Shown: positions 1 through 59,245 of the stretch, one piece after another | Numbering within the stretch: position 1 is the stretch's first letter | Layout: every line of letters begins with the position of its first letter | NCBI GenBank assembly: GCA_022865705.1 | Contig: JALHTG010000053.1 | Location: forward strand, 1 to 59,245 | Reading direction: 5' to 3' | DNA length: 59,245 bases | Origin: Candidatus Bathyarchaeota archaeon | GTDB lineage: Archaea; Thermoproteota; Bathyarchaeia; 40CM-2-53-6; JALHTG01 | Program-made: the position numbers and the translations under genes | The notes under the pieces: model-generated | Seen by the model: only the letters and a program-made list of their open reading frames with translations | What the model was told of the DNA's origin: nothing | The model's database searches: none

Positions 1-68
1 CCTGTTCTCCAATCATCCAACTTCCTGCGAACGATCCATCTCCTTCTCTTCAGAACCCTATCAACCAT
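1..68 (-). CDS. partial outward-facing ORF, N-terminus only (left copy)
   Basis: On the minus strand an ATG at 66-68 opens a frame that runs off the contig after 22 codons. The peptide is very basic (MVDRVLKRRRW, then IVRRKLDDWRT). The same start is repeated at the right end (59190-59245), pointing outward there too. The only difference in the shared part is TTG versus TTA, both Leu, which supports a translated frame. The family is not recognised. A multi-copy gene such as an insertion-sequence transposase would explain why an assembly stops here, but nothing in 22 residues proves it. Confidence 0.4.
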   Translation of the reverse strand, partial: MVDRVLKRRRWIVRRKLDDWRT

Positions 69-141
69 CACACACCCACACGTCCATCTAATTCCAAATT
101 CGAACTCTTTTTATCACTGACACATGTGGGTGGATAGTTCA
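13..141. repeat. left copy of 129-bp contig-end inverted repeat
   Basis: Positions 13-141 are the reverse complement of 59117-59245 with one mismatch (C at 18, against A at 59240, where T would pair as identical). The stretch 19-141 is a perfect 123-base match. Similarity stops abruptly at 142/59116. The repeat covers the start codon and leader of an outward ORF. It also has an A/T-rich element (ctttttatc, about 109-117) that could serve as a TATA box in either direction. A dispersed repeat such as an insertion-sequence end, a duplicated gene, or a true terminal inverted repeat would all fit. Confidence 0.93.
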
Positions 142-163
142 ACAGCAGCTACGCCCCGAAAGA

Positions 164-173
164 CTTAAATATC
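164..173 (+). promoter_or_regulatory. TATA box of the TFB gene
   Basis: The sequence cttaaatatc is a good archaeal TATA element. It predicts transcription start near 195, about 60 bases before the favoured ATG at 257. It lies just inside the repeat boundary and is not part of the repeat. Confidence 0.6.
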
Positions 174-256
174 ACATACATGAGCTTTTGGTACGCTTCG
201 GGCCAGAGACGCCGATTCTCACTTCGATCGCTATCGGGCTTTTGCACGGTACCGGG

Positions 257-1282
257 ATGAAGCGAATGAATATGATGGCTCTAGACCCGAACATCGACGA
301 GGAGAGTGGGAAAATGGGTGTGACAAAAGGTAAGATTAGTACCCCGAGAGGTAAGATTGGTCTTGAAAGAAATCGCGCTGGCTTGGTCAGCCACTGCCCT
401 GAATGCGGAAGTGACCATTTGGTCGAAGACTATGACCAGGGCGAGGTGATATGCCAGGCGTGTGGTTTAGTCCTGAGTGAACACGCAATGGATCGGGGGC
501 CGGAGTGGAGAGCTTTCACCAAAGAGGAAAGAGACCAGCGCGGAAGAGTGGGCATACCCATCTCATATTCTATTCACGACAAAGGTCTGTCTACCGTCAT
601 AGACCGCGTCAACCGTGATGCCTACGGTAGACAACTTCCACTGTCTACAAGACTCCAAATGCTGAAGCTTCGCAAATGGCAAATTAGGACGCGCGTGCAC
701 TCTTCAGCGGACAGAAATCTAGCTCAAGCAATGGCTGAGCTCGATAGGCTCACCGATAGGCTTCACATTCCCGCGTCCATCAAAGAGCGGGCGGCAATTG
801 TTTACAGGAAGGCGTTGGATAGTGGGCTTGTAAGAGGAAGATCGATAGCCGCAATCGCCGCGGCTTCACTCTATGCTGCATGTAGAGCCTCAGAGACTCC
901 GCGCACCCTGAAAGAGGTCTCTGCTGCATCCAGGATACGAAAGAAAGACGTTGCGAGATGCTACAGACTTCTCCTGCGTGAGCTTGAAATGAAAATGCCG
1001 GTGGAAGATCCAATCCGATGCATATCCAAGATTGCCAACAAAGTCGGCATGGCAACACAGACTGAGAGAAGAGCCATCAAAATCCTCGAACAGGCAAAGA
1101 TACTGGGAATAGTGGCCGGAAAGGATCCGATGGGACTAGCTGCGGCTGCTCTATACGTGGCCTGCGTCTTGGAAGGCGAGAAGAAGACTCAGAAAGAGAT
1201 CGCCGAAGTAGCGAATGTTACAGAGGTCACCGTGAGAAATCGCTACAAGGGTCTGAAGGATGCGCTTCATCTGAACGTCTGA
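257..1282 (+). CDS. tfb: transcription initiation factor TFB
   Basis: This is the archaeal TFIIB homologue, which binds TBP-TATA complexes and recruits RNA polymerase. The N-terminal zinc ribbon is CPECG followed by CQACG. The B-finger follows (DRGPEWRAF) and then two cyclin-like repeats. The C-terminal end has a helix-turn-helix-like KEIAEVANVTEVTVRNRY that contacts the BRE. The product is 341 residues from ATG 257, a usual TFB length. A TTG at 188 would add 23 residues but lies ahead of the predicted transcript start. ATGs at 266, 272, 275 and 314 are other options. Confidence 0.95.
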   Translation: MKRMNMMALDPNIDEESGKMGVTKGKISTPRGKIGLERNRAGLVSHCPECGSDHLVEDYDQGEVICQACGLVLSEHAMDRGPEWRAFTKEERDQRGRVGIPISYSIHDKGLSTVIDRVNRDAYGRQLPLSTRLQMLKLRKWQIRTRVHSSADRNLAQAMAELDRLTDRLHIPASIKERAAIVYRKALDSGLVRGRSIAAIAAASLYAACRASETPRTLKEVSAASRIRKKDVARCYRLLLRELEMKMPVEDPIRCISKIANKVGMATQTERRAIKILEQAKILGIVAGKDPMGLAAAALYVACVLEGEKKTQKEIAEVANVTEVTVRNRYKGLKDALHLNV

Positions 1283-1361
1283 CCGTCTTCCCCGTTCCTC
1301 TTTTCAGGTGTGCTCGACACACACCGCGCTTGTAGATCGAAGCCTTATGATATGATGGGAT

Positions 1362-2069
1362 TTGAGCCAACGCAAGATTCCAGGGATTCTTGGTGGAATG
1401 GGTCCGGAAGCCACGATTGACCTCTTCGCGAAAATTGTTCGGTCCACGAAGGCTTCAAGAGATCAAGATCATCTCAGAATCATAGTCGACAATAACCCCA
1501 AGATACCTGATCGACAGAAGGCAATCCTTGGAGGCGGGCCTTCACCACTGCCCTTCTTGGTAAAGACGGCAAGGAATCTAGAGGCTGCTGGCGCAGATTT
1601 CATAGTTATGCCATGCAACACAGCCCATTACTGGATTGAAGAAATGAGGAAATCTGTGAGAATCCCGATTGTTGACATGATCAAAGAAACAGCTGAAGAG
1701 ATAGCAAAATCATATCCATCATTGAGAACTGTTGGTATCCTTGCAGCAACAGGGACGGTGCAATCAGGGCTATATCAGCGGCACTTGAATCGTGTAGGAA
1801 TCAAATCAGTTACTCCTTCAAATGAGGATCAAATGGCCTTGATGCAGGTGATCTACTCGGTGAAGGCAGGTGACCTATTGCGGTGTTCTGCTGCCGCGGT
1901 CCAAGTAGGCCGAAGGACTGTTGACGCAGGGGCCGAAGTAGTCATTGCGGGGTGTACAGAGATCCCCCTAGTCCTAACACCTGGAGATCTGCCTGTGCCT
2001 CTCGTCGACGCAACACAGGTATTGGCTGCTCGAACTATTGAGATTGCCCAGGGATCGCTTTCGCTATAG
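1362..2069 (+). CDS. aspartate/glutamate racemase family protein
   Basis: This is a PLP-independent amino-acid racemase with a two-cysteine mechanism. The N-terminal GILGGMGPEAT motif, the first catalytic cysteine in MPCNTAHYW and the second in AGCTEIPLVL are all present. The length of 235 residues is typical. The start is TTG at 1362, the only start ahead of the conserved GILGG. The last six bases overlap the end of the convergent zinc-protein gene. Substrate (Asp, Glu or another acid) cannot be decided from sequence. Confidence 0.88.
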   Translation: MSQRKIPGILGGMGPEATIDLFAKIVRSTKASRDQDHLRIIVDNNPKIPDRQKAILGGGPSPLPFLVKTARNLEAAGADFIVMPCNTAHYWIEEMRKSVRIPIVDMIKETAEEIAKSYPSLRTVGILAATGTVQSGLYQRHLNRVGIKSVTPSNEDQMALMQVIYSVKAGDLLRCSAAAVQVGRRTVDAGAEVVIAGCTEIPLVLTPGDLPVPLVDATQVLAARTIEIAQGSLSL

Positions 2070-2267
2070 GCGTCTTCCGGAGTCTTCTTGTGCTTCAAGA
2101 ACGATGTATCCTGAATATCCACATTTCTTGCACAAGAATCTCGTCGGGAGGATGACTCCGTCGAACACAGTGGACGCTTGAAGGCTACTATCCCCACACC
2201 CTGGGCAGATCTTCACGTTTCCCCTTCGGCTTTTCATGTTTCGAAGGGTCTCAAAGAGGTCTTCCAA
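2064..2267 (-). CDS. small zinc-ribbon protein
   Basis: A 67-residue protein with two paired-cysteine knuckles, CPGCG near residue 22 and CKKCG near residue 46, forming one zinc ribbon. The preceding RRMKSRRG-like basic stretch (NMKSRRGN) suggests nucleic-acid or protein binding. It lies 30 bases downstream of aIF1 on the same strand and is probably cotranscribed with it. The function is unknown to me. The frame ends overlapping the racemase stop on the other strand. Confidence 0.65.
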   Translation of the reverse strand: MEDLFETLRNMKSRRGNVKICPGCGDSSLQASTVFDGVILPTRFLCKKCGYSGYIVLEAQEDSGRRL

Positions 2268-2297
2268 GCATTCCGTTCCTTCTGAACACCGCGTCTA

Positions 2298-2606
2298 CTA
2301 GTGAACCTCTATGCTGGCTGCAGGAAAACCATAGTCGACAAGCAGCTTTCTGACCTTGTCTCTATGATCCCCCTGGAGCATAACCACACTATCTTTCACT
2401 GTTCCGCCACAGGCACAAAGGGCCTTCAATTTGGAGGCGAGTTGACCAAGGTCAACACTTCGTGCGTCAACCCCCTCGACAACAGTCAGGCTCTTTCCCC
2501 ATTTCCTGGTCTCAAGACGAACTTTGACTCGCTGCTGCTCCATGCTGATTGTGCTGCACACACAAAGATCCTTAGGTAGACCGCAAACCCCACAAACTTC
2601 TGCCAT
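2298..2606 (-). CDS. translation initiation factor aIF1 (SUI1 family)
   Basis: The 102-residue protein has the archaeal aIF1 layout. The N-terminal cysteine cluster is CGVCGLPKDLCVC. The SUI1 fold follows: KWGKSLTVVEGVD, the CACGGTVKD loop, then the GDHRDKVRKLL helix. aIF1 binds the small ribosomal subunit at the P site and enforces start-codon fidelity. This is relevant here because several genes in this window seem to use ATC or ATT starts. A TATA box lies 55-63 bases upstream. Confidence 0.95.
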   Translation of the reverse strand: MAEVCGVCGLPKDLCVCSTISMEQQRVKVRLETRKWGKSLTVVEGVDARSVDLGQLASKLKALCACGGTVKDSVVMLQGDHRDKVRKLLVDYGFPAASIEVH

Positions 2607-2660
2607 GCTTATGCTCTTTTGCTCCTATCTTTTCTCCAACTTCGGTAACTCTCGCATTAG

Positions 2661-2669
2661 TATTTAAGG
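2661..2669 (-). promoter_or_regulatory. TATA box for aIF1 and the zinc protein
   Basis: On the minus strand the bases read ccttaaata. This predicts a transcript start near 2635 and a leader of about 30 bases before the aIF1 ATG. Confidence 0.55.
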
Positions 2670-2723
2670 CTACCCGGGCATCCTGGCCAATGCTAGGTTC
2701 AAAATGATTTGTGACGTGGCACT

Positions 2724-3164
2724 TCATCTGCTGCGAACATGTTGCTTTCTCACTAGTACTCTGCCAGCGTCACCGTTGACTTCGACCCAGTCTCCCGTCT
2801 CGATGATTCCAATAGGATCTTTGTCAAGTCTATCGACGAGGGGGATGCCTGCCAGGACACATCCTCCTATGATTATCGGTTCGCTTTCAACGTTTACCAT
2901 ACCGATTGGAGCCACGCCGTACTTTCGCAACCCGTAGATTACATACGATCCAACAGTGCTCCCCTTTCCTCGTGGGAATACAAACACCTTTCCCGCTATG
3001 CTTTGGCCCCGAAGCTCGTGGTTGTGTTCGATTACAATACCGGTTCTAGGATCTATTCCACCGAAAAACGACATTGACTGCTTACTCACGACCGCCTTTC
3101 CAAAAGCCTGGCCGCCTACGATCTTTCTGCCGTTCATTATCAGCTCAGGAGAACGCATATTCAA
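2724..3164 (-). CDS. phosphomevalonate dehydratase small subunit (aconitase X swivel, DUF126)
   Basis: This 146-residue protein is the swivelling domain of the aconitase X family. Family features are GGQAFGKAVVS near the N-terminus, the GKVFVFPRGKGSTVGSYV segment and the IIETGDWVEVNGDAG end. With the large subunit it forms the [4Fe-4S] enzyme that converts mevalonate 5-phosphate to trans-anhydromevalonate 5-phosphate in the archaeal mevalonate pathway. Its ATG lies inside the end of the large-subunit frame (20-base overlap), which implies translational coupling. Confidence 0.88.
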   Translation of the reverse strand: MNMRSPELIMNGRKIVGGQAFGKAVVSKQSMSFFGGIDPRTGIVIEHNHELRGQSIAGKVFVFPRGKGSTVGSYVIYGLRKYGVAPIGMVNVESEPIIIGGCVLAGIPLVDRLDKDPIGIIETGDWVEVNGDAGRVLVRKQHVRSR

Positions 3165-4317
3165 TACACTTCTCGAGACTCATAAGACGGGTTTCCACTC
3201 GGTTCAACGATCGCAGGTAGTGAGCCGCCTTACACGAGTTCGTAACGATGCCATCCATTCCCAGTTCTGCCATCGGAGAGACCACAATGCAGGTGTCGCA
3301 GATCACCCTGCCTCCCGTCTCTTAAATCATGGCGACATACCCCTGTTGCTGAGCTGCGTCGCGGACATAACGAGACGTGAAACACCATAGTTTTTTCGTC
3401 GTTTTTCTGCCTGAGGCCAGATTGGCGATCAGCTTCAACTCGTCTAGACTAAGATGGGGGCATCCCAATGCTACATGCTGAAAGTCCTCATTGGATGAGA
3501 GCAGGCGATCAATCTCTGAGAGCTGATCTTTATTGATGCTCACCGTTTCCATTTGCTCGTTCTGGCCATTTCCATCCCACACAAACATTGAGATCGATCC
3601 GGATGCCGCCATGCTCGCGCAAAGAGCCTTCAACCTATCGTGCGATGAGGCCTTTGGTAAGCCCTTGATCTTCGGAACAGAAGATGCCAGGCTTCTGCCC
3701 ATCCAGTACCCAAGAAGACTATAGTCCAGATCGGTGTTCAACTTGCACTCGAGGTTGACCAGATGTGTAGGTCTTCTTTCTTCCTCCACGTGCATCCCAT
3801 AAAGCGGAGACAGTCCAAGGATCGAACTGGCCAGCGCTGTTGGCCCTCCCTCTCTATTGGTACGAGCGCCGAGAACAGAGTTGGCGAATACGACTGCTGA
3901 GGATTCTGCCCATGCTATGTGCTCTGCCTTGAGAGGCGCACCCTTTCCGTGATATGGAATACACGTACAGGTCGGCTCAACCTTCATCGACTTGAAGCAC
4001 TGCATAATCTCAAATTGCTTTTCTGCAAACTCTCTAGGGACTCTCAGTTCCTTCCATCGAGCGAGATCCATTCCCGCAGGGTTAAGCATAGCTCGTATTG
4101 TCGCCACTGCGCCACCCGAGCTGATTTCCTTCAGAAAGTCTAAACCTGGTTCTCCAATGGTTTTGTATGAGACCCCAGATATCTGAGCGCTGCGAACTTT
4201 GATCATCCTTGGAGCTTGATATGCATCTCCGATTGCGGCAAGCAGTTTCATTGCAAGCTGTCTTGCCTGTCCTTCTTCCCCATCAAGGATTCTTTCCTCC
4301 GACTTTGTCAGGTACAA
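3145..4317 (-). CDS. phosphomevalonate dehydratase large subunit, interrupted by an in-frame TAA
   Basis: Catalytic aconitase X domain. Visible motifs are the cysteine-rich CTCIPYHGKGAPLK, the NSVLGARTNREGG loop and the ALGCPHLS cysteine. After 331 codons a TAA (3322-3324) stops the frame. The same frame then continues for 58 codons to TGA at 3145-3147 with clear family sequence: ETGGRVICDTCIVVSP, then GIVTNSCKAAHYL. The DTC motif, expected to supply an iron-sulfur ligand, lies after the stop. The extended frame overlaps the small-subunit gene as expected for an intact operon. The stop could be a nonsense mutation (GAA to TAA is one step), a sequencing error or readthrough. The uninterrupted part alone is 3322-4317. 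Confidence 0.85.
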
Positions 4318-4325
4318 AATAACGA

Positions 4326-5681
4326 TTATCCTCTCTCGGGTATCCTCGCTTTCTCGAATTTGTCTTTGCTCTTAGAGAATGATCTCGTGGCGTCTAGCCC
4401 CATCTTTGCCCCGATCTGTGAGTTTTGATCCGACGAAGGATCAAGAGATGATGATCTAATGTTGTCCACAACAACCAGTCCCTTGTCGGCCCTGAACCTG
4501 GTGGCGATTGCCCACTCCACGTCGAGCGGATTGTCAACATCGATGTCTTCATCCACCACCACAACGTGCTTGAGTGAGGGATGAGCTCCAAACGTAGCAA
4601 GTATTGCGGCTTTTCCATCGCCCTCACTCTGCTTGTGTATAGACACAATGGCATGAAGCCATCCGCCTCCCCCCGACGTGAGAGAAACCCGATTCAACCC
4701 AGGAAGGGTTGCTCTGACAGCGTTCCATATTCGTGCTTCGTATGGGAGACCCATGAGCAGCTTGTGCTCAGCACCAGCGGGGAGAAGGCCTTGGAACAGG
4801 AACTCTCTCCTATGCATCATGCCCACTATCTCAACTACAGGTTGCTTTCGCACGACATCGTATGTGCCGGTTAGGTCGACGAAAGGTCCCTCATCTACCT
4901 CTTTGTCCAAGAGTATTTTTCCTTCAAGCACTATCTCAGAATCAGCAGGTGCCGTGGCGGTGACTTTCGTGCATTGAATGAGCGATAGTCTGCCTCCCAT
5001 CAACGCGTTAGCAACGCCGTATTCGCTTACGCCGAATGGGGCAGGTGATGAGGCCGCGATCAGAACGGAAGGATGATGCCCCAGAGATATGGCCACGTCC
5101 AGGGTCTTCCTTGCGTCGCGTTTTGCAAGTTCGCACAGACGATACAAATGTCGAGGAACTATTCGTATCGCTACATGTCTATCGTCGAGGACCATCATTC
5201 TGTGCATAGAGACGTTCTCGATTTTCTGGTCAGCTGATCTTGCCGAGACGATGGCTGAAGTTAGGTATGGAGCTGGATCTTTCTCGTAGTGTTTCAGGAT
5301 TGGTAGTCTGGTGAGCTTTGGTTCTGCTTTGATCTCGGCCACTGGTCCGTCGCCCTTTATGTCCGGAACTACTGGATGTGCAATCGAGTGAGTGATCGTC
5401 TCATATAGGATTCCTTCGGGAATGTGCATCAGTGACGCCACACGTTTCTTTGTTGGACATGTGCCGGATACTACCTTGCTCTCGAAGCCTTCAATCGTTT
5501 CGAAAAGAAGGGCAGGACCGCTATCGAACTGCCTCATGAACCTGGCGACATCAAAGACCGTTCTGACTGGCTTCTCTATTCTCTTAAGTTCACCCAGTTC
5601 GTCCAGCATCTTGATTGTCGTTCTAAGATCCATCGCATCTCCAGCTTCATCAGATGTCTTCCTACTACCGAGCATACCCAT
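4326..5681 (-). CDS. UbiD-family decarboxylase, probable trans-anhydromevalonate 5-phosphate decarboxylase
   Basis: A 451-residue UbiD homologue, a class that uses prenylated FMN. It carries GPALLFE, the HPSVLIAASSPAPFG region, VTSGGGGWLHAIVSI-like sequence (SLTSGGGGWLHAIVSI), and DEDIDVDNPLDVEWAIATR with the acidic residues of the active site. In the archaeal mevalonate pathway a UbiD protein decarboxylates trans-anhydromevalonate phosphate to isopentenyl phosphate. Adjacency to both phosphomevalonate dehydratase subunits (8-base gap) makes that role likely. Two starts compete: ATG 5681, near-leaderless behind acttaagg at 5703-5710, and ATG 5633, which has a GGAG and begins the conserved MDLRTT. 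Confidence 0.88.
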   Translation of the reverse strand: MGMLGSRKTSDEAGDAMDLRTTIKMLDELGELKRIEKPVRTVFDVARFMRQFDSGPALLFETIEGFESKVVSGTCPTKKRVASLMHIPEGILYETITHSIAHPVVPDIKGDGPVAEIKAEPKLTRLPILKHYEKDPAPYLTSAIVSARSADQKIENVSMHRMMVLDDRHVAIRIVPRHLYRLCELAKRDARKTLDVAISLGHHPSVLIAASSPAPFGVSEYGVANALMGGRLSLIQCTKVTATAPADSEIVLEGKILLDKEVDEGPFVDLTGTYDVVRKQPVVEIVGMMHRREFLFQGLLPAGAEHKLLMGLPYEARIWNAVRATLPGLNRVSLTSGGGGWLHAIVSIHKQSEGDGKAAILATFGAHPSLKHVVVVDEDIDVDNPLDVEWAIATRFRADKGLVVVDNIRSSSLDPSSDQNSQIGAKMGLDATRSFSKSKDKFEKARIPERG

Positions 5682-5796
5682 TGTAGCCTTAATCTATTCG
5701 CCCTTAAGTGTTCTCTTCTCACATGAAAGGCGAAACGACGACTATCAGGCACGCACTGGTCTGTCGTTCGTCAGCTCGCCCTTCTCAACCACTTCT

Positions 5797-6402
5797 TCAG
5801 GCCCAACGTATTTCTGGTTTCTTCAGAACCCCATATGTTAGAACGATCGCTCCCACGATTGCCAGGCCTGCCGCTCCGTATGCTAGGGTGTAGTCTGTCC
5901 GAAGTTCCTTTGTGATTTTCACGTATTGGTAGCGCACGGCCAAGGAAACTTCTCTTCTGACGGTCGAGTAGTAGTTGTCAAAAACGAAGTAGTATGTGTC
6001 GTTCTTCGCAGTTGTGAAGCTAAAGTCGAATCGAGTGGGCGCCTGTCCTATCTCCACAAGATACTTCACGCCGGGTTGTCTGCTCTTCCAGCCTTCGAAA
6101 TTCATGCTGTCGAGCACCAGGAAGTTCATATCGTTTGATTTGCCATAATCCACGATAGAAGCTGTCCCATTACCTGCGACAATAGTCGCTCCCTCAAACC
6201 TGAAGCTGTGGAACCAAAAGTCTCGCTCCTTTACGTCCACGCCAACCTGGAACGTGTCCACTATGTTGGTGGGTACGTCTTTGAAGTAAGTCTGAGTCCC
6301 ATATTGCGTCCCCAAAACCCCAAGGAGCACAAGAATCGCTCCAGCTACAGTAGGCCCTATTCTCACCCTGCTCACCGAAAGACCATATTCAGATGTTGCC
6401 AA
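5797..6402 (-). CDS. membrane protein with a GOLD-like beta-sandwich between two TM segments
   Basis: A 201-residue protein with TM segments near residues 18-35 and 170-190 and an extracytoplasmic domain between them. That domain ends with DTYYFVFDNYYSTVRREV, which resembles the FYFVFDN-S motif of GOLD/emp24-type domains. The resemblance is by eye only. It stands alone between the mevalonate operon and the divergent endonuclease Q gene. A membrane anchor presenting a small beta domain outside the cell is the most that can be said. Confidence 0.65.
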   Translation of the reverse strand: MATSEYGLSVSRVRIGPTVAGAILVLLGVLGTQYGTQTYFKDVPTNIVDTFQVGVDVKERDFWFHSFRFEGATIVAGNGTASIVDYGKSNDMNFLVLDSMNFEGWKSRQPGVKYLVEIGQAPTRFDFSFTTAKNDTYYFVFDNYYSTVRREVSLAVRYQYVKITKELRTDYTLAYGAAGLAIVGAIVLTYGVLKKPEIRWA

Positions 6403-6547
6403 CGCCTAAAATGCCTTTTGCACTCTGAGGTGTCGATCGCGAAAAGTGTCCTGCCGCGCGGGTACAGGCTCACGATAAGTCGGTAGAGTCATCATGGCAC
6501 TACGTCCACAAGGCATATGGAAAACCTGATGACTATGGGAGTCATCA

Positions 6548-7852
6548 TTGAGCGAGGCGCCGTTCGTGGTGGAACTTGCCGCAGATCTCCACATACATTC
6601 CAGGTACAGTCGAGCAACTAGCCCGAATATGACTATTCCCGAGATTTCAACATACGCAGAGCTAAAAGGCCTGGGACTTGTTGGAACAGGGGACTTGACC
6701 CATCCGGACTGGAGCAAGGAACTGAGACAACAGCTTGAGGAAGTGGATCATACTGGAATCCTAAGAACAAAAGATCCCAGATTCAAGATTCGCTACGTCA
6801 TAAGCGGCGAAGTCTGCACAGTGTTTGAGGCCGGCAACAAGTCCCGGAAAATCCATCACGTCATCATGGCCCCGAGCTTCGAGGTAGCTGATCAAATCCA
6901 AGATAGACTGAGAAGATTCGGAGACATACGCTCAGACGGAAGGCCGATGCTCACGATGACAGCGGCAGAATTGGTCGAAGAAGCAACATCGTTTTCAAAT
7001 CAAGTCTTCATCTTTCCAGCTCACATATGGACTCCGTGGTTCAGCCTATTCGGATCCATAGGGGGCTTCGACTCTGTTCAGGAATGCTATGAAGATCAGT
7101 CTGACAAAATCGTCGCGGTCGAGACAGGGCTATCGTCTGATCCCCCGATGAACTGGCGCCTCAGCGATCTTGATGGCTTTGCCATCATTTCGAACAGCGA
7201 CGCGCACAGTCCCTGGCCGTGGAGGATCGGCAGAGAAGCGACCTATGTGAATCTTCATGACTTATCGTACTCAGAATTGATTTTCGCAATATCCACGCGC
7301 AAATCCGCCAGAATACAGCTCACTATTGAAACGGATCCTGCGTACGGAAAATATCACTGGACTGGGCACAGAGACTGTCAATTCTCGATATCTGCTCAGG
7401 GTGCCATCAAGCACAAGAACATATGCCCGAAGTGCGGACGAAAACTGACCAAAGGAGTCGATCTACGCGTGGAGGAGCTCGCAGATAGATCCACAAGCTT
7501 TATCCCCGATGCAGGATGCACAAAATTCGTACACCTACTACCTCTGCATGAAGTCATCGCTGCCGCGAGTGGAGGAGCTGAGCCGTCATCCAAGATGGTT
7601 TGGGAAAAGTACAATCGCTTGGTTGGAAAGTTCGGAACAGAGTTCAGAGTCATGCTCGACGTACCAGAGAAAGATCTAGCAGATGAGGTCGGTCTTGCAG
7701 TTGCAGATCTGATCATGAAAGCGCGAAGCAATCGGGTACCTGTGACGCCAGGATATGACGGAACATACGGAAAGATTGCTCTGGGACAATCGGGACCTCA
7801 ACGATCAGAAGTGATGAGAAAGAACAGAACACGACTTGAAGACTACTTTTAG
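6548..7852 (+). CDS. endonuclease Q-like PHP-domain DNA repair nuclease
   Basis: A 434-residue protein that begins with a PHP metal-binding domain: ADLHIHSRYSRATSPNMT, GTGDLTHPDW and later NSDAHSPWPWRIG. A zinc-finger-like segment follows (CQFSISAQGAI, then CPKCG). This is the architecture of archaeal endonuclease Q, which nicks DNA 5' of hypoxanthine, uracil, xanthine and AP sites. The C-terminus TRLEDYF resembles a PCNA-interacting peptide (L-x-x-Y-F). The start is TTG 6548 with GGGAG six bases upstream. There is no repair operon around it. Confidence 0.82.
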   Translation: MSEAPFVVELAADLHIHSRYSRATSPNMTIPEISTYAELKGLGLVGTGDLTHPDWSKELRQQLEEVDHTGILRTKDPRFKIRYVISGEVCTVFEAGNKSRKIHHVIMAPSFEVADQIQDRLRRFGDIRSDGRPMLTMTAAELVEEATSFSNQVFIFPAHIWTPWFSLFGSIGGFDSVQECYEDQSDKIVAVETGLSSDPPMNWRLSDLDGFAIISNSDAHSPWPWRIGREATYVNLHDLSYSELIFAISTRKSARIQLTIETDPAYGKYHWTGHRDCQFSISAQGAIKHKNICPKCGRKLTKGVDLRVEELADRSTSFIPDAGCTKFVHLLPLHEVIAAASGGAEPSSKMVWEKYNRLVGKFGTEFRVMLDVPEKDLADEVGLAVADLIMKARSNRVPVTPGYDGTYGKIALGQSGPQRSEVMRKNRTRLEDYF

Positions 7853-7917
7853 AACCCGTTCTACTTTCGTCAATAATCGAAGGCTGATATGTGAGAAAGA
7901 TCGGGCGCTTTGTCAGT

Positions 7918-8592
7918 CTAGCCTTCTAGTTGGAGGGCGATCGGCTCATCGGTCTTGAGTGGAGTTTGAGCAACAGATTTTTGCCCCGTCGCCTCAGCAG
8001 GCTTTTCTATCTTCTCCATCGCCCTCGACAGGTCCTTCCTTTCCTCAATTAGAGGCTTTAGATTTGGTTCTATTGCGTCGCACGCGACAGTTAGGGCCCT
8101 GTCGTCGACTATGCCTGCCTTGTATTCCATCTTCACGCTTACCAAGAATCTGATCAGGTCGTCGACCTGACGATCAACTTGCCCTGATCGTTTCTTCAAT
8201 CCTTCGATTAGATCTTGTTTTCTACGGTTCAGTTCCTCCAACGTCGTCCCCTGTTTCCTTCGTAGCTCCTCGTAGATGTTCGCCGGTATTTGCCTGTCCT
8301 TCAGCAAATCTCCTAGCGCTTGGATCCTTCGAGTTACACGATCTAGTTCCTTTTGGATGAGTTCTGATGACACCTTCCAGTCCGGAATGAGAACAACCTC
8401 CCCTTTGTTGATGACTATGTGCTCACATAGGTACTGTCCTAGGTTTCCGCTGCCATGTTCGACGTGAAGGGTCTTGAGTTCACCGAAGTCGTCGATCCCG
8501 AGGCCTATGATCTTCCCTATTTTTCTCCCATAGGTATCTTTCAGGTCCTTACCAAGGAAGCTTTTCAGTTCTTCCTCAGAGACGTATGACAA
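7918..8592 (-). CDS. cdvA: CdvA-like protein (second copy)
   Basis: A 224-residue protein with an N-terminal PRC-barrel-like domain (FLGKDLKDTYGRKIGKIIG) and a long charged coiled coil (about residues 75-190). This is the CdvA layout: CdvA polymerises at mid-cell with DNA or membrane and recruits ESCRT-III through a C-terminal peptide. The tail TPLKTDEPIALQLEG may be such a peptide. It is the last gene of the nine-gene Cdv operon, 33 bases after an ESCRT-III gene, so a CdvA-ESCRT-III pair occurs at each end of the operon. Confidence 0.83.
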   Translation of the reverse strand: MSYVSEEELKSFLGKDLKDTYGRKIGKIIGLGIDDFGELKTLHVEHGSGNLGQYLCEHIVINKGEVVLIPDWKVSSELIQKELDRVTRRIQALGDLLKDRQIPANIYEELRRKQGTTLEELNRRKQDLIEGLKKRSGQVDRQVDDLIRFLVSVKMEYKAGIVDDRALTVACDAIEPNLKPLIEERKDLSRAMEKIEKPAEATGQKSVAQTPLKTDEPIALQLEG

Positions 8593-8625
8593 ACACTTTC
8601 CACCTCCTGTCCTCTCGTTGAGCTC

Positions 8626-9240
8626 TCATAGGAGCTTGGAAGTCGTCCCTTCGGTTGAGGCTGTTGGCAACTCCGGGAATTTCTCCTTGACTTGTTGCTC
8701 AGCAAATGCTGCTGCTTCTTCCAGTATTCTTTTTCCCTCTTCGGTGGGCACGTCTACCCTTGTCGTATTTCCGGTTGCTTGTCCAATGTCTAGAACCATA
8801 TCTGACAGCGATTCGTCAACCTCAACTAACTTGACCGATATGTCTGGCATGACGTTTGACAATTCTGTTCTGACTGTTCCGACGACTCTCTTTAAAGGAG
8901 CCATTTGGTAAGCGATCTCGCCAAATGTCTTGATGCCTTCCAACCTTAGCACAACTCTTTCCAGTGCAAACTGACTATTGAGAGAAACCTTTGCGATTTT
9001 GCGAATCTGCGCGCATTCTTCCGCATAGATCTTTGCTCGCTGAACGTCATTCTGCCTTACCGCCGACAGACATTTGTCATAGAGGGCTCTATCTCGGGCC
9101 TCCAGTTCTCCCGACGCCCTTTCGAGCCTTGCCAGTTGCAGCTGAAGCTTGTGCGTGGTTTCTGTGAGTCGCTGTTTCATTGGCTTCGGCGATATCGCTT
9201 CCTTTATCTTGTCCCTCAAGGACGTTCGATTTCGAAACAT
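8626..9240 (-). CDS. ESCRT-III (CdvB-type) protein without winged helix
   Basis: A 204-residue Snf7-type helical protein. Helices 1-2 are basic (KEAISPKPMKQRLTETTHKL) and the RAKIYAEECAQIRKIAKVSL region is typical of archaeal CdvB paralogues. The tail AEQQVKEKFPELPT is shared almost word for word with the other two ESCRT-III proteins here and looks like a MIM2-type ligand for the MIT domain of Vps4. It lacks the winged helix. It is placed 11 bases after the ABC ATPase gene and 33 bases before the second cdvA. Confidence 0.87.
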   Translation of the reverse strand: MFRNRTSLRDKIKEAISPKPMKQRLTETTHKLQLQLARLERASGELEARDRALYDKCLSAVRQNDVQRAKIYAEECAQIRKIAKVSLNSQFALERVVLRLEGIKTFGEIAYQMAPLKRVVGTVRTELSNVMPDISVKLVEVDESLSDMVLDIGQATGNTTRVDVPTEEGKRILEEAAAFAEQQVKEKFPELPTASTEGTTSKLL

Positions 9241-9251
9241 CTCAAAACCTC

Positions 9252-9947
9252 CTATGATTGGGAAGCCATCATAATCCGGGGTCTCACGATCGGTATCTCG
9301 CGGCTCGCCATTCTTGCCAGACTCAGGCTGTTAGTCGCCATGACTATTGTTCCTTTCTGGAAGTAGTGAATTCCCCTAAGCAGGGGGGCCAGTACATTTA
9401 GTGCCGACGCATCAAGGCCGCCTGTGGGTTCATCCATAAGCAGGAGGCTTGGTTCCGTCACAAGAGCTCTGGCAATTGCGACCTTCTTGTTCTCGCCTGC
9501 GCTTAGTGCAGTTGGATAATCGTAGGCTTTTCGCGTGAGTCCGAAGAACTCCAGAATCTCACCAGTTCTGCGTATCCGTTCAGATTCCTTGGCGCCCTGA
9601 ATAACCAAAGGGAGTTCAACGTTTTCGAAGACGCTTACATTGGTCAGTAGTCGGGATTCCTGAAAAACCATGCCTATGTGGCGACCCCTAAATTCCGTCA
9701 TGCTTGGGTCATTCATTAGCGTTACATCGTTGCCGAGGACCGTCACCTTCCCTCCACTTGGCGCTTCTAGGCCAGCTATTATGTTGATTAGAGTCGTCTT
9801 GCCGACGCCGGTCGGGCCAGTTATCGCTGCGAAATCACCTTCTTCTATCTCAGCGCAAAGTTCGCCGAACAAAAAGATCTTTCCAAGTTCCGTTTCGAAT
9901 ATTTTCGTTAGATTCTCGACTCTAACTATCGGCTCGCTAGTCAACAT
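9252..9947 (-). CDS. ABC transporter ATPase, FtsE/LolD/MacB class
   Basis: A 231-residue ABC ATPase. It has Walker A GPTGVGKTT, a Q-loop (MVFQESRLLTNVSVFENVELPL, typical of the FtsE/LolD/MacB group), the signature LSAGE where LSGGQ is usual, Walker B LLLMDEPTGGLD, and an H-loop position occupied by MATNS, so the switch histidine seems replaced by Asn. The seven-base overlap with the FtsX-like gene indicates a two-component transporter. Bacterial FtsEX regulates division. Its position inside a Cdv operon suggests a similar role but does not prove it. Confidence 0.85.
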   Translation of the reverse strand: MLTSEPIVRVENLTKIFETELGKIFLFGELCAEIEEGDFAAITGPTGVGKTTLINIIAGLEAPSGGKVTVLGNDVTLMNDPSMTEFRGRHIGMVFQESRLLTNVSVFENVELPLVIQGAKESERIRRTGEILEFFGLTRKAYDYPTALSAGENKKVAIARALVTEPSLLLMDEPTGGLDASALNVLAPLLRGIHYFQKGTIVMATNSLSLARMASREIPIVRPRIMMASQS

Positions 9948-10441
9948 CTCAACACCTCTGCAACCCTAAAATGTAGAATTCTTCTCACGGCCACTGAGCC
10001 CCCGCTGAAAGACGATATGGAAGAAACAAGCAACGTGCCCCCCACAACTTCAGTCGATAGCAGGGAATATTCCGCGCTAGTTGATGCGATGCAGTACCCC
10101 ATAGCTGTGCCGAGGAGGCATCCCAGGATCGTCAGCAGAGCCACTCGTAGGAGGAATACGCGTAGTATGCTGGATTGTTTTGCACCTAGAGCTCTCATGA
10201 CTGCCACCTCTTTCCTCTTTGATGATACTTGGAGTGAAATCGTAAGCATTGCGACCAGGAAGACTCCGAGGAACAGTCCAGTAGCGGATAGAGCCAGTGA
10301 AAACCAACTAACTGAGCAGCTAGACCCTAGAATTAGTGCTGCAGCTGTGGAAACCGTTATTTCGGAAGCTGCCAAAACGTCTGGCATATTGAAAGATGAG
10401 AAGAGATATCTGCTCAGGTTCATAGCTCTGCTCGCCTCCAT
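9941..10441 (-). CDS. minimal FtsX/MacB-type permease
   Basis: A 166-residue membrane protein with the FtsX-superfamily signature KRKEVAVMRALGAKQSSI, the cytoplasmic coupling helix, between TM segments. The C-terminus RILHFRVAEVLRC matches the usual R-x-x-x-x-x-VAEVLR end of the family. Full FtsX or MacB permeases have four TM segments and a large extracytoplasmic domain. Here only about three or four TM segments fit and there is no large outer domain, so it is a stripped-down permease. It overlaps the ATPase gene by 7 bases and the Lrp gene by 22. Confidence 0.72.
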   Translation of the reverse strand: MEASRAMNLSRYLFSSFNMPDVLAASEITVSTAAALILGSSCSVSWFSLALSATGLFLGVFLVAMLTISLQVSSKRKEVAVMRALGAKQSSILRVFLLRVALLTILGCLLGTAMGYCIASTSAEYSLLSTEVVGGTLLVSSISSFSGGSVAVRRILHFRVAEVLRC

Positions 10442-10935
10442 GTTGTATTGTTCCTCTTTTCCCCAGTTTCTCGAGCGAGCATTCTCAGAAATTCCGGGAC
10501 CTGCCCGTATTCATAGCTCTTGATTACTGACGCCGTGTATTCAATCTTTACATCGAGTTCCTTCATCCTTGACAGGATCATCTCGACATCTGATTTGTTC
10601 TTGCCAACAAAATACACCAGAGTCTCCGGCGTTCCAAGAAAACTGGTGACCTTGACTGCCTGAGGAATCGAGGCGATCTGTCTGAGTACCTTATCTCTTT
10701 CTGAATGATTCCCGATGCTGCCTGCTATGTAGACCTGCTCTGATAGACCAAGTTTCTCAAAGTCGAGATCGAGTGTATATCCTTTGATGATGCCCGTCTG
10801 TCTGAGTTTGTTCACTCGATACGCTACAACGTTTGGGTGCAGGTTGAGCTTCTTCCCGATCTCGACAAACGAAATTCTTGCGTCAGCACTTAGCTCAGCA
10901 AGAATTCTTAGATCTGATTCATCTAGATTTGGCAT
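10420..10935 (-). CDS. Lrp/AsnC-family transcription regulator
   Basis: A 171-residue protein with an N-terminal winged helix-turn-helix (DESDLRILAELSADARISFVEIGKKLNLHPNVVAYRVNKL, residues 4-43) and a C-terminal RAM-like alpha/beta domain (residues 65-145). It lies between the Vps4 gene (10-base gap) and the FtsX-like gene (22-base overlap). It is therefore cotranscribed with the division genes and may autoregulate the operon or sense a ligand for the ABC module. That link is inference from position only. Confidence 0.87.
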   Translation of the reverse strand: MPNLDESDLRILAELSADARISFVEIGKKLNLHPNVVAYRVNKLRQTGIIKGYTLDLDFEKLGLSEQVYIAGSIGNHSERDKVLRQIASIPQAVKVTSFLGTPETLVYFVGKNKSDVEMILSRMKELDVKIEYTASVIKSYEYGQVPEFLRMLARETGEKRNNTTWRRAEL

Positions 10936-10945
10936 ATTCTACCTC

Positions 10946-12085
10946 CTAGCTTGCCAAGTAGTGTTCGGACCACTCCTGGAACATCAGAAGACCCTTATCA
11001 GACACTGTTTTCCCACGGCCGGCAACAGCATCAAGAAAATCGGTCATCGTTATTTGCCTGGGCTTGGCGGTTGGGTCAATGTCCTCATGTGCTTCAAAGA
11101 ATTCTCGCACAACCTTCGTCTGCACGATCTGGAATATGTCGCGAATATCGCTCCCTGTGCGCCCTTCGGTCAATCGGGCCAGTTCATCGAAGTCCACATC
11201 ATCTGCGACTTTGACATTCCGAGAGTAGATTCGAAACATTTCTAGTCTCGCTTTTGTGTCCGGCGGAGGAACATAGAGTCTCTTTTGGAATCTTCTAATG
11301 AACGGCTCATCTAGCACCCATGGCTTGTTTGTCGCCCCGATGACATAGACAGGAGACTGCCTGTTCTTGTCAGAGATCCCATCCATCTCCTTCAAGAATT
11401 GGTTTCTAGCTCTGACCTCTCCGCCTACCTCGTGGCTCCTGACCCCCATTACGGAATCCAATTCGTCAATAAATATGATCACTGGTCTCTCTGATCTGGC
11501 CATAGCTCTTGCCTGGTCAAACAGCTTCGCGACGTTTCTCTCAGATTCGCCTAGCCATTTTGATATGATCGAGGGAGAGTCGATGCAGTGGAACGTGGCA
11601 TCAATCTCAGTCGCTATAGCAGCAGCCAGTAGCGTTTTTCCACAACCCGGTGGACCGTAGAATAGAATTCCTCTAGGCCATCCAAGTGGAAAAAGATCAG
11701 GCCTCCTTGAAGGGTAGATTATTGATTCTTCTATAGCTCTTTTGGCATCATGCAGGTTTGCAATGTCTTCCCAGTTGACATTAAGCTTCTGCAGGACCGA
11801 GGTCCTTTCTGGTGTTTGATCGATCAGCATACCTTGCTGCGGCAGCGATGGGCCATTTCCACGCTGCAGATCGAGAATTCTTCCATTGAGCAGCTGGACC
11901 TTTTCTGCGTAGACCCTGTTCACCGGGGTTCCGGGATATAGTTCACATAGTTTGAGAAGGATCTCAACTGCTCTCTGGTACTTTGTGATCGCCATCCCTC
12001 TCGATCCTTGCTTGTCAAGAGAGATGGCCTCAGTTACATTTCTTGCCGCGATTTTCTCCAAGTCCTCGTATGCCATCTGTGTCAC
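10946..12085 (-). CDS. cdvC: CdvC / Vps4-type AAA ATPase
   Basis: A 379-residue ATPase that disassembles ESCRT-III polymers. An N-terminal MIT domain (about 1-75, with KQGSRGMAITKYQRAVEILL) precedes one AAA domain: Walker A GPPGCGKTLLAAAIA, Walker B IIFIDELDSVMG, second region of homology IGATNKPWVLDEPFIRRF with two arginines, and a Vps4-type C-terminal helix. It follows the winged-helix CdvB gene by 33 bases. The single Vps4 gene would have to serve all three ESCRT-III proteins of the operon. Confidence 0.95.
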   Translation of the reverse strand: MTQMAYEDLEKIAARNVTEAISLDKQGSRGMAITKYQRAVEILLKLCELYPGTPVNRVYAEKVQLLNGRILDLQRGNGPSLPQQGMLIDQTPERTSVLQKLNVNWEDIANLHDAKRAIEESIIYPSRRPDLFPLGWPRGILFYGPPGCGKTLLAAAIATEIDATFHCIDSPSIISKWLGESERNVAKLFDQARAMARSERPVIIFIDELDSVMGVRSHEVGGEVRARNQFLKEMDGISDKNRQSPVYVIGATNKPWVLDEPFIRRFQKRLYVPPPDTKARLEMFRIYSRNVKVADDVDFDELARLTEGRTGSDIRDIFQIVQTKVVREFFEAHEDIDPTAKPRQITMTDFLDAVAGRGKTVSDKGLLMFQEWSEHYLAS

Positions 12086-12118
12086 CTCATGTCTTCTCCC
12101 TTGGCAGGCGCGGAGGGT

Positions 12119-12961
12119 TCACCGGAGCACTATCCTCCTCTCGTCACGAAGCATCTCAACGGCCTTCTCAACGTCTCCCCTTTCCACCCCTAGTTCCTCA
12201 GCGCACCTGGCGAGGTTCAGCTTTCCGCCTTGTCTCACATTGTTGATGATGTATTCAAAGACCAGAGAGGAAAGACGCTGGCCTGAATGCTCAGTGATCT
12301 CTGGCACCGTCTCCTGAATCTCTCGAGCCGGTTCATCCGGGGGATCTGAGATCGGATCCAGTCCTTCAGGTTCTGGTACCTTCTCGATGGGCTGTTCTGA
12401 TGATGGAATCGGCGGGAACTGCTCCCTTACCCTCTGTTCGGCATAAGCGCTGGATTCCTCAAAGATCTTCTTCGCTTCGTCATCCTGTGAAGCCATGTCA
12501 TAGTCTTTCAATTGAATGAATTCAGTTTCCTTGACAGTGTCGTGCAGCATGGAGTGCACGATTCCCAGCTCGCTTGCCACCTCAGGAATCACACCTTCGA
12601 TCTTCCCCTTCGTTTCCTCGATCACACTAATGACAGGCATCAGCTGGACAAGCATTATCCCCAGTTGCCACACCGTTTCGAGACGAATGATCGCCCTCTC
12701 CAGACCTATTTCGCTGGCATGGACGATTTTTGCCATCTTTCTGATCTCAGAACACTGGCTGGCATACAGTTGTGCTCGAGCAAAATCCTTGGAAAACTGA
12801 GCTGCAACGCACCTTTGGAATATCTCGCTATCCCTCTGCTGGAGTCGGAGGATCGTTTCCTGAAGTTTCTGATATTGGAACTTCAGACGGTGCAGTGCAA
12901 CTATGATTCTCTCTTCAAGGGGTTTCTTCTTCCCCCAGATTCGTTCAACGAAAAATGAGAT
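12119..12961 (-). CDS. cdvB: CdvB, ESCRT-III with C-terminal winged helix, apparent ATC start
   Basis: The first ATG in frame (12736) would delete helices 1-2. The frame upstream of it encodes a full CdvB N-terminus: VERIWGKKKPLEERII, then LHRLKFQYQKLQETILRLQ, then QLYASQCSEIRKM. No ATG, GTG or TTG exists between the in-frame TAG at 12968-12970 and 12736. The codon ATC at 12959-12961 follows AGAGGT by eight bases and gives 280 residues. The C-terminal part has a proline-rich tail (REQFPPIPSSEQP, MIM2-like) and a winged helix (LSSLVFEYIINNVRQGGKLN onward) that binds CdvA in known systems. An ATG-to-ATC sequence error is the alternative. Confidence 0.85.
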   Translation of the reverse strand: MSFFVERIWGKKKPLEERIIVALHRLKFQYQKLQETILRLQQRDSEIFQRCVAAQFSKDFARAQLYASQCSEIRKMAKIVHASEIGLERAIIRLETVWQLGIMLVQLMPVISVIEETKGKIEGVIPEVASELGIVHSMLHDTVKETEFIQLKDYDMASQDDEAKKIFEESSAYAEQRVREQFPPIPSSEQPIEKVPEPEGLDPISDPPDEPAREIQETVPEITEHSGQRLSSLVFEYIINNVRQGGKLNLARCAEELGVERGDVEKAVEMLRDERRIVLR

Positions 12962-12969
12962 GGCACACT

Positions 12970-12975
12970 ACCTCT
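12970..12975 (-). promoter_or_regulatory. Shine-Dalgarno deciding the CdvB start
   Basis: The minus strand reads agaggt directly after the TGA (12976-12978) of the preceding cdvA. It is eight bases before ATC 12961-12959. No other strong ribosome-binding site lies near the in-frame ATG at 12736. Confidence 0.6.
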
Positions 12976-13716
12976 TCAGAGGCTTGACGTGCCCGTGAAC
13001 TTCACAGGAAGTAGCTTGCCCGTGTTCAGAGCATTTGTCTCCAGCACTATGTCGCTCATCGAGCTTTGTTGAAGCCTCCTGTCCGCGCTCGATCTTCTCA
13101 GTGAGGCTATGTTGATTGAAATCTGCTCAATATCTCTTTTCGCGGAAAAGGCTCTGTCGAGTCCATTTTCGATCGAGTCCACCGCTATCTTGTATGCCTG
13201 TGGATCGATTTCACCTGAGGCCAGTTGCATTTTATTGGTTGCGAGAAACATCTCAAGCTCTCTTATCTGGTGATCGAGCTCTGCGTTGACCAATGAGAGT
13301 TTCTTCGTGAGGTTTTCTCTCCGTGTTTCCAATTCATTCAAGTTGCTGTCATGATTCCTGTGAAAATCCTCGTATATCTCTGGCTGAATATCTCCTTGTC
13401 TGTGTAGATCTGAGAGAGCCTGCATCCTCTTTACGGCCAACTCAAACTCTGTCCTCAGGTTGTCTGCTTCAAGCTTCCAATCATCAAGAAGCTTGATCCC
13501 CCTCTCATCCACAACCAATCGAGAAGAAGGACAGTTCAGAAACTGCCCGTTCCCCAGCTCCACCTCGACGGATGTTACTTGGCTCCTAACATCAGTCAAT
13601 ATTCCGACTATTCTTCCTATGGTTGCACCATATTGATTTGAGATGCTGCGTCCCAGAATGTGTTTCGCCGCGTCCATCATGAGATTCATGGCAGCATATC
13701 CTCGCCGTCCCGACAT
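12976..13716 (-). CDS. cdvA: CdvA-like protein (first copy)
   Basis: A 246-residue protein with an N-terminal PRC-barrel-like domain (ILGRSISNQYGATIGRIVGI) followed by a long coiled coil (about residues 85-215) in which Glu, Arg and Leu dominate. The C-terminus (SDIVLETNALNTGKLLPVKF) may hold the short segment that binds the CdvB winged helix. The gene lies 8 bases after one ESCRT-III gene and 14 bases before the ATC start of cdvB. ATG 13689 (MNLMMDAAK), preceded by CGAGGAT, is an alternative start. Confidence 0.87.
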   Translation of the reverse strand: MSGRRGYAAMNLMMDAAKHILGRSISNQYGATIGRIVGILTDVRSQVTSVEVELGNGQFLNCPSSRLVVDERGIKLLDDWKLEADNLRTEFELAVKRMQALSDLHRQGDIQPEIYEDFHRNHDSNLNELETRRENLTKKLSLVNAELDHQIRELEMFLATNKMQLASGEIDPQAYKIAVDSIENGLDRAFSAKRDIEQISINIASLRRSSADRRLQQSSMSDIVLETNALNTGKLLPVKFTGTSSL

Positions 13717-13724
13717 CTCACTTG

Positions 13725-14372
13725 CTACAGGAAAGACTGTGAAGAACGCTCTTGATCGGTCTGAGTTGCTGTTGGAGTTGGTAGCTCAGGGAACCTCTCC
13801 TTCATTCTCTGCTCTGCTATGGCACTGGCCTCCGTGAGTATCCGTTGCGCCTCTTGACTAGTTATCTCAGGCTTGGAGATCGTACCTGTCAACTGCCCTG
13901 CCTCCATGACTATCTCATTCAGGGTCTCTCCAACCGAGTCCAATTCGTAGGAGACCTCGGGCATGACTCCTGAAATCTGCGTTCTCAGAGAGCGAATAAC
14001 CCCAGCAACAGGCGCCATATTCGATCCTATGTCCCCGAACTCCTGCACAGCCTCAAGCTTGAAGGTGGCTCGCTCAATAGTGAGCTGACACTGAAGAGTG
14101 ACCTTCGCGATCTTCCTTATCTCAGCACACTCCTCAGCATACATCGACGCTCTCGCAACGTCTTTCGAAATCTGCGCATCCACACATTTCTTGAACAGCT
14201 CTTTATCCCTCTGTTGCATCTTGAGAGTGGCAAGCTCAAGCTTGTTCTGTTGTGCCCTCAGTCTGAACACTGCGGCAGAAATCTTGTCCCTTAGGGGCTT
14301 GGACGACCGAATACTCCCTCCTATCCGCGCGAAGAAAGGTTCTTTCTCAGATTTGTTCCAATTCTTGGTCAT
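13725..14372 (-). CDS. ESCRT-III (CdvB-type) protein without winged helix, first gene of the Cdv operon
   Basis: A 215-residue Snf7-like protein. The N-terminal basic helices include SKPLRDKISAAVFRLRAQQN, followed by the RASMYAEECAEIRKIAKVTL segment. The tail AEQRMKERFPELPT nearly matches the one in the paralogue at 8626-9240, pointing to duplication of a CdvA-ESCRT-III unit. An AGGAG lies about ten bases before the ATG. It leads the operon behind a TATA element near 14461-14469. Confidence 0.87.
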   Translation of the reverse strand: MTKNWNKSEKEPFFARIGGSIRSSKPLRDKISAAVFRLRAQQNKLELATLKMQQRDKELFKKCVDAQISKDVARASMYAEECAEIRKIAKVTLQCQLTIERATFKLEAVQEFGDIGSNMAPVAGVIRSLRTQISGVMPEVSYELDSVGETLNEIVMEAGQLTGTISKPEITSQEAQRILTEASAIAEQRMKERFPELPTPTATQTDQERSSQSFL

Positions 14373-14460
14373 GAAATTAATGACTCCTGAATTTTACTCT
14401 TGTGCGAACCACAAGTCCGGTTGTGATTTAACCATGAACTTAGCGGACCCTTTCAAAATT

Positions 14461-14469
14461 AGTATAAAG
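14461..14469 (-). promoter_or_regulatory. TATA box of the Cdv operon
   Basis: The minus strand reads ctttatact here. It predicts a transcript start near 14437 and a leader of about 65 bases before the ATG at 14372. A second weaker element (ggttaaatc, 14425-14433) lies closer. Confidence 0.5.
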
Positions 14470-14600
14470 AACATGTCAAAAACGAGATTTTGTTCAAATC
14501 GAGTTTCTCACATTCCGTTCGGACACGAAACGACTCTTCGCGTCTAGGCAGTGAAGAAACCGTCAACATCAAGAGCTTTACGTACGAGAACGAACGATGG

Positions 14601-14610
14601 CTTAAATACC
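14601..14610 (+). promoter_or_regulatory. strong TATA box ahead of a 160-base untranslated stretch before alba
   Basis: The bases cttaaatacc predict initiation near 14630, about 140 bases before the alba start codon. No ORF occupies 14611-14772. The interval contains a gtcagg / cctgac pair, so the transcript may have a structured leader or a separate small RNA. A second element (acttaaga, 14694-14701) would give a normal leader of about 45 bases. Confidence 0.45.
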
Positions 14611-14772
14611 TTCAAGCGGGTAGCCTGCTTCTGTCAGGATTGTCCGGGCCTCAGCCGTGGAACACGTGTATCTGAGCACGAACTCACGGCAAGACTTAAG
14701 ACAAGAACCTGACATTAGAATGAGAAACTCTGCAAAGCATGGCATGCTTTGGAATACGGAGGTGAACAACGA

Positions 14773-15105
14773 ATGAGCGAAAAAACGGTGCCTTCAGAGT
14801 CAGAGAGAGCACCACGACCACGAGAGCCAATACCTCCTGACACAATCCTCGTTGGGAAGAAGCCATTGATGGCCTACGCAACGGCAATGATGATGCACTT
14901 CCAAACAGGTGCGAAGGAACTTACTGTGAAAGCCAGAGGACGGGCCATTAGCAGGGCTGTGGACGTAGTGGAAGTTGTGTCACGCAGGTTCTTCGGTGGA
15001 AAGCTGAACGTCAAAAGCATAACAATAGGAACTGAGGTTGTTGGCGAAGGCGACGATCTGCGGAATGTATCATCAATAGAGATCAAAGTGGAAAAGCTAG
15101 CTTGA
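14773..15105 (+). CDS. albA: DNA/RNA-binding protein Alba
   Basis: Alba is the small dimeric chromatin and RNA-binding protein of archaea. The core motif ILVGKKPLMAYATAMM is followed by ARGRAISRAVDVVEV and the acidic-flanked C-terminal strands ending SSIEIKVEKLA. The ATG at 14773 follows GGAGGT by nine bases and gives 110 residues. The ATG at 14749 is less likely because the Shine-Dalgarno would lie inside the gene. The N-terminal 25 residues are a polar, proline-rich extension. Confidence 0.95.
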   Translation: MSEKTVPSESERAPRPREPIPPDTILVGKKPLMAYATAMMMHFQTGAKELTVKARGRAISRAVDVVEVVSRRFFGGKLNVKSITIGTEVVGEGDDLRNVSSIEIKVEKLA

Positions 15106-15296
15106 TCGGCAAGATCCAGTATCCAGAGGTTCTTTTCTTTTTCCCCAGCTTCTTGATTTATAGTCGGACTACGTGAGACCTTTCGTATTTCTCGTCCCTC
15201 AAGAAAGACGTGCCATGCAGGACATGGCTGGACTCTTCAAGGTTCCATGCTCAAGAACCCACGCGCGTTCTCTTGATGCGAGTAGACGATGTGCTA

Positions 15297-15304
15297 CTTT
15301 TAAG
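15297..15304 (+). promoter_or_regulatory. TATA box of the KaiC-like gene
   Basis: The bases cttttaag predict transcription near 15328, which supports ATG 15342 as the start and excludes upstream in-frame ATGs such as 15210. Confidence 0.5.
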
Positions 15305-15341
15305 AGTCCTTGTGTCTTATTGTCATTTGATCGGTGGTTGG

Positions 15342-16097
15342 ATGGATCGCGTACCTACTGGGGTGAAGGGTCTTGACGAGCTTCTGGGAGGAGGCATTCC
15401 CAAGGAGAGATGCGTCTTGGTCGTGGGCAGCCCCGGTTCTGGAAAAACGACGTTGGCTATGCAGTTTCTTCGTGAAGGAGCTCTAGGTGAAGAGAACGGT
15501 CTTTATGTTACGATGGATGAATCGCCTGATCAAATCAAAGAAAACCTCTCGGGCTTTCGATGGGATCTTGATAGATTGGAGCGAGAAGGAAAGTTGTTCT
15601 TCATAGATGCGACACTAATCAGACATGTCCGAAGCAAGGACACTCACTACGGTGAACAGAATGTCCTATTGGATACGGCAGGTGTGTTCCCGCAGTTGAC
15701 TTTGAAAGAGCTAATCCGAACCGTGCACAAGGTCGTCGATGAGGAAAAGATCCAGAGGTTAGTTGTTGATCCTGTCACGTCGATTATGCTGAGGTACGAG
15801 AGAGCATCAAGCAGGAGAAAGGCAATGCTTGTGCTTTTTGACGCTTTGGAGGCAACTGGGTGCACCTCTTTCGTTGTAACAGAATTGCGGACAGCGATGC
15901 TTGATAGGGCATTTCAGCTTGAGGAATTTCTATCTCAGGGGGTAATCTTGCTTCATACGATCCCGCATGAGGGAAGCATTGTAAGGGCGATCCAGATTGA
16001 GAAGATGAGAGGGATTCCTCACGATATACAGCTAAGGCCCTATCAGATCACGGGCGAAGGGATAGAGGTGTTCTCCAAGGACCGTGTCTTCCCCTAG
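15342..16097 (+). CDS. KaiC/RadA-like (GvpD-type) RecA-fold ATPase
   Basis: A 251-residue single-domain KaiC-family ATPase. It begins with the family opening DRVPTGVKGLDELLGGGIP, has Walker A GSPGSGKTTLAMQF, the YVTMDESPDQI segment and Walker B-like LVVDPVTSIML. Such proteins are common in archaea as signalling or regulatory ATPases; targets are unknown. It ends four bases inside the convergent transmembrane KaiC protein gene, so two KaiC-type ATPases sit tail to tail. Confidence 0.88.
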   Translation: MDRVPTGVKGLDELLGGGIPKERCVLVVGSPGSGKTTLAMQFLREGALGEENGLYVTMDESPDQIKENLSGFRWDLDRLEREGKLFFIDATLIRHVRSKDTHYGEQNVLLDTAGVFPQLTLKELIRTVHKVVDEEKIQRLVVDPVTSIMLRYERASSRRKAMLVLFDALEATGCTSFVVTELRTAMLDRAFQLEEFLSQGVILLHTIPHEGSIVRAIQIEKMRGIPHDIQLRPYQITGEGIEVFSKDRVFP

Positions 16098-17983
16098 GAC
16101 GCTTTTCTGGGCGAGAATCGTTCCTTATCCCCGTGGAAGACAATACCGTCCGGAGCCTCAATCGAAAACTCTATCCATCTCCGCGAATGCTTCCTGCCGC
16201 GAATTTTCTTTATTCGCAATCGCCTGGAAGGAACCCCTCTCTTCTCGCGTGTTTCCAACTCGATAATGCAGTCGGATAGTCCCTCGAGTCTCGATAACAC
16301 GTCTTTGTCTAACCCAGTCCCAACAGAGAAATACAAGCTTCCTACCTGGCCTTTTATTCTCGCTCCGATCGCATGTATGAAGGTCATTATGGGATCTGGT
16401 CTGAGTGATGTGAAAAGTGGGGCTAGAGAATCAAGGAAGAACGTTGTTCCTTCTCCCAAGGCGTTAGCGGCACTTGAGATCTGGATACCGAGATTAGTGA
16501 AATCTGTCAGGACTTGGACGCTGTACTTCTCAGGAGAAACCTTTCCTGCGGCACCAGAGTAGCAGTCAATGAAGTAGAGATGCCTTCCTTCGAATGCTGA
16601 GACATCCAAGCCCAGTTGCTTCATGTCCTCGACGATCTTTCTAGGAAAATCGTTGTTGGTCACATAGACACATTTGTTTCCTCTAGACAGTCGGTCGTGC
16701 ATCATCTTCTCCATAAGAACTGTTTTGCCTGACCCTGGAGATCCTATCACCATAACCGCAGCAGCCGTCAACGCTTGTCCACCAAAGAGATTATTGAGAA
16801 GATCAAAGGAAACTTTTCGAGTCTTCAGTCGATACTTCGAAGTCAAGAGAATAGCACCTATTACAATTACAGCGGAGGCTGGAGCCCCATAGTAGAACCA
16901 AGGTTGCAGGACCGGCAATCTGGCGACATATTCTGTCGGCCCAGACACAGTGATATCCCTTCGGTTATGTTGTGACGACTCATAGCTGAGGTCAAGGGTG
17001 TAGTTTCCTTTCGGAACCTGACTGAAGATCAAATGCCCATCAAATTCAGTTCTATTCAAGCTCAATGGTTTGTTACCTGCAACCAACTCAACTCCGGCTT
17101 GGCCCAAGGGCATCCCAAAGAAATCCTGAACTATGATCATGAGATCATACACTTCGCATCTGACAACTAGCTCTCGGTCTGCAGTTAGGCTTATGTTTCT
17201 TGTTTCGTTCACACCAGTCCCCTTCCAGTAGACCTGAACATCATACAGACTTGTGTTCTCCGTGGAAGGAACAATTGCCTCTACAGAGCCATCGGCAGTT
17301 GTGGTCCCCGTCCAGACTTTCACTTGCTCCTGGATAATGGTCACATTTGCACCTTTCATCCTCTTGTCTGAGAAGTCTTTCGCAGTTAGAGTCATTGTGT
17401 AGTAGTATCTCTCCACAAAAGAGATTGCCATCTGACTTGGCGCACGACTGTCGTCCCAATAGAGGAAGGCTGGTATGTTCACCCCTTTCACTACTATCTC
17501 CAAAATGAGGGTTGAGCCTGCGTCAATGGTTCGCATGACTGGCCCTATTGAGAAGAAGTAAGGTCGTTCGTTTAGTACGGATTCCACCAGTACTGATGCC
17601 TCGATACCACACACATACCGAACCTTCCCATCACTAGTTCTTTCCACCAAAGTCGCATTGACTGTACCCATGACGGGGTTAGTGGCCCTCAGCCAAAGTT
17701 GGAATGATACAGGCCCACCGATTCTTACAGCTCTCCTGACTGGTGGACGGAGAACAAAAGCAGTTGCCTCTGTAACGTGTATCCATCTTTGGATTCCATA
17801 TGGTGGGTCTGTGCTCAGGATTCTCTCTGAAGGCGAACCTACTGAGTAAGCTGTATGAAGGTAAAATACTGTAGGGGATGCGGCAACAGTTTGTGAAAAT
17901 CCTTGCGGTATCATCCCCGAGATAATACCAACTAACAGAACACCCCAGACCAGAGGTGCAAGCTGTACGCAACGCGCCGTAAT
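16094..17983 (-). CDS. transmembrane protein with extracytoplasmic beta domains and a cytosolic KaiC-like ATPase, apparent ATT start
   Basis: Counting from ATG 17914, residues 1-335 are extracytoplasmic and include two Ig- or carboxypeptidase-regulatory-like units (KDFSDKRMKGANVTIIQ; DFFGMPLGQAGVEL). One TM segment follows at 338-360, then a RecA/KaiC-like domain with Walker A GSPGSGKTVLMEKM and Walker B TTFFLDSLAPL. The ATG at 17914 would remove the signal peptide. Upstream in frame lies TARCVQLAPLVWGVLLVG, a convincing hydrophobic signal, and the only start-like codon before it is ATT 17981-17983 after GGGGGAA. The gene follows the archaeosortase by 14 bases. Outside sensing coupled to an internal ATPase is a reasonable inference. 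Confidence 0.8.
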   Translation of the reverse strand: MTARCVQLAPLVWGVLLVGIISGMIPQGFSQTVAASPTVFYLHTAYSVGSPSERILSTDPPYGIQRWIHVTEATAFVLRPPVRRAVRIGGPVSFQLWLRATNPVMGTVNATLVERTSDGKVRYVCGIEASVLVESVLNERPYFFSIGPVMRTIDAGSTLILEIVVKGVNIPAFLYWDDSRAPSQMAISFVERYYYTMTLTAKDFSDKRMKGANVTIIQEQVKVWTGTTTADGSVEAIVPSTENTSLYDVQVYWKGTGVNETRNISLTADRELVVRCEVYDLMIIVQDFFGMPLGQAGVELVAGNKPLSLNRTEFDGHLIFSQVPKGNYTLDLSYESSQHNRRDITVSGPTEYVARLPVLQPWFYYGAPASAVIVIGAILLTSKYRLKTRKVSFDLLNNLFGGQALTAAAVMVIGSPGSGKTVLMEKMMHDRLSRGNKCVYVTNNDFPRKIVEDMKQLGLDVSAFEGRHLYFIDCYSGAAGKVSPEKYSVQVLTDFTNLGIQISSAANALGEGTTFFLDSLAPLFTSLRPDPIMTFIHAIGARIKGQVGSLYFSVGTGLDKDVLSRLEGLSDCIIELETREKRGVPSRRLRIKKIRGRKHSRRWIEFSIEAPDGIVFHGDKERFSPRKAS

Positions 17984-17997
17984 GTGTTCCCCCGTCG

Positions 17998-19071
17998 CTA
18001 TTCTGACAATCGTATTGGCTTGTCTGCCATCTTTGCTCCAGTCGAAGAGGATTTGGTCAACGACCTCGCGCGCCCGCTATAGATGACGTCTTCCACCTTG
18101 ACTACAACAAGTAGGTACACAACGGCCCAACACATGAACAGTATTTCTCCAGCAGATTCGTGGAAGGCTATCGCCTTGCTCACCCCTTCTGTTGCTATGA
18201 GGTAACAGATAAGATAGATTCGCAACAAGTTGACAGAGAAGGTTCCGACCGCCCCCGCGAAAGAGTAGTAGATCTTTCTGTTTCGGGGTGCATCAATCTT
18301 TGCAACCATAACAGCTATGATCATGAAGAAAATAATCATGCTATGAACGCCGACGCAAGGCCAGAAGAAGTCTACTGCACCCTTAAACCATTCCACCCCT
18401 TCCTTTGTGACAAAAATGTACAACCTCGACGACTCAGGTTGCCATACAGTCTTTATTCCGGAGAAGCCCAGCAGGGATGCCACGATTGGGACGATCACGA
18501 GAACTATCGCTTGCATTGGGCCTAAAGAAGCGTACGGAAATGCAGCATCAAGAAAGAACATCAAGGCCATTCCTAAGAGGTAGGCCACTGGAGTTATCAT
18601 CTTGAGAAGATTTTTGCGCCCATATGCAGAAAGGAACAGGATCAATATGTACGAGACAAAAACAATATGCTCCCACATCGTAACCCAACTGAACATCTTG
18701 GGCATTTCAGGCAACCCGAGCCGTATTCCTGCTTGTGCAACGATGCTGTTCAAGTTCAGAAAGAACACGCCGAAGTAGTAGAATACGACGAGCAACGCTC
18801 CTAGCATCCAGGAGATGGCAACATTCCTGCCTTGCTTTAGCCGAAGTTCCTTTCTAGCATCGTACCATTCGATTACTATGAAGAAAGCGGCGAACAGCAG
18901 ACCGCTTCTTCCTTCGTTCCAACCTGAGATAAAGCTTGTCGGCTCGATTGTCGCGAGAAACAGGACCGGAGCGAGACTCATCACAAGAAATTCGAATCCT
19001 AATGGCAGAACGCCCGCTATCCTCGACAACATAGCATTTTGATGTCTAGAGGAGGATTCTTTGGCGTTCAT
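17998..19071 (-). CDS. archaeosortase/exosortase family protein
   Basis: A 357-residue membrane protein with about eight TM segments. The three catalytic residues of the exosortase/archaeosortase family are visible in order: Cys in FWPCVGVHSM, Arg in VNLLRIYLI and His in AFHESAGEILF. These enzymes cleave C-terminal sorting signals and transfer the protein to a lipid or glycan anchor. The gene sits among secreted proteins, glycosyltransferases and the TM-KaiC protein on the same strand. Its substrate motif is not identified. Confidence 0.88.
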   Translation of the reverse strand: MNAKESSSRHQNAMLSRIAGVLPLGFEFLVMSLAPVLFLATIEPTSFISGWNEGRSGLLFAAFFIVIEWYDARKELRLKQGRNVAISWMLGALLVVFYYFGVFFLNLNSIVAQAGIRLGLPEMPKMFSWVTMWEHIVFVSYILILFLSAYGRKNLLKMITPVAYLLGMALMFFLDAAFPYASLGPMQAIVLVIVPIVASLLGFSGIKTVWQPESSRLYIFVTKEGVEWFKGAVDFFWPCVGVHSMIIFFMIIAVMVAKIDAPRNRKIYYSFAGAVGTFSVNLLRIYLICYLIATEGVSKAIAFHESAGEILFMCWAVVYLLVVVKVEDVIYSGRARSLTKSSSTGAKMADKPIRLSE

Positions 19072-19158
19072 TCCTTTTCGCCCTTTGACGCAACTGGAGA
19101 GCTTTCATTCCAGACAGACGTAGTCTTTGGCATCGATATTACGTCTTGCGCGCGCTAA

Positions 19159-19800
19159 TCAAACTTGAGTGTTCCTGAGTACTTCCAGTTCTTTCTCCCT
19201 CTCTATTCTCCCGAGATGACTTATCGTGAAGCATGATAACGCGAATATTAACACGACTAGTTTTCCTGAGAATACCACATTGATGGGATATGGGTTATTT
19301 GGCCAAGGATTGACGATGATATCTGGATTCTGTAGACCCTGAACGGCCAGAGCTGCTGACCAAAGCACAACGTGATAGATGATTTCGAACCCGCTTCCCA
19401 TAGCGAAAAGCCACGCCAATACGTTCACTGTATCCCTTAGTCTCGTGGGCATTCTCACGAAGCGTTCTCTATTTGATGTGGAGCTAAGGCCAAACGCATA
19501 TGACATAAAGAAAAGAAATGTGAAAAGAGTCATTGGTTTCATATATATCCAAGGAAGGACGTAGACTTCCGCCGAAACAAGGGCGTCTCCGAAGACATAA
19601 GGAGGTGTGCTTCTCACCGTACTTCCCAGTAAGACCGCTATCGCGCCTACACCAGACACCCATGACAGGATCGTCATAGGATCGTGCTCTGTGACTAGTG
19701 CTCGAAGCATTCCTGCCACTCCGCGGGTTAGAATGCCGGGCCGATTCATCTGTTCCTGGCTGGAGTCTCTCAAGGACATGTACCTCCCCGAATCTTTCAC
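19159..19800 (-). CDS. multi-pass membrane protein of the archaeosortase locus
   Basis: A 213-residue protein with about four TM segments (near residues 45-62, 82-104, 120-150 and 178-195). The cytoplasmic tail has REKELEVLRNTQV. I do not recognise the family. It lies 87 bases upstream of the archaeosortase gene and 64 bases downstream of the LamG-like secreted protein, so it belongs to the same operon. The start is GTG at 19800; ATG 19779 is close behind GGGAGGT and is possible. Confidence 0.7.
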   Translation of the reverse strand: MKDSGRYMSLRDSSQEQMNRPGILTRGVAGMLRALVTEHDPMTILSWVSGVGAIAVLLGSTVRSTPPYVFGDALVSAEVYVLPWIYMKPMTLFTFLFFMSYAFGLSSTSNRERFVRMPTRLRDTVNVLAWLFAMGSGFEIIYHVVLWSAALAVQGLQNPDIIVNPWPNNPYPINVVFSGKLVVLIFALSCFTISHLGRIEREKELEVLRNTQV

Positions 19801-19864
19801 GACACCATATTAATGTTTGGCGGAGGAGAAAGCCCGTTCGCACCTGTGTGATTGGTGAGCGTGT

Positions 19865-20566
19865 CTAGGTCACCTTGAGTTCCTGTACGAAACCTGCGTA
19901 TTCTCCCTGAGCGTCTCTTGTCGCACCAATCAGGAGAATCAGGGCTACCTCTGAGGGAAGTTTCCAACCTGCGTCCAAGTAGTACTTTCCCATCTGCATC
20001 CTTCGGTACGACCATGTGTTTAGGGGCGTGTCAATAATCACAATACGGTGGCCCTTGATCTGATACACTTCGCTAGACTGTTTCGAGAATATGATCCATA
20101 GTATGTTTGTCCCATCATTGATTTCCAGCCCAAACACGTTCTTTGGGTGCCCGGAATCCGGATAACGTTCATGCAGGAATGTGGGGTACACCCATATTTC
20201 CAGAGTCCCATCAAACAATTGTCTGGTAGCTCTAACTCCAAGGTTCTGTCTTACGTGGACAGTTGCCCAAAGGTATTGGTCAATCTCGCCATCTTGGGAG
20301 ATATGCATTCCAAGACAATTCCTGCCATCAACATCGTCTTGCCTAGTGAAGCCTTTGTCGTTTGGTCCGGCCAGTAGAGACACCTCCCATAGGTATGGTT
20401 TCTTGAACCGCCAAACCAAATCGTTGGTCCAATACTTGAACCTCGGATTCATTATTGCTGGTGTTTCTGATGTCACTCCATACAGTTGTGTGAAGAATAC
20501 GAACACAAGACATACGCACGACAGTATTGATGCTGGAGCAAAGACTCTCCTGAGTCTCTTTGTCAT
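19865..20566 (-). CDS. secreted protein with concanavalin/LamG-like domain
   Basis: A 233-residue protein from ATG 20566, which overlaps the TGA of the upstream glycosyltransferase by four bases. A signal peptide is clear (RLRRVFAPASILSCVCLVF). The mature part is beta-rich, with GTLEIWVYPTFLHERYPD, typical of LamG or glucanase-like sandwich folds. There is no C-terminal TM, so it is not an obvious archaeosortase substrate. The role is unknown; binding of surface glycan is plausible. Confidence 0.7.
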   Translation of the reverse strand: MTKRLRRVFAPASILSCVCLVFVFFTQLYGVTSETPAIMNPRFKYWTNDLVWRFKKPYLWEVSLLAGPNDKGFTRQDDVDGRNCLGMHISQDGEIDQYLWATVHVRQNLGVRATRQLFDGTLEIWVYPTFLHERYPDSGHPKNVFGLEINDGTNILWIIFSKQSSEVYQIKGHRIVIIDTPLNTWSYRRMQMGKYYLDAGWKLPSEVALILLIGATRDAQGEYAGFVQELKVT

Positions 20567-21801
20567 GTTTGAATCCTCCGTGCAGAACAACAGACTAGCA
20601 TCTGTGCGATCATCACCGGTATCCAATACATGAAGTAGTTCTGCAACGCTCTTGGTGAGAACCACATAGTGATGGCTGGGAGTAACCATATCAAATGCTT
20701 CAGTTCGTCGAAATAGACAAAGTAGTTTGCTGCAAGTGTTAAGAATACAGTAATCGTGACCGCTAAATAGAACAATGAAGGAAGCGGCATAGTACCAGCT
20801 TGGGTCAGCATCGACAAGCCTTGGCTAAGGAGTACTAGACCCCCAGAAACAGGTGTGAGGACCCCGGAGAGCCACGCAGATGGATCCTTCACAATGAAAA
20901 GGAGATTCGGTAGGATGAAGCTGATTAGGGCTGACCCTGAAAACTTTATCACGTTGCACATTCTCACGACAAGACTTCCTCTGTTCAGATTGTACATCCA
21001 TACCAGAATTAGCGGGCCGACGATCCATGGTTGCTGTTTCACTGCGCATGCTATTCCGTAGAAAATGCCGCTCCGATATGGGTCGTCTGAATGAAGAGCA
21101 GCCCATACCATCGGAAGCACCCAGAGAAAGTCTGTGACAGCTCCCGCATTGAAGTCAATTGCTAGATCGGCACTTACGAAGATAGGTAGCAGGATTATCG
21201 GTTTCAATTCAGAAGGTGATTTCCTGTAGATGGTGGCTACTGTTGCTATTTCGAAGAGGAAAAGAACCCACCTCATGTCAGACAGTCCCGCTGCAACAAA
21301 AGGAACAAAAATGAGAAAGTGAAGCGATGGATATGCAAGATTCGTCGAGATATCTCCGTCCGGCTTGAGTGTTACATATATCGGCTCGACCTTGAACTGC
21401 TGCAAGGCATCCTGAAGGTCGATCGGATAGGGATTCACGCCCTTCCTTAGGAAAAGATCCGCGGCGTAGTGAGTGAATGCCAATGCATCAGTTCTGTAGG
21501 CTCCTTTATAGTATATTTGAAAGATGACATAAGCACTAATGAGTGCGACTGCCATCATGCCCACTGGGATAGCGTCCCTGAATCTCAGAGCAAGAGCACG
21601 GCCCGAAAAAGCCAAGGCCAACATTGCGAACGCGATCGAGTATATCAGAAAACAGTATGTCACGACATGTGGGTTAATTTCTATTTGTCCTCTGACCCAT
21701 GTCTGAAATCCCTCGTAGAGACAGAAGCTCCCTGCAGACATGTACCCAATTCTGAGTATTGCGTCCTCTTTCGAGAACAGCCCTATGCCTTGCTCAGTCA
21801 A
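20563..21801 (-). CDS. GT87-like integral membrane glycosyltransferase
   Basis: A 412-residue polytopic protein with about ten TM segments. The first large loop contains GAYRTDALAFTHYAADLFLR and GVNPYPIDLQDALQQF, in the style of polyprenyl-phosphate mannosyltransferases that use an acidic loop motif. ACAVKQQPWIVGPL is typical of the DUF2029/GT87 group. It overlaps both neighbours by four bases, giving tight coupling with the 733-residue GT-C protein and the secreted protein. Confidence 0.75.
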   Translation of the reverse strand: MTEQGIGLFSKEDAILRIGYMSAGSFCLYEGFQTWVRGQIEINPHVVTYCFLIYSIAFAMLALAFSGRALALRFRDAIPVGMMAVALISAYVIFQIYYKGAYRTDALAFTHYAADLFLRKGVNPYPIDLQDALQQFKVEPIYVTLKPDGDISTNLAYPSLHFLIFVPFVAAGLSDMRWVLFLFEIATVATIYRKSPSELKPIILLPIFVSADLAIDFNAGAVTDFLWVLPMVWAALHSDDPYRSGIFYGIACAVKQQPWIVGPLILVWMYNLNRGSLVVRMCNVIKFSGSALISFILPNLLFIVKDPSAWLSGVLTPVSGGLVLLSQGLSMLTQAGTMPLPSLFYLAVTITVFLTLAANYFVYFDELKHLIWLLPAITMWFSPRALQNYFMYWIPVMIAQMLVCCSARRIQT

Positions 21802-23999
21802 TATCGGCGCCTTCTTGTAGGGGGTTTTCTCCTTGTCACGTTCACTCCGACGAAAACCAGTGAACCTACCAGCGAAATGAGGGACACGTAGTATGTTTCG
21901 ATGGCTACTGGCTTCTGTTCCAGCACCAATTCTCGTGCCCCTTCTGGAAGTGTTATTGCCATGAACCCCTCTTCATTCTTCTCAATTTCGACAGCGACAT
22001 TACCTGAAGTCGCTCGCCAAGTGGGGAAATAGGCCTCCTTGACGATGACTCTTGGATTTCCATGAACGTTTAGAAACCTCAATGTAAACCTATCTGGTCC
22101 ATCGCGACTGAACACAGCCTCTCCTACATCAGAAGGAACAAACTCAACCATCTTGATAGGCTCAGAAGTGCGATAGACCGTGATGACCCCCTGCTGGTAT
22201 GAGAACTGAGCATCCAATTTGAAGGAGGTTCCGTTAAAGAGTTCAGATCTTGTCTCTTCACCAACATTGCCAACAATCACCCACTTGATTGCTAGTAGTC
22301 TTGAGTTGAGTATTAGGTTTCTCCAAGTTTCTGTTCTGTTGGGGGAATCTGTCGGCTCCACGGGTCCTGCAGATTCCAGATCTAGGATTCGGTAGTCATT
22401 GATTTCGAGTATTCGTTTCAGCAACTTCCCCTGAGGGTACCAACCATCAACCAAGGGTTTGTCAGTGTAGTACGGCAGTACGTATGTCCAAAGTGGGCAT
22501 CTCAATGCCAGAATTCTGGCATACGTAGGGTCAGACTTGAAATAACTCACGAGTTCTGTTGGGATATCGCTGTTGACAGGAGGATATGGCAGGAACTCGC
22601 TAATGTTGTGCGTCGTAGTGTATATGGCTTTAATGCAACCGCCTGCTACTACGATTCCTAGCAGCAAAGCCGGGATTACCCAAGGCCTGATCTTGTGAGC
22701 GCGAACTTTGATCAGAGAGAGCCTCCTTAGTCCGATACCTGAAAGAATACTCATAGCCACAGTTAGGTAGAGCCAAAACCTGTGAACATCAAGAGTTCGC
22801 CAGAATGCAGATATCGGATAGAGAGTCACAAACGGAAGAGCGAAGCTACCGAGGCTAAGCCAGAAGAAGGTCACAAACCAGAGAATCACGGTACAAAGAT
22901 GAAAACCCGCGCCAAAGGATGTGATGCATCTTTGCAGAATGGCGTAGGCGAGACAGAAGAGCGAAAGCACGACAGTTATCTGCCCGACAATTCTTACTGG
23001 TTCGAGAACAAACTTCTCACCTAGTTCAAACGCGGCCATTCCAATCATCATCAGAGCAAACGTCGCAGGTACAATCCTTTTCTTCAGCTTGTAGTCTGCA
23101 GAAAAGCTCCAGACCACAAAAACGGACAGAAGAAAGTGCGCGACCCCAAGAGCATACACGACAACATTGATGGAAAAATAGCTTAGTCTAATGAAGGGAA
23201 ACTCAACGTTTCTGTTGTAAAACGGATTGTTCAGAAAGAGGCTGGATGCTGCGATGAATGGGTAGAGCCAGAATGAAGATAGAGCCAATCCAATCACAAA
23301 GATGATGAGCAGCTGAGTTACTGTGTGTAAACGAGCCGCTCTTCGATTTGTCAGTGCTCGTGAAATAACCATGAGGAGGCCGAGTAAGGCGGCACATAGT
23401 GCCGAAAGATGGTGGGTTAGGATAGTTGTGCCAAAAAGGATTCCTGAGGTGACCAGAAAGGTGCGATTGCGCTCGTAGTCAAGCGCACGGGACAAGGTCA
23501 TAAGGAACAGGCAGACAATAGGAAGAGAAACAATGCTCGGGAATCTATCGTAGAACAAGTAGTTCTCTACTATGCTCGGCGAAAAAGAGAGGAAGAACGC
23601 GGCCAAAATCCCTTGCACCTTGCTCACTCCAAGGTTCCTTGAGAGATGGTAGACAGCTAATGGCCCAAGGAGGTAGAATGTGGCATCTATGAGCTTGTAT
23701 GAAAGAACTGGGCCGAGCCCTAGCAAGGAAGGAATCAGAGTAAGAATGTAACTCAGTGGAGGATACAATAGAGTGAATGTTGTTCCTCCATACCAATATG
23801 GATTCCATTGCGGAAGATATCCCCGTTCCTGGTAGGATTTGGTCATGAGCATGACACGGAACAGATGACTGGTGGAGTCAACTGCAAGAGGAAGTCCATT
23901 TAGAAGACGAACAGAAACCATCACGAGGTTGAAAGCACAGGTCAAGACAAGTAAGAGGATCACGATTCTCGGATTTTCCGATGTCTCGCTCTCGCCCAT
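21798..23999 (-). CDS. large GT-C-type membrane protein (PTPS-related membrane family)
   Basis: A 733-residue protein with about twelve TM segments followed by an extracytoplasmic C-terminal domain (about 520-690) and a final TM. The first loop PLAVDSTSHLFRVMLMTKSY holds the acidic residue expected for GT-C catalysis; QWNPYWYGGTTFTLLYPPL is typical of the PTPS-related family. The start is ATG 23999, eight bases after GGAGGT, rather than ATG 24029, which overlaps the upstream gene. It probably transfers sugar from a polyprenyl-phosphate donor outside the cell. Confidence 0.78.
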   Translation of the reverse strand: MGESETSENPRIVILLLVLTCAFNLVMVSVRLLNGLPLAVDSTSHLFRVMLMTKSYQERGYLPQWNPYWYGGTTFTLLYPPLSYILTLIPSLLGLGPVLSYKLIDATFYLLGPLAVYHLSRNLGVSKVQGILAAFFLSFSPSIVENYLFYDRFPSIVSLPIVCLFLMTLSRALDYERNRTFLVTSGILFGTTILTHHLSALCAALLGLLMVISRALTNRRAARLHTVTQLLIIFVIGLALSSFWLYPFIAASSLFLNNPFYNRNVEFPFIRLSYFSINVVVYALGVAHFLLSVFVVWSFSADYKLKKRIVPATFALMMIGMAAFELGEKFVLEPVRIVGQITVVLSLFCLAYAILQRCITSFGAGFHLCTVILWFVTFFWLSLGSFALPFVTLYPISAFWRTLDVHRFWLYLTVAMSILSGIGLRRLSLIKVRAHKIRPWVIPALLLGIVVAGGCIKAIYTTTHNISEFLPYPPVNSDIPTELVSYFKSDPTYARILALRCPLWTYVLPYYTDKPLVDGWYPQGKLLKRILEINDYRILDLESAGPVEPTDSPNRTETWRNLILNSRLLAIKWVIVGNVGEETRSELFNGTSFKLDAQFSYQQGVITVYRTSEPIKMVEFVPSDVGEAVFSRDGPDRFTLRFLNVHGNPRVIVKEAYFPTWRATSGNVAVEIEKNEEGFMAITLPEGARELVLEQKPVAIETYYVSLISLVGSLVFVGVNVTRRKPPTRRRRY

Positions 24000-24015
24000 G
24001 CTACCAGACCTCCGT

Positions 24016-24792
24016 TCAAGATAGGGCACTTCTGGGAGACGTCGACCGCAGGTACTCTCGTGTCTGTACGAGAAGCGAGACCGCCTTCTTGAGGACGCAG
24101 AATCTTCGCCCTTTCTTCGGGACTACAGGACTCAGAAGAACCATCATGAGGATCGCGATTAGTGTCAGCACAACTACTGATGTTGGCGAAACTTCCCATG
24201 CCCTGAAGAACGAATCCAACATGATATATCTCCTTACATGCCTGGTATGGCCGGTTCCTGACAAAGCCTCTTGCCAAAACGTGTATTGTTGTTCTGAGTT
24301 TATGAGCTGAAAAACCGTCGTACCCTGCCCTGCCAGCATCAACCAGACGTAACCGGAAATCATGCTAACATCTATCTCAAATACTATGTCCGCATACATC
24401 TCTGTGTAGTTGAAGTCATTTCTCTGTTTGTTGAATGCGACGATGTCGCCCGTCTTCTTGACGGTTACATTGTATAGGACATCATACCACGTACCCTTTC
24501 CGACACTGATCTCATCATCGCTACCGTTCCCTTTGAACCATCCTTGCGAAAGTATGTACTTGAATCTGATCCCATTAGTATTGTTCCCAAGTTCATCATC
24601 GAACATTATTCTGCCCCAATCCGCGGTGGATTTCATAATCACTCGTATCGGAGGCGTTTCACGCCATCTTGTCGCAGTGCCACTAGGATTCTCCAGTTCC
24701 CCCGCGGCCAGGTTGAACGGAACAGAAGTCATAACCAGAAGAATGCAACTAGCTATCGCAAAGACTGTTCGGAGAATCTCTGTCGATTTCAT
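24016..24792 (-). CDS. secreted single-TM protein, first gene of the archaeosortase locus
   Basis: A 258-residue protein with a signal peptide (residues 1-30), a beta-rich extracytoplasmic domain with several N-x-T/S sites and a C-terminal SPTSVVVLTLIAILMMVLL TM followed by KKGRR. A motif, TM and basic run at the C-terminus is the general form of archaeosortase sorting signals, although about 35 more residues follow. It may be a substrate of the archaeosortase six genes downstream. A TATA box lies 34-41 bases before its ATG. Confidence 0.7.
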   Translation of the reverse strand: MKSTEILRTVFAIASCILLVMTSVPFNLAAGELENPSGTATRWRETPPIRVIMKSTADWGRIMFDDELGNNTNGIRFKYILSQGWFKGNGSDDEISVGKGTWYDVLYNVTVKKTGDIVAFNKQRNDFNYTEMYADIVFEIDVSMISGYVWLMLAGQGTTVFQLINSEQQYTFWQEALSGTGHTRHVRRYIMLDSFFRAWEVSPTSVVVLTLIAILMMVLLSPVVPKKGRRFCVLKKAVSLLVQTREYLRSTSPRSALS

Positions 24793-24825
24793 CTGACCCT
24801 ACGAACGTTGGATGACCCGTCATTC

Positions 24826-24833
24826 TAATAAAA
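24826..24833 (-). promoter_or_regulatory. TATA box of the archaeosortase/glycosyltransferase operon
   Basis: The minus strand reads ttttatta. A transcript start near 24802 would give a ten-base leader before ATG 24792. All genes down to 16094 are on the same strand and mostly overlap or are closely spaced. Confidence 0.5.
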
Positions 24834-24848
24834 CCACCTCAGACGCTA

Positions 24849-26570
24849 GTGCAGACGAAGCGCGGGGAACATTTTAACAGACCGAACACCCAGTATTCTG
24901 CGGCAACATCTCAGGAGAACCCGCGAGACGTGACGGTCAATAATGAGGGAAACGCCCTAAGACATCTATGCAGGGAAATCGCTGAAGACTCTCGAATAGT
25001 AGCGATCTGTCTGTATGGCTCACGGGCAGGAGGTTACGCCAGACCTGACAGTGACTTTGATGTTGTGTTGGTGCTGGAAAGGTTTTCAGAAGGCGTCAGT
25101 TTCCATAGAAGAGAAATTGGACAAGTCTACGCGGCCGTTCTTGTTGTGGACAGAGAGCTCTTCGAACTCGATATGAAGAAAGGCTATTTGGGCGAGTTCA
25201 TATGCGCCAGGCTCCTTAGCCCTTACATAGCCCTAGAAAACTCGGGATTTCTGAAGGAGATGGAGATTCAGGCAAAGAAGAGAATTGTACAGGAAGAACT
25301 CAGAGATCTTATCATAGAATACCGGCGAATCTCACATGGGCTGATAGTGGATCCCACCTACTTCGCTCTGTCCAGACTACGAAAGAGAGCAAGATACTAT
25401 CCTGCTGTCCTACACAGCTACACCAATATGCTTAGAGAAGATTTGAGAAGAGATAGTCTAAGCTCTATTCTCGGGGGTTATCAGACAGCACTGCAGGATC
25501 TTCACGAAACTGGCCTAGTAAGATTCGAGAACGGTATGGTGAGGCTCCAAGAGCGGTTCATAGACAAGACGCTCTCAAGGGGGTCGTTTGAGAGAGTGGT
25601 CAACGTTATGGAGACGAGTCGGAGAACTTTCCGTTCCTACTTAGCATACGGCCGTAGCCGTATAGGTGGTGTCGAAGTGATACTAGATGAGCTAGGGTCA
25701 GTCCTGCGCAAAGCGCCGCAATACGATTCGCATGAGGACAAGCCGGAGGATCCGAAGAATCATTTGTACCTTCAAACATCTGCCGGTATGGTGAATCTCA
25801 ATGAGAGATCGTCTGTTGTCGATGTCGCCCTGAAGCTTAGGCCTGGAGCAAAGGTGACGATCACTCCTCTAGCTGGCGTGCTGAATGATGTCTACTTGGT
25901 ATCTGTAGGTCAAGAGCAATTGGTTGCGAAGAGGTATACTGACTGGGTTAACTTGAAATGGTTCACTATCAATCTCGTGACACTTGGTACAAAGAAATTC
26001 TCGGTTATGGGAAAGTCTAGACTTGCAAACGAATACGGCATGAATAGAATTCTTTCCGAAGAAGGTATTCCTGTGCCAGAGATTGTCCATGTTAGCATCC
26101 CTCACCGAATGCTTCTGGAAAGGTATGTAGAAGGGGAAAACGTGGCGAACCTAGTCAAGCTTGCTTGTTCATCTGATCAGCTTTCGGCAAGAGAGTACGG
26201 ACTCGCGATCGACGTTGGAAAAGCAATGGCGAAAATCCACTCTGTAGGTGTCACTGTAGGTGATTCAAAGCCTGAGAACTTTCTTTTATCCTCTGACGGA
26301 AAGGTATACTCATTAGATCTTGAGCAAGCTGCAAGAAAGGGAGACAAGGCGTGGGATCTGTCGGAATTTCTATTCTATTCTGGACACTATTCTCCTCTAA
26401 TGACCCAAGGCCTGAGTCAACTTGTTGATGGTTTCATAGAAGGTTATTTGAAGACAGGAGAACCAAATGCCCTCAGACGAGCTGCTGGAATAAATTACAT
26501 AAAAGTATTCTCGATATGGACAGCGCCGCCTGTGATATTCGGGATAGCTGATAGACTTCGAAAGATCTAG
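24849..26570 (+). CDS. fusion of a nucleotidyltransferase and a protein-kinase-like domain
   Basis: A 573-residue two-domain protein. Residues about 30-110 form a MNT-type nucleotidyltransferase with LYGSRAGGYARPDSDFDVV. Residues about 310-560 form a Bud32/aminoglycoside-kinase-like fold: VYLVSVGQEQLVAKRYTDW holds the Lys, MLLERYVEGENV is the hinge, TVGDSKPENFLLS is the catalytic loop and YSLDLEQAARKGDKAWDL is the metal-binding part. The middle is helical. It could nucleotidylate or phosphorylate proteins, RNA or a small molecule. The start is GTG 24849, and the HAD phosphatase follows within 69 bases. Confidence 0.82.
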   Translation: MQTKRGEHFNRPNTQYSAATSQENPRDVTVNNEGNALRHLCREIAEDSRIVAICLYGSRAGGYARPDSDFDVVLVLERFSEGVSFHRREIGQVYAAVLVVDRELFELDMKKGYLGEFICARLLSPYIALENSGFLKEMEIQAKKRIVQEELRDLIIEYRRISHGLIVDPTYFALSRLRKRARYYPAVLHSYTNMLREDLRRDSLSSILGGYQTALQDLHETGLVRFENGMVRLQERFIDKTLSRGSFERVVNVMETSRRTFRSYLAYGRSRIGGVEVILDELGSVLRKAPQYDSHEDKPEDPKNHLYLQTSAGMVNLNERSSVVDVALKLRPGAKVTITPLAGVLNDVYLVSVGQEQLVAKRYTDWVNLKWFTINLVTLGTKKFSVMGKSRLANEYGMNRILSEEGIPVPEIVHVSIPHRMLLERYVEGENVANLVKLACSSDQLSAREYGLAIDVGKAMAKIHSVGVTVGDSKPENFLLSSDGKVYSLDLEQAARKGDKAWDLSEFLFYSGHYSPLMTQGLSQLVDGFIEGYLKTGEPNALRRAAGINYIKVFSIWTAPPVIFGIADRLRKI

Positions 26571-26638
26571 AATGGCACTGATACGACTTCAGGGTCACTG
26601 ACAGATGATGAAATCTCCAAATCTCGAGGATGACGTGA

Positions 26639-27268
26639 TTGAGAAAGTTTATTCGCCTCGTTGTCTTCGACCTCGACGGGACATTGACGAAAGTCGAGAG
26701 CACGTGGCAATATATTCACGAAAGACTTGGAACATGGCATCTTGGAAGTTCATCCGCTCAAGACTACTGGAAGGGAAGAATCAGCTACATGGAATGGGCC
26801 CAACTTGATTCGTCCGCTTGGCGAGGTGTGGAGCTCAAGAAGATAAGATCGATTCTCGACGAAATCCCTTACGTTGATGGTGCCAAGGAAGCGGTTGCGG
26901 AGTTGAGGGAAAAGGGAAAGCTCTCTGGAATAGTCAGCGCGGGAATATCACTCCTCTCTGATAGGGTGCGTGAGGAATTGTCTATGGACTTCGCTATCGC
27001 TAATGAGCTTCATTTTTCTCAGGGTAGAATGACTGGTGGGGTCACGGTCAATGTGTCGTTGGATGATAAGAGTCTAGTCATGAGAAGAGTTGCGGAGCAG
27101 CTGGGATTCTCTCTCCGTGAATGTGCTGTTGTGGGAGACAACGGTTTCGATCTTCCAAGTGAGGCGGGATTGCGGATTGGTTTCAACCCGAAGCACGAGG
27201 CCGAAACGGCCTGTGACGTTGTGATTCGAGGAACTGACATAAGAGCAATCCTTACACACATACTTTGA
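26639..27268 (+). CDS. HAD-family phosphatase, phosphoserine-phosphatase-like
   Basis: A 209-residue HAD hydrolase. Motif I is VFDLDGTLTKVES, motif II is the serine in GIVSAGISLL, motif III is Lys in LDDKSLVMRR and motif IV is VVGDNGFDLPSEAG. The cap inserted after motif I is of the SerB type. It may dephosphorylate phosphoserine or a related metabolite. A TTG start at 26639 has GAGGA nearby. Position behind the nucleotidyltransferase-kinase suggests a shared pathway. Confidence 0.82.
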   Translation: MRKFIRLVVFDLDGTLTKVESTWQYIHERLGTWHLGSSSAQDYWKGRISYMEWAQLDSSAWRGVELKKIRSILDEIPYVDGAKEAVAELREKGKLSGIVSAGISLLSDRVREELSMDFAIANELHFSQGRMTGGVTVNVSLDDKSLVMRRVAEQLGFSLRECAVVGDNGFDLPSEAGLRIGFNPKHEAETACDVVIRGTDIRAILTHIL

Positions 27269-27397
27269 GGCAGAGAAGATCTGCAGCCCCCGCTCGGACG
27301 TCTATTGGGTAACGGAGCGGACAAAAGCATTATTGACTTGTTGCCGCCCAGTCATGTCATAATATGACCATTTCAAGGGGCGCGAACTGAACGCAGG

Positions 27398-27868
27398 ATG
27401 CGCGGGGTAGCTGAACCACAATTGACCAAGGAACATATGGAATGTAGAGGACTGAACGCCCGGCTCTCGACAAAAGGAGGCTTGATAACGATTTCCCAGA
27501 TCTTCCCTCCTGGGAAGGTGGAGATTCCTCTATATGATGTCGTTGCGGTTGAGCTCGTCGTTAGCAGCATCTTTCCGCCAATTGCCGTGTCTCTTGTTGG
27601 TTTCATCATTCTTGTCGCCATATGGTGGGTCGCAGGAGGATGGGCTTGGCCTGTGGTCCTTGCTGAACCGTATCGGTCTTCCTCGTCATGGGCGGTACTC
27701 GGTTCTGTGTCTGGCCTGGCAGGTGCAGGGTATGTGTGGCTGTTTGCCAAGATCAAAATCACAACCCTCAACAGTGATACAAAGGTCACCATACAAATGG
27801 TTCCGAAGCATTCCGGTGGGCGATTCGTCAGCAACATACGGTCAATGATACGGTTGATTGAAGAATGA
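27398..27868 (+). CDS. two-TM membrane protein with PH-like flanks
   Basis: A 156-residue protein. Short beta-rich stretches (GLITISQIFPPGKVEIPLYD; IKITTLNSDTKVTIQM) surround two TM segments (about residues 58-80 and 92-112). This resembles bacterial/archaeal membrane PH-domain proteins, but only loosely. Its stop overlaps the trmI start by four bases. ATG 27437 (MECRGLNA) with AAGGA upstream is an alternative start. Confidence 0.6.
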   Translation: MRGVAEPQLTKEHMECRGLNARLSTKGGLITISQIFPPGKVEIPLYDVVAVELVVSSIFPPIAVSLVGFIILVAIWWVAGGWAWPVVLAEPYRSSSSWAVLGSVSGLAGAGYVWLFAKIKITTLNSDTKVTIQMVPKHSGGRFVSNIRSMIRLIEE

Positions 27869-28662
27869 GAGCAATCGAGGAAGGAGATTCTGTACTGCTC
27901 TACCTGAATGAAAAGAAGAAATGGCTTGTGCAAGTGCGGGATCGGAAAGAGTTTCACACACATGTAGGAGTCGTTAAACTTGAGGAGGCTGTTGGGAAGC
28001 CTTTCGGTAGCTGCGTAAGAAGTACATTAGGATTTGAGTTTTATCTTCTTTGGCCGACCGTACGAGACCGAATCTTGCACACACATAGGCCCACCCAAAT
28101 ACTGTATGACAAGGACGTAGGGTTGGCGATCTTCCGGCTGGGTATCGGGTCGGGAGATGTTGTCATCGAGGCTGGAACAGGAAGTGGTGCAATGACTGCG
28201 AGTTTGGCAAATGTGGTTAGACCAGGAGGACACGTCTACAGTTATGAAATTAGAGAGGAGTTCGTGGAGACTGCAACGAGAAACCTTGTGAAGATGGGAT
28301 TGGAAGAGTATGTGACCATCAATAATCTCGATGCGAGAAATGGGTTTCGAGAAAAAGATGTAGACGCAGCATTCATTGATCTTGGGGATCCTTGGGAAGT
28401 GATAGGTCCTGTTCACTTGGCATTGGGGGGAGGTCACCCTGTGGCCTCATTCAGTCCTACCATGAACCAGGTCGAAAAAGTAGTGGATGCGATGAAGAAT
28501 GGGTTTGTTGACATAGAGACGGTGGAGTGCTTCGTTAGAAGCCTACGTGTCGAAAAGGGCAAGACTCGACCGACATCATTGATGGTAGGACATACTGGAT
28601 ACTTGACATTCGGCAGGAAGGTTTTCGAAGGAAAGGAGCAGGTTGGGGGTTCTTCTCGCTAA
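27865..28662 (+). CDS. trmI: tRNA (adenine-N1)-methyltransferase TrmI
   Basis: A 265-residue class I methyltransferase of the TrmI/Trm61 family, which methylates A58 (and A57 in archaea) of tRNA. The N-terminal beta domain contains GDSVLLYL and HTHVGVVKLEEAVGKPFGS. The SAM site is VIEAGTGSGAMTASLA, and the acidic YSYEIREEF follows. AAFIDLGDPWEVI replaces the usual DLPDPW motif, with a small change. The ATGA overlap links it to the membrane protein upstream. It ends four bases into the convergent polyferredoxin gene. Confidence 0.92.
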   Translation: MRAIEEGDSVLLYLNEKKKWLVQVRDRKEFHTHVGVVKLEEAVGKPFGSCVRSTLGFEFYLLWPTVRDRILHTHRPTQILYDKDVGLAIFRLGIGSGDVVIEAGTGSGAMTASLANVVRPGGHVYSYEIREEFVETATRNLVKMGLEEYVTINNLDARNGFREKDVDAAFIDLGDPWEVIGPVHLALGGGHPVASFSPTMNQVEKVVDAMKNGFVDIETVECFVRSLRVEKGKTRPTSLMVGHTGYLTFGRKVFEGKEQVGGSSR

Positions 28663-29657
28663 GGGAACGTGGGCCTTAACGCTTTGTACCTACACGCATC
28701 TGTGCACTCAAGGCACATTATGCATTCCGGATCAGTCATCTTTTCCCACGGTCCGTCAGTCAGTCGTACCAGCATAGGGCAAACCTTCATACAATCCCCA
28801 CACTTGTTACATTGAAGCAGGTTTCTCCTCAGGCCAAGGAAACTAACCCGGCCAAATATCGCCAAGAGTGCTCCAGCAGGGCAGAGGTACCGACACCATG
28901 CTCTCAGGAAGAAGAACGACAACACCATTACAAAGATCAATATCATCAGTCTCGTCGCTAGCAGCCACGTCATTGAGCTTAACCTGCTCCAGACAAGATC
29001 TGAACTAAGCGGGTTCGTTACAGGTGGTATGCCAAGGAAGTAAAGCAGAACCATTCTTCCCAATATTGGCAAGACTCCAAGGAGAGTGGCTTCGGGGGAA
29101 AGAGCTGAGAATGGCCCATGTGACAAATCGCCGAGTGCGGCCTTGTAGTCTGCTCCTATATTGTAGATCAGTGAAAGGGCTAGGGATCCACTGAAAAATA
29201 AAGTCATTCCCAAAATGGCGTACTTGACCTTGATTGCTCCAACATGAGTACGAAGAGAAACCTCACGACGTCTTGCATTCACTAAGCCATTCAGATCCTG
29301 CACCAATCCGAACGGGCAGATCCAGCCACAGGTGGCTCTGCCCACAAAGACCCCAAACAAAACAAAAACTGCCAAGGGCATCCAAGGCATAATCGCTTCT
29401 GCGGACATCTCTTGGATAGCATCTAGAGCTGCCACAACAGTCTTACCTTGGTTCCCGAATGTCAGCAGTATTGGAAGCGTGACTATGGTTCGAGCAACTC
29501 CAAAACCTGCGCCCAGAAACACAACAGTACTGGTAAGCTGAACAATCTTCCTGATCCACCAGATCTTGCCAAACCGCTGAGACGTTTTCTCCAAGAGTGC
29601 TTCCTCTACGGTATTCCTGCGATACATGTCTCGCTGACGAGTTTCACAAGCTTCCAA
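28659..29657 (-). CDS. NapH/polyferredoxin-type membrane iron-sulfur protein
   Basis: A 332-residue protein with about five TM segments, two membrane cysteine motifs (TCGWICPFGLVQD; CRYLCPAGALLA) and two C-terminal [4Fe-4S] clusters (CNKCGDCMKVCP; CIMCLECTDACR). These proteins pass electrons between the quinone pool or flavoproteins and iron-sulfur partners. The terminal reductase is not encoded nearby. The start is TTG 29657 or ATG 29627 (MYRRNTVEE), and either overlaps the small ORF upstream. Confidence 0.82.
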   Translation of the reverse strand: MEACETRQRDMYRRNTVEEALLEKTSQRFGKIWWIRKIVQLTSTVVFLGAGFGVARTIVTLPILLTFGNQGKTVVAALDAIQEMSAEAIMPWMPLAVFVLFGVFVGRATCGWICPFGLVQDLNGLVNARRREVSLRTHVGAIKVKYAILGMTLFFSGSLALSLIYNIGADYKAALGDLSHGPFSALSPEATLLGVLPILGRMVLLYFLGIPPVTNPLSSDLVWSRLSSMTWLLATRLMILIFVMVLSFFFLRAWCRYLCPAGALLAIFGRVSFLGLRRNLLQCNKCGDCMKVCPMLVRLTDGPWEKMTDPECIMCLECTDACRYKALRPTFP

Positions 29658-29746
29658 AGTTCATCCTGCTGCCTCCGAAAGGCTCCCAAGCAGAGGAAGC
29701 TAAGGCCTACTATCAGAAAGAACGATGCTACCAGTCTTCTCTTCAA
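29606..29746 (-). CDS. 46-residue signal- or TM-containing small protein
   Basis: A short frame not obvious from start-codon scans, since it opens with TTG at 29746. It begins KRRLVASFFLIVGLSFLCLG, a basic N-terminus plus hydrophobic segment, and continues with a charged amphipathic stretch (RRQQDELWKLVKLV). It ends at TAG 29606-29608 inside the polyferredoxin gene start. A TATA box lies about 55 bases upstream. It may be a small partner or leader peptide of the iron-sulfur membrane protein. No homologue is recalled. Confidence 0.4.
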   Translation of the reverse strand: MKRRLVASFFLIVGLSFLCLGAFRRQQDELWKLVKLVSETCIAGIP

Positions 29747-29801
29747 TGTGCTCGCCCTGAACCAGTTTTCCTATCCGTCTTGTAGGGTTCCATTTAACTC
29801 T

Positions 29802-29811
29802 TTTTTATAGT
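29802..29811 (-). promoter_or_regulatory. TATA box of the polyferredoxin operon
   Basis: The minus strand reads ctataaaaaa. It predicts initiation near 29780, about 34 bases before the small TTG ORF and 120 or more before the polyferredoxin start. Confidence 0.5.
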
Positions 29812-29887
29812 CAGACAATGAGATGAGTCAACTTCCGGTAGTCTACGCAAAGGGGACTCGGCCAAACCTTCACTGTAGGTTGATTTG

Positions 29888-30577
29888 TCATGTAAAGCGT
29901 GACATTTCGCGAGCCATGTCTAGAGCTACTTTTCTCTGGTCCGTGGCTTTGACAACGGCACTGGAGACAAGGATTCCTTGTGCCCCAAGGTTTAAAGCTG
30001 ATGAGGCGTCATGTGCTTCTGAGATTCCGGCGCCGCACAGGATCACAACCTTCTTGTTTATGTCTCTTATTCGCGCGACTGCGTCCGTAACAACCTCAGG
30101 CTTGGCTTTGGAGACCGCTCTGCCCGTGCCTATCAGCTCTGGAGGTTCCACAGCTACAATGTCGGGTTCGAATGCCGCACATGCAGCAGCCGTGGCCACG
30201 TTGTTTGCACAGACGACAGAGGTCAATCCCACAACTCCAGTCCTTCTTACACATTCTTCTAATGTCGCAAGTTCGAGACGTCTTTCTGAGTGATTGAGTA
30301 AAGTTCCTCGAGCCCCTGATTCCTTGACCGCTTCAGGTGCAATATGACCAGTGTGCCCTCCCTGTGGCTGTGGGTCAACATGTTGAGCATACACTGGAAT
30401 CTCAACATGCTGACTCAAGGGAAAGAGATCGCTCGTTTGAGCAGCAACAATCACTTGGATCCCCGTCTCTCTTTGAACGCCTTCCAGTATCTTGGAGAGA
30501 GCCAATGCCTTCGTGCCTGACGCCTCAGAATATGTCTTAAAGTTAACAATCATTATCGACTCATGTTCTTTCCTCAT
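29888..30577 (-). CDS. tpiA: triosephosphate isomerase, archaeal type
   Basis: The short archaeal TIM of 229 residues. It has IVNFKTYSEA with the substrate-binding Asn and Lys, catalytic His in LLNHSERR, catalytic Glu in IVAVEPPELIGTG and the phosphate loop GAGISEAHDA. It interconverts DHAP and GAP in glycolysis and gluconeogenesis. It is divergent from the FBP aldolase/phosphatase gene across a 224-base promoter region. The start is ATG 30577, with ATG 30553 as an alternative. Confidence 0.95.
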   Translation of the reverse strand: MRKEHESIMIVNFKTYSEASGTKALALSKILEGVQRETGIQVIVAAQTSDLFPLSQHVEIPVYAQHVDPQPQGGHTGHIAPEAVKESGARGTLLNHSERRLELATLEECVRRTGVVGLTSVVCANNVATAAACAAFEPDIVAVEPPELIGTGRAVSKAKPEVVTDAVARIRDINKKVVILCGAGISEAHDASSALNLGAQGILVSSAVVKATDQRKVALDMAREMSRFT

Positions 30578-30610
30578 GTGAGATCACTTCGTGCATAGCT
30601 GAGAACCGGA

Positions 30611-30618
30611 TATTTATT
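30611..30618 (-). promoter_or_regulatory. TATA box of tpiA
   Basis: The minus strand reads aataaata. A transcript start near 30587 gives a ten-base leader before ATG 30577. Confidence 0.5.
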
Positions 30619-30763
30619 ACCAATGTTGCGGCCGTCACATCCATCTCTTTGTTTTTCGCTGGTCGGGTTGCATTGGGGGGGTCCTTCCCAGACCTTGCCG
30701 ATGTGTTGTCTACCCAAAGAGTTCCTTCCCGGTTGTCAGACTGGTGAATGGCATTGCGAAAGT

Positions 30764-30772
30764 GGTAAATAC
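30764..30772 (+). promoter_or_regulatory. TATA box of the FBP aldolase/phosphatase gene
   Basis: The bases gtaaataca predict a transcript start near 30795. This excludes GTG 30793 and supports TTG 30802. The two TATA boxes of the divergent triose/FBP pair lie about 150 bases apart. Confidence 0.45.
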
Positions 30773-30801
30773 ACACGTAAAGAGCTTCGATTGTGGTGTT
30801 G

Positions 30802-31929
30802 AATTTGGGTATTGCGCATAGAATAACAATTTCCATCATCAAAGCGGATGTTGGATCTGTCGCGGGTCATCACATAGTTCATCCAGAGCAGATTGCGGTG
30901 GCTAGATCCTGCCTAGACAAGGCCAGGAAGGATGGAACGATTGTCGACTTCCATGTTTTTTCCTGTGGTGACGACCTCGAGTTGCTTATGACACATCGCC
31001 ACGGGGAGAACAGCCGCAAGATACACGAGCTTGCTTGGGGTACCTTCAAGGAGGTCACTGATAAGGTGTCCAAGCCTATGAAGCTCTATGCGGCAGGACA
31101 GGATCTGCTATCGGACACGTTCAGCGGAAACGTGAAAGGGATGGGGCCTGGGGTGGCGGAGATGGAGATTGAAGAAAGAAGCAGCGAACCTCTTGTGGTA
31201 TTCGCAGCAGACAAGACAGAACCAGGAGCTTTCAACCTGCCTCTATTCAAAATTTTTGCTGACCCATCCAATACAGCTGGTCTGGTCATAGATCCCGCTA
31301 TGCATGGAGGATTCACCTTTCGAGTCATGGATGTCATTGAGAGTAAGGTTGTTGACATTGCTTGTCCCGCCGAGATGTATGACCTGATCGCTCTTATTGG
31401 GACTACTGGGCGATACATAATCGAGAATGTTCACAGGACATCCGACAAGGTACTTGCATCAGTCTCAAGCACGACAAGACTCAACCTGATCGCTGGAAGA
31501 TACGTAGGAAAAGATGATCCGGTGATGATGGTCCGTACGCAACATGGTCTGCCAGCCACCGGAGAAGTTCTGGTGCCATTTGGCTTTCCCCATCTTGTCG
31601 CTGGCTTTATGCGAGGATCACATTACGGGCCTCTCATGCCTGTTGGTCTCAGGGATGCTAAGTGCACGCTGTTCGATGGCCCTCCAAGGATTGTCGCGTT
31701 GGGCTATAACATATGCAACGGGCATTTGGTGGGAATTCGTGGAAGCGAACCTGCAGATCTGTTTGACGATCCAGCTTTTGATCGAGCTAGAACGGTTGCA
31801 AATGACATCACTGACTACATTAGAAGGCACGGAGAGTTCATGCCGGCGAGACTTGGCCCAGAAGAGATGGAATACACGACTCTCCCGCAGGTCCTAGAGA
31901 AGCTGAAACCGAGATTTCAGAAGATATAA
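30802..31929 (+). CDS. fbp: bifunctional fructose-1,6-bisphosphate aldolase/phosphatase (class V)
   Basis: The archaeal gluconeogenic FBPA/P, about 375 residues. Family motifs are ISIIKADVGSVAGHH at the N-terminus, FSCGDDLELLMTH, the metal site FAADKTEPGAFNLPL, MHGGFTFRVMDV and the C-terminal DDPAFDRAR. It condenses DHAP with GAP and hydrolyses the FBP to fructose 6-phosphate. Homologues begin right at the ISIIKAD strand. Here TTG 30802 adds about five residues. Pairing with divergent tpiA forms a gluconeogenic module. Confidence 0.94.
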   Translation, partial: NLGIAHRITISIIKADVGSVAGHHIVHPEQIAVARSCLDKARKDGTIVDFHVFSCGDDLELLMTHRHGENSRKIHELAWGTFKEVTDKVSKPMKLYAAGQDLLSDTFSGNVKGMGPGVAEMEIEERSSEPLVVFAADKTEPGAFNLPLFKIFADPSNTAGLVIDPAMHGGFTFRVMDVIESKVVDIACPAEMYDLIALIGTTGRYIIENVHRTSDKVLASVSSTTRLNLIAGRYVGKDDPVMMVRTQHGLPATGEVLVPFGFPHLVAGFMRGSHYGPLMPVGLRDAKCTLFDGPPRIVALGYNICNGHLVGIRGSEPADLFDDPAFDRARTVANDITDYIRRHGEFMPARLGPEEMEYTTLPQVLEKLKPRFQKI

Positions 31930-32028
31930 GAGCAATCCAGCAGCGCTGCTCTTTTCTTCTCTTTCCTGTTAGGTTCGAAAAATCATATCTTTGAGATTCA
32001 TCGATTGATAGTCCCGAAGGGTATGACA

Positions 32029-33399
32029 ATGCCCAAAAGGATCGTCGTCGTCGGAGCTGGAGCAGCTGGAACTACAGCGTCAATTGAAGCCAGAAGAACA
32101 GATCGTTTAGCTGAAATATACCTCGTAACGAAGGAAAGGGACACAGAATATTCCAGATGTGGGCTACCCTATGCATTCTCTGGGATCGTGCCGAGAATAG
32201 AGACGCTCATAGCTCATCCTTCGCATTTCTACGAAACGATTAGTAGAATACGATTGCTTCTCAGAACTGAATGTACGAAGCTCCGGCCGGACGACAAGAA
32301 AATCGACGTAACTGATCTACGGACGGGCTCCAAGAGAGAACTACCTTACGATGCTCTTGTTGTTGCAACAGGGGCCGTGCCCACTCTTCCTCGTATACGA
32401 GGAATCGACAAGTCTGGTGTCTTCACGATTCGAACCCTAGATGACATACGGAATCTCAGTCGACATACAGAGAGTCATGGGAGGTCTGTTTTGATAATCG
32501 GTGCTGGTCTTATTGGCATGGAAATGTCAGAGGCGTTGGCCAGCAAAGGCTTCGAGGTGACAGTAGTGGAGATGCTACCTGAGATCCTTCCGGCCGTGCT
32601 TGACCCAGATATGGCATCGATCGTAAGGAGAAGAGCAGAAGAGCACGGCATAAGAATCATTTGTGGCTCAACAATCAAAGAGATCGTGGGGGAAACTTGC
32701 GTTGAAGACATAGTAGTAGGTGGGCAAACAATCAAGGCAGACTCGGTGATAGTTGCTGCAAGAGTCAGACCCGTTGTGGAACCATGGCGAGAAGCCGGGG
32801 TCCGAGTAGGAGACGCTGGGGGCATACGGGTCGACAATCGAATGTCGACAAACCTGGCTGATGTGTATGCCGCTGGAGATTGTGTGGAGACGAAATGTGC
32901 TGTCACGGGCAAAAATCTGCTTTTACAGCTAGCGACCACGGCTGTAAGGCAGGCTCTTGTTGCTGGCAGAAACGCGGCCGGTGGCTCTGAAACATACCCT
33001 CCTTCAACTGGTGTAGCAACAACGAAACTGTTCGGGTTGGAGATTGCTTGTGCAGGATTGACTACTGAGGCCTCGAACCGTTTGGAGCTCTCACCTATCT
33101 CGGCGCGGGTGTCTGCCTCTACGAGGTTGCAGTATATGCCTGGCGGGACAGAAGTTACAGTGAAGTTGCTGTGCGACGCTCGAGATGGGCGACTAGTTGG
33201 TGCACAGATAGTCGGCGGGGAAGATGCCTCCTGGAGAGCAAACTTTGCGTCTTTGGCGATGCATATGAGACTCACAGTTCAGGAATTCAGAAAAAAGGAA
33301 ACCTTTTATGCTCCTCCAGTGTCACCGGTCTGGGATCCGCTTACTCTAGCAGCACGGGCCTTGGAGCGCAAACTTGAAGCGTCCATCAGAACCAGATAA
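32029..33399 (+). CDS. FAD-dependent NAD(P)H oxidoreductase of the CoA-disulfide reductase / NADH oxidase group
   Basis: A 456-residue flavoprotein. It has an N-terminal FAD Rossmann motif (RIVVVGAGAAGTTAS), the single redox cysteine in YSRCGLPYAFSG, a second Rossmann motif for NAD(P)H (VLIIGAGLIGMEMSEAL), the FAD motif DVYAAGDCVE and a dimerisation domain. Substrate may be CoA disulfide, oxygen or persulfide. ATG 32029 is seven bases after GAAGGG and is preferred over TTG 32005. The gene is followed by serA after 18 bases. Confidence 0.87.
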   Translation: MPKRIVVVGAGAAGTTASIEARRTDRLAEIYLVTKERDTEYSRCGLPYAFSGIVPRIETLIAHPSHFYETISRIRLLLRTECTKLRPDDKKIDVTDLRTGSKRELPYDALVVATGAVPTLPRIRGIDKSGVFTIRTLDDIRNLSRHTESHGRSVLIIGAGLIGMEMSEALASKGFEVTVVEMLPEILPAVLDPDMASIVRRRAEEHGIRIICGSTIKEIVGETCVEDIVVGGQTIKADSVIVAARVRPVVEPWREAGVRVGDAGGIRVDNRMSTNLADVYAAGDCVETKCAVTGKNLLLQLATTAVRQALVAGRNAAGGSETYPPSTGVATTKLFGLEIACAGLTTEASNRLELSPISARVSASTRLQYMPGGTEVTVKLLCDARDGRLVGAQIVGGEDASWRANFASLAMHMRLTVQEFRKKETFYAPPVSPVWDPLTLAARALERKLEASIRTR

Positions 33400-33417
33400 G
33401 AGCCGGAGGGACGATAT

Positions 33418-34356
33418 GTGGCTGCAACGATCCTTGTTTGCGATCCACTGGAATCTGAGGGAGTAGATCTGCTTCGAAAAGCCGGGCTGAAAGTTGATGA
33501 AAGGCCGACAATTTCTAGTCAGGAACTGCTGGCAATAATCGCTGACTATGATGCGGTTGTGATACGTGGTAGAACAAGGATCACCAAAGAGGTAATTGAG
33601 GCCGGGAGGAAATTGAAGGCAGTCGTCAGAGCGGGTGTAGGTCTCGATAATGTGGATGTGGATTTTGCGAAGCAAAAGGGAGTGCAAGTCCTTTCGACAC
33701 CTGCCGCTTCCACTGTCAGCGTGGCTGAGCTGACTATTGCGCTAATGCTTGATGTTCTCCGGCAGGTCAGCCTGGCGGATAGAGAGATGAAGGAGAAAAA
33801 ATGGATCAAATCAAGACTGACTGGCCGAGAACTAAGAGGCAAGACGGTCGGTGTGATTGGTGTTGGAGGGAGAATTGGGAGCGAGGTGGCGAGAATATTG
33901 AAGGCAGGGTTCATGGCAAATGTGATTGGTTACGACATCATTGACATCAGACAGCATGCGGCCAATTTGGGCATAGAGTTCGTGCGAGATCTCAATGAAC
34001 TCCTCGCTCGCTCCGACATCGTCACGGTCCATGTTCCCTACTCTCCATCAACTCACCATCTTCTCGACGAAAAGAAAATCTCTGCAATGAAGAGAGGAAG
34101 CATTCTCATCAATACTGCGCGCGGAGACATCGTCGATGGGCCCGCCCTCCTCAAAGCCCTGAAGGAAGGACATCTATCTAGTGCGGGACTAGATGTTTTT
34201 CACATGGAACCCCCTCAGGATGAATGGGAGAAGGAGCTCGTGAGTTTCGCTGAAGGCCGTACGGTCTGTACATGTCACGTAGGTGCACAGACAGTGGAAG
34301 GGCAAAGAGCAGCTAGTATCATGGCCGCCGAAGCTCTGATCAACATGTTCAGATAG
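33418..34356 (+). CDS. serA: D-3-phosphoglycerate dehydrogenase, short form
   Basis: A 312-residue D-isomer-specific 2-hydroxyacid dehydrogenase of the SerA type. It has VIRGRTRITKEV, VVRAGVGLDNVDV, the NAD motif VGVIGVGGRIGSEV, the catalytic Arg in INTARGDIVDG, Glu in DVFHMEPPQDEW and His in CTCHVGAQT. It lacks ACT or ASB regulatory domains, as in several archaeal enzymes. GTG 33418 follows GGAGGG by seven bases. With the HAD phosphatase at 26639 it could serve serine synthesis. Confidence 0.88.
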   Translation: MAATILVCDPLESEGVDLLRKAGLKVDERPTISSQELLAIIADYDAVVIRGRTRITKEVIEAGRKLKAVVRAGVGLDNVDVDFAKQKGVQVLSTPAASTVSVAELTIALMLDVLRQVSLADREMKEKKWIKSRLTGRELRGKTVGVIGVGGRIGSEVARILKAGFMANVIGYDIIDIRQHAANLGIEFVRDLNELLARSDIVTVHVPYSPSTHHLLDEKKISAMKRGSILINTARGDIVDGPALLKALKEGHLSSAGLDVFHMEPPQDEWEKELVSFAEGRTVCTCHVGAQTVEGQRAASIMAAEALINMFR

Positions 34357-34498
34357 TGGTTCTGCTAAAGATCCCTGCTTCCGGCTCCGGAGGCCGGGCA
34401 TGACTGAAAACATCGGTGATAGGAAGGCGCCCGCGCTTGACTTATCATATCGAAACTAAGCAACCGAGTTTGACATGTCAACAGTTTGATAGCTGATA

Positions 34499-34522
34499 CT
34501 GAACAAACGCTTTCTTGTTCAG
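34499..34522 (+). other. eight-base-pair hairpin in a 254-base gap
   Basis: The arms ctgaacaa and ttgttcag pair around an eight-base loop and are followed by a T-rich stretch. It could end serA transcription or be an operator. The rest of 34357-34610 shows no coding frame or RNA gene that I recognise. Confidence 0.3.
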
Positions 34523-34610
34523 CATTATTGTTTATTACATGGTTGTTGAACCTATGCTTCTTGGATTGAACATTGTCTAGTGCTAGGCTGAGTCTGGAGC
34601 GTGGTTTGAA

Positions 34611-34817
34611 GTGAGCGAAAAGAAGCTGCTTCAAATGGTCGCTGACAGCAAAGCGCGGCCACTGACTCGAAAATGTCCACGATGCAAACGCGAGTTTCCT
34701 AGTGACGATAAGATTTGGATTGAGGGAAAAGACTACTGCAAGCTATGCAGAATCCTCGAAGAGGAGGCTTGCGACAGTGATGATCCTGAGAAAGCAACTA
34801 CGGGAAAAACAAGATGA
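34611..34817 (+). CDS. small double-CxxC zinc protein
   Basis: A 68-residue protein with CPRCK near residue 22 and CKLC near residue 43, enough for one zinc site, and an acidic tail. A GTG start at 34611 gives MSEKKLLQMVADSKA. It resembles many small archaeal zinc proteins of unknown function. The gene stands alone in its stretch. Confidence 0.55.
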   Translation: MSEKKLLQMVADSKARPLTRKCPRCKREFPSDDKIWIEGKDYCKLCRILEEEACDSDDPEKATTGKTR

Positions 34818-34989
34818 AAACAGCAAGAAGAAGTAGACTCATTCTCTTCACTCTGAAGCTCCTAGCCAAGTAGAGGCCGACAGTTGTTTCAGATGGCGAA
34901 TGAACTCTTGGCGATGATATGGCGACTACAGACGCGATTCTGAGATACACTTCGTTTTACTTCGTTATTAGGCATCCCGCTACTTTTTG

Positions 34990-35217
34990 ATGGCTCGTCC
35001 TATCTTGCCTAGGACTCCTTTCTACGGCCGGCCGTACGAAAACCCTCAAGACCAGTGGAACTTTACCGCGGCCCTAGAAAGCCAGGACAAGAAATACGAA
35101 CACAACAAAGGGTTCTGTGTAGTTGTCGTCGGATTTGTAGGGCTGTTACTTTTCGTCGAATGCTACCCCAATCCTCTTGTTCAAACCAGTCACCTTCTAC
35201 GATGCGTTTTGCCATAA
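34990..35217 (+). CDS. possible small membrane protein
   Basis: A 75-residue frame from ATG 34990 with a polar, proline-rich N-terminus (ARPILPRTPFYGRPYEN) and one hydrophobic segment (FCVVVVGFVGLLLFV). Codon composition is not distinctive, and overlapping frames on both strands are also open. It is the best coding candidate in the 576 bases between 34818 and 35393, which otherwise look empty. It may be spurious. Confidence 0.25.
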   Translation: MARPILPRTPFYGRPYENPQDQWNFTAALESQDKKYEHNKGFCVVVVGFVGLLLFVECYPNPLVQTSHLLRCVLP

Positions 35218-35393
35218 ATACATGCTCGAAGAGATCATCAAACCAAGCCTCTGGCCTGCGCACAAACAGATAAACAAAACAGACACAGGGAACCGCAAAC
35301 CCTACATAAACACAGACAAACGCCCTAGTTCAACAATATGGAACCATAAGCGCTTTTAGGTCAAGTTGTCTACTACCGATCTTGGTGACTTCG

Positions 35394-35720
35394 ATGAGTA
35401 CAGTTGATTTTAGTGAGTTTCAGAGGCTTGACCTTAGGATTGGAAAGGTGCTCAAGGCGGAAAGGATCCCTGATAAGAAGAAGATCTACAAGCTTCAGAT
35501 AGATATCGGTGAAGAAGAAATCCAGACAATCGCTGGGGGAGCAGACTACTATCCTCCCGAGTACTTTGTCGGCAGAACAGTAATCGTCCTCGTAAACCTG
35601 CAACCCAAGACTGTAGCGGGCATTCAGTCCAGGGGTATGCTTCTGGCCGCCGATCTTCAAGGAAAGCCAATATGGCTCACAGTGGAAGGAGAGGCACCGC
35701 CCGGAACAAAGGTCCGATAA
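35394..35720 (+). CDS. tRNA-binding OB-fold protein (MetRS C-terminal / EMAPII-like)
   Basis: A 108-residue free-standing OB fold equivalent to the MetRS beta subunit. Family motifs are RLDLRIGKVLKAERIP, KLQIDIGEEEIQTIAGG, VNLQPKTVAGIQSRGMLLAA and the PPGTKV end. It would bind tRNA and assist aminoacylation by MetRS, which is not in this window. ATG 35394 is chosen over TTG 35382 because the conserved part begins after it and the TATA-like cttttagg (35353-35360) predicts a short leader. Confidence 0.88.
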   Translation: MSTVDFSEFQRLDLRIGKVLKAERIPDKKKIYKLQIDIGEEEIQTIAGGADYYPPEYFVGRTVIVLVNLQPKTVAGIQSRGMLLAADLQGKPIWLTVEGEAPPGTKVR

Positions 35721-35817
35721 CAGAGACAGTCCCAATCTTACCATAGAACAGAAGCTATATAGAGGAACGGGGGCAATCTGGAAGCTTCGATAGTGAAAGC
35801 AGATCAGAGGACTCCCC

Positions 35818-36717
35818 ATGAAGAGACTGTTCATAGTCTTGTTGCTGGCCATATTGGTCGCTTCCGGAAGCTTTTTTCCTGTCTTTTCTTCAACATTCTC
35901 AGCAAGAGTTGAATCTGACCGAGTCCATGTGAAGATATCGTCGAGCCTCACGCAGAATATTACTAGCCTCTTCGAGAAGACGATTACCGTTTCTGCACGT
36001 TCTTTGTCTGAAGCTGCGGACGTGATTGAACAGCAGATTAGGGCAAAATCACCGCAGGCTTCTCTCAAAGATCTCTCGATTCAATGCGTGTTCACAAACA
36101 GTACAATTGCGATTCATGTTGAGTTTGACGTGTTGTCAGTTGTGTCGAAGCGTGAAGAAGTTGTCGCGGCAAACTTCACTTGGAGAGCGTTTAGTGTCCT
36201 TTTCGATCTCGAAACAGAGAAAGTGCACTACAACCTTGTGGGAAAGACCTATTTTCTCCCTGCCATTCCTCGCTACCAGAACATGACGAGAACGCGATTC
36301 TATGAGAATCGCACGTTACCTACAACGTTATACAGGGCGTTGGACATCGCGGGAAATGTGACAATGCTACGATTCAGCGTACTCGGGCAATCTCTTTCCA
36401 GATGGGAGATGACATACGACGTTGCGAAGGTAGAGACAACCTATAGACTCAAGGCCGGTCGCGTTCTTGACCTGGCTGCAGGAAGAGAACTTAACGCGTC
36501 CACAACATGGTTCGGGATCTGGATGGATCTTACCGGCGAGATAACAATCCTTGGATATGCCGGGCTCAGGGGAGAGACGATTGTTTCGGAAACACAGATT
36601 GGACCGTCTCAAGTTCTCATGCTCATGGCTGTTCTCATCCCCATCTTGGCCATGATCACAGTTCACCTTGTCGAAGAAAAAAGGACAAAAGCAAGGGCCG
36701 AAGCCAAACATCGATAA
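35818..36717 (+). CDS. secreted, C-terminally anchored surface protein
   Basis: A 299-residue protein with a signal peptide (MKRLFIVLLLAILVASGSFF), a beta-rich extracytoplasmic domain with many N-x-T/S glycosylation sites, and a C-terminal TM (QVLMLMAVLIPILAMITVHL) followed by a basic tail. It is not recognised. The C-terminal TM plus basic tail would fit an anchored surface protein. It stands alone; no operon partner is close. Confidence 0.68.
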   Translation: MKRLFIVLLLAILVASGSFFPVFSSTFSARVESDRVHVKISSSLTQNITSLFEKTITVSARSLSEAADVIEQQIRAKSPQASLKDLSIQCVFTNSTIAIHVEFDVLSVVSKREEVVAANFTWRAFSVLFDLETEKVHYNLVGKTYFLPAIPRYQNMTRTRFYENRTLPTTLYRALDIAGNVTMLRFSVLGQSLSRWEMTYDVAKVETTYRLKAGRVLDLAAGRELNASTTWFGIWMDLTGEITILGYAGLRGETIVSETQIGPSQVLMLMAVLIPILAMITVHLVEEKRTKARAEAKHR

Positions 36718-36951
36718 AACTAATTGGTGCTCGTCAACAAATCCGCCTAGGCTATCATTGGAGCAGAAGTAGGCCCTTGGATTCTTGTCAGAGATGCCTG
36801 AAGCAACTACAGATCCAGGCCCAATATCAATTCCCTTTCTGTAATAGACTCCGCAACATTGGCCTATCGCGGGCCCTGAGTCTGCTAGTTCGAAGAACAG
36901 CAGAACACCCTTCTGGATAAGTTCCCATAGCGCAATATGATCGCCATTCAT
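36718..36951 (-). other. protein-like frame without a recognised family, possible gene remnant
   Basis: On the minus strand an ATG at 36951 opens a frame that reads like protein (FFELADSGPAIGQCCGVYYR, then KGIDIGPGSVVASG). It then runs without a stop into the antisense of the 35818-36717 gene, to 36367. A real gene would not be expected to overlap so far. It may be the front of a decayed gene or chance. Apart from this, the 368-base gap before 37086 holds only a possible promoter. Confidence 0.25.
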
Positions 36952-37085
36952 CTGAGAGCCTGTCGCTAGTCGTTAGACCCTGTTCGGAAGGATGGATTGC
37001 CATCATAGCCGAAATGGATTAACCTCTAAATAGTGCAGATCAGTACGGAGAGCTCGAATCGTTTCGTCTAGGTGAAAGGCATCTC

Positions 37086-38027
37086 ATGAAGATTCTGATC
37101 TCTTTTGATCTCGATAATGCATATGTCAATAGAATCCGTTCGTGTCTAGAGAGTGTCGACATCCAAATGAGTTCTGACCCGAAAACAGTGATATCGGCTT
37201 GCTCTGATGTGGAAGTAATTCTTGCTGGGAGATTTACCAAAGAGATGTTCACAAACTCCGCCAAGCTCAGATGGATTCAGACTGTGTCAGCGGGAGTCGA
37301 TAGATTCCTTTTTCCAGAATTCGTTTCCTCAAATGTTCTTCTAACGAATGCAAAAGGTATCCACTTTCCCCAAGTATCAGATCATGTTCTAGCCATGATC
37401 CTAGCCTTTAGCAGAAGGCTCAACAAGTTCATCCGAGCTCAATCCGAAAGAAAGTGGGCCAGAATCCAGTGTGACGAACTTCAAAAAAGGACCATCGGGA
37501 TTATCGGCTTGGGAAGCATCGGAAGCGAGATTGCTCGAAAAGCGAAATGCTTCGGTATGAAAGTGATCGCGGTCGACAAGAATTCCAGGAGAAGTCCGAG
37601 TTGCGTGGACAAGATTCTTGATCTGTCTGGCCTCCACGAGCTTCTTGAGCAGTCGGATTTTGTTGTGCTATCTGTGGCGTTGACTCAAGAGAGTGATGGA
37701 ATGATTGGAGAGAAGGAGTTGTCAACAATGAAGCGGGATGCCGTTCTGATCAATGTGAGCAGAGGTCGTGTAGTTCAAGAGAAGGCGCTGATTAGAGTTC
37801 TGAAAGAGGGCAAGATAGGTGGTGCTGGTCTTGATGTGTTCGAGGAAGAACCGCTGTCTCCAGCCTCTGAGTTATGGCTTATGGAAAACGTTATTATTAC
37901 CCCGCATGTAGCGGGGTCAACGCCTCATTACTGGGATAGGGTCTGTGATATCTTCTGTGAGAATCTGCGGCGCTATGCGTCTGGGCAACCTCTGATCAAC
38001 ATTGTCGATAAGAAGTTGGGGTACTAA
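37086..38027 (+). CDS. D-isomer-specific 2-hydroxyacid dehydrogenase
   Basis: A 313-residue NAD-dependent enzyme related to SerA at 33418 but of the glyoxylate/hydroxypyruvate-reductase-like branch. It has QTVSAGVDRFLFPEF, the NAD motif IGIIGLGSIGSEIARKA, catalytic Arg in INVSRGRVVQE, Glu in DVFEEEPLSP and His in IITPHVAGSTP. The substrate is unknown. It stands alone before the Orc1/Cdc6 gene. Confidence 0.87.
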   Translation: MKILISFDLDNAYVNRIRSCLESVDIQMSSDPKTVISACSDVEVILAGRFTKEMFTNSAKLRWIQTVSAGVDRFLFPEFVSSNVLLTNAKGIHFPQVSDHVLAMILAFSRRLNKFIRAQSERKWARIQCDELQKRTIGIIGLGSIGSEIARKAKCFGMKVIAVDKNSRRSPSCVDKILDLSGLHELLEQSDFVVLSVALTQESDGMIGEKELSTMKRDAVLINVSRGRVVQEKALIRVLKEGKIGGAGLDVFEEEPLSPASELWLMENVIITPHVAGSTPHYWDRVCDIFCENLRRYASGQPLINIVDKKLGY

Positions 38028-38164
38028 CTTTGAATCTGGCAAGAATATCCTGCGATTAGAGAGCTTCCTATTGTCTTAAGCTTCATTACTTTCGTTTTTC
38101 TCTCTTGCTTATATTGAATTGAGGTTCGTCTTGTTCATGGATCGGCTCTTTAGGATCTGTTTGC

Positions 38165-39412
38165 GTGAAAGAGAAAGTGGTCGAGTATATAGAGGCAGCT
38201 ATCTCAAGGGTCAAGGATTCCGTATTTGTTGATGAGTCTAGGCTTGACTTTGATTATATGCCTCTTAGGCTATTGCATAGAGACGTTGAACTGAAACGTC
38301 TAGCGCAAGCATTTCATCTGTTACTGGATAATCTAGGTAGAGCCAGCCCTAGGGCACTGGTCTTCGGAGGAGTTGGTGTAGGCAAAACTGTTTTAGCGAA
38401 ATTTTTTGGCGAGAACCTCATCAAGGTTGCAAAAAGCCGAGAGGTCAATTTGGTCTATGTTTACTTGAATTGTCGGACAGTTGAGAGTAAATGGTCATTA
38501 GTATTGAATTTGGCTATGAAGGTGAATCCACATGAACTTGCGGTGAGAGGATACGGTCCAAGCCAGATGCTTCGAGGAATATGCAACTATTTGAACGATA
38601 ACGACCTCTACTTGTTGCTGACGTTGGATGAAGTTGACTTCTTCATAAAGAGAACTGGCGAGAACATGATCTATGACTTCACAAGGTTAGGTGAAGAGCT
38701 TACTACTTTTCCAAAGAGAATAGGTGTGATCTTCATTGCGAGGGATCATGCAATATATGAGCTCCCTCAGCTCGATCCTAGCACAGTGAGCATTCTTTTC
38801 GGTGCAAATACAATCGAGCTTCCACCTTATCAGGCCTTAGAGTTAAGGGATATCTTGCTTCAAAGAATGATTGAAGCTTTCAAACCATACACAGTATCAG
38901 AGGAAGTCGTCGATTTCATAGCCGATATCGCCGGAGAGCAGGGTGATGCTAGATATGCGATTGAAATACTGGCTTTTGCCGGGAGATATGCCGACCTTGA
39001 AGATAGTCGGAGAGTAACTCCAGAACACGTTAGAAAGGCGAGAATGAAGATATATCCACGAATCAGACAGGATTATCTGGCGCCTCTCTCGATTCAAGAG
39101 AAAGTTATACTTCTTGCTGTGGCACGGGGGGTGAAACCTGATGAGGCGTATATAGACTTCAAAGATGTCAGAAAGGCGTATCAGATATGCTGCGAAGAAT
39201 ATGCTCTCACAAAGATTGGCCTTGTCCAGTTACAAGGTGTATTAGCAGAGCTTTCCAAAACCGGGCTTGTTAACCTGAAGACTGCCCATGGTAGATTTCT
39301 GGTAGGCCTTCCAGAGATCCCGATTGAGATCCTCAGAAGAGAATTGGAGAACACACTCAACAATGAAAGAAACAAATATCGTCAAAGTAAGAAACGACCG
39401 ATATGCTCTTGA
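38165..39412 (+). CDS. cdc6: Orc1/Cdc6 replication initiator
   Basis: A 415-residue origin-binding AAA+ protein. It has Walker A GGVGVGKTVLAKFF, Walker B YLLLTLDEVDFF, a sensor-1-like VIFIARDHAIYE, the sensor-2 region GDARYAIEIL and a C-terminal winged helix. The GTG start gives MKEKVVEYIEAA. DNA here is more AT-rich than flanking genes. The 137-base gap upstream is A/T-rich, but I see no clear origin-recognition box. It may mark an origin nearby or an integrated element. Confidence 0.93.
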   Translation: MKEKVVEYIEAAISRVKDSVFVDESRLDFDYMPLRLLHRDVELKRLAQAFHLLLDNLGRASPRALVFGGVGVGKTVLAKFFGENLIKVAKSREVNLVYVYLNCRTVESKWSLVLNLAMKVNPHELAVRGYGPSQMLRGICNYLNDNDLYLLLTLDEVDFFIKRTGENMIYDFTRLGEELTTFPKRIGVIFIARDHAIYELPQLDPSTVSILFGANTIELPPYQALELRDILLQRMIEAFKPYTVSEEVVDFIADIAGEQGDARYAIEILAFAGRYADLEDSRRVTPEHVRKARMKIYPRIRQDYLAPLSIQEKVILLAVARGVKPDEAYIDFKDVRKAYQICCEEYALTKIGLVQLQGVLAELSKTGLVNLKTAHGRFLVGLPEIPIEILRRELENTLNNERNKYRQSKKRPICS

Positions 39413-39674
39413 AATGGAGGAACTCTTAGGATCGAAAGCAAGGTTCAGGATTCTAAGATTATTCGCTAAATATCCTAACTATGCCTTCACCCAATACAAG
39501 ATATGCCGAGTAACAGGGCTGAAGCGACAGGCTGTATCAAAACACGTGAGAAAACTACTCGAACGGGGCCTGATCACTTCGAGAGGAGACTTCGTACTAA
39601 GATACCATTTCAATATCACTAATCGTCAAGCGAATGTAATTCGTGAATGCCTCACGAAAATGGCGCTTACATAG
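39363..39674 (+). CDS. winged-helix DNA-binding protein behind Orc1/Cdc6
   Basis: A 103-residue protein with an HTH of the MarR/ArsR style: LLGSKARFRILRLFAKYP, then KICRVTGLKRQAVSKHVRKL, then ERGLITSR. It overlaps the Orc1 gene by 50 bases if ATG 39363 is used, or starts just after it at ATG 39414. It shares the AT-rich composition of Orc1/Cdc6 and is probably cotranscribed, so the two may have been acquired together. Confidence 0.65.
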   Translation: MKETNIVKVRNDRYALEMEELLGSKARFRILRLFAKYPNYAFTQYKICRVTGLKRQAVSKHVRKLLERGLITSRGDFVLRYHFNITNRQANVIRECLTKMALT

Positions 39675-39997
39675 CGCACGCCCGAGCGTTCTCGCTTCCG
39701 AAGCACTCCGGGCTAGTTCCTCAGATACTTTTTAGTGTCGGCTCGGATCTACACACAACCAGGTGCCAATGACGACGATCATACGTTGATGATAAACCAA
39801 GAATGAGCTCAATCCTGGGGTAGCGGAGGCACCTACTGACCCAATCCGTTGACCCAAAGCTACCCTGAAGAAATGGACTCCATCGCCTTGACTTACGTAC
39901 TAGCATAAGGTCTTGCAACTGTTTTTCGTACCTTGTTCGACGCACGATAGAATGAGCTCGTAGACTGCCGCCTGCATCCACGGCCGTCAAGCCTCGG
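39675..39997. other. 323-base intergenic stretch without recognised gene
   Basis: The stretch separates the wHTH gene from the end of pyrE. A minus-strand frame (39721-39990) is open but has no recognisable motif and no good ribosome site. The first 60 bases are GC-rich (cgcacgcccgagcg and ctccgggct). No tRNA, rRNA or known stable RNA signature was found. Confidence 0.3.
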
Positions 39998-40615
39998 TCA
40001 TGCAGTCTTTTGCTTCATGATATCGTCGAACTGCTCTTTGGTTATAGATCTCAACTCAAGCAGTGTCTTAGCGATTTCGGTGATCTTGAGAAAAGCGTGC
40101 AGGTTGACTCCCGCCGACTTTAGTGCATTTGGCCCCCCTTCCTCTCGGTCGATCAAAACTATTACATGGTCAACGACGCCACCCTCGCATCTTACGGCGT
40201 CGATCGCTTCAAGCGTGCTCTTTCCCGTGGTGATCAGATCATCGACAACGAGGACCTTTTCGCCTGACGACAACAATCCTTCGACTCTTCTCTCTCTACC
40301 ATGGGTTTTGACGTCCCTTCTCACATATAGGAAAGGTTTTCTCATTTTGAAAGCCAGAACTGCGCCATACGGGATCCCAGCTGTCGGGAGGCCTACAATC
40401 CTATCGAAACTGTCAGCTCCTACGTCGTTCCTCGCCATTGTCTCATAGACACTTGTCACGGTGTCAAAGGTTTCAGGAAAGCTTGGGAGAATTCTCAAGT
40501 CTATGTAGTACGGACTCATTTTTCCACTTGCGAGCGTGAATGCTCCGAATCTCAAGGCGCCTGTCTTGACGAGGATCCGACAAATGTCTTCGCGGAGCTT
40601 CTTGTTAATCATCAT
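39998..40615 (-). CDS. pyrE: orotate phosphoribosyltransferase
   Basis: A 205-residue enzyme of pyrimidine synthesis, making OMP from orotate and PRPP. It has FTLASGKMSPYYIDLR, RIVGLPTAGIPYGAVLA, the flexible loop YVRRDVKTHGRERRVEG and the PRPP motif VLVVDDLITTGKSTLEAI. The start ATG overlaps the stop of the upstream UPF0173 gene by one base, so the two are coupled. Confidence 0.95.
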   Translation of the reverse strand: MMINKKLREDICRILVKTGALRFGAFTLASGKMSPYYIDLRILPSFPETFDTVTSVYETMARNDVGADSFDRIVGLPTAGIPYGAVLAFKMRKPFLYVRRDVKTHGRERRVEGLLSSGEKVLVVDDLITTGKSTLEAIDAVRCEGGVVDHVIVLIDREEGGPNALKSAGVNLHAFLKITEIAKTLLELRSITKEQFDDIMKQKTA

Positions 40616-41307
40616 CAGCGCCCATCCCTTTCCATTGGGTAGACGAAGGTTTCTCCTCTTTTGATGACATGTGACTTAATCTTCGCAGAGTTCTTTGCCA
40701 GGATCGCTGCAAATTCTTTTTGCTCTTCACCGTGGTATGGAATGGCCAGCTTTGGTTTCACCAGGGTGGCTATTTCGGCACCTGTTCTGGATGTTGCTTT
40801 CGGAGCAATACCCACAGTACAGAGACACACGTCCACATCGTACTTCTTCCCTATGTCCGCCATCTCCTTGAACGGTAGGCTGTCGCTTGTGTGATACAAT
40901 GTGACTCCGTCTTCGCTTGTGAGCAGATAAGCTAGAGGTGCCTCTGCAGGGTGAGAGCTCTTCTCAACGATTACCGACGCATCTTTCACCTGGAACTCAT
41001 CTTTGACGTTTGCACCTATGAGCTTGTTCTTCGGTATCGCTGCACTCAACCTATCGCAAGACGCCTTGTCACATATCACTTGGCAGCTGCTCTTCGATTG
41101 AATATCGATAACTGTTCCTTCATCAAGATGATCGTAATGCTCGTGCGTTATCAGAATCGCATCGATCTCCGAGAGGGCTAATTCATCCACCTCAACCGGG
41201 TCGACCACCATGGCAACATGCGGAGATCTCATCACAATTCCAGAATACTTGTTAAACCAGGTGAGGGCTATTTGCCCTCTGTCTAGAAGGGTCTTTTCAA
41301 CCGCCAT
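40615..41307 (-). CDS. UPF0173-type metallo-beta-lactamase-fold hydrolase
   Basis: A 230-residue MBL-fold protein with ITHEHYDHLDEGTVID, the later His in SSHPAEAPLAY, an Asp in YHTSDSLPF and a final IPYHGEEQKEF. This is the UPF0173 (YtkL) group, with no established physiological substrate. ATG 41307 is preferred over ATG 41319 because ctctttaacg (41340-41349) acts as a TATA box. It precedes and touches pyrE. Confidence 0.82.
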   Translation of the reverse strand: MAVEKTLLDRGQIALTWFNKYSGIVMRSPHVAMVVDPVEVDELALSEIDAILITHEHYDHLDEGTVIDIQSKSSCQVICDKASCDRLSAAIPKNKLIGANVKDEFQVKDASVIVEKSSHPAEAPLAYLLTSEDGVTLYHTSDSLPFKEMADIGKKYDVDVCLCTVGIAPKATSRTGAEIATLVKPKLAIPYHGEEQKEFAAILAKNSAKIKSHVIKRGETFVYPMERDGR

Positions 41308-41339
41308 GCGCACACCCAATGATAGGGGTTTCCGAGATT

Positions 41340-41349
41340 CTCTTTAACG
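41340..41349 (-). promoter_or_regulatory. TATA box of the UPF0173-pyrE operon
   Basis: The minus strand reads cgttaaagag. Initiation is predicted near 41318, eleven bases before ATG 41307. Confidence 0.45.
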
Positions 41350-41391
41350 TTTTTGGTGCGGCCAAAGAATCACGGTTGCCCCTCTTCGATC

Positions 41392-41401
41392 GCTTTAAAT
41401 C
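41392..41401 (+). promoter_or_regulatory. TATA box of the larA-like gene
   Basis: The bases gctttaaatc predict initiation near 41424, about eleven bases before ATG 41435. Confidence 0.5.
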
Positions 41402-41434
41402 ATCTCTAAACCCCGAGAAGATTAGCTGAACGTC

Positions 41435-42721
41435 ATGGTGGAGGTCTGGCTTCCGTATGGAAGGACGGAAGTGTCGATGCGAGTTCCGGACGAGAATTTT
41501 CAAAGGACAGTTGAGCCCAAAGACGGGAATCCGGTAGAGGACCCCGCGCTTGAGGTAGAACTGGCCCTTCAAAATCCAGTTGGGTCGAAACCGGTGTCTT
41601 CGATGGTTGGGCCAGATGACAAGGTCGTGCTCGTCGTGGATGACGCGACAAGGCCCAGACCGGCACATCCCATTATTCCTCAGGTAGTCGAGGAATTGAT
41701 TCATTCGGGTGTCAGATCTGAGAACATCGCTTTGCTCATCGGACTAGGTTTGCATAAGGCTCCATCTGGCGAAGAAATAGAACAAATCACAGGAACTGCT
41801 TCTGCGACCGGACTGAAAATATCGAGCCATGACTGCAAATCTAATCTGACACACGTAGGTGACACAACTCACGGCACAAACGTTTTCCTTAGCAAAACGT
41901 TCGTTGAGGCTGACGTAAAAATCCTTACCGGAGACATTGAACTGCACCACTTTGCCGGATATGGCGGAGGACGCAAAAGCGTGCTACCTGGCATATCTGC
42001 TGAGGAAACGATCCTACAAAACCACGCGCTATCTCTGCATCCCAAGGCACGCGCTGGAGTTTTGGAAGGAAATCCTGTAAACGAGGACATGATGGAAGCC
42101 GCGGAAATGGCGAAGGTAGATTTCATAGTCAACGTTGTTCTTAACCAGAAGAAAGATATTGTGAAGACGTTCTCCGGGGATCTTCGTCAAGCATTTCTCA
42201 AAGGAACTCAGACTATTGACAAATTGTGCAAGATCAGATGTGAGTCGAAAGCTGATATCGTCGTCGTGAGTCCGGGAGGAAACCCGAGAGACCTCAATCT
42301 CTCTCAAGCACTTAAGGCGGTTTATCAAACTCTAGACATCGTGAAAGAGGGCGGAGCAATGGTTCTTGTTGCCGAATGTCCAGAGGGAGAAGGAAGCCAA
42401 GCTTTCGGTGAATGGATGATGAGATCAGAAGGATCGCGACAAATAGAACATGCGATCAAGAAGCGATTCTCGATAGGCGCGCACGACGCATATTACCTTA
42501 CTAAGGCTCTTGAAAAAGCCAAAATCTACCTCGTCTCAACCATCCCAGACCACTACGTCTCAAGCATATTCAAAATGAGGCCCTCTAGGACCGCAAATGC
42601 TGCAATACAGACCGCCCTAAGAAGTGTTGGAAAAGACTCCAAGGTCACAGTCATACCGTATGGAGCTTTCACGCTTCCCATCGTTCAAGAATACTCAACA
42701 GCAGAACCAACACACAGCTGA
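41435..42721 (+). CDS. larA: LarA-family nickel-dependent racemase-like protein
   Basis: A 428-residue homologue of lactate racemase. It has the N-terminal VVDDATRPRPAHPI motif, the HGTNVFL region, LTGDIELHHFAGYGGGRKSVLPG carrying the His and Lys of the active site, and VSPGGNPRDLNLSQA. LarA uses a nickel-pincer cofactor made by LarB, LarC and LarE, none of which lie in this window. The substrate could be lactate or another 2-hydroxy acid. Confidence 0.87.
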   Translation: MVEVWLPYGRTEVSMRVPDENFQRTVEPKDGNPVEDPALEVELALQNPVGSKPVSSMVGPDDKVVLVVDDATRPRPAHPIIPQVVEELIHSGVRSENIALLIGLGLHKAPSGEEIEQITGTASATGLKISSHDCKSNLTHVGDTTHGTNVFLSKTFVEADVKILTGDIELHHFAGYGGGRKSVLPGISAEETILQNHALSLHPKARAGVLEGNPVNEDMMEAAEMAKVDFIVNVVLNQKKDIVKTFSGDLRQAFLKGTQTIDKLCKIRCESKADIVVVSPGGNPRDLNLSQALKAVYQTLDIVKEGGAMVLVAECPEGEGSQAFGEWMMRSEGSRQIEHAIKKRFSIGAHDAYYLTKALEKAKIYLVSTIPDHYVSSIFKMRPSRTANAAIQTALRSVGKDSKVTVIPYGAFTLPIVQEYSTAEPTHS

Positions 42722-42809
42722 GTCCAGACCTAGATGGATGCATGTGAATGACCAAATCAACCTACTCGAGACCCCCGCAATGTCGCTCTAGAGATCGGAA
42801 GAGAAGTAA

Positions 42810-43601
42810 ATGGTGAACGAATGTCACACGTCCGCTCCGGACAACCCGAATACGCTTAGGCCGTCTCTGTTTGGTACAATTCTCATTAGGTTTGAGATGG
42901 TGAGTTCGACAAATGATGTTGCTTTAAGACTGGCCGGGCGAGGCCTACCTGAGGGAGCCGTAGTCCTGGCTAAGACACAAAGGCGTGGAAGGGGCAGACA
43001 TGGCAGAGAATGGTTTTCTCCCACAGGAGGGATGTTCTTCTCGATTGTTCTAAGACCGAAGGCCCTAATCTCGCTTCTCCCCATTGCTGCGGGTGTCTCT
43101 ACAGCACGAGCTATTCGCCGTCTTTTCCATCTTGAAGCCACCTTGAAGTGGCCAAACGATGTGACTGTGAAGGGACGAAAAATCGCAGGAATACTCGCAG
43201 AATCATCAACAGCAACTGGGCCCAGCTATGCAGTCGTAGGCTTCGGAGTCAATGCCAACAATATGTGCGCATCCATGCCACCTAATCTGAGAGAGCATGT
43301 CACCTCCATCTTGGACCATGTGAAATCAAAGGTCGACATTGAGTGGCTGATGAAAGAGATTCTTGACGAGTTTGCCGCGATTTACTCCCAAGTCCGTATT
43401 GGCAACCATGTGAGTGTGGTCAGAGAATGGAAGAAGCTTACCAACATGTTGGGACAACGAATCATTGTCCATGACGGAGAGAATCTCTTTGAGGCTATCG
43501 CTCTTGACTTGGATCTTGAGGGTGCGCTCCTTGTTCAAACAGAGAATGGTGCGGTACGAAGACTTCTCTCCGGCGACGTTTCGCTACACAGAGCGAAGTA
43601 G
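42810..43601 (+). CDS. birA: biotin-protein ligase BirA
   Basis: A 263-residue ligase without the N-terminal repressor helix-turn-helix. The catalytic motif KTQRRGRGRHGREWFSP is followed by KWPNDVTVKGRKIAGIL and a C-terminal SH3-like domain (EGALLVQTENG). It attaches biotin to the carrier lysine. It is the first gene of a four-gene biotin-enzyme cluster and is 62 bases upstream of the carboxyltransferase gene. Confidence 0.92.
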   Translation: MVNECHTSAPDNPNTLRPSLFGTILIRFEMVSSTNDVALRLAGRGLPEGAVVLAKTQRRGRGRHGREWFSPTGGMFFSIVLRPKALISLLPIAAGVSTARAIRRLFHLEATLKWPNDVTVKGRKIAGILAESSTATGPSYAVVGFGVNANNMCASMPPNLREHVTSILDHVKSKVDIEWLMKEILDEFAAIYSQVRIGNHVSVVREWKKLTNMLGQRIIVHDGENLFEAIALDLDLEGALLVQTENGAVRRLLSGDVSLHRAK

Positions 43602-43663
43602 GTAGAATGTTCTCTTAGTAGGTCTTATTTTCAGCGATAAACTATGTTTGTAACCTGGGATTC

Positions 43664-45217
43664 GTGTTGAAGAAAAGTGAAGATCCTCGTCAATTAGGAC
43701 AAACGAAGCAGGAAAGGCAACTCAGAGGGGATTCTGAGAGGATTGAAGAGCACTATGGAAAAAGCAAGATGACTGCGAAGGAGAGACTTGAACGTCTGTT
43801 GGATCCAGAGTCCTTCGTTGAGCTAGAGCCCCTCGCGGTTCACCAATGCACAGATTTTGGCATGGACACGAGAAAGATTCCTGGAGATGGAGTTGTGGTA
43901 GGCTATGGCACGATTGAGTCTCGATTAGTGTACGTGTTTGCACATGACTTCACTGCTTTTGGAGGCTCCGTCGGCGAGATATTCGCCAAGAAGGTTTGTA
44001 GGGTCATTGACATGGCGATAAAGTCAGGAACTCCGATCATAGGCTTGATTGACTCAGCAGGAGTAAGAGTACAAGAAGGTCTTTCGAGCCTAGCTGGTTG
44101 TGGAGAGATTTCTTTCAGAAGCATGGCGGCCTCAGGAGTGGTTCCTCAAATCCTAGCTGTAATGGGGCCATGTGCTGGAGGGGTTGCTCATTCTGCTGCG
44201 ATTGCGGATTTTTTGCTAATGGTAGAAGGAAATAGCTGCTTGTTCGCTACGAGTCCGGGTGTGATAAGGTCAACTATGGGACAGGATATCTCAGCTGAGA
44301 CCCTGGGCGGAGCACTTGTTCACAGCCAGTCTAGTGGCGTGGCACATCTTCTGGTTAAGGATGATGCAGAATGCCTTCGCCAGGTAAGAAAGCTGCTGAG
44401 TTACATTCCATCCAATAATCTCGAAGAACCACCTCGATCTCGGCTGAACGATGGCCCCGACCGCACAGATGCGATGCTTGATAACGTCATTCCAGAAAAT
44501 CAGAACCAACACTACGACATGAAGCAGGTTATCTTCTCTGTCGTGGATGATCACGACTTCTTTGAGATCCATTCATTGTGGGCACAAAACATAGTTGTGG
44601 GCCTGGCCAGATTGTACGGTGGCACAGTCGGGATAGTTGGAAACCAACCTGAAGTCCTGGAGGGCATGATTGACATTTACGCATCAGCAAAAGCTGCTAG
44701 ATTCATCAGATTCTGCGACGCCTTCAATATCCCTCTCGTGACATTCGTTGATACACCAGGATTCCTTCCAGACAAGAACCAAGAGCACGAGGGAATAGTC
44801 CGGCACGCATCAAAGCTTCTCTATGCATACAGTGAAGCCACAGTACCAAAGATAACGCTGATAACGAGAAAGGCTTACGGCATGGCGTACGTTGTCATGT
44901 GCAGTAAGCATGTTCGAAGCGACATCAACTACGCATGGCCAACGGCTGAGATAGCGGTAATGGGTCCAGAGGGAGCTGTCGAGACTATATTCGGTAGGGA
45001 GTTGGCTGAAGCCGAGAATCGAGAAAGCAGGAAGAGCGAGCTGACAGTGGAATACAAGAAGAGATTCTGCAATCCAACCATCGCTGCAGAGAAAGGCTAC
45101 ATTGATGATGTAATCATTCCTCATGAAACAAGGCCGAAGATCATACGTGCTCTACAAGCCTTGTCCAGTAAACGCGAAGGAAGACCTCCAAAGAAGCATG
45201 GAAACATCCCGCTGTGA
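43664..45217 (+). CDS. biotin-dependent acyl-CoA carboxyltransferase subunit (12S/MmdA/PccB type)
   Basis: A 517-residue crotonase-fold carboxyltransferase. The N-half has GDGVVVGYGTIE and IDSAGVRVQEG with the oxyanion loop MGPCAGGVAHSAAIADF; the C-half has FVDTPGFLPDKNQEHEGIVRH, KAYGMAYVVMCSK and WPTAEIAVMGPEGA. It would move carboxyl groups between carboxybiotin and propionyl- or methylmalonyl-CoA. The stop overlaps the next start by four bases (GTGA). Confidence 0.9.
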   Translation: MLKKSEDPRQLGQTKQERQLRGDSERIEEHYGKSKMTAKERLERLLDPESFVELEPLAVHQCTDFGMDTRKIPGDGVVVGYGTIESRLVYVFAHDFTAFGGSVGEIFAKKVCRVIDMAIKSGTPIIGLIDSAGVRVQEGLSSLAGCGEISFRSMAASGVVPQILAVMGPCAGGVAHSAAIADFLLMVEGNSCLFATSPGVIRSTMGQDISAETLGGALVHSQSSGVAHLLVKDDAECLRQVRKLLSYIPSNNLEEPPRSRLNDGPDRTDAMLDNVIPENQNQHYDMKQVIFSVVDDHDFFEIHSLWAQNIVVGLARLYGGTVGIVGNQPEVLEGMIDIYASAKAARFIRFCDAFNIPLVTFVDTPGFLPDKNQEHEGIVRHASKLLYAYSEATVPKITLITRKAYGMAYVVMCSKHVRSDINYAWPTAEIAVMGPEGAVETIFGRELAEAENRESRKSELTVEYKKRFCNPTIAAEKGYIDDVIIPHETRPKIIRALQALSSKREGRPPKKHGNIPL

Positions 45218-46773
45218 AAGAAATCGAGGATCGGTCTTTGGCAAGAGTCAGGATAACCGATACTACTTTCAGGGATGCCCATCAGTCCCTTGCAGCCACC
45301 AAGATGCGCACAGAACACATGATGCCCATCGCTGAGAAAATGGACTCTGTTGGCTTCTTCTCAATGGAGGTATGGGGCGGTGCAACATTCGACGTATCCA
45401 TCAGGTACCTTGGAGAAGACCCATGGGAGAGAGTCCGACAACTCAAGAAGAAGATACGTAGAACTCCACTGCAGATGCTGCTCAGAGGCCAGAACCTTGT
45501 AGGCTACAGAAACTATGCTGACGACGTTGTGGTCAAGTTCGTTGAGACCGCTGCGGATGTCGGGATCGACATTTTCAGAGTCTTCGATGCACTAAACGAT
45601 ACGCGAAACATGGAGACTGCGATCAGAGCTGCACAGACAATCGGTAAACACGTCCAAGGAACCGTATGCTACACCGTAAGCCCAGTTCACACTTTGAGAA
45701 GCTACATTCGAGTAGCTAAGGAGCTGGCACACCTTGGCTGTGATTCAATATGCCTCAAGGACATGTCCGGAATACTTGCTCCTGCAGACGCTTTCAAGAT
45801 AGTAAACGCATTGAAAAAACAGGTTCGCCTTCCAGTCGATGTTCATAGCCATTGCACAAGCGGGATGGCGCCTCTCGCATATTTCAGCGCATGCGAGGCG
45901 GGAGTCGACATTCTCGACACAGCCTTCTCCCCATTTGCCGGAGGAACATCGCAACCCGCAGTCGAGAGTATTGTCGGCGCTCTCAAGGGTTCTAGATATG
46001 ATACAGGTTTGGATCTCGGATTGCTCGTGGACATTTCAAAGTACTTCCGAGACCTTAGGGAACGTAACCGAGGATATTTCAACGTGGATCCCAGATCAGA
46101 GACTGTGGACTCTGGCGTTCTGATTCATCAGATTCCGGGAGGAATGATTTCTAACCTCATTGCACAGCTGAAAGAGCAGAATGCACTGGATAAGTTTGAC
46201 GATGTGCTCAAGGAAACACCTCGAGTTAGAAAGGATCTTGGCTACCCACCACTTGTAACACCGACCAGCCAGATAGTGGGAACACAAGCAGTGATGAACG
46301 TTCTGTCAGGCGAACGATACAAAACTGTTCTAGAAGAGGTCAAGGACTACATCAGAGGGCTCTACGGACGACATCCCGCAAGAATGAACACTAGACTTCG
46401 TAAGAAGATCCTTGGAAACGAGAGAGTCATAACCTATAGGCCGGCAGACGCAATCCCACCTGAGCTCGAGAAGACCCGACAGGAAGCAGACACGCTCATT
46501 CGTACAGATGAAGACCTTCTCACTTATGCTCTTTTTCCTCAAGTTGGGGCAGATTTCCTAAGAAGAAGAGGATGTGTTGGAAGAGAAATCTGCCTTGACA
46601 GTGCGGTCGCTATCGCTGTCGCTTTGGCGAAGCAGTGTTCCACAAAGGAAGAGCACCACTTATTCGCGCACGCAAATCGAGGCCACTTCGGCTCACCTTG
46701 GAGATCTGCAGGAATAGTGGACCTGCACAAATCGAGATCAATTTGGCAGGGATTCTATGTTGACAGAATATGA
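45214..46773 (+). CDS. pyruvate/oxaloacetate carboxyltransferase subunit (5S/PycB/OadA type)
   Basis: A 519-residue TIM-barrel carboxyltransferase plus a PYC/OADA domain. It has ITDTTFRDAHQSLAATKM, the metal ligands DVHSHCTSGMAP, the expected carbamylated Lys in ICLKDMSGIL and FSPFAGGTSQPAVES. There is no fused biotin carrier at the C-terminus; that domain is a separate gene overlapping the end by 17 bases. With the 12S-type and carrier subunits it forms a transcarboxylase-like set. Confidence 0.9.
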   Translation: MKEIEDRSLARVRITDTTFRDAHQSLAATKMRTEHMMPIAEKMDSVGFFSMEVWGGATFDVSIRYLGEDPWERVRQLKKKIRRTPLQMLLRGQNLVGYRNYADDVVVKFVETAADVGIDIFRVFDALNDTRNMETAIRAAQTIGKHVQGTVCYTVSPVHTLRSYIRVAKELAHLGCDSICLKDMSGILAPADAFKIVNALKKQVRLPVDVHSHCTSGMAPLAYFSACEAGVDILDTAFSPFAGGTSQPAVESIVGALKGSRYDTGLDLGLLVDISKYFRDLRERNRGYFNVDPRSETVDSGVLIHQIPGGMISNLIAQLKEQNALDKFDDVLKETPRVRKDLGYPPLVTPTSQIVGTQAVMNVLSGERYKTVLEEVKDYIRGLYGRHPARMNTRLRKKILGNERVITYRPADAIPPELEKTRQEADTLIRTDEDLLTYALFPQVGADFLRRRGCVGREICLDSAVAIAVALAKQCSTKEEHHLFAHANRGHFGSPWRSAGIVDLHKSRSIWQGFYVDRI

Positions 46774-47293
46774 GATTCGGGTAGGTGAGAAGACCCACAA
46801 GGTAGTGATCAAAAGGCAGCAAGAGAACTACTTCTTGATTTCCATTAACGGACTTGATTTGCACGTGAACTGCGATGGTATTCCTTCGTTTGACAAGGCC
46901 CTATCAATAGAAGTGGACTCGACGAAGTACGACATAGAACTAGGTACCCTTTCTCAAGGGGAAGAAGTAGACGTGATTGCAGCAGGTCATCACTTCAAGG
47001 CAAGCATTGTAGATTCTCGTGGACCGACACGCGTTTCTCCTGGAGTCGTGCAGGTGAGAAAGACAGAGGTGCCAACGAAGGCAGTAGTTGTGTATGCTCC
47101 TATGTCGGGGCGCGTAGCGTCAGTCATGGTTCGAGTGGGACAGAATGTACATGCCGGTGAGGCCCTGCTGATGCTAGAGGCTATGAAGATGGAGAACGAG
47201 ATTGCAGCACCTCGTGACGGAAAGGTGCAAAGCATTCATGTGGTAGATGGCGACGGCGTGAAGAAGAACGACCCACTTCTGACGTTAGTCTAA
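46757..47293 (+). CDS. biotin carboxyl carrier protein
   Basis: A 178-residue carrier. The first 90 residues form a non-conserved beta domain. The biotinyl domain (about 110-178) has the canonical MLEAMKMENEIAAP with biotinylated Lys and two hairpins (APMSGRVASVMV; VKKNDPLLTLV). It is encoded with birA, 12S-like and 5S-like genes. No biotin carboxylase (AccC/PycA) gene follows; the next gene is a convergent protease. Confidence 0.93.
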   Translation: MLTEYEIRVGEKTHKVVIKRQQENYFLISINGLDLHVNCDGIPSFDKALSIEVDSTKYDIELGTLSQGEEVDVIAAGHHFKASIVDSRGPTRVSPGVVQVRKTEVPTKAVVVYAPMSGRVASVMVRVGQNVHAGEALLMLEAMKMENEIAAPRDGKVQSIHVVDGDGVKKNDPLLTLV

Positions 47294-47429
47294 GAGAGTG
47301 GTAGCTTGTTCTACTATGCATGAAGCTACTGGCGATCATCACACGTCAGAGTCTTCAGAGGGACTATTTGTCGAAGGCTTCTGTCAAACGCTTCTTGTTT
47401 CTCAAGGTTGCGACCGACCTACGAAGAGA

Positions 47430-48554
47430 CTACAGCCTAACGAAGAGAATGGTGATCATGAAAATCACGGCGACATACATTACCTTCCTAGAAGCCGAAA
47501 GAGGTGACCAGTCGTCAAGAGGGATCACCCCTGAAGACCCTCTTCCGCTCAAGAACATCATTATCGATAGCAATAGCGCAAACACCCAGAAACCAGAGAA
47601 TACCATCGCAGCCAATCCGATGTAGCTTGCAATCTTGTGGCCCTTCGATCCGAGAAGCGCGCGAGCCATATGGCCTCCGTCCAACTGCCAAATGGGAAGC
47701 AGGTTCAGATAGCTGATGAGACTGCCTATCCAAGCTGCGAATTCAATCTGTGTGAAGAAGAGCACGAAGCCCCTAGGGTATGGCCTCACTACCGGGATAA
47801 GCAAGTCGAAAAAAAGAGGATACTCCGGCCATGATGCTGGCTGTGCCAGTCCAAGCTTATTCCAAAGAATAGCATCTGCTATCGGCACGAGATACGCTGT
47901 TTGAATGCTTAGAATAGTCACAATTATGAGCGAAACGAATGCTACCATCGGGCCGCTCAATCCCAAATCGAACAGAGCGTCCCTGTTCCGAGGAGGGCTT
48001 CTCAAAGATATAACAGCACCAAAGGTACCAGTAGGTGGGACACCTGGGATGAAGTAAGGCATCGTCGAATCCATTCTATGGACTTCACAAGCAATCTTGT
48101 GACCTACTTCATGTAGCCCAACTATTGCGAATAGCGACAGTACGAATAGGCTCACTGGAAGATACGGCTCAGTGCCGGGCATCAATACCTCTCGCTGCAG
48201 TACAGATCCTTCCCAAAGTACGAACCCTGTAGCAAAAACTGTGCCAATCGTTCCTGCCAGTAGTACGACATTGATCAGCGGACGCGTGGGTTTGAGCTTA
48301 GGTTTGGGGAAGACCCTGATCAGAAGGCCCCCGTCTTCGAACCGAAGAGTTGGGACAAGGCCCTTACCGGACATCTCATCGACCAGGCTACGAAATTTCA
48401 GCTTAGCAGGCTCCGGACGTACTACAAAGGTTGGAATATCCTGCGGATCAAGATACGCATCGACAACAGCAAACCTCGATGAAATGGATGCTTTCGCCTC
48501 GGAAAAGGAGGCTGATACTTCTGGTTCTTCGGAGGCCGAGCTTGGCAATGGCAC
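47430..48554 (-). CDS. site-2-type intramembrane metalloprotease (M50)
   Basis: A 374-residue membrane protease. The zinc motif HEVGH lies in a TM (VGLHEVGHKIACE), and the third ligand is in NLLPIWQLDGGHMARAL. The cytoplasmic N-terminus (about 100 residues) carries a domain ending FPKPKLKPTRP. Such proteases release membrane-bound regulators. GTG 48554 is supported by a TATA box at 48583-48592 (cttatatgat on the minus strand). It is convergent with the biotin carrier gene. Confidence 0.87.
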   Translation of the reverse strand: MPLPSSASEEPEVSASFSEAKASISSRFAVVDAYLDPQDIPTFVVRPEPAKLKFRSLVDEMSGKGLVPTLRFEDGGLLIRVFPKPKLKPTRPLINVVLLAGTIGTVFATGFVLWEGSVLQREVLMPGTEPYLPVSLFVLSLFAIVGLHEVGHKIACEVHRMDSTMPYFIPGVPPTGTFGAVISLRSPPRNRDALFDLGLSGPMVAFVSLIIVTILSIQTAYLVPIADAILWNKLGLAQPASWPEYPLFFDLLIPVVRPYPRGFVLFFTQIEFAAWIGSLISYLNLLPIWQLDGGHMARALLGSKGHKIASYIGLAAMVFSGFWVFALLLSIMMFLSGRGSSGVIPLDDWSPLSASRKVMYVAVIFMITILFVRL

Positions 48555-48582
48555 CGCCTTAGCTCGATCACGTATTAAAGAT

Positions 48583-48592
48583 CATCATATAA
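48583..48592 (-). promoter_or_regulatory. TATA box of the site-2 protease gene
   Basis: The minus strand reads cttatatgat. It predicts initiation near 48561, seven bases before the GTG start. Confidence 0.45.
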
Positions 48593-48649
48593 GCCCACCG
48601 TAAAGATCCGTGAAGCTTCTAGTACCGCTAGATGACAACCGGACAAGGT

Positions 48650-48659
48650 CTTATATCTC
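48650..48659 (+). promoter_or_regulatory. TATA box of rimI
   Basis: The bases cttatatctc predict initiation near 48682, so translation should begin at ATG 48694 and not at upstream in-frame codons. Confidence 0.5.
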
Positions 48660-48693
48660 GACCACGTCAGGAGATTTCGATCAGACTTTGGAG

Positions 48694-49173
48694 ATGACGC
48701 CAACCTTCACGATTCGTGGATTCGAGCAGAACGACTTAGACGGCGTCATGGAAATCAACAGAACCTGTTTGCCAGAGAACTATTCTGCGTCTTTCTTCTT
48801 AGATGTTCATGCCAAGTTTCCCGAAGGGTTCCTCGTAGCTGTTAATGACAACACTGTGGTCGGCTATATCATGTGCAGGTTGGAACGCGGCTTCTCCGAA
48901 ACTAGCAAATTTCGATTCGTGAAGAAGGGACATATGATCTCCGTAGCCGTCCTTCCAGAACACAGAAGAAAAGGAATAGCTAGCGAGTTAGTCAAACAAG
49001 CTGGGAGGAGCCTAGTCGAGAAAGAAGCAGAGGAATACTACCTAGAAGTCAGAGTCTCAAACAAGTCAGCTCAGGACCTATATGATAGACTCGGATTCAA
49101 GCAGGCAAGGACGATATCGTTCTACTACCATAACGGTGAAGACGCAATCGTCATGAATAAGTCGCTAATGTGA
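48694..49173 (+). CDS. rimI: N-alpha-acetyltransferase, RimI/Ard1 type
   Basis: A 159-residue GNAT. It has an N-terminal strand TFTIRGFEQNDLDGVMEIN, the LPENYS substrate loop typical of archaeal Ard1, the acetyl-CoA motif VAVLPEHRRKGIASELV and the final LYDRLGFKQARTISFYY. It acetylates protein N-termini, as in Sulfolobus. The longer frame from GTG 48610 would begin upstream of the predicted transcript start. Confidence 0.88.
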   Translation: MTPTFTIRGFEQNDLDGVMEINRTCLPENYSASFFLDVHAKFPEGFLVAVNDNTVVGYIMCRLERGFSETSKFRFVKKGHMISVAVLPEHRRKGIASELVKQAGRSLVEKEAEEYYLEVRVSNKSAQDLYDRLGFKQARTISFYYHNGEDAIVMNKSLM

Positions 49174-49338
49174 ATACCATCGTGTCGACGGATCCGTGAC
49201 GAGATGAGCTGCGAGTCATCTGCCACCAGATATGACCAATGCAAAGAGCAGCACGTCTATTCCTTGGTTGATTGATCGCATTTGCGATCTGGATTCAAAG
49301 GAGACATGGCTGCTCAAAAGCAGCTTGTGGAACAGGTC

Positions 49339-50238
49339 TCAGGAGATTCCCATGTTCTCGATTAGTTCAGAGATGGTGCAGAATTCGTGGTTTTTGAGAA
49401 GATGTTTGAATGCGCGCAAACACGAGAGATCGTACGGAAGCATCCACAACCGTGACAAGACTGCATTCGAAAGCGACCTGATTCGTCTTCTGCACAGCTG
49501 CCAGGGATGAAGACAGAGTATGGACGGAACGCCCCTCTGATTGCATTTCTTGATAAAGTAGCTCACAATGCTTGGACTTACCAGAGAGAAAAGAGATACC
49601 GAGTATCCTGACCCGAATGGAATCTCAAGGTTTCCAAGAAGCCTTGCTGAGAATGGGTTTGGAAAGGTAGATCCCTGTCTTGGCCGCAGGCGATACGTTG
49701 AGATGGGGATCTCTATTATGCCCGCCATCTTTGTGTGCTCGCAGAGTGATCCGTAACTGGAGCTATCATAAACAAATCCATGTCTCGCCAATTCACGTAG
49801 ACACTCAACGGTCATTGATGCTCTCGGGGCCCTGAATCCTACTGGCTTGAAACCCGCTATGAACCTTTCAGATTCCTGAAGGTCCTTCACTAGAGACGAG
49901 ATGCCGTCAATTGGAACGTGCGTATGAGAGTGGTATGCAACCTCGTGTCCGAGTTCTTTGATCTCTTGTATGAGCTCAGGGTACCAATCATGTACCTCTC
50001 CAACGATGAAAAAAGTGATGGTATGGCCATGTTCTCTTAGCATTCTCAGGATGCTCTTTGTTGACAAGAAGACATTTCCTCCGTCCAGAAGCTTTCTATT
50101 CTCCTCAGTTTCTACAGCTCTTCTTCCAGTCTCTGACAAGTGCCTGATCTCAGTCATGTATCTGTGCGAGATTGATTCCAAGTCGATAGTGAGGGCGTTT
50201 CTCAACTGAATCAGTGGAGAAGGATTGCGTGTCTTCAA
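49339..50238 (-). CDS. polysaccharide deacetylase family protein
   Basis: A 299-residue NodB-fold protein. The first acidic residue is in NALTIDLESISH, the metal histidines are in HEVAYHSHTHVPID, and the GFRAPRASM and ILCLHPWQL motifs follow. The family removes N-acetyl groups from glycans. There is no signal peptide, so it probably acts on a lipid-linked or cytoplasmic sugar intermediate. It opens a loose group of glycan genes up to 53783. The gap 50239-50511 shows only weak open frames. Confidence 0.8.
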   Translation of the reverse strand: MKTRNPSPLIQLRNALTIDLESISHRYMTEIRHLSETGRRAVETEENRKLLDGGNVFLSTKSILRMLREHGHTITFFIVGEVHDWYPELIQEIKELGHEVAYHSHTHVPIDGISSLVKDLQESERFIAGFKPVGFRAPRASMTVECLRELARHGFVYDSSSYGSLCEHTKMAGIIEIPISTYRLRPRQGSTFPNPFSARLLGNLEIPFGSGYSVSLFSLVSPSIVSYFIKKCNQRGVPSILCLHPWQLCRRRIRSLSNAVLSRLWMLPYDLSCLRAFKHLLKNHEFCTISELIENMGIS

Positions 50239-50511
50239 CTTAAGAGTTTAAAGAAAGACTGCGCTATTCTTATGGAGTACGGAAAAGAGCACACGAATCG
50301 GCAGAGGCATTGTTCGACGTGGCACGCAACGCGAAGTACTATGCTTATGCACATCAAATCCGTGATGATCTAGACATGAAGCAAACCCCTTAGTCAAATT
50401 CTCGTGCAAAGAGTTAAAGCCAAAGAACAGGATTTGACCAACTGAATAAACATCCACATGTTGCTGATTGCACTAGAACGGTTGCTGTGAGAACGTCTGG
50501 CTGATGGCTAG

Positions 50512-51345
50512 ATGAGAGGTAACGTGAAGATGTCTGGCACGTCCTGGGAGAGGCTCGTATTGGCTAAGTGGCCAAGGGTGTCGGTAGTTCTTCCGACAAT
50601 GAACGAAGAGAGGAACGTTCAAAGGCTTTGCAGAAAGTTGTCCGACCTAAAGCAGAACTACGCACATCTGACCGAAGCGATATTCGTTCTCAACAACACA
50701 ACGGATGGCACTGCCGAAGTTCTGAGGAGCGTTTTGGGACAGTCCGGGAACGATTTTCTTAGAGTCGCGCATTCAAAAGGTGCCAGAGGGAGCGCCATCA
50801 GGAAGGGCGTTGAGATGGAGCAAGGCAATGTAGTTGTAGTTATGGATTCCGATGGCCAATACGACCCGCAGCAGATACCTGAGCTCGTGCGACCAATACT
50901 CGACTCGGGGTACTTTATTTCCATAGGGAGAAACCACGGATGGGCAAATGTTTCGCGTCGAATCATCTCTGAAATCTTCAAGAAGCTAACCAAGATTCTA
51001 CTGGGAGTAGAATATGTCCAAACCGGGTTCAAAGCTGGCATGAGGGAAGTCCTTCTTGACACGATTCCGAAGGATGTTTCAGGCCTCGACATAGACGTAC
51101 GATGGATGAACAATGTTGTAGTAAGAGGGTATGGCGAGAGGCTGTTCGACGATGTGGAAATCAGACTTCATCCGAGGTTGCACGGAAAAACCGCATTCAA
51201 TCCGCTCAGACTATCACTCGGGCTTCTATACACGACGGTGAGTCTCGCTCTTGAACGCAAGACTGGAAGAGAGTTACCCTTCCCAAGAAAACTGAAGGAG
51301 ATCACACTGCAACCTACACGGCATGCCCTTGTACAGAACATATAG
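50512..51345 (+). CDS. family 2 glycosyltransferase
   Basis: A 277-residue GT-A enzyme resembling dolichol-phosphate mannose synthases. It has VSVVLPTMNEERNVQRL, NNTTDGTAEVL, the donor-metal motif VVVMDSDGQYDP and FKAGMREVLLD. There is no C-terminal TM. It could make a polyprenyl-phosphate sugar for the GT-C enzymes in this window. It lies between the divergent deacetylase and the convergent methyltransferase. Confidence 0.86.
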   Translation: MRGNVKMSGTSWERLVLAKWPRVSVVLPTMNEERNVQRLCRKLSDLKQNYAHLTEAIFVLNNTTDGTAEVLRSVLGQSGNDFLRVAHSKGARGSAIRKGVEMEQGNVVVVMDSDGQYDPQQIPELVRPILDSGYFISIGRNHGWANVSRRIISEIFKKLTKILLGVEYVQTGFKAGMREVLLDTIPKDVSGLDIDVRWMNNVVVRGYGERLFDDVEIRLHPRLHGKTAFNPLRLSLGLLYTTVSLALERKTGRELPFPRKLKEITLQPTRHALVQNI

Positions 51346-51504
51346 TTCTCTCATCATCTCCTGCACCCATAATCTCCCTTGATTTCCGTTCTTCCGAGAG
51401 CTCCTTGCAATGCTTCTTGCAAGTGTTCATAGTCACATCGAGGAGTCCATTAAATTCTCATGACATGAGATTTGGCAAGCTAAGTCTGTCGTTCCAAGGC
51501 CTTC

Positions 51505-52101
51505 TCAAACGGGCCTTGCCCTGATAACATACATAAAGGAGGTTGGTTTTTCAACCGCTTCAATCATGAAGCCTGCTTGTTTAAGCAAATGTGCAATGCG
51601 AGGGAGCGAAAATAGGTTTATTCTTAAGCCATGAGACATGTGATAGAGCCAATACGCAAAACCCATAACTGAGACGCTGAGAGCAGAGAGCACCATGCAT
51701 CCTTCTCTCCTGAGATGATGCCTCAGGTTTTCTAATGCTCTTGATGGTTGCCTGCAGAACTCCAGAGGTCCTGCACACAGGATCTTGTCAAACTTCTTTT
51801 CCAAATCAAGTGATTCCACATTGTGTACCTCAGCCTTTATTCCAGCACTCCTGACAACCCCAACCATCTCTGGGGAAATGTCCACACAGAACACTTCAGC
51901 GCCGGTGTTCCTGATCAGATTCGCGTAGAAGCCCGAGCCACAACCAACATCGAGTACGCTTTGCCCTCTTCTGGGAGAGAGAAGACGCATCAGGCAGTCT
52001 CTTTCATTTCGTTTCAATGCAGCACCAGTCCCTGATGAGATCATCCTTGAGTACTTCTTGGCGACTTTGTCGTAGTATTCTCTTTCGCGCGTAGTCAACA
52101 C
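51505..52101 (-). CDS. SAM-dependent class I methyltransferase
   Basis: A 198-residue methyltransferase of the UbiE/UbiG-like group. Motif I is VLDVGCGSGFYANLI, the acidic strand is VFCVDISPEMVG, and DKILCAGPLEFC lies at motif IV. The helical tail FSLPRIAHLLKQAGF is typical. Substrate unknown; the neighbouring glycan genes suggest a sugar or lipid. The 159-base gap upstream of 51505 is empty. Confidence 0.82.
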   Translation of the reverse strand: MLTTREREYYDKVAKKYSRMISSGTGAALKRNERDCLMRLLSPRRGQSVLDVGCGSGFYANLIRNTGAEVFCVDISPEMVGVVRSAGIKAEVHNVESLDLEKKFDKILCAGPLEFCRQPSRALENLRHHLRREGCMVLSALSVSVMGFAYWLYHMSHGLRINLFSLPRIAHLLKQAGFMIEAVEKPTSFMYVIRARPV

Positions 52102-52154
52102 CTCTCTGTCATTCGCTTACAGAAATCGTCTACATCTCCATTGATGAGAATACG

Positions 52155-53783
52155 TCAAGACAGTCGAGCAGTCTGAACGACAAAAAGACTGACTCTGTGA
52201 TCTTCAATCTCGGCTCGTGGGTCTAGGTAGAACTCGGCGATCTTCCTTGCTTCGAGTTGCATCACCAAGTGATGACTAATGAGATACTCATACGCGGTGC
52301 TGGTGACTAACGTTATTCGATCAGTGTCCCGAGCCAACTTGAGCTCTAGGAGAGTCTCTGTAGCTTGCTTTCTACAATGATAGTGTCGAAAACCCGGGGC
52401 ATAGATGTCAAAGGCCGAACACTCGTGAAATACAAGAACTGTCGTCTTCTTTGAGTCATAGTTCTCTTTGACGTATTTCACAAGCTGCGTGATTGGAGAA
52501 GGTTCCGTGTGAAGCTTTGCGGCCAGTGGCATCGAGTGAGCCACCAAGGTCCCAATGATTAGAAGTACTAGAGCAAGTCTAGCTATCTGGCTACACCTGA
52601 CCGTGAATCTAGGCCAGCGCCTGTGAACAGCTAGATTCGCAATCGAGGATATGGCGAGCAGTGTCAGCGCAGGGTAAATTGGAAGGTAGTATCGATGGTG
52701 GATGGGAGAGCCGAGTAGGTAAACAAACGCGAAGTGGGGTATGATCCAAAGCAAGGCGAAGATTTTCTCGATGCTCCGCCTGAAGTTGAGAATGAGGCAC
52801 AGTAGAGCGGCGGTCAGAAGTACATCATGAAATATGTAAAAGGCGGGAACGTTGTTTGACGCAAATGGGAATTTGAGACCAGACATTTCAGGCAGCATTC
52901 CACCCAAAGCAAACGTGAAAACGGCAGCAGCAGAGAAGACTAACCTCTCAAAAGAGCTCAGCCCAAGGGGGCGTGCGAATGCGAAATCTGTGTTTGCTGT
53001 TCCGATGTATACGTCCCTTGTGGCAGCCAAGAATCTGTCCCAGCCGGTCACCCAGATCACAGGCGCAAGCCACGCCAGAACCATTGTGACAAAGACAACG
53101 ATCGAAAAAAAGAATGCTCCAAGACTCTTCCTTCTTAGTGTCCCATATAACCAGAGCGGGATGAATGCAATGTGAGTAGGTCTCACGCCGACAGAAATCG
53201 CATAGATCATCCATGAGAGCAAGGTCGCAGCGTTATTTCCTTTCATCCCGAAATAGAGCATGGTGACACCTAGAGTCACCAGAAAAGTAGAGAGAATGTC
53301 AGTTGTTGCCTTCTCACTTGCCAGCCAAAAACCTGGAACAACCATCAAGACAACACACGTCAAAATGGCGATCATTCTATTGTACATAGCCCGAGCCAAG
53401 AAGTACAGTGGAACCAGCGTTAGAGCTCCACTTGCGACACTGATCCACGCAAGGCCAGCAAGTTGATCGCCTATTAGTGAGAAAAGGACTCGCCCCAGAA
53501 ACACATAGATTGGGTAGCCCGGCGGATGAGGGCTCTCCATAACCAAGTCAACTTTGACGAGAGCCTTCGCGAAGTTGAATGAGTCTCCTTCATTGAACGA
53601 GCATGAGATGAAGGTGGAGTATAGCACAAGTGCAGCTGCAAACACAGCTATCACGTCGCATGCATAGCCATTGTCTCTTAGGCACTTGCGAAGCGCGCCG
53701 AGGAGTGACGGAATGCATCGTGCGTGGGGCTGTCTTCTCACAGGGGCTTCCTCAATCACTGGGAACATCACTGCCCTCGTCAT
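52155..53783 (-). CDS. GT-C-type membrane glycosyltransferase (DUF2723/PMT-like)
   Basis: A 542-residue protein with about eleven TM segments. The first loop has FNEGDSFNFAKALVKVD and ESPHPPGYPIYVFLGRVLF, the acidic/HPPGYP motif of DUF2723-type enzymes. A C-terminal extracytoplasmic part (about 430-540) carries cysteines and VLVFHECSAFD. It would add sugars from a lipid-linked donor to proteins or lipids outside. It is 53 bases upstream of the methyltransferase on the same strand. Confidence 0.8.
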   Translation of the reverse strand: MTRAVMFPVIEEAPVRRQPHARCIPSLLGALRKCLRDNGYACDVIAVFAAALVLYSTFISCSFNEGDSFNFAKALVKVDLVMESPHPPGYPIYVFLGRVLFSLIGDQLAGLAWISVASGALTLVPLYFLARAMYNRMIAILTCVVLMVVPGFWLASEKATTDILSTFLVTLGVTMLYFGMKGNNAATLLSWMIYAISVGVRPTHIAFIPLWLYGTLRRKSLGAFFFSIVVFVTMVLAWLAPVIWVTGWDRFLAATRDVYIGTANTDFAFARPLGLSSFERLVFSAAAVFTFALGGMLPEMSGLKFPFASNNVPAFYIFHDVLLTAALLCLILNFRRSIEKIFALLWIIPHFAFVYLLGSPIHHRYYLPIYPALTLLAISSIANLAVHRRWPRFTVRCSQIARLALVLLIIGTLVAHSMPLAAKLHTEPSPITQLVKYVKENYDSKKTTVLVFHECSAFDIYAPGFRHYHCRKQATETLLELKLARDTDRITLVTSTAYEYLISHHLVMQLEARKIAEFYLDPRAEIEDHRVSLFVVQTARLS

Positions 53784-53839
53784 AATGGTTTTTGCTGTGA
53801 ACAGGAGACAGAAAACGGTACGTTTGCGCGCACATTAGA

Positions 53840-54034
53840 TCAAAATCGAGAATGAGCACCAATTCTGACAAGACGTAGGCAGATCAATCCCAGTACTAGT
53901 GTCGGAATATAGAAGATGCACAGTTCGAATTCAACCACAAACAACGGCGTATGCAGGAGCCTAGGGTAGACAATTGCAGCTGAAACTAATGTCATCATGA
54001 TAAACGCCGTGGCCCAATACTTGAGTTCCCTCAT
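53840..54034 (-). CDS. small two-TM membrane protein
   Basis: A 64-residue protein with two hydrophobic segments (TAFIMMTLVSAAIVYPRLL and LCIFYIPTLVLGLICLRLV). It lies between rpoK (36 bases upstream) and the GT-C gene on the same strand. It is not recognised; it may be a small accessory subunit of the glycosyltransferase. Confidence 0.5.
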   Translation of the reverse strand: MRELKYWATAFIMMTLVSAAIVYPRLLHTPLFVVEFELCIFYIPTLVLGLICLRLVRIGAHSRF

Positions 54035-54070
54035 ATGCAGGCAGCCTTCTAGAAGCTCTCTCTTTCTGCA

Positions 54071-54370
54071 CTACTTGCGCTTCTCCCCCTCCAACAGCAC
54101 CTTGAGAGGAATGTTCTGGCTTTCTCCGTCAGGAAGGGTTCTCCTGATGCTTATGGGTAAGACTCCTTGCTCTAATTCCATGAGAGCGATGTCTATTGGT
54201 GACCTGGAGGATCGCGACACGTCTACGAGAACCGGGGCTCCCATTGATATCTGAAGAGCCCTTGCACCAATCACTCTCGCTCTCTCGAATCTAGTGAGCT
54301 TCTTTGGTCCGATTAACTGAACAGTCTTGATTTTCTTCGGACCCGTTTTGGCTTTTCTTTGGTGCCTCAT
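54071..54370 (-). CDS. rpoK: DNA-directed RNA polymerase subunit K (Rpb6 homologue)
   Basis: A 99-residue subunit. The hallmark run [20 protein letters not shown] is followed by [28 protein letters not shown] and a charged tail. It stabilises the clamp/RpoA assembly. A basic N-terminal 25 residues precede the core. The 271 bases upstream (54371-54641) hold no convincing gene, RNA or TATA element. Confidence 0.95.
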
Positions 54371-54641
54371 AGAAGGGCCTCTATCAGTCTGGTCTTTCTC
54401 TTTCCGTATCGCATCGGAGGCATGCAGAGCATTTCCAGTCGAATCATCAACACATCAACCTGAGAACTGGGAACTACCGAAGATCCAGTGGCTAACCCTG
54501 CGTAATTCAATAAGAGTAACCTCTCGCGTAACAGAATTACCCAAGAAACATGGCAGACTCGATATAAGGTTTACTGCAAGACACAGAAACGAGACTGTCA
54601 GAAACTTGGGGCATCGACTGGTCGACGTTGGGTGGCCCAAA

Positions 54642-55904
54642 TCACACCTCTATGACTGACATACCCAGCCTCTCTCCTACCCTCAGGAGAGTCTCATTCC
54701 AGTCGCCGTAGGCCATCACATGATGGTTTCCAGTAGACTGGAGAAGACGATCAACCTTCCCTGTGAGTTTGATCTTCGCCTGGGTTCTACATAGCGAGAA
54801 CTTACCGATCTGGGATTCCACAAGTTCGCCTCTCGCAATGACCATCTGAAGTGGTTTGAACTGCATATTTGCGACCGTGACTGGCAAGCGTTTCAGAGGG
54901 ACATCAAGGGATACTCCCTCTCCTGACTCGAAATGGCTTCTAAGCACTATGCTCCCCCCCGCTTCAGCAAGGGACATGGGAGCTGTACAATGTGCGAGAG
55001 TTACGGTGTTGAGATTTCGGTCGACCTGAACGAGGTTCCCAAGCCAGCTGGGCCCGACAACTTCTCTGAAGAGCATCATGAGAGCTGACGATCGAAGATC
55101 TCCTTCACACACGGAAACCTTTCCTTCATCGATGAGAAGAGCAAATCCGAGACACGCTGATGTGCCAGTCCTCTTTATGAGACGGAAGCAATCAAGAGAA
55201 ACTCCATCGACTCTGTTCGCCTCAATCACCGATTTTAAAGCGAGATACATCTTTCCCGATTTGATTAGATCTTTTCTACTAGGCTCCATCACAGTTGCGT
55301 TGGAGAACTTCTCATCCATGACCTTCGAAGCATCTTCCTCAGTTTGTTTCTTGAAGTCTTCTATCACGTCCATGACCGAGATCTTCACTACACATATCCC
55401 GAAGAGCTCAGACAGAATCTTCAATTCATCTGCCTTATCCTCAAAGTATTCCTCATCGCCTATGAGTCCAATCTTCAGGTCTTTCATCGATTTAAGAAGG
55501 CGTGATGCTCTTGCCTGGCCCACAATACTCTCCGGGGCCTCGTCCAGGCTGTTGTACACGATCTCCCCTCTCCAAGCCTCTATTCCTTTCAACTTCTCCC
55601 TAGCGCTCAGAGCCGAGGATAGACTGTTCATTTCATCATATGCCCAGATGAAATACGGATTGCCTGCAACTATTCTGGAGGCTAGTTCTGAGGTTCCGCC
55701 ACTCGCTAGAAACACCACCACAGCGTCATACTCATTCGTGGGAACCTTGGGGACGTCATCGGCCTTCAGTGCAGGGGACTTTCTGCCGAATACCTTTACC
55801 CCTGATCTCGCAAGCAACTCTCTGGCAAGGTTGACAGGTTCAACGGACCTGTCCATGTGCATCTTCGTTGCAAGAGGAATTATGAGTACTGTCGGTTGAT
55901 CCAT
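54642..55904 (-). CDS. L-fucose/L-arabinose isomerase-fold protein
   Basis: A 420-residue protein of the fucose/arabinose isomerase superfamily. It has VVFLASGGTSELASRIV near the N-terminus, LKIGLIGDEEYF in the middle, TGTSACLGFALLIDEG and the C-terminal-domain motif VTLAHCTAPMSLAEAGG, with STGNHHVMAYGDW near the end. Sequence suggests sugar binding; isomerase activity is not certain. ATG 55904 is preferred over TTG 55931; ctttaagaaa near 55951-55960 is a candidate TATA box. Confidence 0.75.
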   Translation of the reverse strand: MDQPTVLIIPLATKMHMDRSVEPVNLARELLARSGVKVFGRKSPALKADDVPKVPTNEYDAVVVFLASGGTSELASRIVAGNPYFIWAYDEMNSLSSALSAREKLKGIEAWRGEIVYNSLDEAPESIVGQARASRLLKSMKDLKIGLIGDEEYFEDKADELKILSELFGICVVKISVMDVIEDFKKQTEEDASKVMDEKFSNATVMEPSRKDLIKSGKMYLALKSVIEANRVDGVSLDCFRLIKRTGTSACLGFALLIDEGKVSVCEGDLRSSALMMLFREVVGPSWLGNLVQVDRNLNTVTLAHCTAPMSLAEAGGSIVLRSHFESGEGVSLDVPLKRLPVTVANMQFKPLQMVIARGELVESQIGKFSLCRTQAKIKLTGKVDRLLQSTGNHHVMAYGDWNETLLRVGERLGMSVIEV

Positions 55905-56318
55905 AGCTCTCGCGTCCACCCGAGACGGCAATCACCTCTGAGTCTGTTTTCTTAAAGTTATGGGGAACTTCCATTGTGTTTGGGCACGTGTCTGACTCAC
56001 ATTCAACGCACAAAGGTGACATATGCTCTACCAACGGAGATGTACCGAGGATGGGTGCAAGAGATTCCCTTTTAGCCTTATGTGGGAAACCTATTTCGAA
56101 GCTCTAGCCCTTAATGGAGGGGTGGCGCTCTGCAGACACGGCTTGTCAATTCTTTGCTATTCTCACACGCAACGGACGAGGAAACATTTGAACAACACAC
56201 TGTGATGATCATCAGCAAACCGGATCTTCGTGAAAAGCTCACGCGAACGCCAATGAGTCAATGCAAAGTCTTTTAGAGACAGTCGGCTGATTTCCTGAAC
56301 AATCAAGATGACGGGAAA
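55905..56318. other. 414-base gap with weak cysteine-rich frames
   Basis: A minus-strand frame starts LCVECESDTCPNT near 56010 and a plus-strand frame reads RCTEDGCKRFPF near 56040. Each has cysteine pairs, but they overlap antisense and neither has a good ribosome site, so at most one is real. A zinc mini-protein is possible. Otherwise the gap should hold the promoter of the DegT gene. Confidence 0.25.
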
Positions 56319-57440
56319 TTGAGAGAGCTCATCAGAATAAATCAACCGCTAATTGGCAAAGAGGAGATCGAGGCTGCCGTCGCGGTTTTGAAAAGCGGGA
56401 CTCTTACGAACAAGAGTGGCGCGGGTCCAAAGGTCTTGGAGTTTGAGCGGGAGTTTGCAAGATTTGTTGGAGTAAAGCATGCCATTGCGGTTAATACAGG
56501 GACAGCTGCGCTACACTGTGCCTTGCTTGCTGCAGGCGTTAGAAACAGTGACGACGTTCTCACCCCCTCTTTCACCTTTGCTGGCACTGGAAGTCCAATT
56601 CTGCTATGTGGGGCGAAGCCGATATTCGCAGACGTACGGAGTGAGACCTATTGCATGTCGCCTGAGGATGTTGAGAACTCCATTAGTAGAAGAACCAAAG
56701 CGATGATACCTGTTCACCTCTATGGTCTTCCCTGCGACATGGATCCTATCATGAAGATTGCTCGTGAGAAAGGAGCAACTGTTATTGAGGATGCAGCTCA
56801 GGCACATGCAGCTGAGTACAGACAGAGGAAAGCTGGAGCATTAGGAGACATAGCCTGTTTCAGTTTCTATTCTGGGAACAACATGACTACTGGTGAGGGA
56901 GGCATGATCACAACAAATGATGATGATCTGGCACAAGCTGCAAAGATGATAAGAACTCACGGAGAAGAACGACCGTACTGGGTATCAAGAATAGGCAACA
57001 ATTATCACATGACAGAATTTGCAGCGGCAATAGGTATTGCTCAGCTCAGAAAACTACCGGAGTTTGTGCAGAAACGGCGTGAGAACGCAAGAATCTTGAC
57101 CGAACAATTGAGGGCTTCAGCGAAGCTGGCAATTCCAATCGAACCAGAAGGCACGAGACATGCCTGGTACCTATACACAGTTCGACTTATAGGAGCAAAT
57201 GCAGGTAGAAGAAACAAAGTCGTCGAAAAAATACGCGACAAGAACATTGAGGCCGCAATCTACTATGAGACTCCTCTTCATCTTCTTCCATTGTACAAGG
57301 AGGTCTCTGGGGTCAGGAAAGGGTCTTTACCAGAAACAGAAAGAGCCGCAAGGCAAGTATTCTCTCTTCCGATACATGCAGGAATGACTTCTGAAGAAGT
57401 ATCTTATGTCGGTGACACGGTCAAGAGAGTAGTTGGTTGA
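56319..57440 (+). CDS. DegT/DnrJ/EryC1/StrS-family PLP protein lacking the catalytic lysine
   Basis: A 373-residue fold-type I PLP protein of nucleotide-sugar metabolism. It has NTGTAALHCALLAAG, the PLP Asp and His in VIEDAAQAHAAEY and the ACFSFYSGNNMTTGEGG loop. In active sugar aminotransferases that loop reads F-S-F-x-x-x-K-N; here residue 187 (aac, 56877-56879) is Asn. Family members without the Lys, such as ColD with His, act as dehydratases. Asn is not a known functional substitute to my knowledge. The start is TTG 56319. Confidence 0.87.
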   Translation: MRELIRINQPLIGKEEIEAAVAVLKSGTLTNKSGAGPKVLEFEREFARFVGVKHAIAVNTGTAALHCALLAAGVRNSDDVLTPSFTFAGTGSPILLCGAKPIFADVRSETYCMSPEDVENSISRRTKAMIPVHLYGLPCDMDPIMKIAREKGATVIEDAAQAHAAEYRQRKAGALGDIACFSFYSGNNMTTGEGGMITTNDDDLAQAAKMIRTHGEERPYWVSRIGNNYHMTEFAAAIGIAQLRKLPEFVQKRRENARILTEQLRASAKLAIPIEPEGTRHAWYLYTVRLIGANAGRRNKVVEKIRDKNIEAAIYYETPLHLLPLYKEVSGVRKGSLPETERAARQVFSLPIHAGMTSEEVSYVGDTVKRVVG

Positions 57441-57695
57441 GTCTCTCTTGCAGAATCTCCTCTAAGGTTTGACTTGCCTTCTTGCCTATCTGAAAGCTCA
57501 CTCATGTGACAGGCCCATTGAGTCTCATGCCTCTTCTGATATCCGTCGGAGTTGCCAAGAGCCCAGCATGATATTCGGTCCTTTCAATGGTTTGCTCAAG
57601 CTACACGATTTGGCGCGCGCTTTATCGGCGGAAGAACCGATTCAAGGTGATAATACTTGTCGAAAGCTTTCTTTGTTGATCCTATTGCGGAAGGT

Positions 57696-58256
57696 CTAGG
57701 GTCGACAAGTTCCTTTGCGTCGTACTTGCGAGCGGCAGCACACGCTGATGCAGGAGAAACGGCATAGTTCTGAGCACACAATGAGCCATAGAGGAGGATT
57801 CCTTATAGAAACCGCGATCAGAACCGCCTGTGAAACAAAGACCAAACCAAGAGTCACTGAGAGCAAAGACTCTCTTATGGTTAGTGCAGCTAGGCCAATA
57901 CAAGCAAGAATAGCTAGCTCAGCGTCCAGTAGGCCAAGACGAAAAAGTGCAACCATGGCAAGAACAGCTGTCAGATACGCTACTACAACGAATAGCCGAA
58001 AGCAAAGAGATCTCTTTGTCTTCTCCGTCTCATTAGGGAGCTCGGATAAGAGGTACGGCAACAGAATGCATGATGAAAAGAGCAGCACTAAGCCAGCTGC
58101 AATCTCCCCGTGAAGGTACACCACCAGTGAAGAAAAGAACCCCAGAAACGCCATTGCAAAACGGAGCATGATTGCTGACTTAGCGACAGAAGCCGCAGTG
58201 GCAGAGATCAAAGAGAATAGTGCCAGTACCTCTGATATCAAGTCGCTATTCCTCAC
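57696..58256 (-). CDS. polytopic membrane protein, possibly with a damaged 3' end
   Basis: A 186-residue protein with about five TM segments up to residue 155. The last 30 residues (ELCRFSCISVCCRSQVRRKG) look unlike a membrane protein end. The next frame is open over 57596-57781 and encodes a soluble-looking tail (YDAKELVDPRPSAIGSTKK). A frameshift near 57790 is possible. Family not recognised; antiporter or hydrogenase membrane subunits come to mind without firm motifs. The gap 57441-57695 has no clear gene apart from this tail. Confidence 0.5.
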   Translation of the reverse strand: MRNSDLISEVLALFSLISATAASVAKSAIMLRFAMAFLGFFSSLVVYLHGEIAAGLVLLFSSCILLPYLLSELPNETEKTKRSLCFRLFVVVAYLTAVLAMVALFRLGLLDAELAILACIGLAALTIRESLLSVTLGLVFVSQAVLIAVSIRNPPLWLIVCSELCRFSCISVCCRSQVRRKGTCRP

Positions 58257-58346
58257 AGTCTGATTCTTGGCCAGATCAAAACGCTGTTCAAAGTAATTAT
58301 AATCACCTTTTTAGTTCGCCTGACTTATGATACGCTCTGAGTGCAC

Positions 58347-58721
58347 ATGTCAGAAGAGCTGTCGCGGCATAAGGTGAAGTTTGCAATCGAACGAGTCGGC
58401 GAAGCAATAGGGGAACTTGTAACGTTTCAGGCGCCACGAACTGTGGAGGCTCTCCTGAGGGCAATGCCGATGGAAGGCAGAGTGGCTCTGTGGAAAGAGG
58501 AAGTGTACTTCGAAACAAACGTCAAAATGGGATCAGAGAAGAAAAAGGAGAAAGTTGAAAAAGGTGACATAGCCTACTGGCCACTAAGCTCGGCAGTTTG
58601 CGTCTTCTACGGAAACTCGCAACCCTACAGTCCAGTCAACGTAGTGGGTAGGATACTGGAAGGCTTGGATTTGTTTGGAAAGGTGAGGCCGGGTTCGAAA
58701 ATAGTCCTTGGACATATCTAG
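58347..58721 (+). CDS. cyclophilin-like fold protein (TM1367/DUF369 type)
   Basis: A 124-residue protein of the archaeal/bacterial cyclophilin-like family. It has an N-terminal strand HKVKFAIERVGEAIGEL, ALWKEEVYFETNV, KGDIAYWPLSSAVCVFYG and the final NVVGRILEGLDLFGKV. It is not known to be an active prolyl isomerase. The stop overlaps the convergent S25e gene by four bases. ATG 58347 is preferred over GTG 58341, with attataat at 58296-58303 as TATA. Confidence 0.82.
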   Translation: MSEELSRHKVKFAIERVGEAIGELVTFQAPRTVEALLRAMPMEGRVALWKEEVYFETNVKMGSEKKKEKVEKGDIAYWPLSSAVCVFYGNSQPYSPVNVVGRILEGLDLFGKVRPGSKIVLGHI

Positions 58722-59047
58722 GCTGCAACGGCTCGGTAGATCCTTATCCGAGCGTTGCCTCCGACCGATGTCAGGACCTTTCTCTTTTCCAACTCTTCAA
58801 GTAGGTCTTTGGCAGCTCCTATTCGTAGGTTGAACTGAGATGAAACCGCATACGGCGTTACTGCGCCCATTTTTGAAATCTCACCTATGAGCTTCTGGTC
58901 ATCCGCTCGCTGCAATTCAACTGCCCTGATCCTCTTCTCTGGAGGTCCTGACTTTCCTTTCGTTTTCTTTGGTGAAGTCTCTTCTCCGTCCTGTTGAGAC
59001 TGGGACTTCTCCATTTGAGCTAGATTTCTCTTCTTAGCGCCTCCGAT
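58718..59047 (-). CDS. rps25e: ribosomal protein S25e, apparent ATC start
   Basis: The 30S protein S25e. Its winged-helix core is clear: LIGEISKMGAVTPYAVSSQF, then RIGAAKDLLEELEKRKVL, then NARIRIYRAV. Homologues begin M-GGA-KK with a conserved MEK about ten residues later. Here GGAKKRNLAQMEK follows directly after ATC 59045-59047, with GGAGGT seven bases upstream. The first in-frame ATG (the MEK codon) would lose the conserved opening; upstream TTGs and ATG 59134 would add unrelated residues. The product is 109 residues from ATC. Confidence 0.88.
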   Translation of the reverse strand: MGGAKKRNLAQMEKSQSQQDGEETSPKKTKGKSGPPEKRIRAVELQRADDQKLIGEISKMGAVTPYAVSSQFNLRIGAAKDLLEELEKRKVLTSVGGNARIRIYRAVAA

Positions 59048-59054
59048 TGTCGAT

Positions 59055-59060
59055 ACCTCC
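59055..59060 (-). promoter_or_regulatory. Shine-Dalgarno deciding the S25e start
   Basis: The minus strand reads ggaggt, a full match to the 16S 3' end core. It is seven bases ahead of ATC 59047-59045 and not correctly placed for any ATG, GTG or TTG in the frame. Confidence 0.65.
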
Positions 59061-59116
59061 GCTAGGTACAACAACTTGAAGCCTACAATAAAACTGTTTC
59101 GTGAACTGTTTTCATG

Positions 59117-59245
59117 TGAACTATCCACCCACATGTGTCAGTGATAAAAAGAGTTCGAATTTGGAATTAGATGGACGTGTGGGTGTGTGATGGTTGATAG
59201 GGTTCTGAAGAGAAGGAGATGGATCGTTCGCAGGAAGTTAGATGA
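59117..59245. repeat. right copy of 129-bp contig-end inverted repeat
   Basis: This is the reverse complement of 13-141 with one mismatch at 59240. The contig ends six bases after... the mismatch counting outward, still inside the repeat. The inner boundary lies 70 bases upstream of the S25e start, so the repeat could supply part of its promoter. Confidence 0.93.
59190..59245 (+). CDS. partial outward-facing ORF, N-terminus only (right copy)
   Basis: An ATG at 59190 opens a frame of 18 codons to the contig end, identical in protein sequence to the first 18 residues of the left-end ORF at 1-68. A possible TATA (gataaaaag, 59142-59150) lies about 40 bases before it. The two partial genes are therefore copies of one multi-copy gene of unknown family. 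Confidence 0.4.
   Translation, partial: MVDRVLKRRRWIVRRKLD

Follow-up and report, generated by a model that had tools for sequence, protein, structure and literature searches.

The Cdv/ESCRT division operon of some Bathyarchaeia holds an ABC permease-ATPase pair which, because it lies within the ESCRT operon and always in the company of a second CdvA, is probably an unrecognised membrane part of the division apparatus. We give about even chances to the more specific proposal that the pair is dedicated to the Cdv operon in the three families that carry it (f1, f3 and f4) and acts as an ATP-gated membrane anchor or regulator of a ring of this second CdvA (hereafter CdvA-2) and ESCRT-III. A function in division is suggested by the gene context described below.

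The window, that is, the whole stretch of 59,245 nt analysed here, comes from a Bathyarchaeia MAG of 2.17 Mb that is 91.6% (~92%) complete and is the sole f1-family genome in the samples searched. Its minus strand carries a run of nine genes, from 14372 down to 7918, in which neighbours overlap or lie at most about 35 nt apart:

13725..14372, minus strand: ESCRT-III (CdvB1/B2-like), first gene of the run (NF041005, E=8e-67)
12976..13716, minus strand: CdvA-1, with a PRC-barrel-like N-terminus and the CdvA coiled coil (PF18822, E=1.1e-17)
12119..~12943, minus strand: ESCRT-III with a C-terminal winged helix (CdvB-like; NF041005, E=1.2e-45; NF041008, E=4.6e-38)
10946..12085, minus strand: Vps4/CdvC AAA ATPase with an MIT-like N-terminal region (PF00004, E=7e-38; Vps4_C and MIT matches weak)
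10420..10935, minus strand: Lrp/AsnC-type regulator (PF13404, E=1e-13)
9941..10441 (start at 10423 likelier), minus strand: minimal FtsX-like permease with four TM segments and no outer domain (PF02687, E=3.4e-11)
9252..9947, minus strand: FtsE/LolD-class ABC ATPase lacking the switch His (PF00005, E=3.5e-31)
8626..9240, minus strand: second ESCRT-III of the CdvB1/B2-like type (NF041005, E=3.7e-49; PF03357 below cut-off)
7918..8592, minus strand: CdvA-2, a paralogue of CdvA (PF18822, E=4.5e-18)

The locus groups CdvA, ESCRT-III and Vps4 genes, as identified by PF18822, by NF041005/NF041008 and by an AAA domain with Vps4-like termini, respectively; the NCBIfam equivalog cut-offs for CdvA and CdvB are not reached by the operon proteins. 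An orthologue of the first ESCRT-III also opens the operon in relatives, and the Vps4 protein is 49-62% identical to other Bathyarchaeia Vps4 sequences. A sequence-only reading had described an ATPase gene (9252-9947) and a permease gene (9941-10441) that overlap on one strand between Vps4/Lrp and an ESCRT-III gene, and this arrangement is borne out. The permease and ATPase genes overlap by 7 nt, the Lrp and permease genes overlap as well, and gaps of 11 nt and 33 nt separate the ATPase from the downstream ESCRT-III and the latter from CdvA-2. These overlaps and short gaps suggest that the pair shares one transcript with the Cdv genes. For the permease, the ATG at 10423 is a likelier start than 10441, since it has an SD-like GGAGG in front of it and overlaps the Lrp stop as ATGA, and since relatives start at the aligned position. 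About 90 nt upstream of the operon's first gene, TTTATACT at window positions 14461-14468 (minus strand) is a candidate archaeal TATA box. The frame read for the winged-helix ESCRT-III (12119-12958, minus strand) has no ATG, GTG or TTG start at its N-terminus: it opens past a stop near 12970 and shows GAGGT followed by ATC, which may reflect either a non-canonical start or an assembly error.

To place this operon among its relatives, we compared 80 Vps4 loci from named genomes and then 60 profile-annotated operon regions picked from a survey of 257 genomes of the class. The order Vps4-Lrp-permease-ATPase-ESCRT-III-CdvA2 is found in 24 genomes from three families, namely the window (f1), soil 'BA' Bathyarchaeota (f3) and the QZM, RS and CSMAG MAGs (f4). 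Wherever the contig is long enough, the operon tail in these families reads Lrp-permease-ATPase-ESCRT-III-CdvA2, with the exception of one f3 genome (G036), in which the genes after the last ESCRT-III are metabolic. Between close species pairs, the permease has a dN/dS of 0.12-0.26 and the ATPase one of 0.02-0.27, from which we conclude that both genes are maintained; this purifying selection and the recurrence of the order in 23 further genomes argue that the neighbourhood is not due to chance. We also looked for Cdv-bearing relatives that carry the pair elsewhere and found none: the pair is fixed in the Cdv operon in all three families, and a search with the permease profile across 398 genomes of the phylum returned no short permease outside the Cdv locus. 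One MAG (G029) contains two Vps4 operons of different type (contigs C92 and C85), the second of which is near-identical to that of G034; contamination is the probable cause.

The pair is absent from seven genomes of the same order: G036 (f3), G004 and G009 (f5), G001 and G006 (f2), and G005 and G010 (f6). In all seven, Lrp or Vps4 directly adjoins the last ESCRT-III, where the tail stops, and CdvA-2 is gone as well; Cdv division in general can therefore do without the pair. The best ATPases of five of these genomes (G001, G006, G009, G010 and G036) all fall outside the clade of Cdv ATPases, and none of the other sampled families of the class has the pair at this place. The earlier suggestion of a new kind of archaeal division system is thus overstated, the module being absent from the order's other lineages and from the remainder of the sampled class. 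It is a lineage-restricted accessory on top of an ordinary Cdv core.

All 24 genomes with the pair have CdvA-2, and it is missing at this place from each of the 19 genomes without the pair that were compared; a survey based on PF18822 agrees. The two are separated by an ESCRT-III gene that stays where both are missing, so that two stretches flanking a retained ESCRT-III are gained or lost jointly. On the tree this co-occurrence requires only 2-3 changes (1-3 independent pairs in a sign test) and is therefore not significant. CdvA-2 forms one clade (99 SH-aLRT), as do the Cdv ATPases (support 100/98) in a tree of ATPases from twelve genomes of the order, to which the window ATPase and E. coli FtsE and LolD were added. 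Given the identical insertion site, the one ATPase clade and the one CdvA-2 clade, we favor a single gain, with the pair already in the order's ancestor and two or three joint losses thereafter, over repeated gain. Soil f3 genomes also encode several further divergent CdvA-like proteins (for example, G002:C28:6930-7262 and G022:C24:21817-22149), some of them just upstream of the Cdv operon on the other strand and others elsewhere. Published surveys (PMC10936438; PMC8970359) likewise note that Bathyarchaea have additional CdvA-like proteins encoded away from the locus.

Among NCBIfam models of 187 families, the ATPase matches FtsE best (167.5 bits), with LolD also among the best, and its best PDB kin include FtsE, MacB, LolD and YtrE. 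The window protein shares 33-49% identity with other Cdv-operon ATPases. Walker A, Walker B, the Q-loop and the signature are intact in f1, f3 and f4. The H-loop, however, reads MATNS in the window, the switch His being replaced by Asn in f1 and f4 and by Ala in f3; the 14 Cdv ATPases included in the tree all read TN or TA here, which extends to the whole clade the earlier remark that no switch His was obvious. E. coli LolD, in contrast, retains the H-loop His, as does FtsE (TH in both), and the H-loops read in other ABC ATPases, of the window genome and of the other genomes, have TH or SH. In FtsE this residue (H197 in the S. pneumoniae protein) stabilises the transition state (PMC7468199). 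The f3 Cdv ATPases (L162 and other loci) sit on a long stem of 1.56 changes per site and score against the window ATPase no better than non-Cdv ABC ATPases do; we read this as rapid evolution after the split. Their H-loop has Ala where f1 and f4 have Asn.

The permease is the sole product among the nine with several clear TM segments. It scores 43.7 bits against PF02687 (FtsX; cut-off 25.5), a profile matched individually by just 6 of 17 permease relatives, and its best NCBIfam matches are LolCE and FtsX. The AF2 model of the window protein (pLDDT 73) predicts an N-terminal helix, TM1 (residues 22-40), TM2 (47-74), a coupling helix (76-84), TM3 (89-121), TM4 (127-156) and a C-terminal helix, and the f3 relative from locus L038 is predicted with the same plan (pLDDT 85, pTM 0.79). 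This is the MacB/FtsX layout, in which four TM segments are combined with a major coupling helix between TM2 and TM3 and a minor one at the C-terminus (PMC5985334), minus the outer domain. Where E. coli FtsX has about 130 residues between TM1 and TM2, and MacB a large outer domain (PMC5985334), the window permease has a predicted 6-residue turn and its relatives a short loop. The outer domain, already noted as lacking in the window, is in fact lost clade-wide, whereas the coupling-helix motif is kept in f1, f3 and f4. A literature search returned nothing relevant on archaeal FtsX permeases devoid of an outer domain.

Foldseek searches of the PDB retrieved FtsX, YtrF and LolE first with the window model (E 0.25-0.66) and FtsX first with the L038 model (E 0.022, probability 1.00), the top match of the latter being FtsX in ATP-bound FtsE(E163Q)X; NosY and heme-exporter permeases were also among the matches of the permease models. 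As E-values of 0.25 (window) and 0.022 (L038) are modest, weight was put on the consistent top matches and on probabilities of up to 1.00. The permease sequence profile reaches one PDB molecule only, LolF (E=5e-4), and hhalign comparisons of this profile with single E. coli FtsX and LolC sequences are weak (probability 1.6 and 48, respectively), so that the homology claim is carried by the fold search and by PF02687. The permease also evolves faster than its operon neighbours.

The pair resembles FtsEX in several respects: an FtsE-class ATPase is combined with an FtsX-fold permease, including TM1-TM4, the coupling helix predicted between TM2 and TM3 in both the window and L038 models, and the minor C-terminal helix, and the two genes overlap and are located among division genes. 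It is nevertheless not FtsEX. The ATPase attains 167.5 bits against the curated FtsE cut-off of 264.85 bits (TIGR02673), and the permease 32.1 bits, over its C-terminal core only, against the FtsX cut-off of 255 bits (TIGR00439); the extracytoplasmic TM1-TM2 domain, the partner-recruiting feature of FtsX, is absent, and the Cdv ATPases lack a complete ABC catalytic set for want of the switch His. In addition, the permease gene precedes the ATPase gene, and the setting is an ESCRT operon with no known peptidoglycan-hydrolase partner. The pair is rather a type VII-like ABC module of the Cdv operon. It has the MacB/LolD/FtsE-class ATPase and PF02687 permease of the type VII class, but no outer domain to which motion could be transmitted as in type VII mechanotransmission. 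LolCDE/LolDF, MacB, YtrEF and YbbAP likewise share the fold class of the ATPase and of the permease C-terminal domain (PF02687); they have large outer domains, and none, to our knowledge, has been linked to ESCRT.

Neither the window genome nor G008 yielded any FtsZ candidate (PF00091), although both keep the pair; these absences are those of incomplete MAGs (91.6% and 96% complete). FtsZ was not found in the f2, f5 and f6 genomes, whereas most f3 and several f4 genomes have it, as does G036, which is without the pair. The pair does not track FtsZ. We therefore rejected, as highly improbable, a true FtsEX orthologue that is partnered with FtsZ and lies beside the Cdv genes by coincidence, even if its best NCBIfam matches, the FtsX fold match of the better permease model and the FtsZ genes of many f3 and f4 genomes speak in its favor. 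FtsX couples to the outer envelope, or recruits a periplasmic partner, via its extracytoplasmic domain; with that domain absent, and FtsZ not found in the window genome and G008, the direct parallel initially drawn with FtsEX, linking a ring to the outer envelope, is not supported.

As a mechanism, we propose, by analogy with type VII systems, a complex of two FtsX-type four-TM permeases and two FtsE/LolD-type ATPases, which would reside in the membrane at the division site. The ATPase dimer would close on ATP and its movement would be relayed via the conserved coupling helix. Since no domain reaches the cell exterior, the output may be directed to the membrane or to partners on the cytosolic side, most likely CdvA-2 and ESCRT-III, and the module would then be a membrane anchor or timing switch for the ring. 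That the switch His is lost suggests a slow turnover of ATP, hence a switch rather than a pump. A precedent for cytosolic output is offered by the cytosolic half of FtsEX: E. coli FtsEX is a division regulator, and a mutation of the FtsE ATPase stops constriction by way of cytoplasmic FtsA (PMC7343993). Taken as a whole, the reading of the pair as an ABC-type, ATP-gated integral membrane ESCRT component that lacks outer domain and switch His and anchors or times the CdvA-2/ESCRT-III ring is tentative, and we hold it at somewhat less than an even chance. A tethering role at the ring is ascribed to CdvA itself, which would make an additional anchor not strictly necessary.

The main rival to the anchor or switch reading is a lipid remodeller at the division neck. 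It would extract membrane lipids or hydrophobic peptides, or shift them laterally, as LolCDE does with lipoproteins, and thereby allow ESCRT-III to constrict an archaeal membrane. The four-TM LolC/FtsX-type core of the permease, its LolF profile match and the LolE/LolC matches found by Foldseek all suit such a role, as does the ESCRT gene context, and the type VII system YbbAP-TesA is described as extracting hydrophobic compounds from the inner membrane (PMC12646458). We consider this reading unlikely: the outer domain that known type VII systems use for substrate hand-on or contact is missing, the absent switch His argues for low turnover, and the operon includes neither an acceptor nor a lipid enzyme.

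Lrp/AsnC regulators often adjoin transporters, and the tight Lrp-permease-ATPase overlaps might point to an ordinary small exporter controlled by the adjacent Lrp, the whole being an Lrp-ABC cassette inserted in the Cdv operon with no division role. However, Lrp is found at this place in f1, f3, f4, f5, one f2 genome and one f9 genome, and it remains where the pair is missing (G001, G004, G009 and G036), so that Lrp and the ABC genes are not one cassette. That the pair tracks CdvA-2 rather than Lrp, keeps its position unshuffled over large divergence and has lost both outer domain and switch His makes such an exporter quite unlikely. The same two losses, together with the rapid divergence of the permease, could also be those of a degenerate transporter relic retained by operon structure, but the low dN/dS of both genes and the retention of Walker A/B, Q-loop, signature and coupling helix in all three families leave this reading hardly credible. 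The anchor or switch reading is the one we prefer.

TACK ESCRT is described in surveys as a minimal CdvA/B/C system (PMC10936438; PMC8970359). In the present operon, CdvA, the ESCRT-III genes (both with and without the winged helix) and Vps4 follow the order usual for Bathyarchaeia; the difference lies in the addition of the ABC permease-ATPase pair, Lrp, a third ESCRT-III and a second CdvA. Text searches of PMC10936438 and PMC8970359 showed no mention of an ABC pair or FtsX in Cdv loci, and no earlier report of the module was found in the main text of openly accessible papers. How the ancestral ESCRT machinery was tethered to the membrane 'remains unclear' according to a domain survey (PMC8970359), and a conserved membrane ABC module encoded among the Cdv genes is a concrete candidate for ring tethering or timing at the membrane. 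If this holds true, the pair would be the first ABC component reported for any ESCRT system, within the literature searched, and a separate instance in which cell division has recruited an FtsEX-like module: two unrelated ring systems, FtsZ and ESCRT-III, would each have drawn in FtsEX-type ATP switches. It would also imply that the core of a type VII permease remains functional when the outer domain, the carrier of its known mechanism, is absent.

Two further genes of the window lie on the minus strand above the operon. An exosortase/archaeosortase-like protein (PF09721, 32.8 bits) is encoded at 17998-19071, a few genes upstream of the Cdv operon, and in the product of 16094-17914 a carboxypeptidase-regulatory-like repeat region is followed, at the C-terminus of the fusion, by a KaiC-type ATPase domain.
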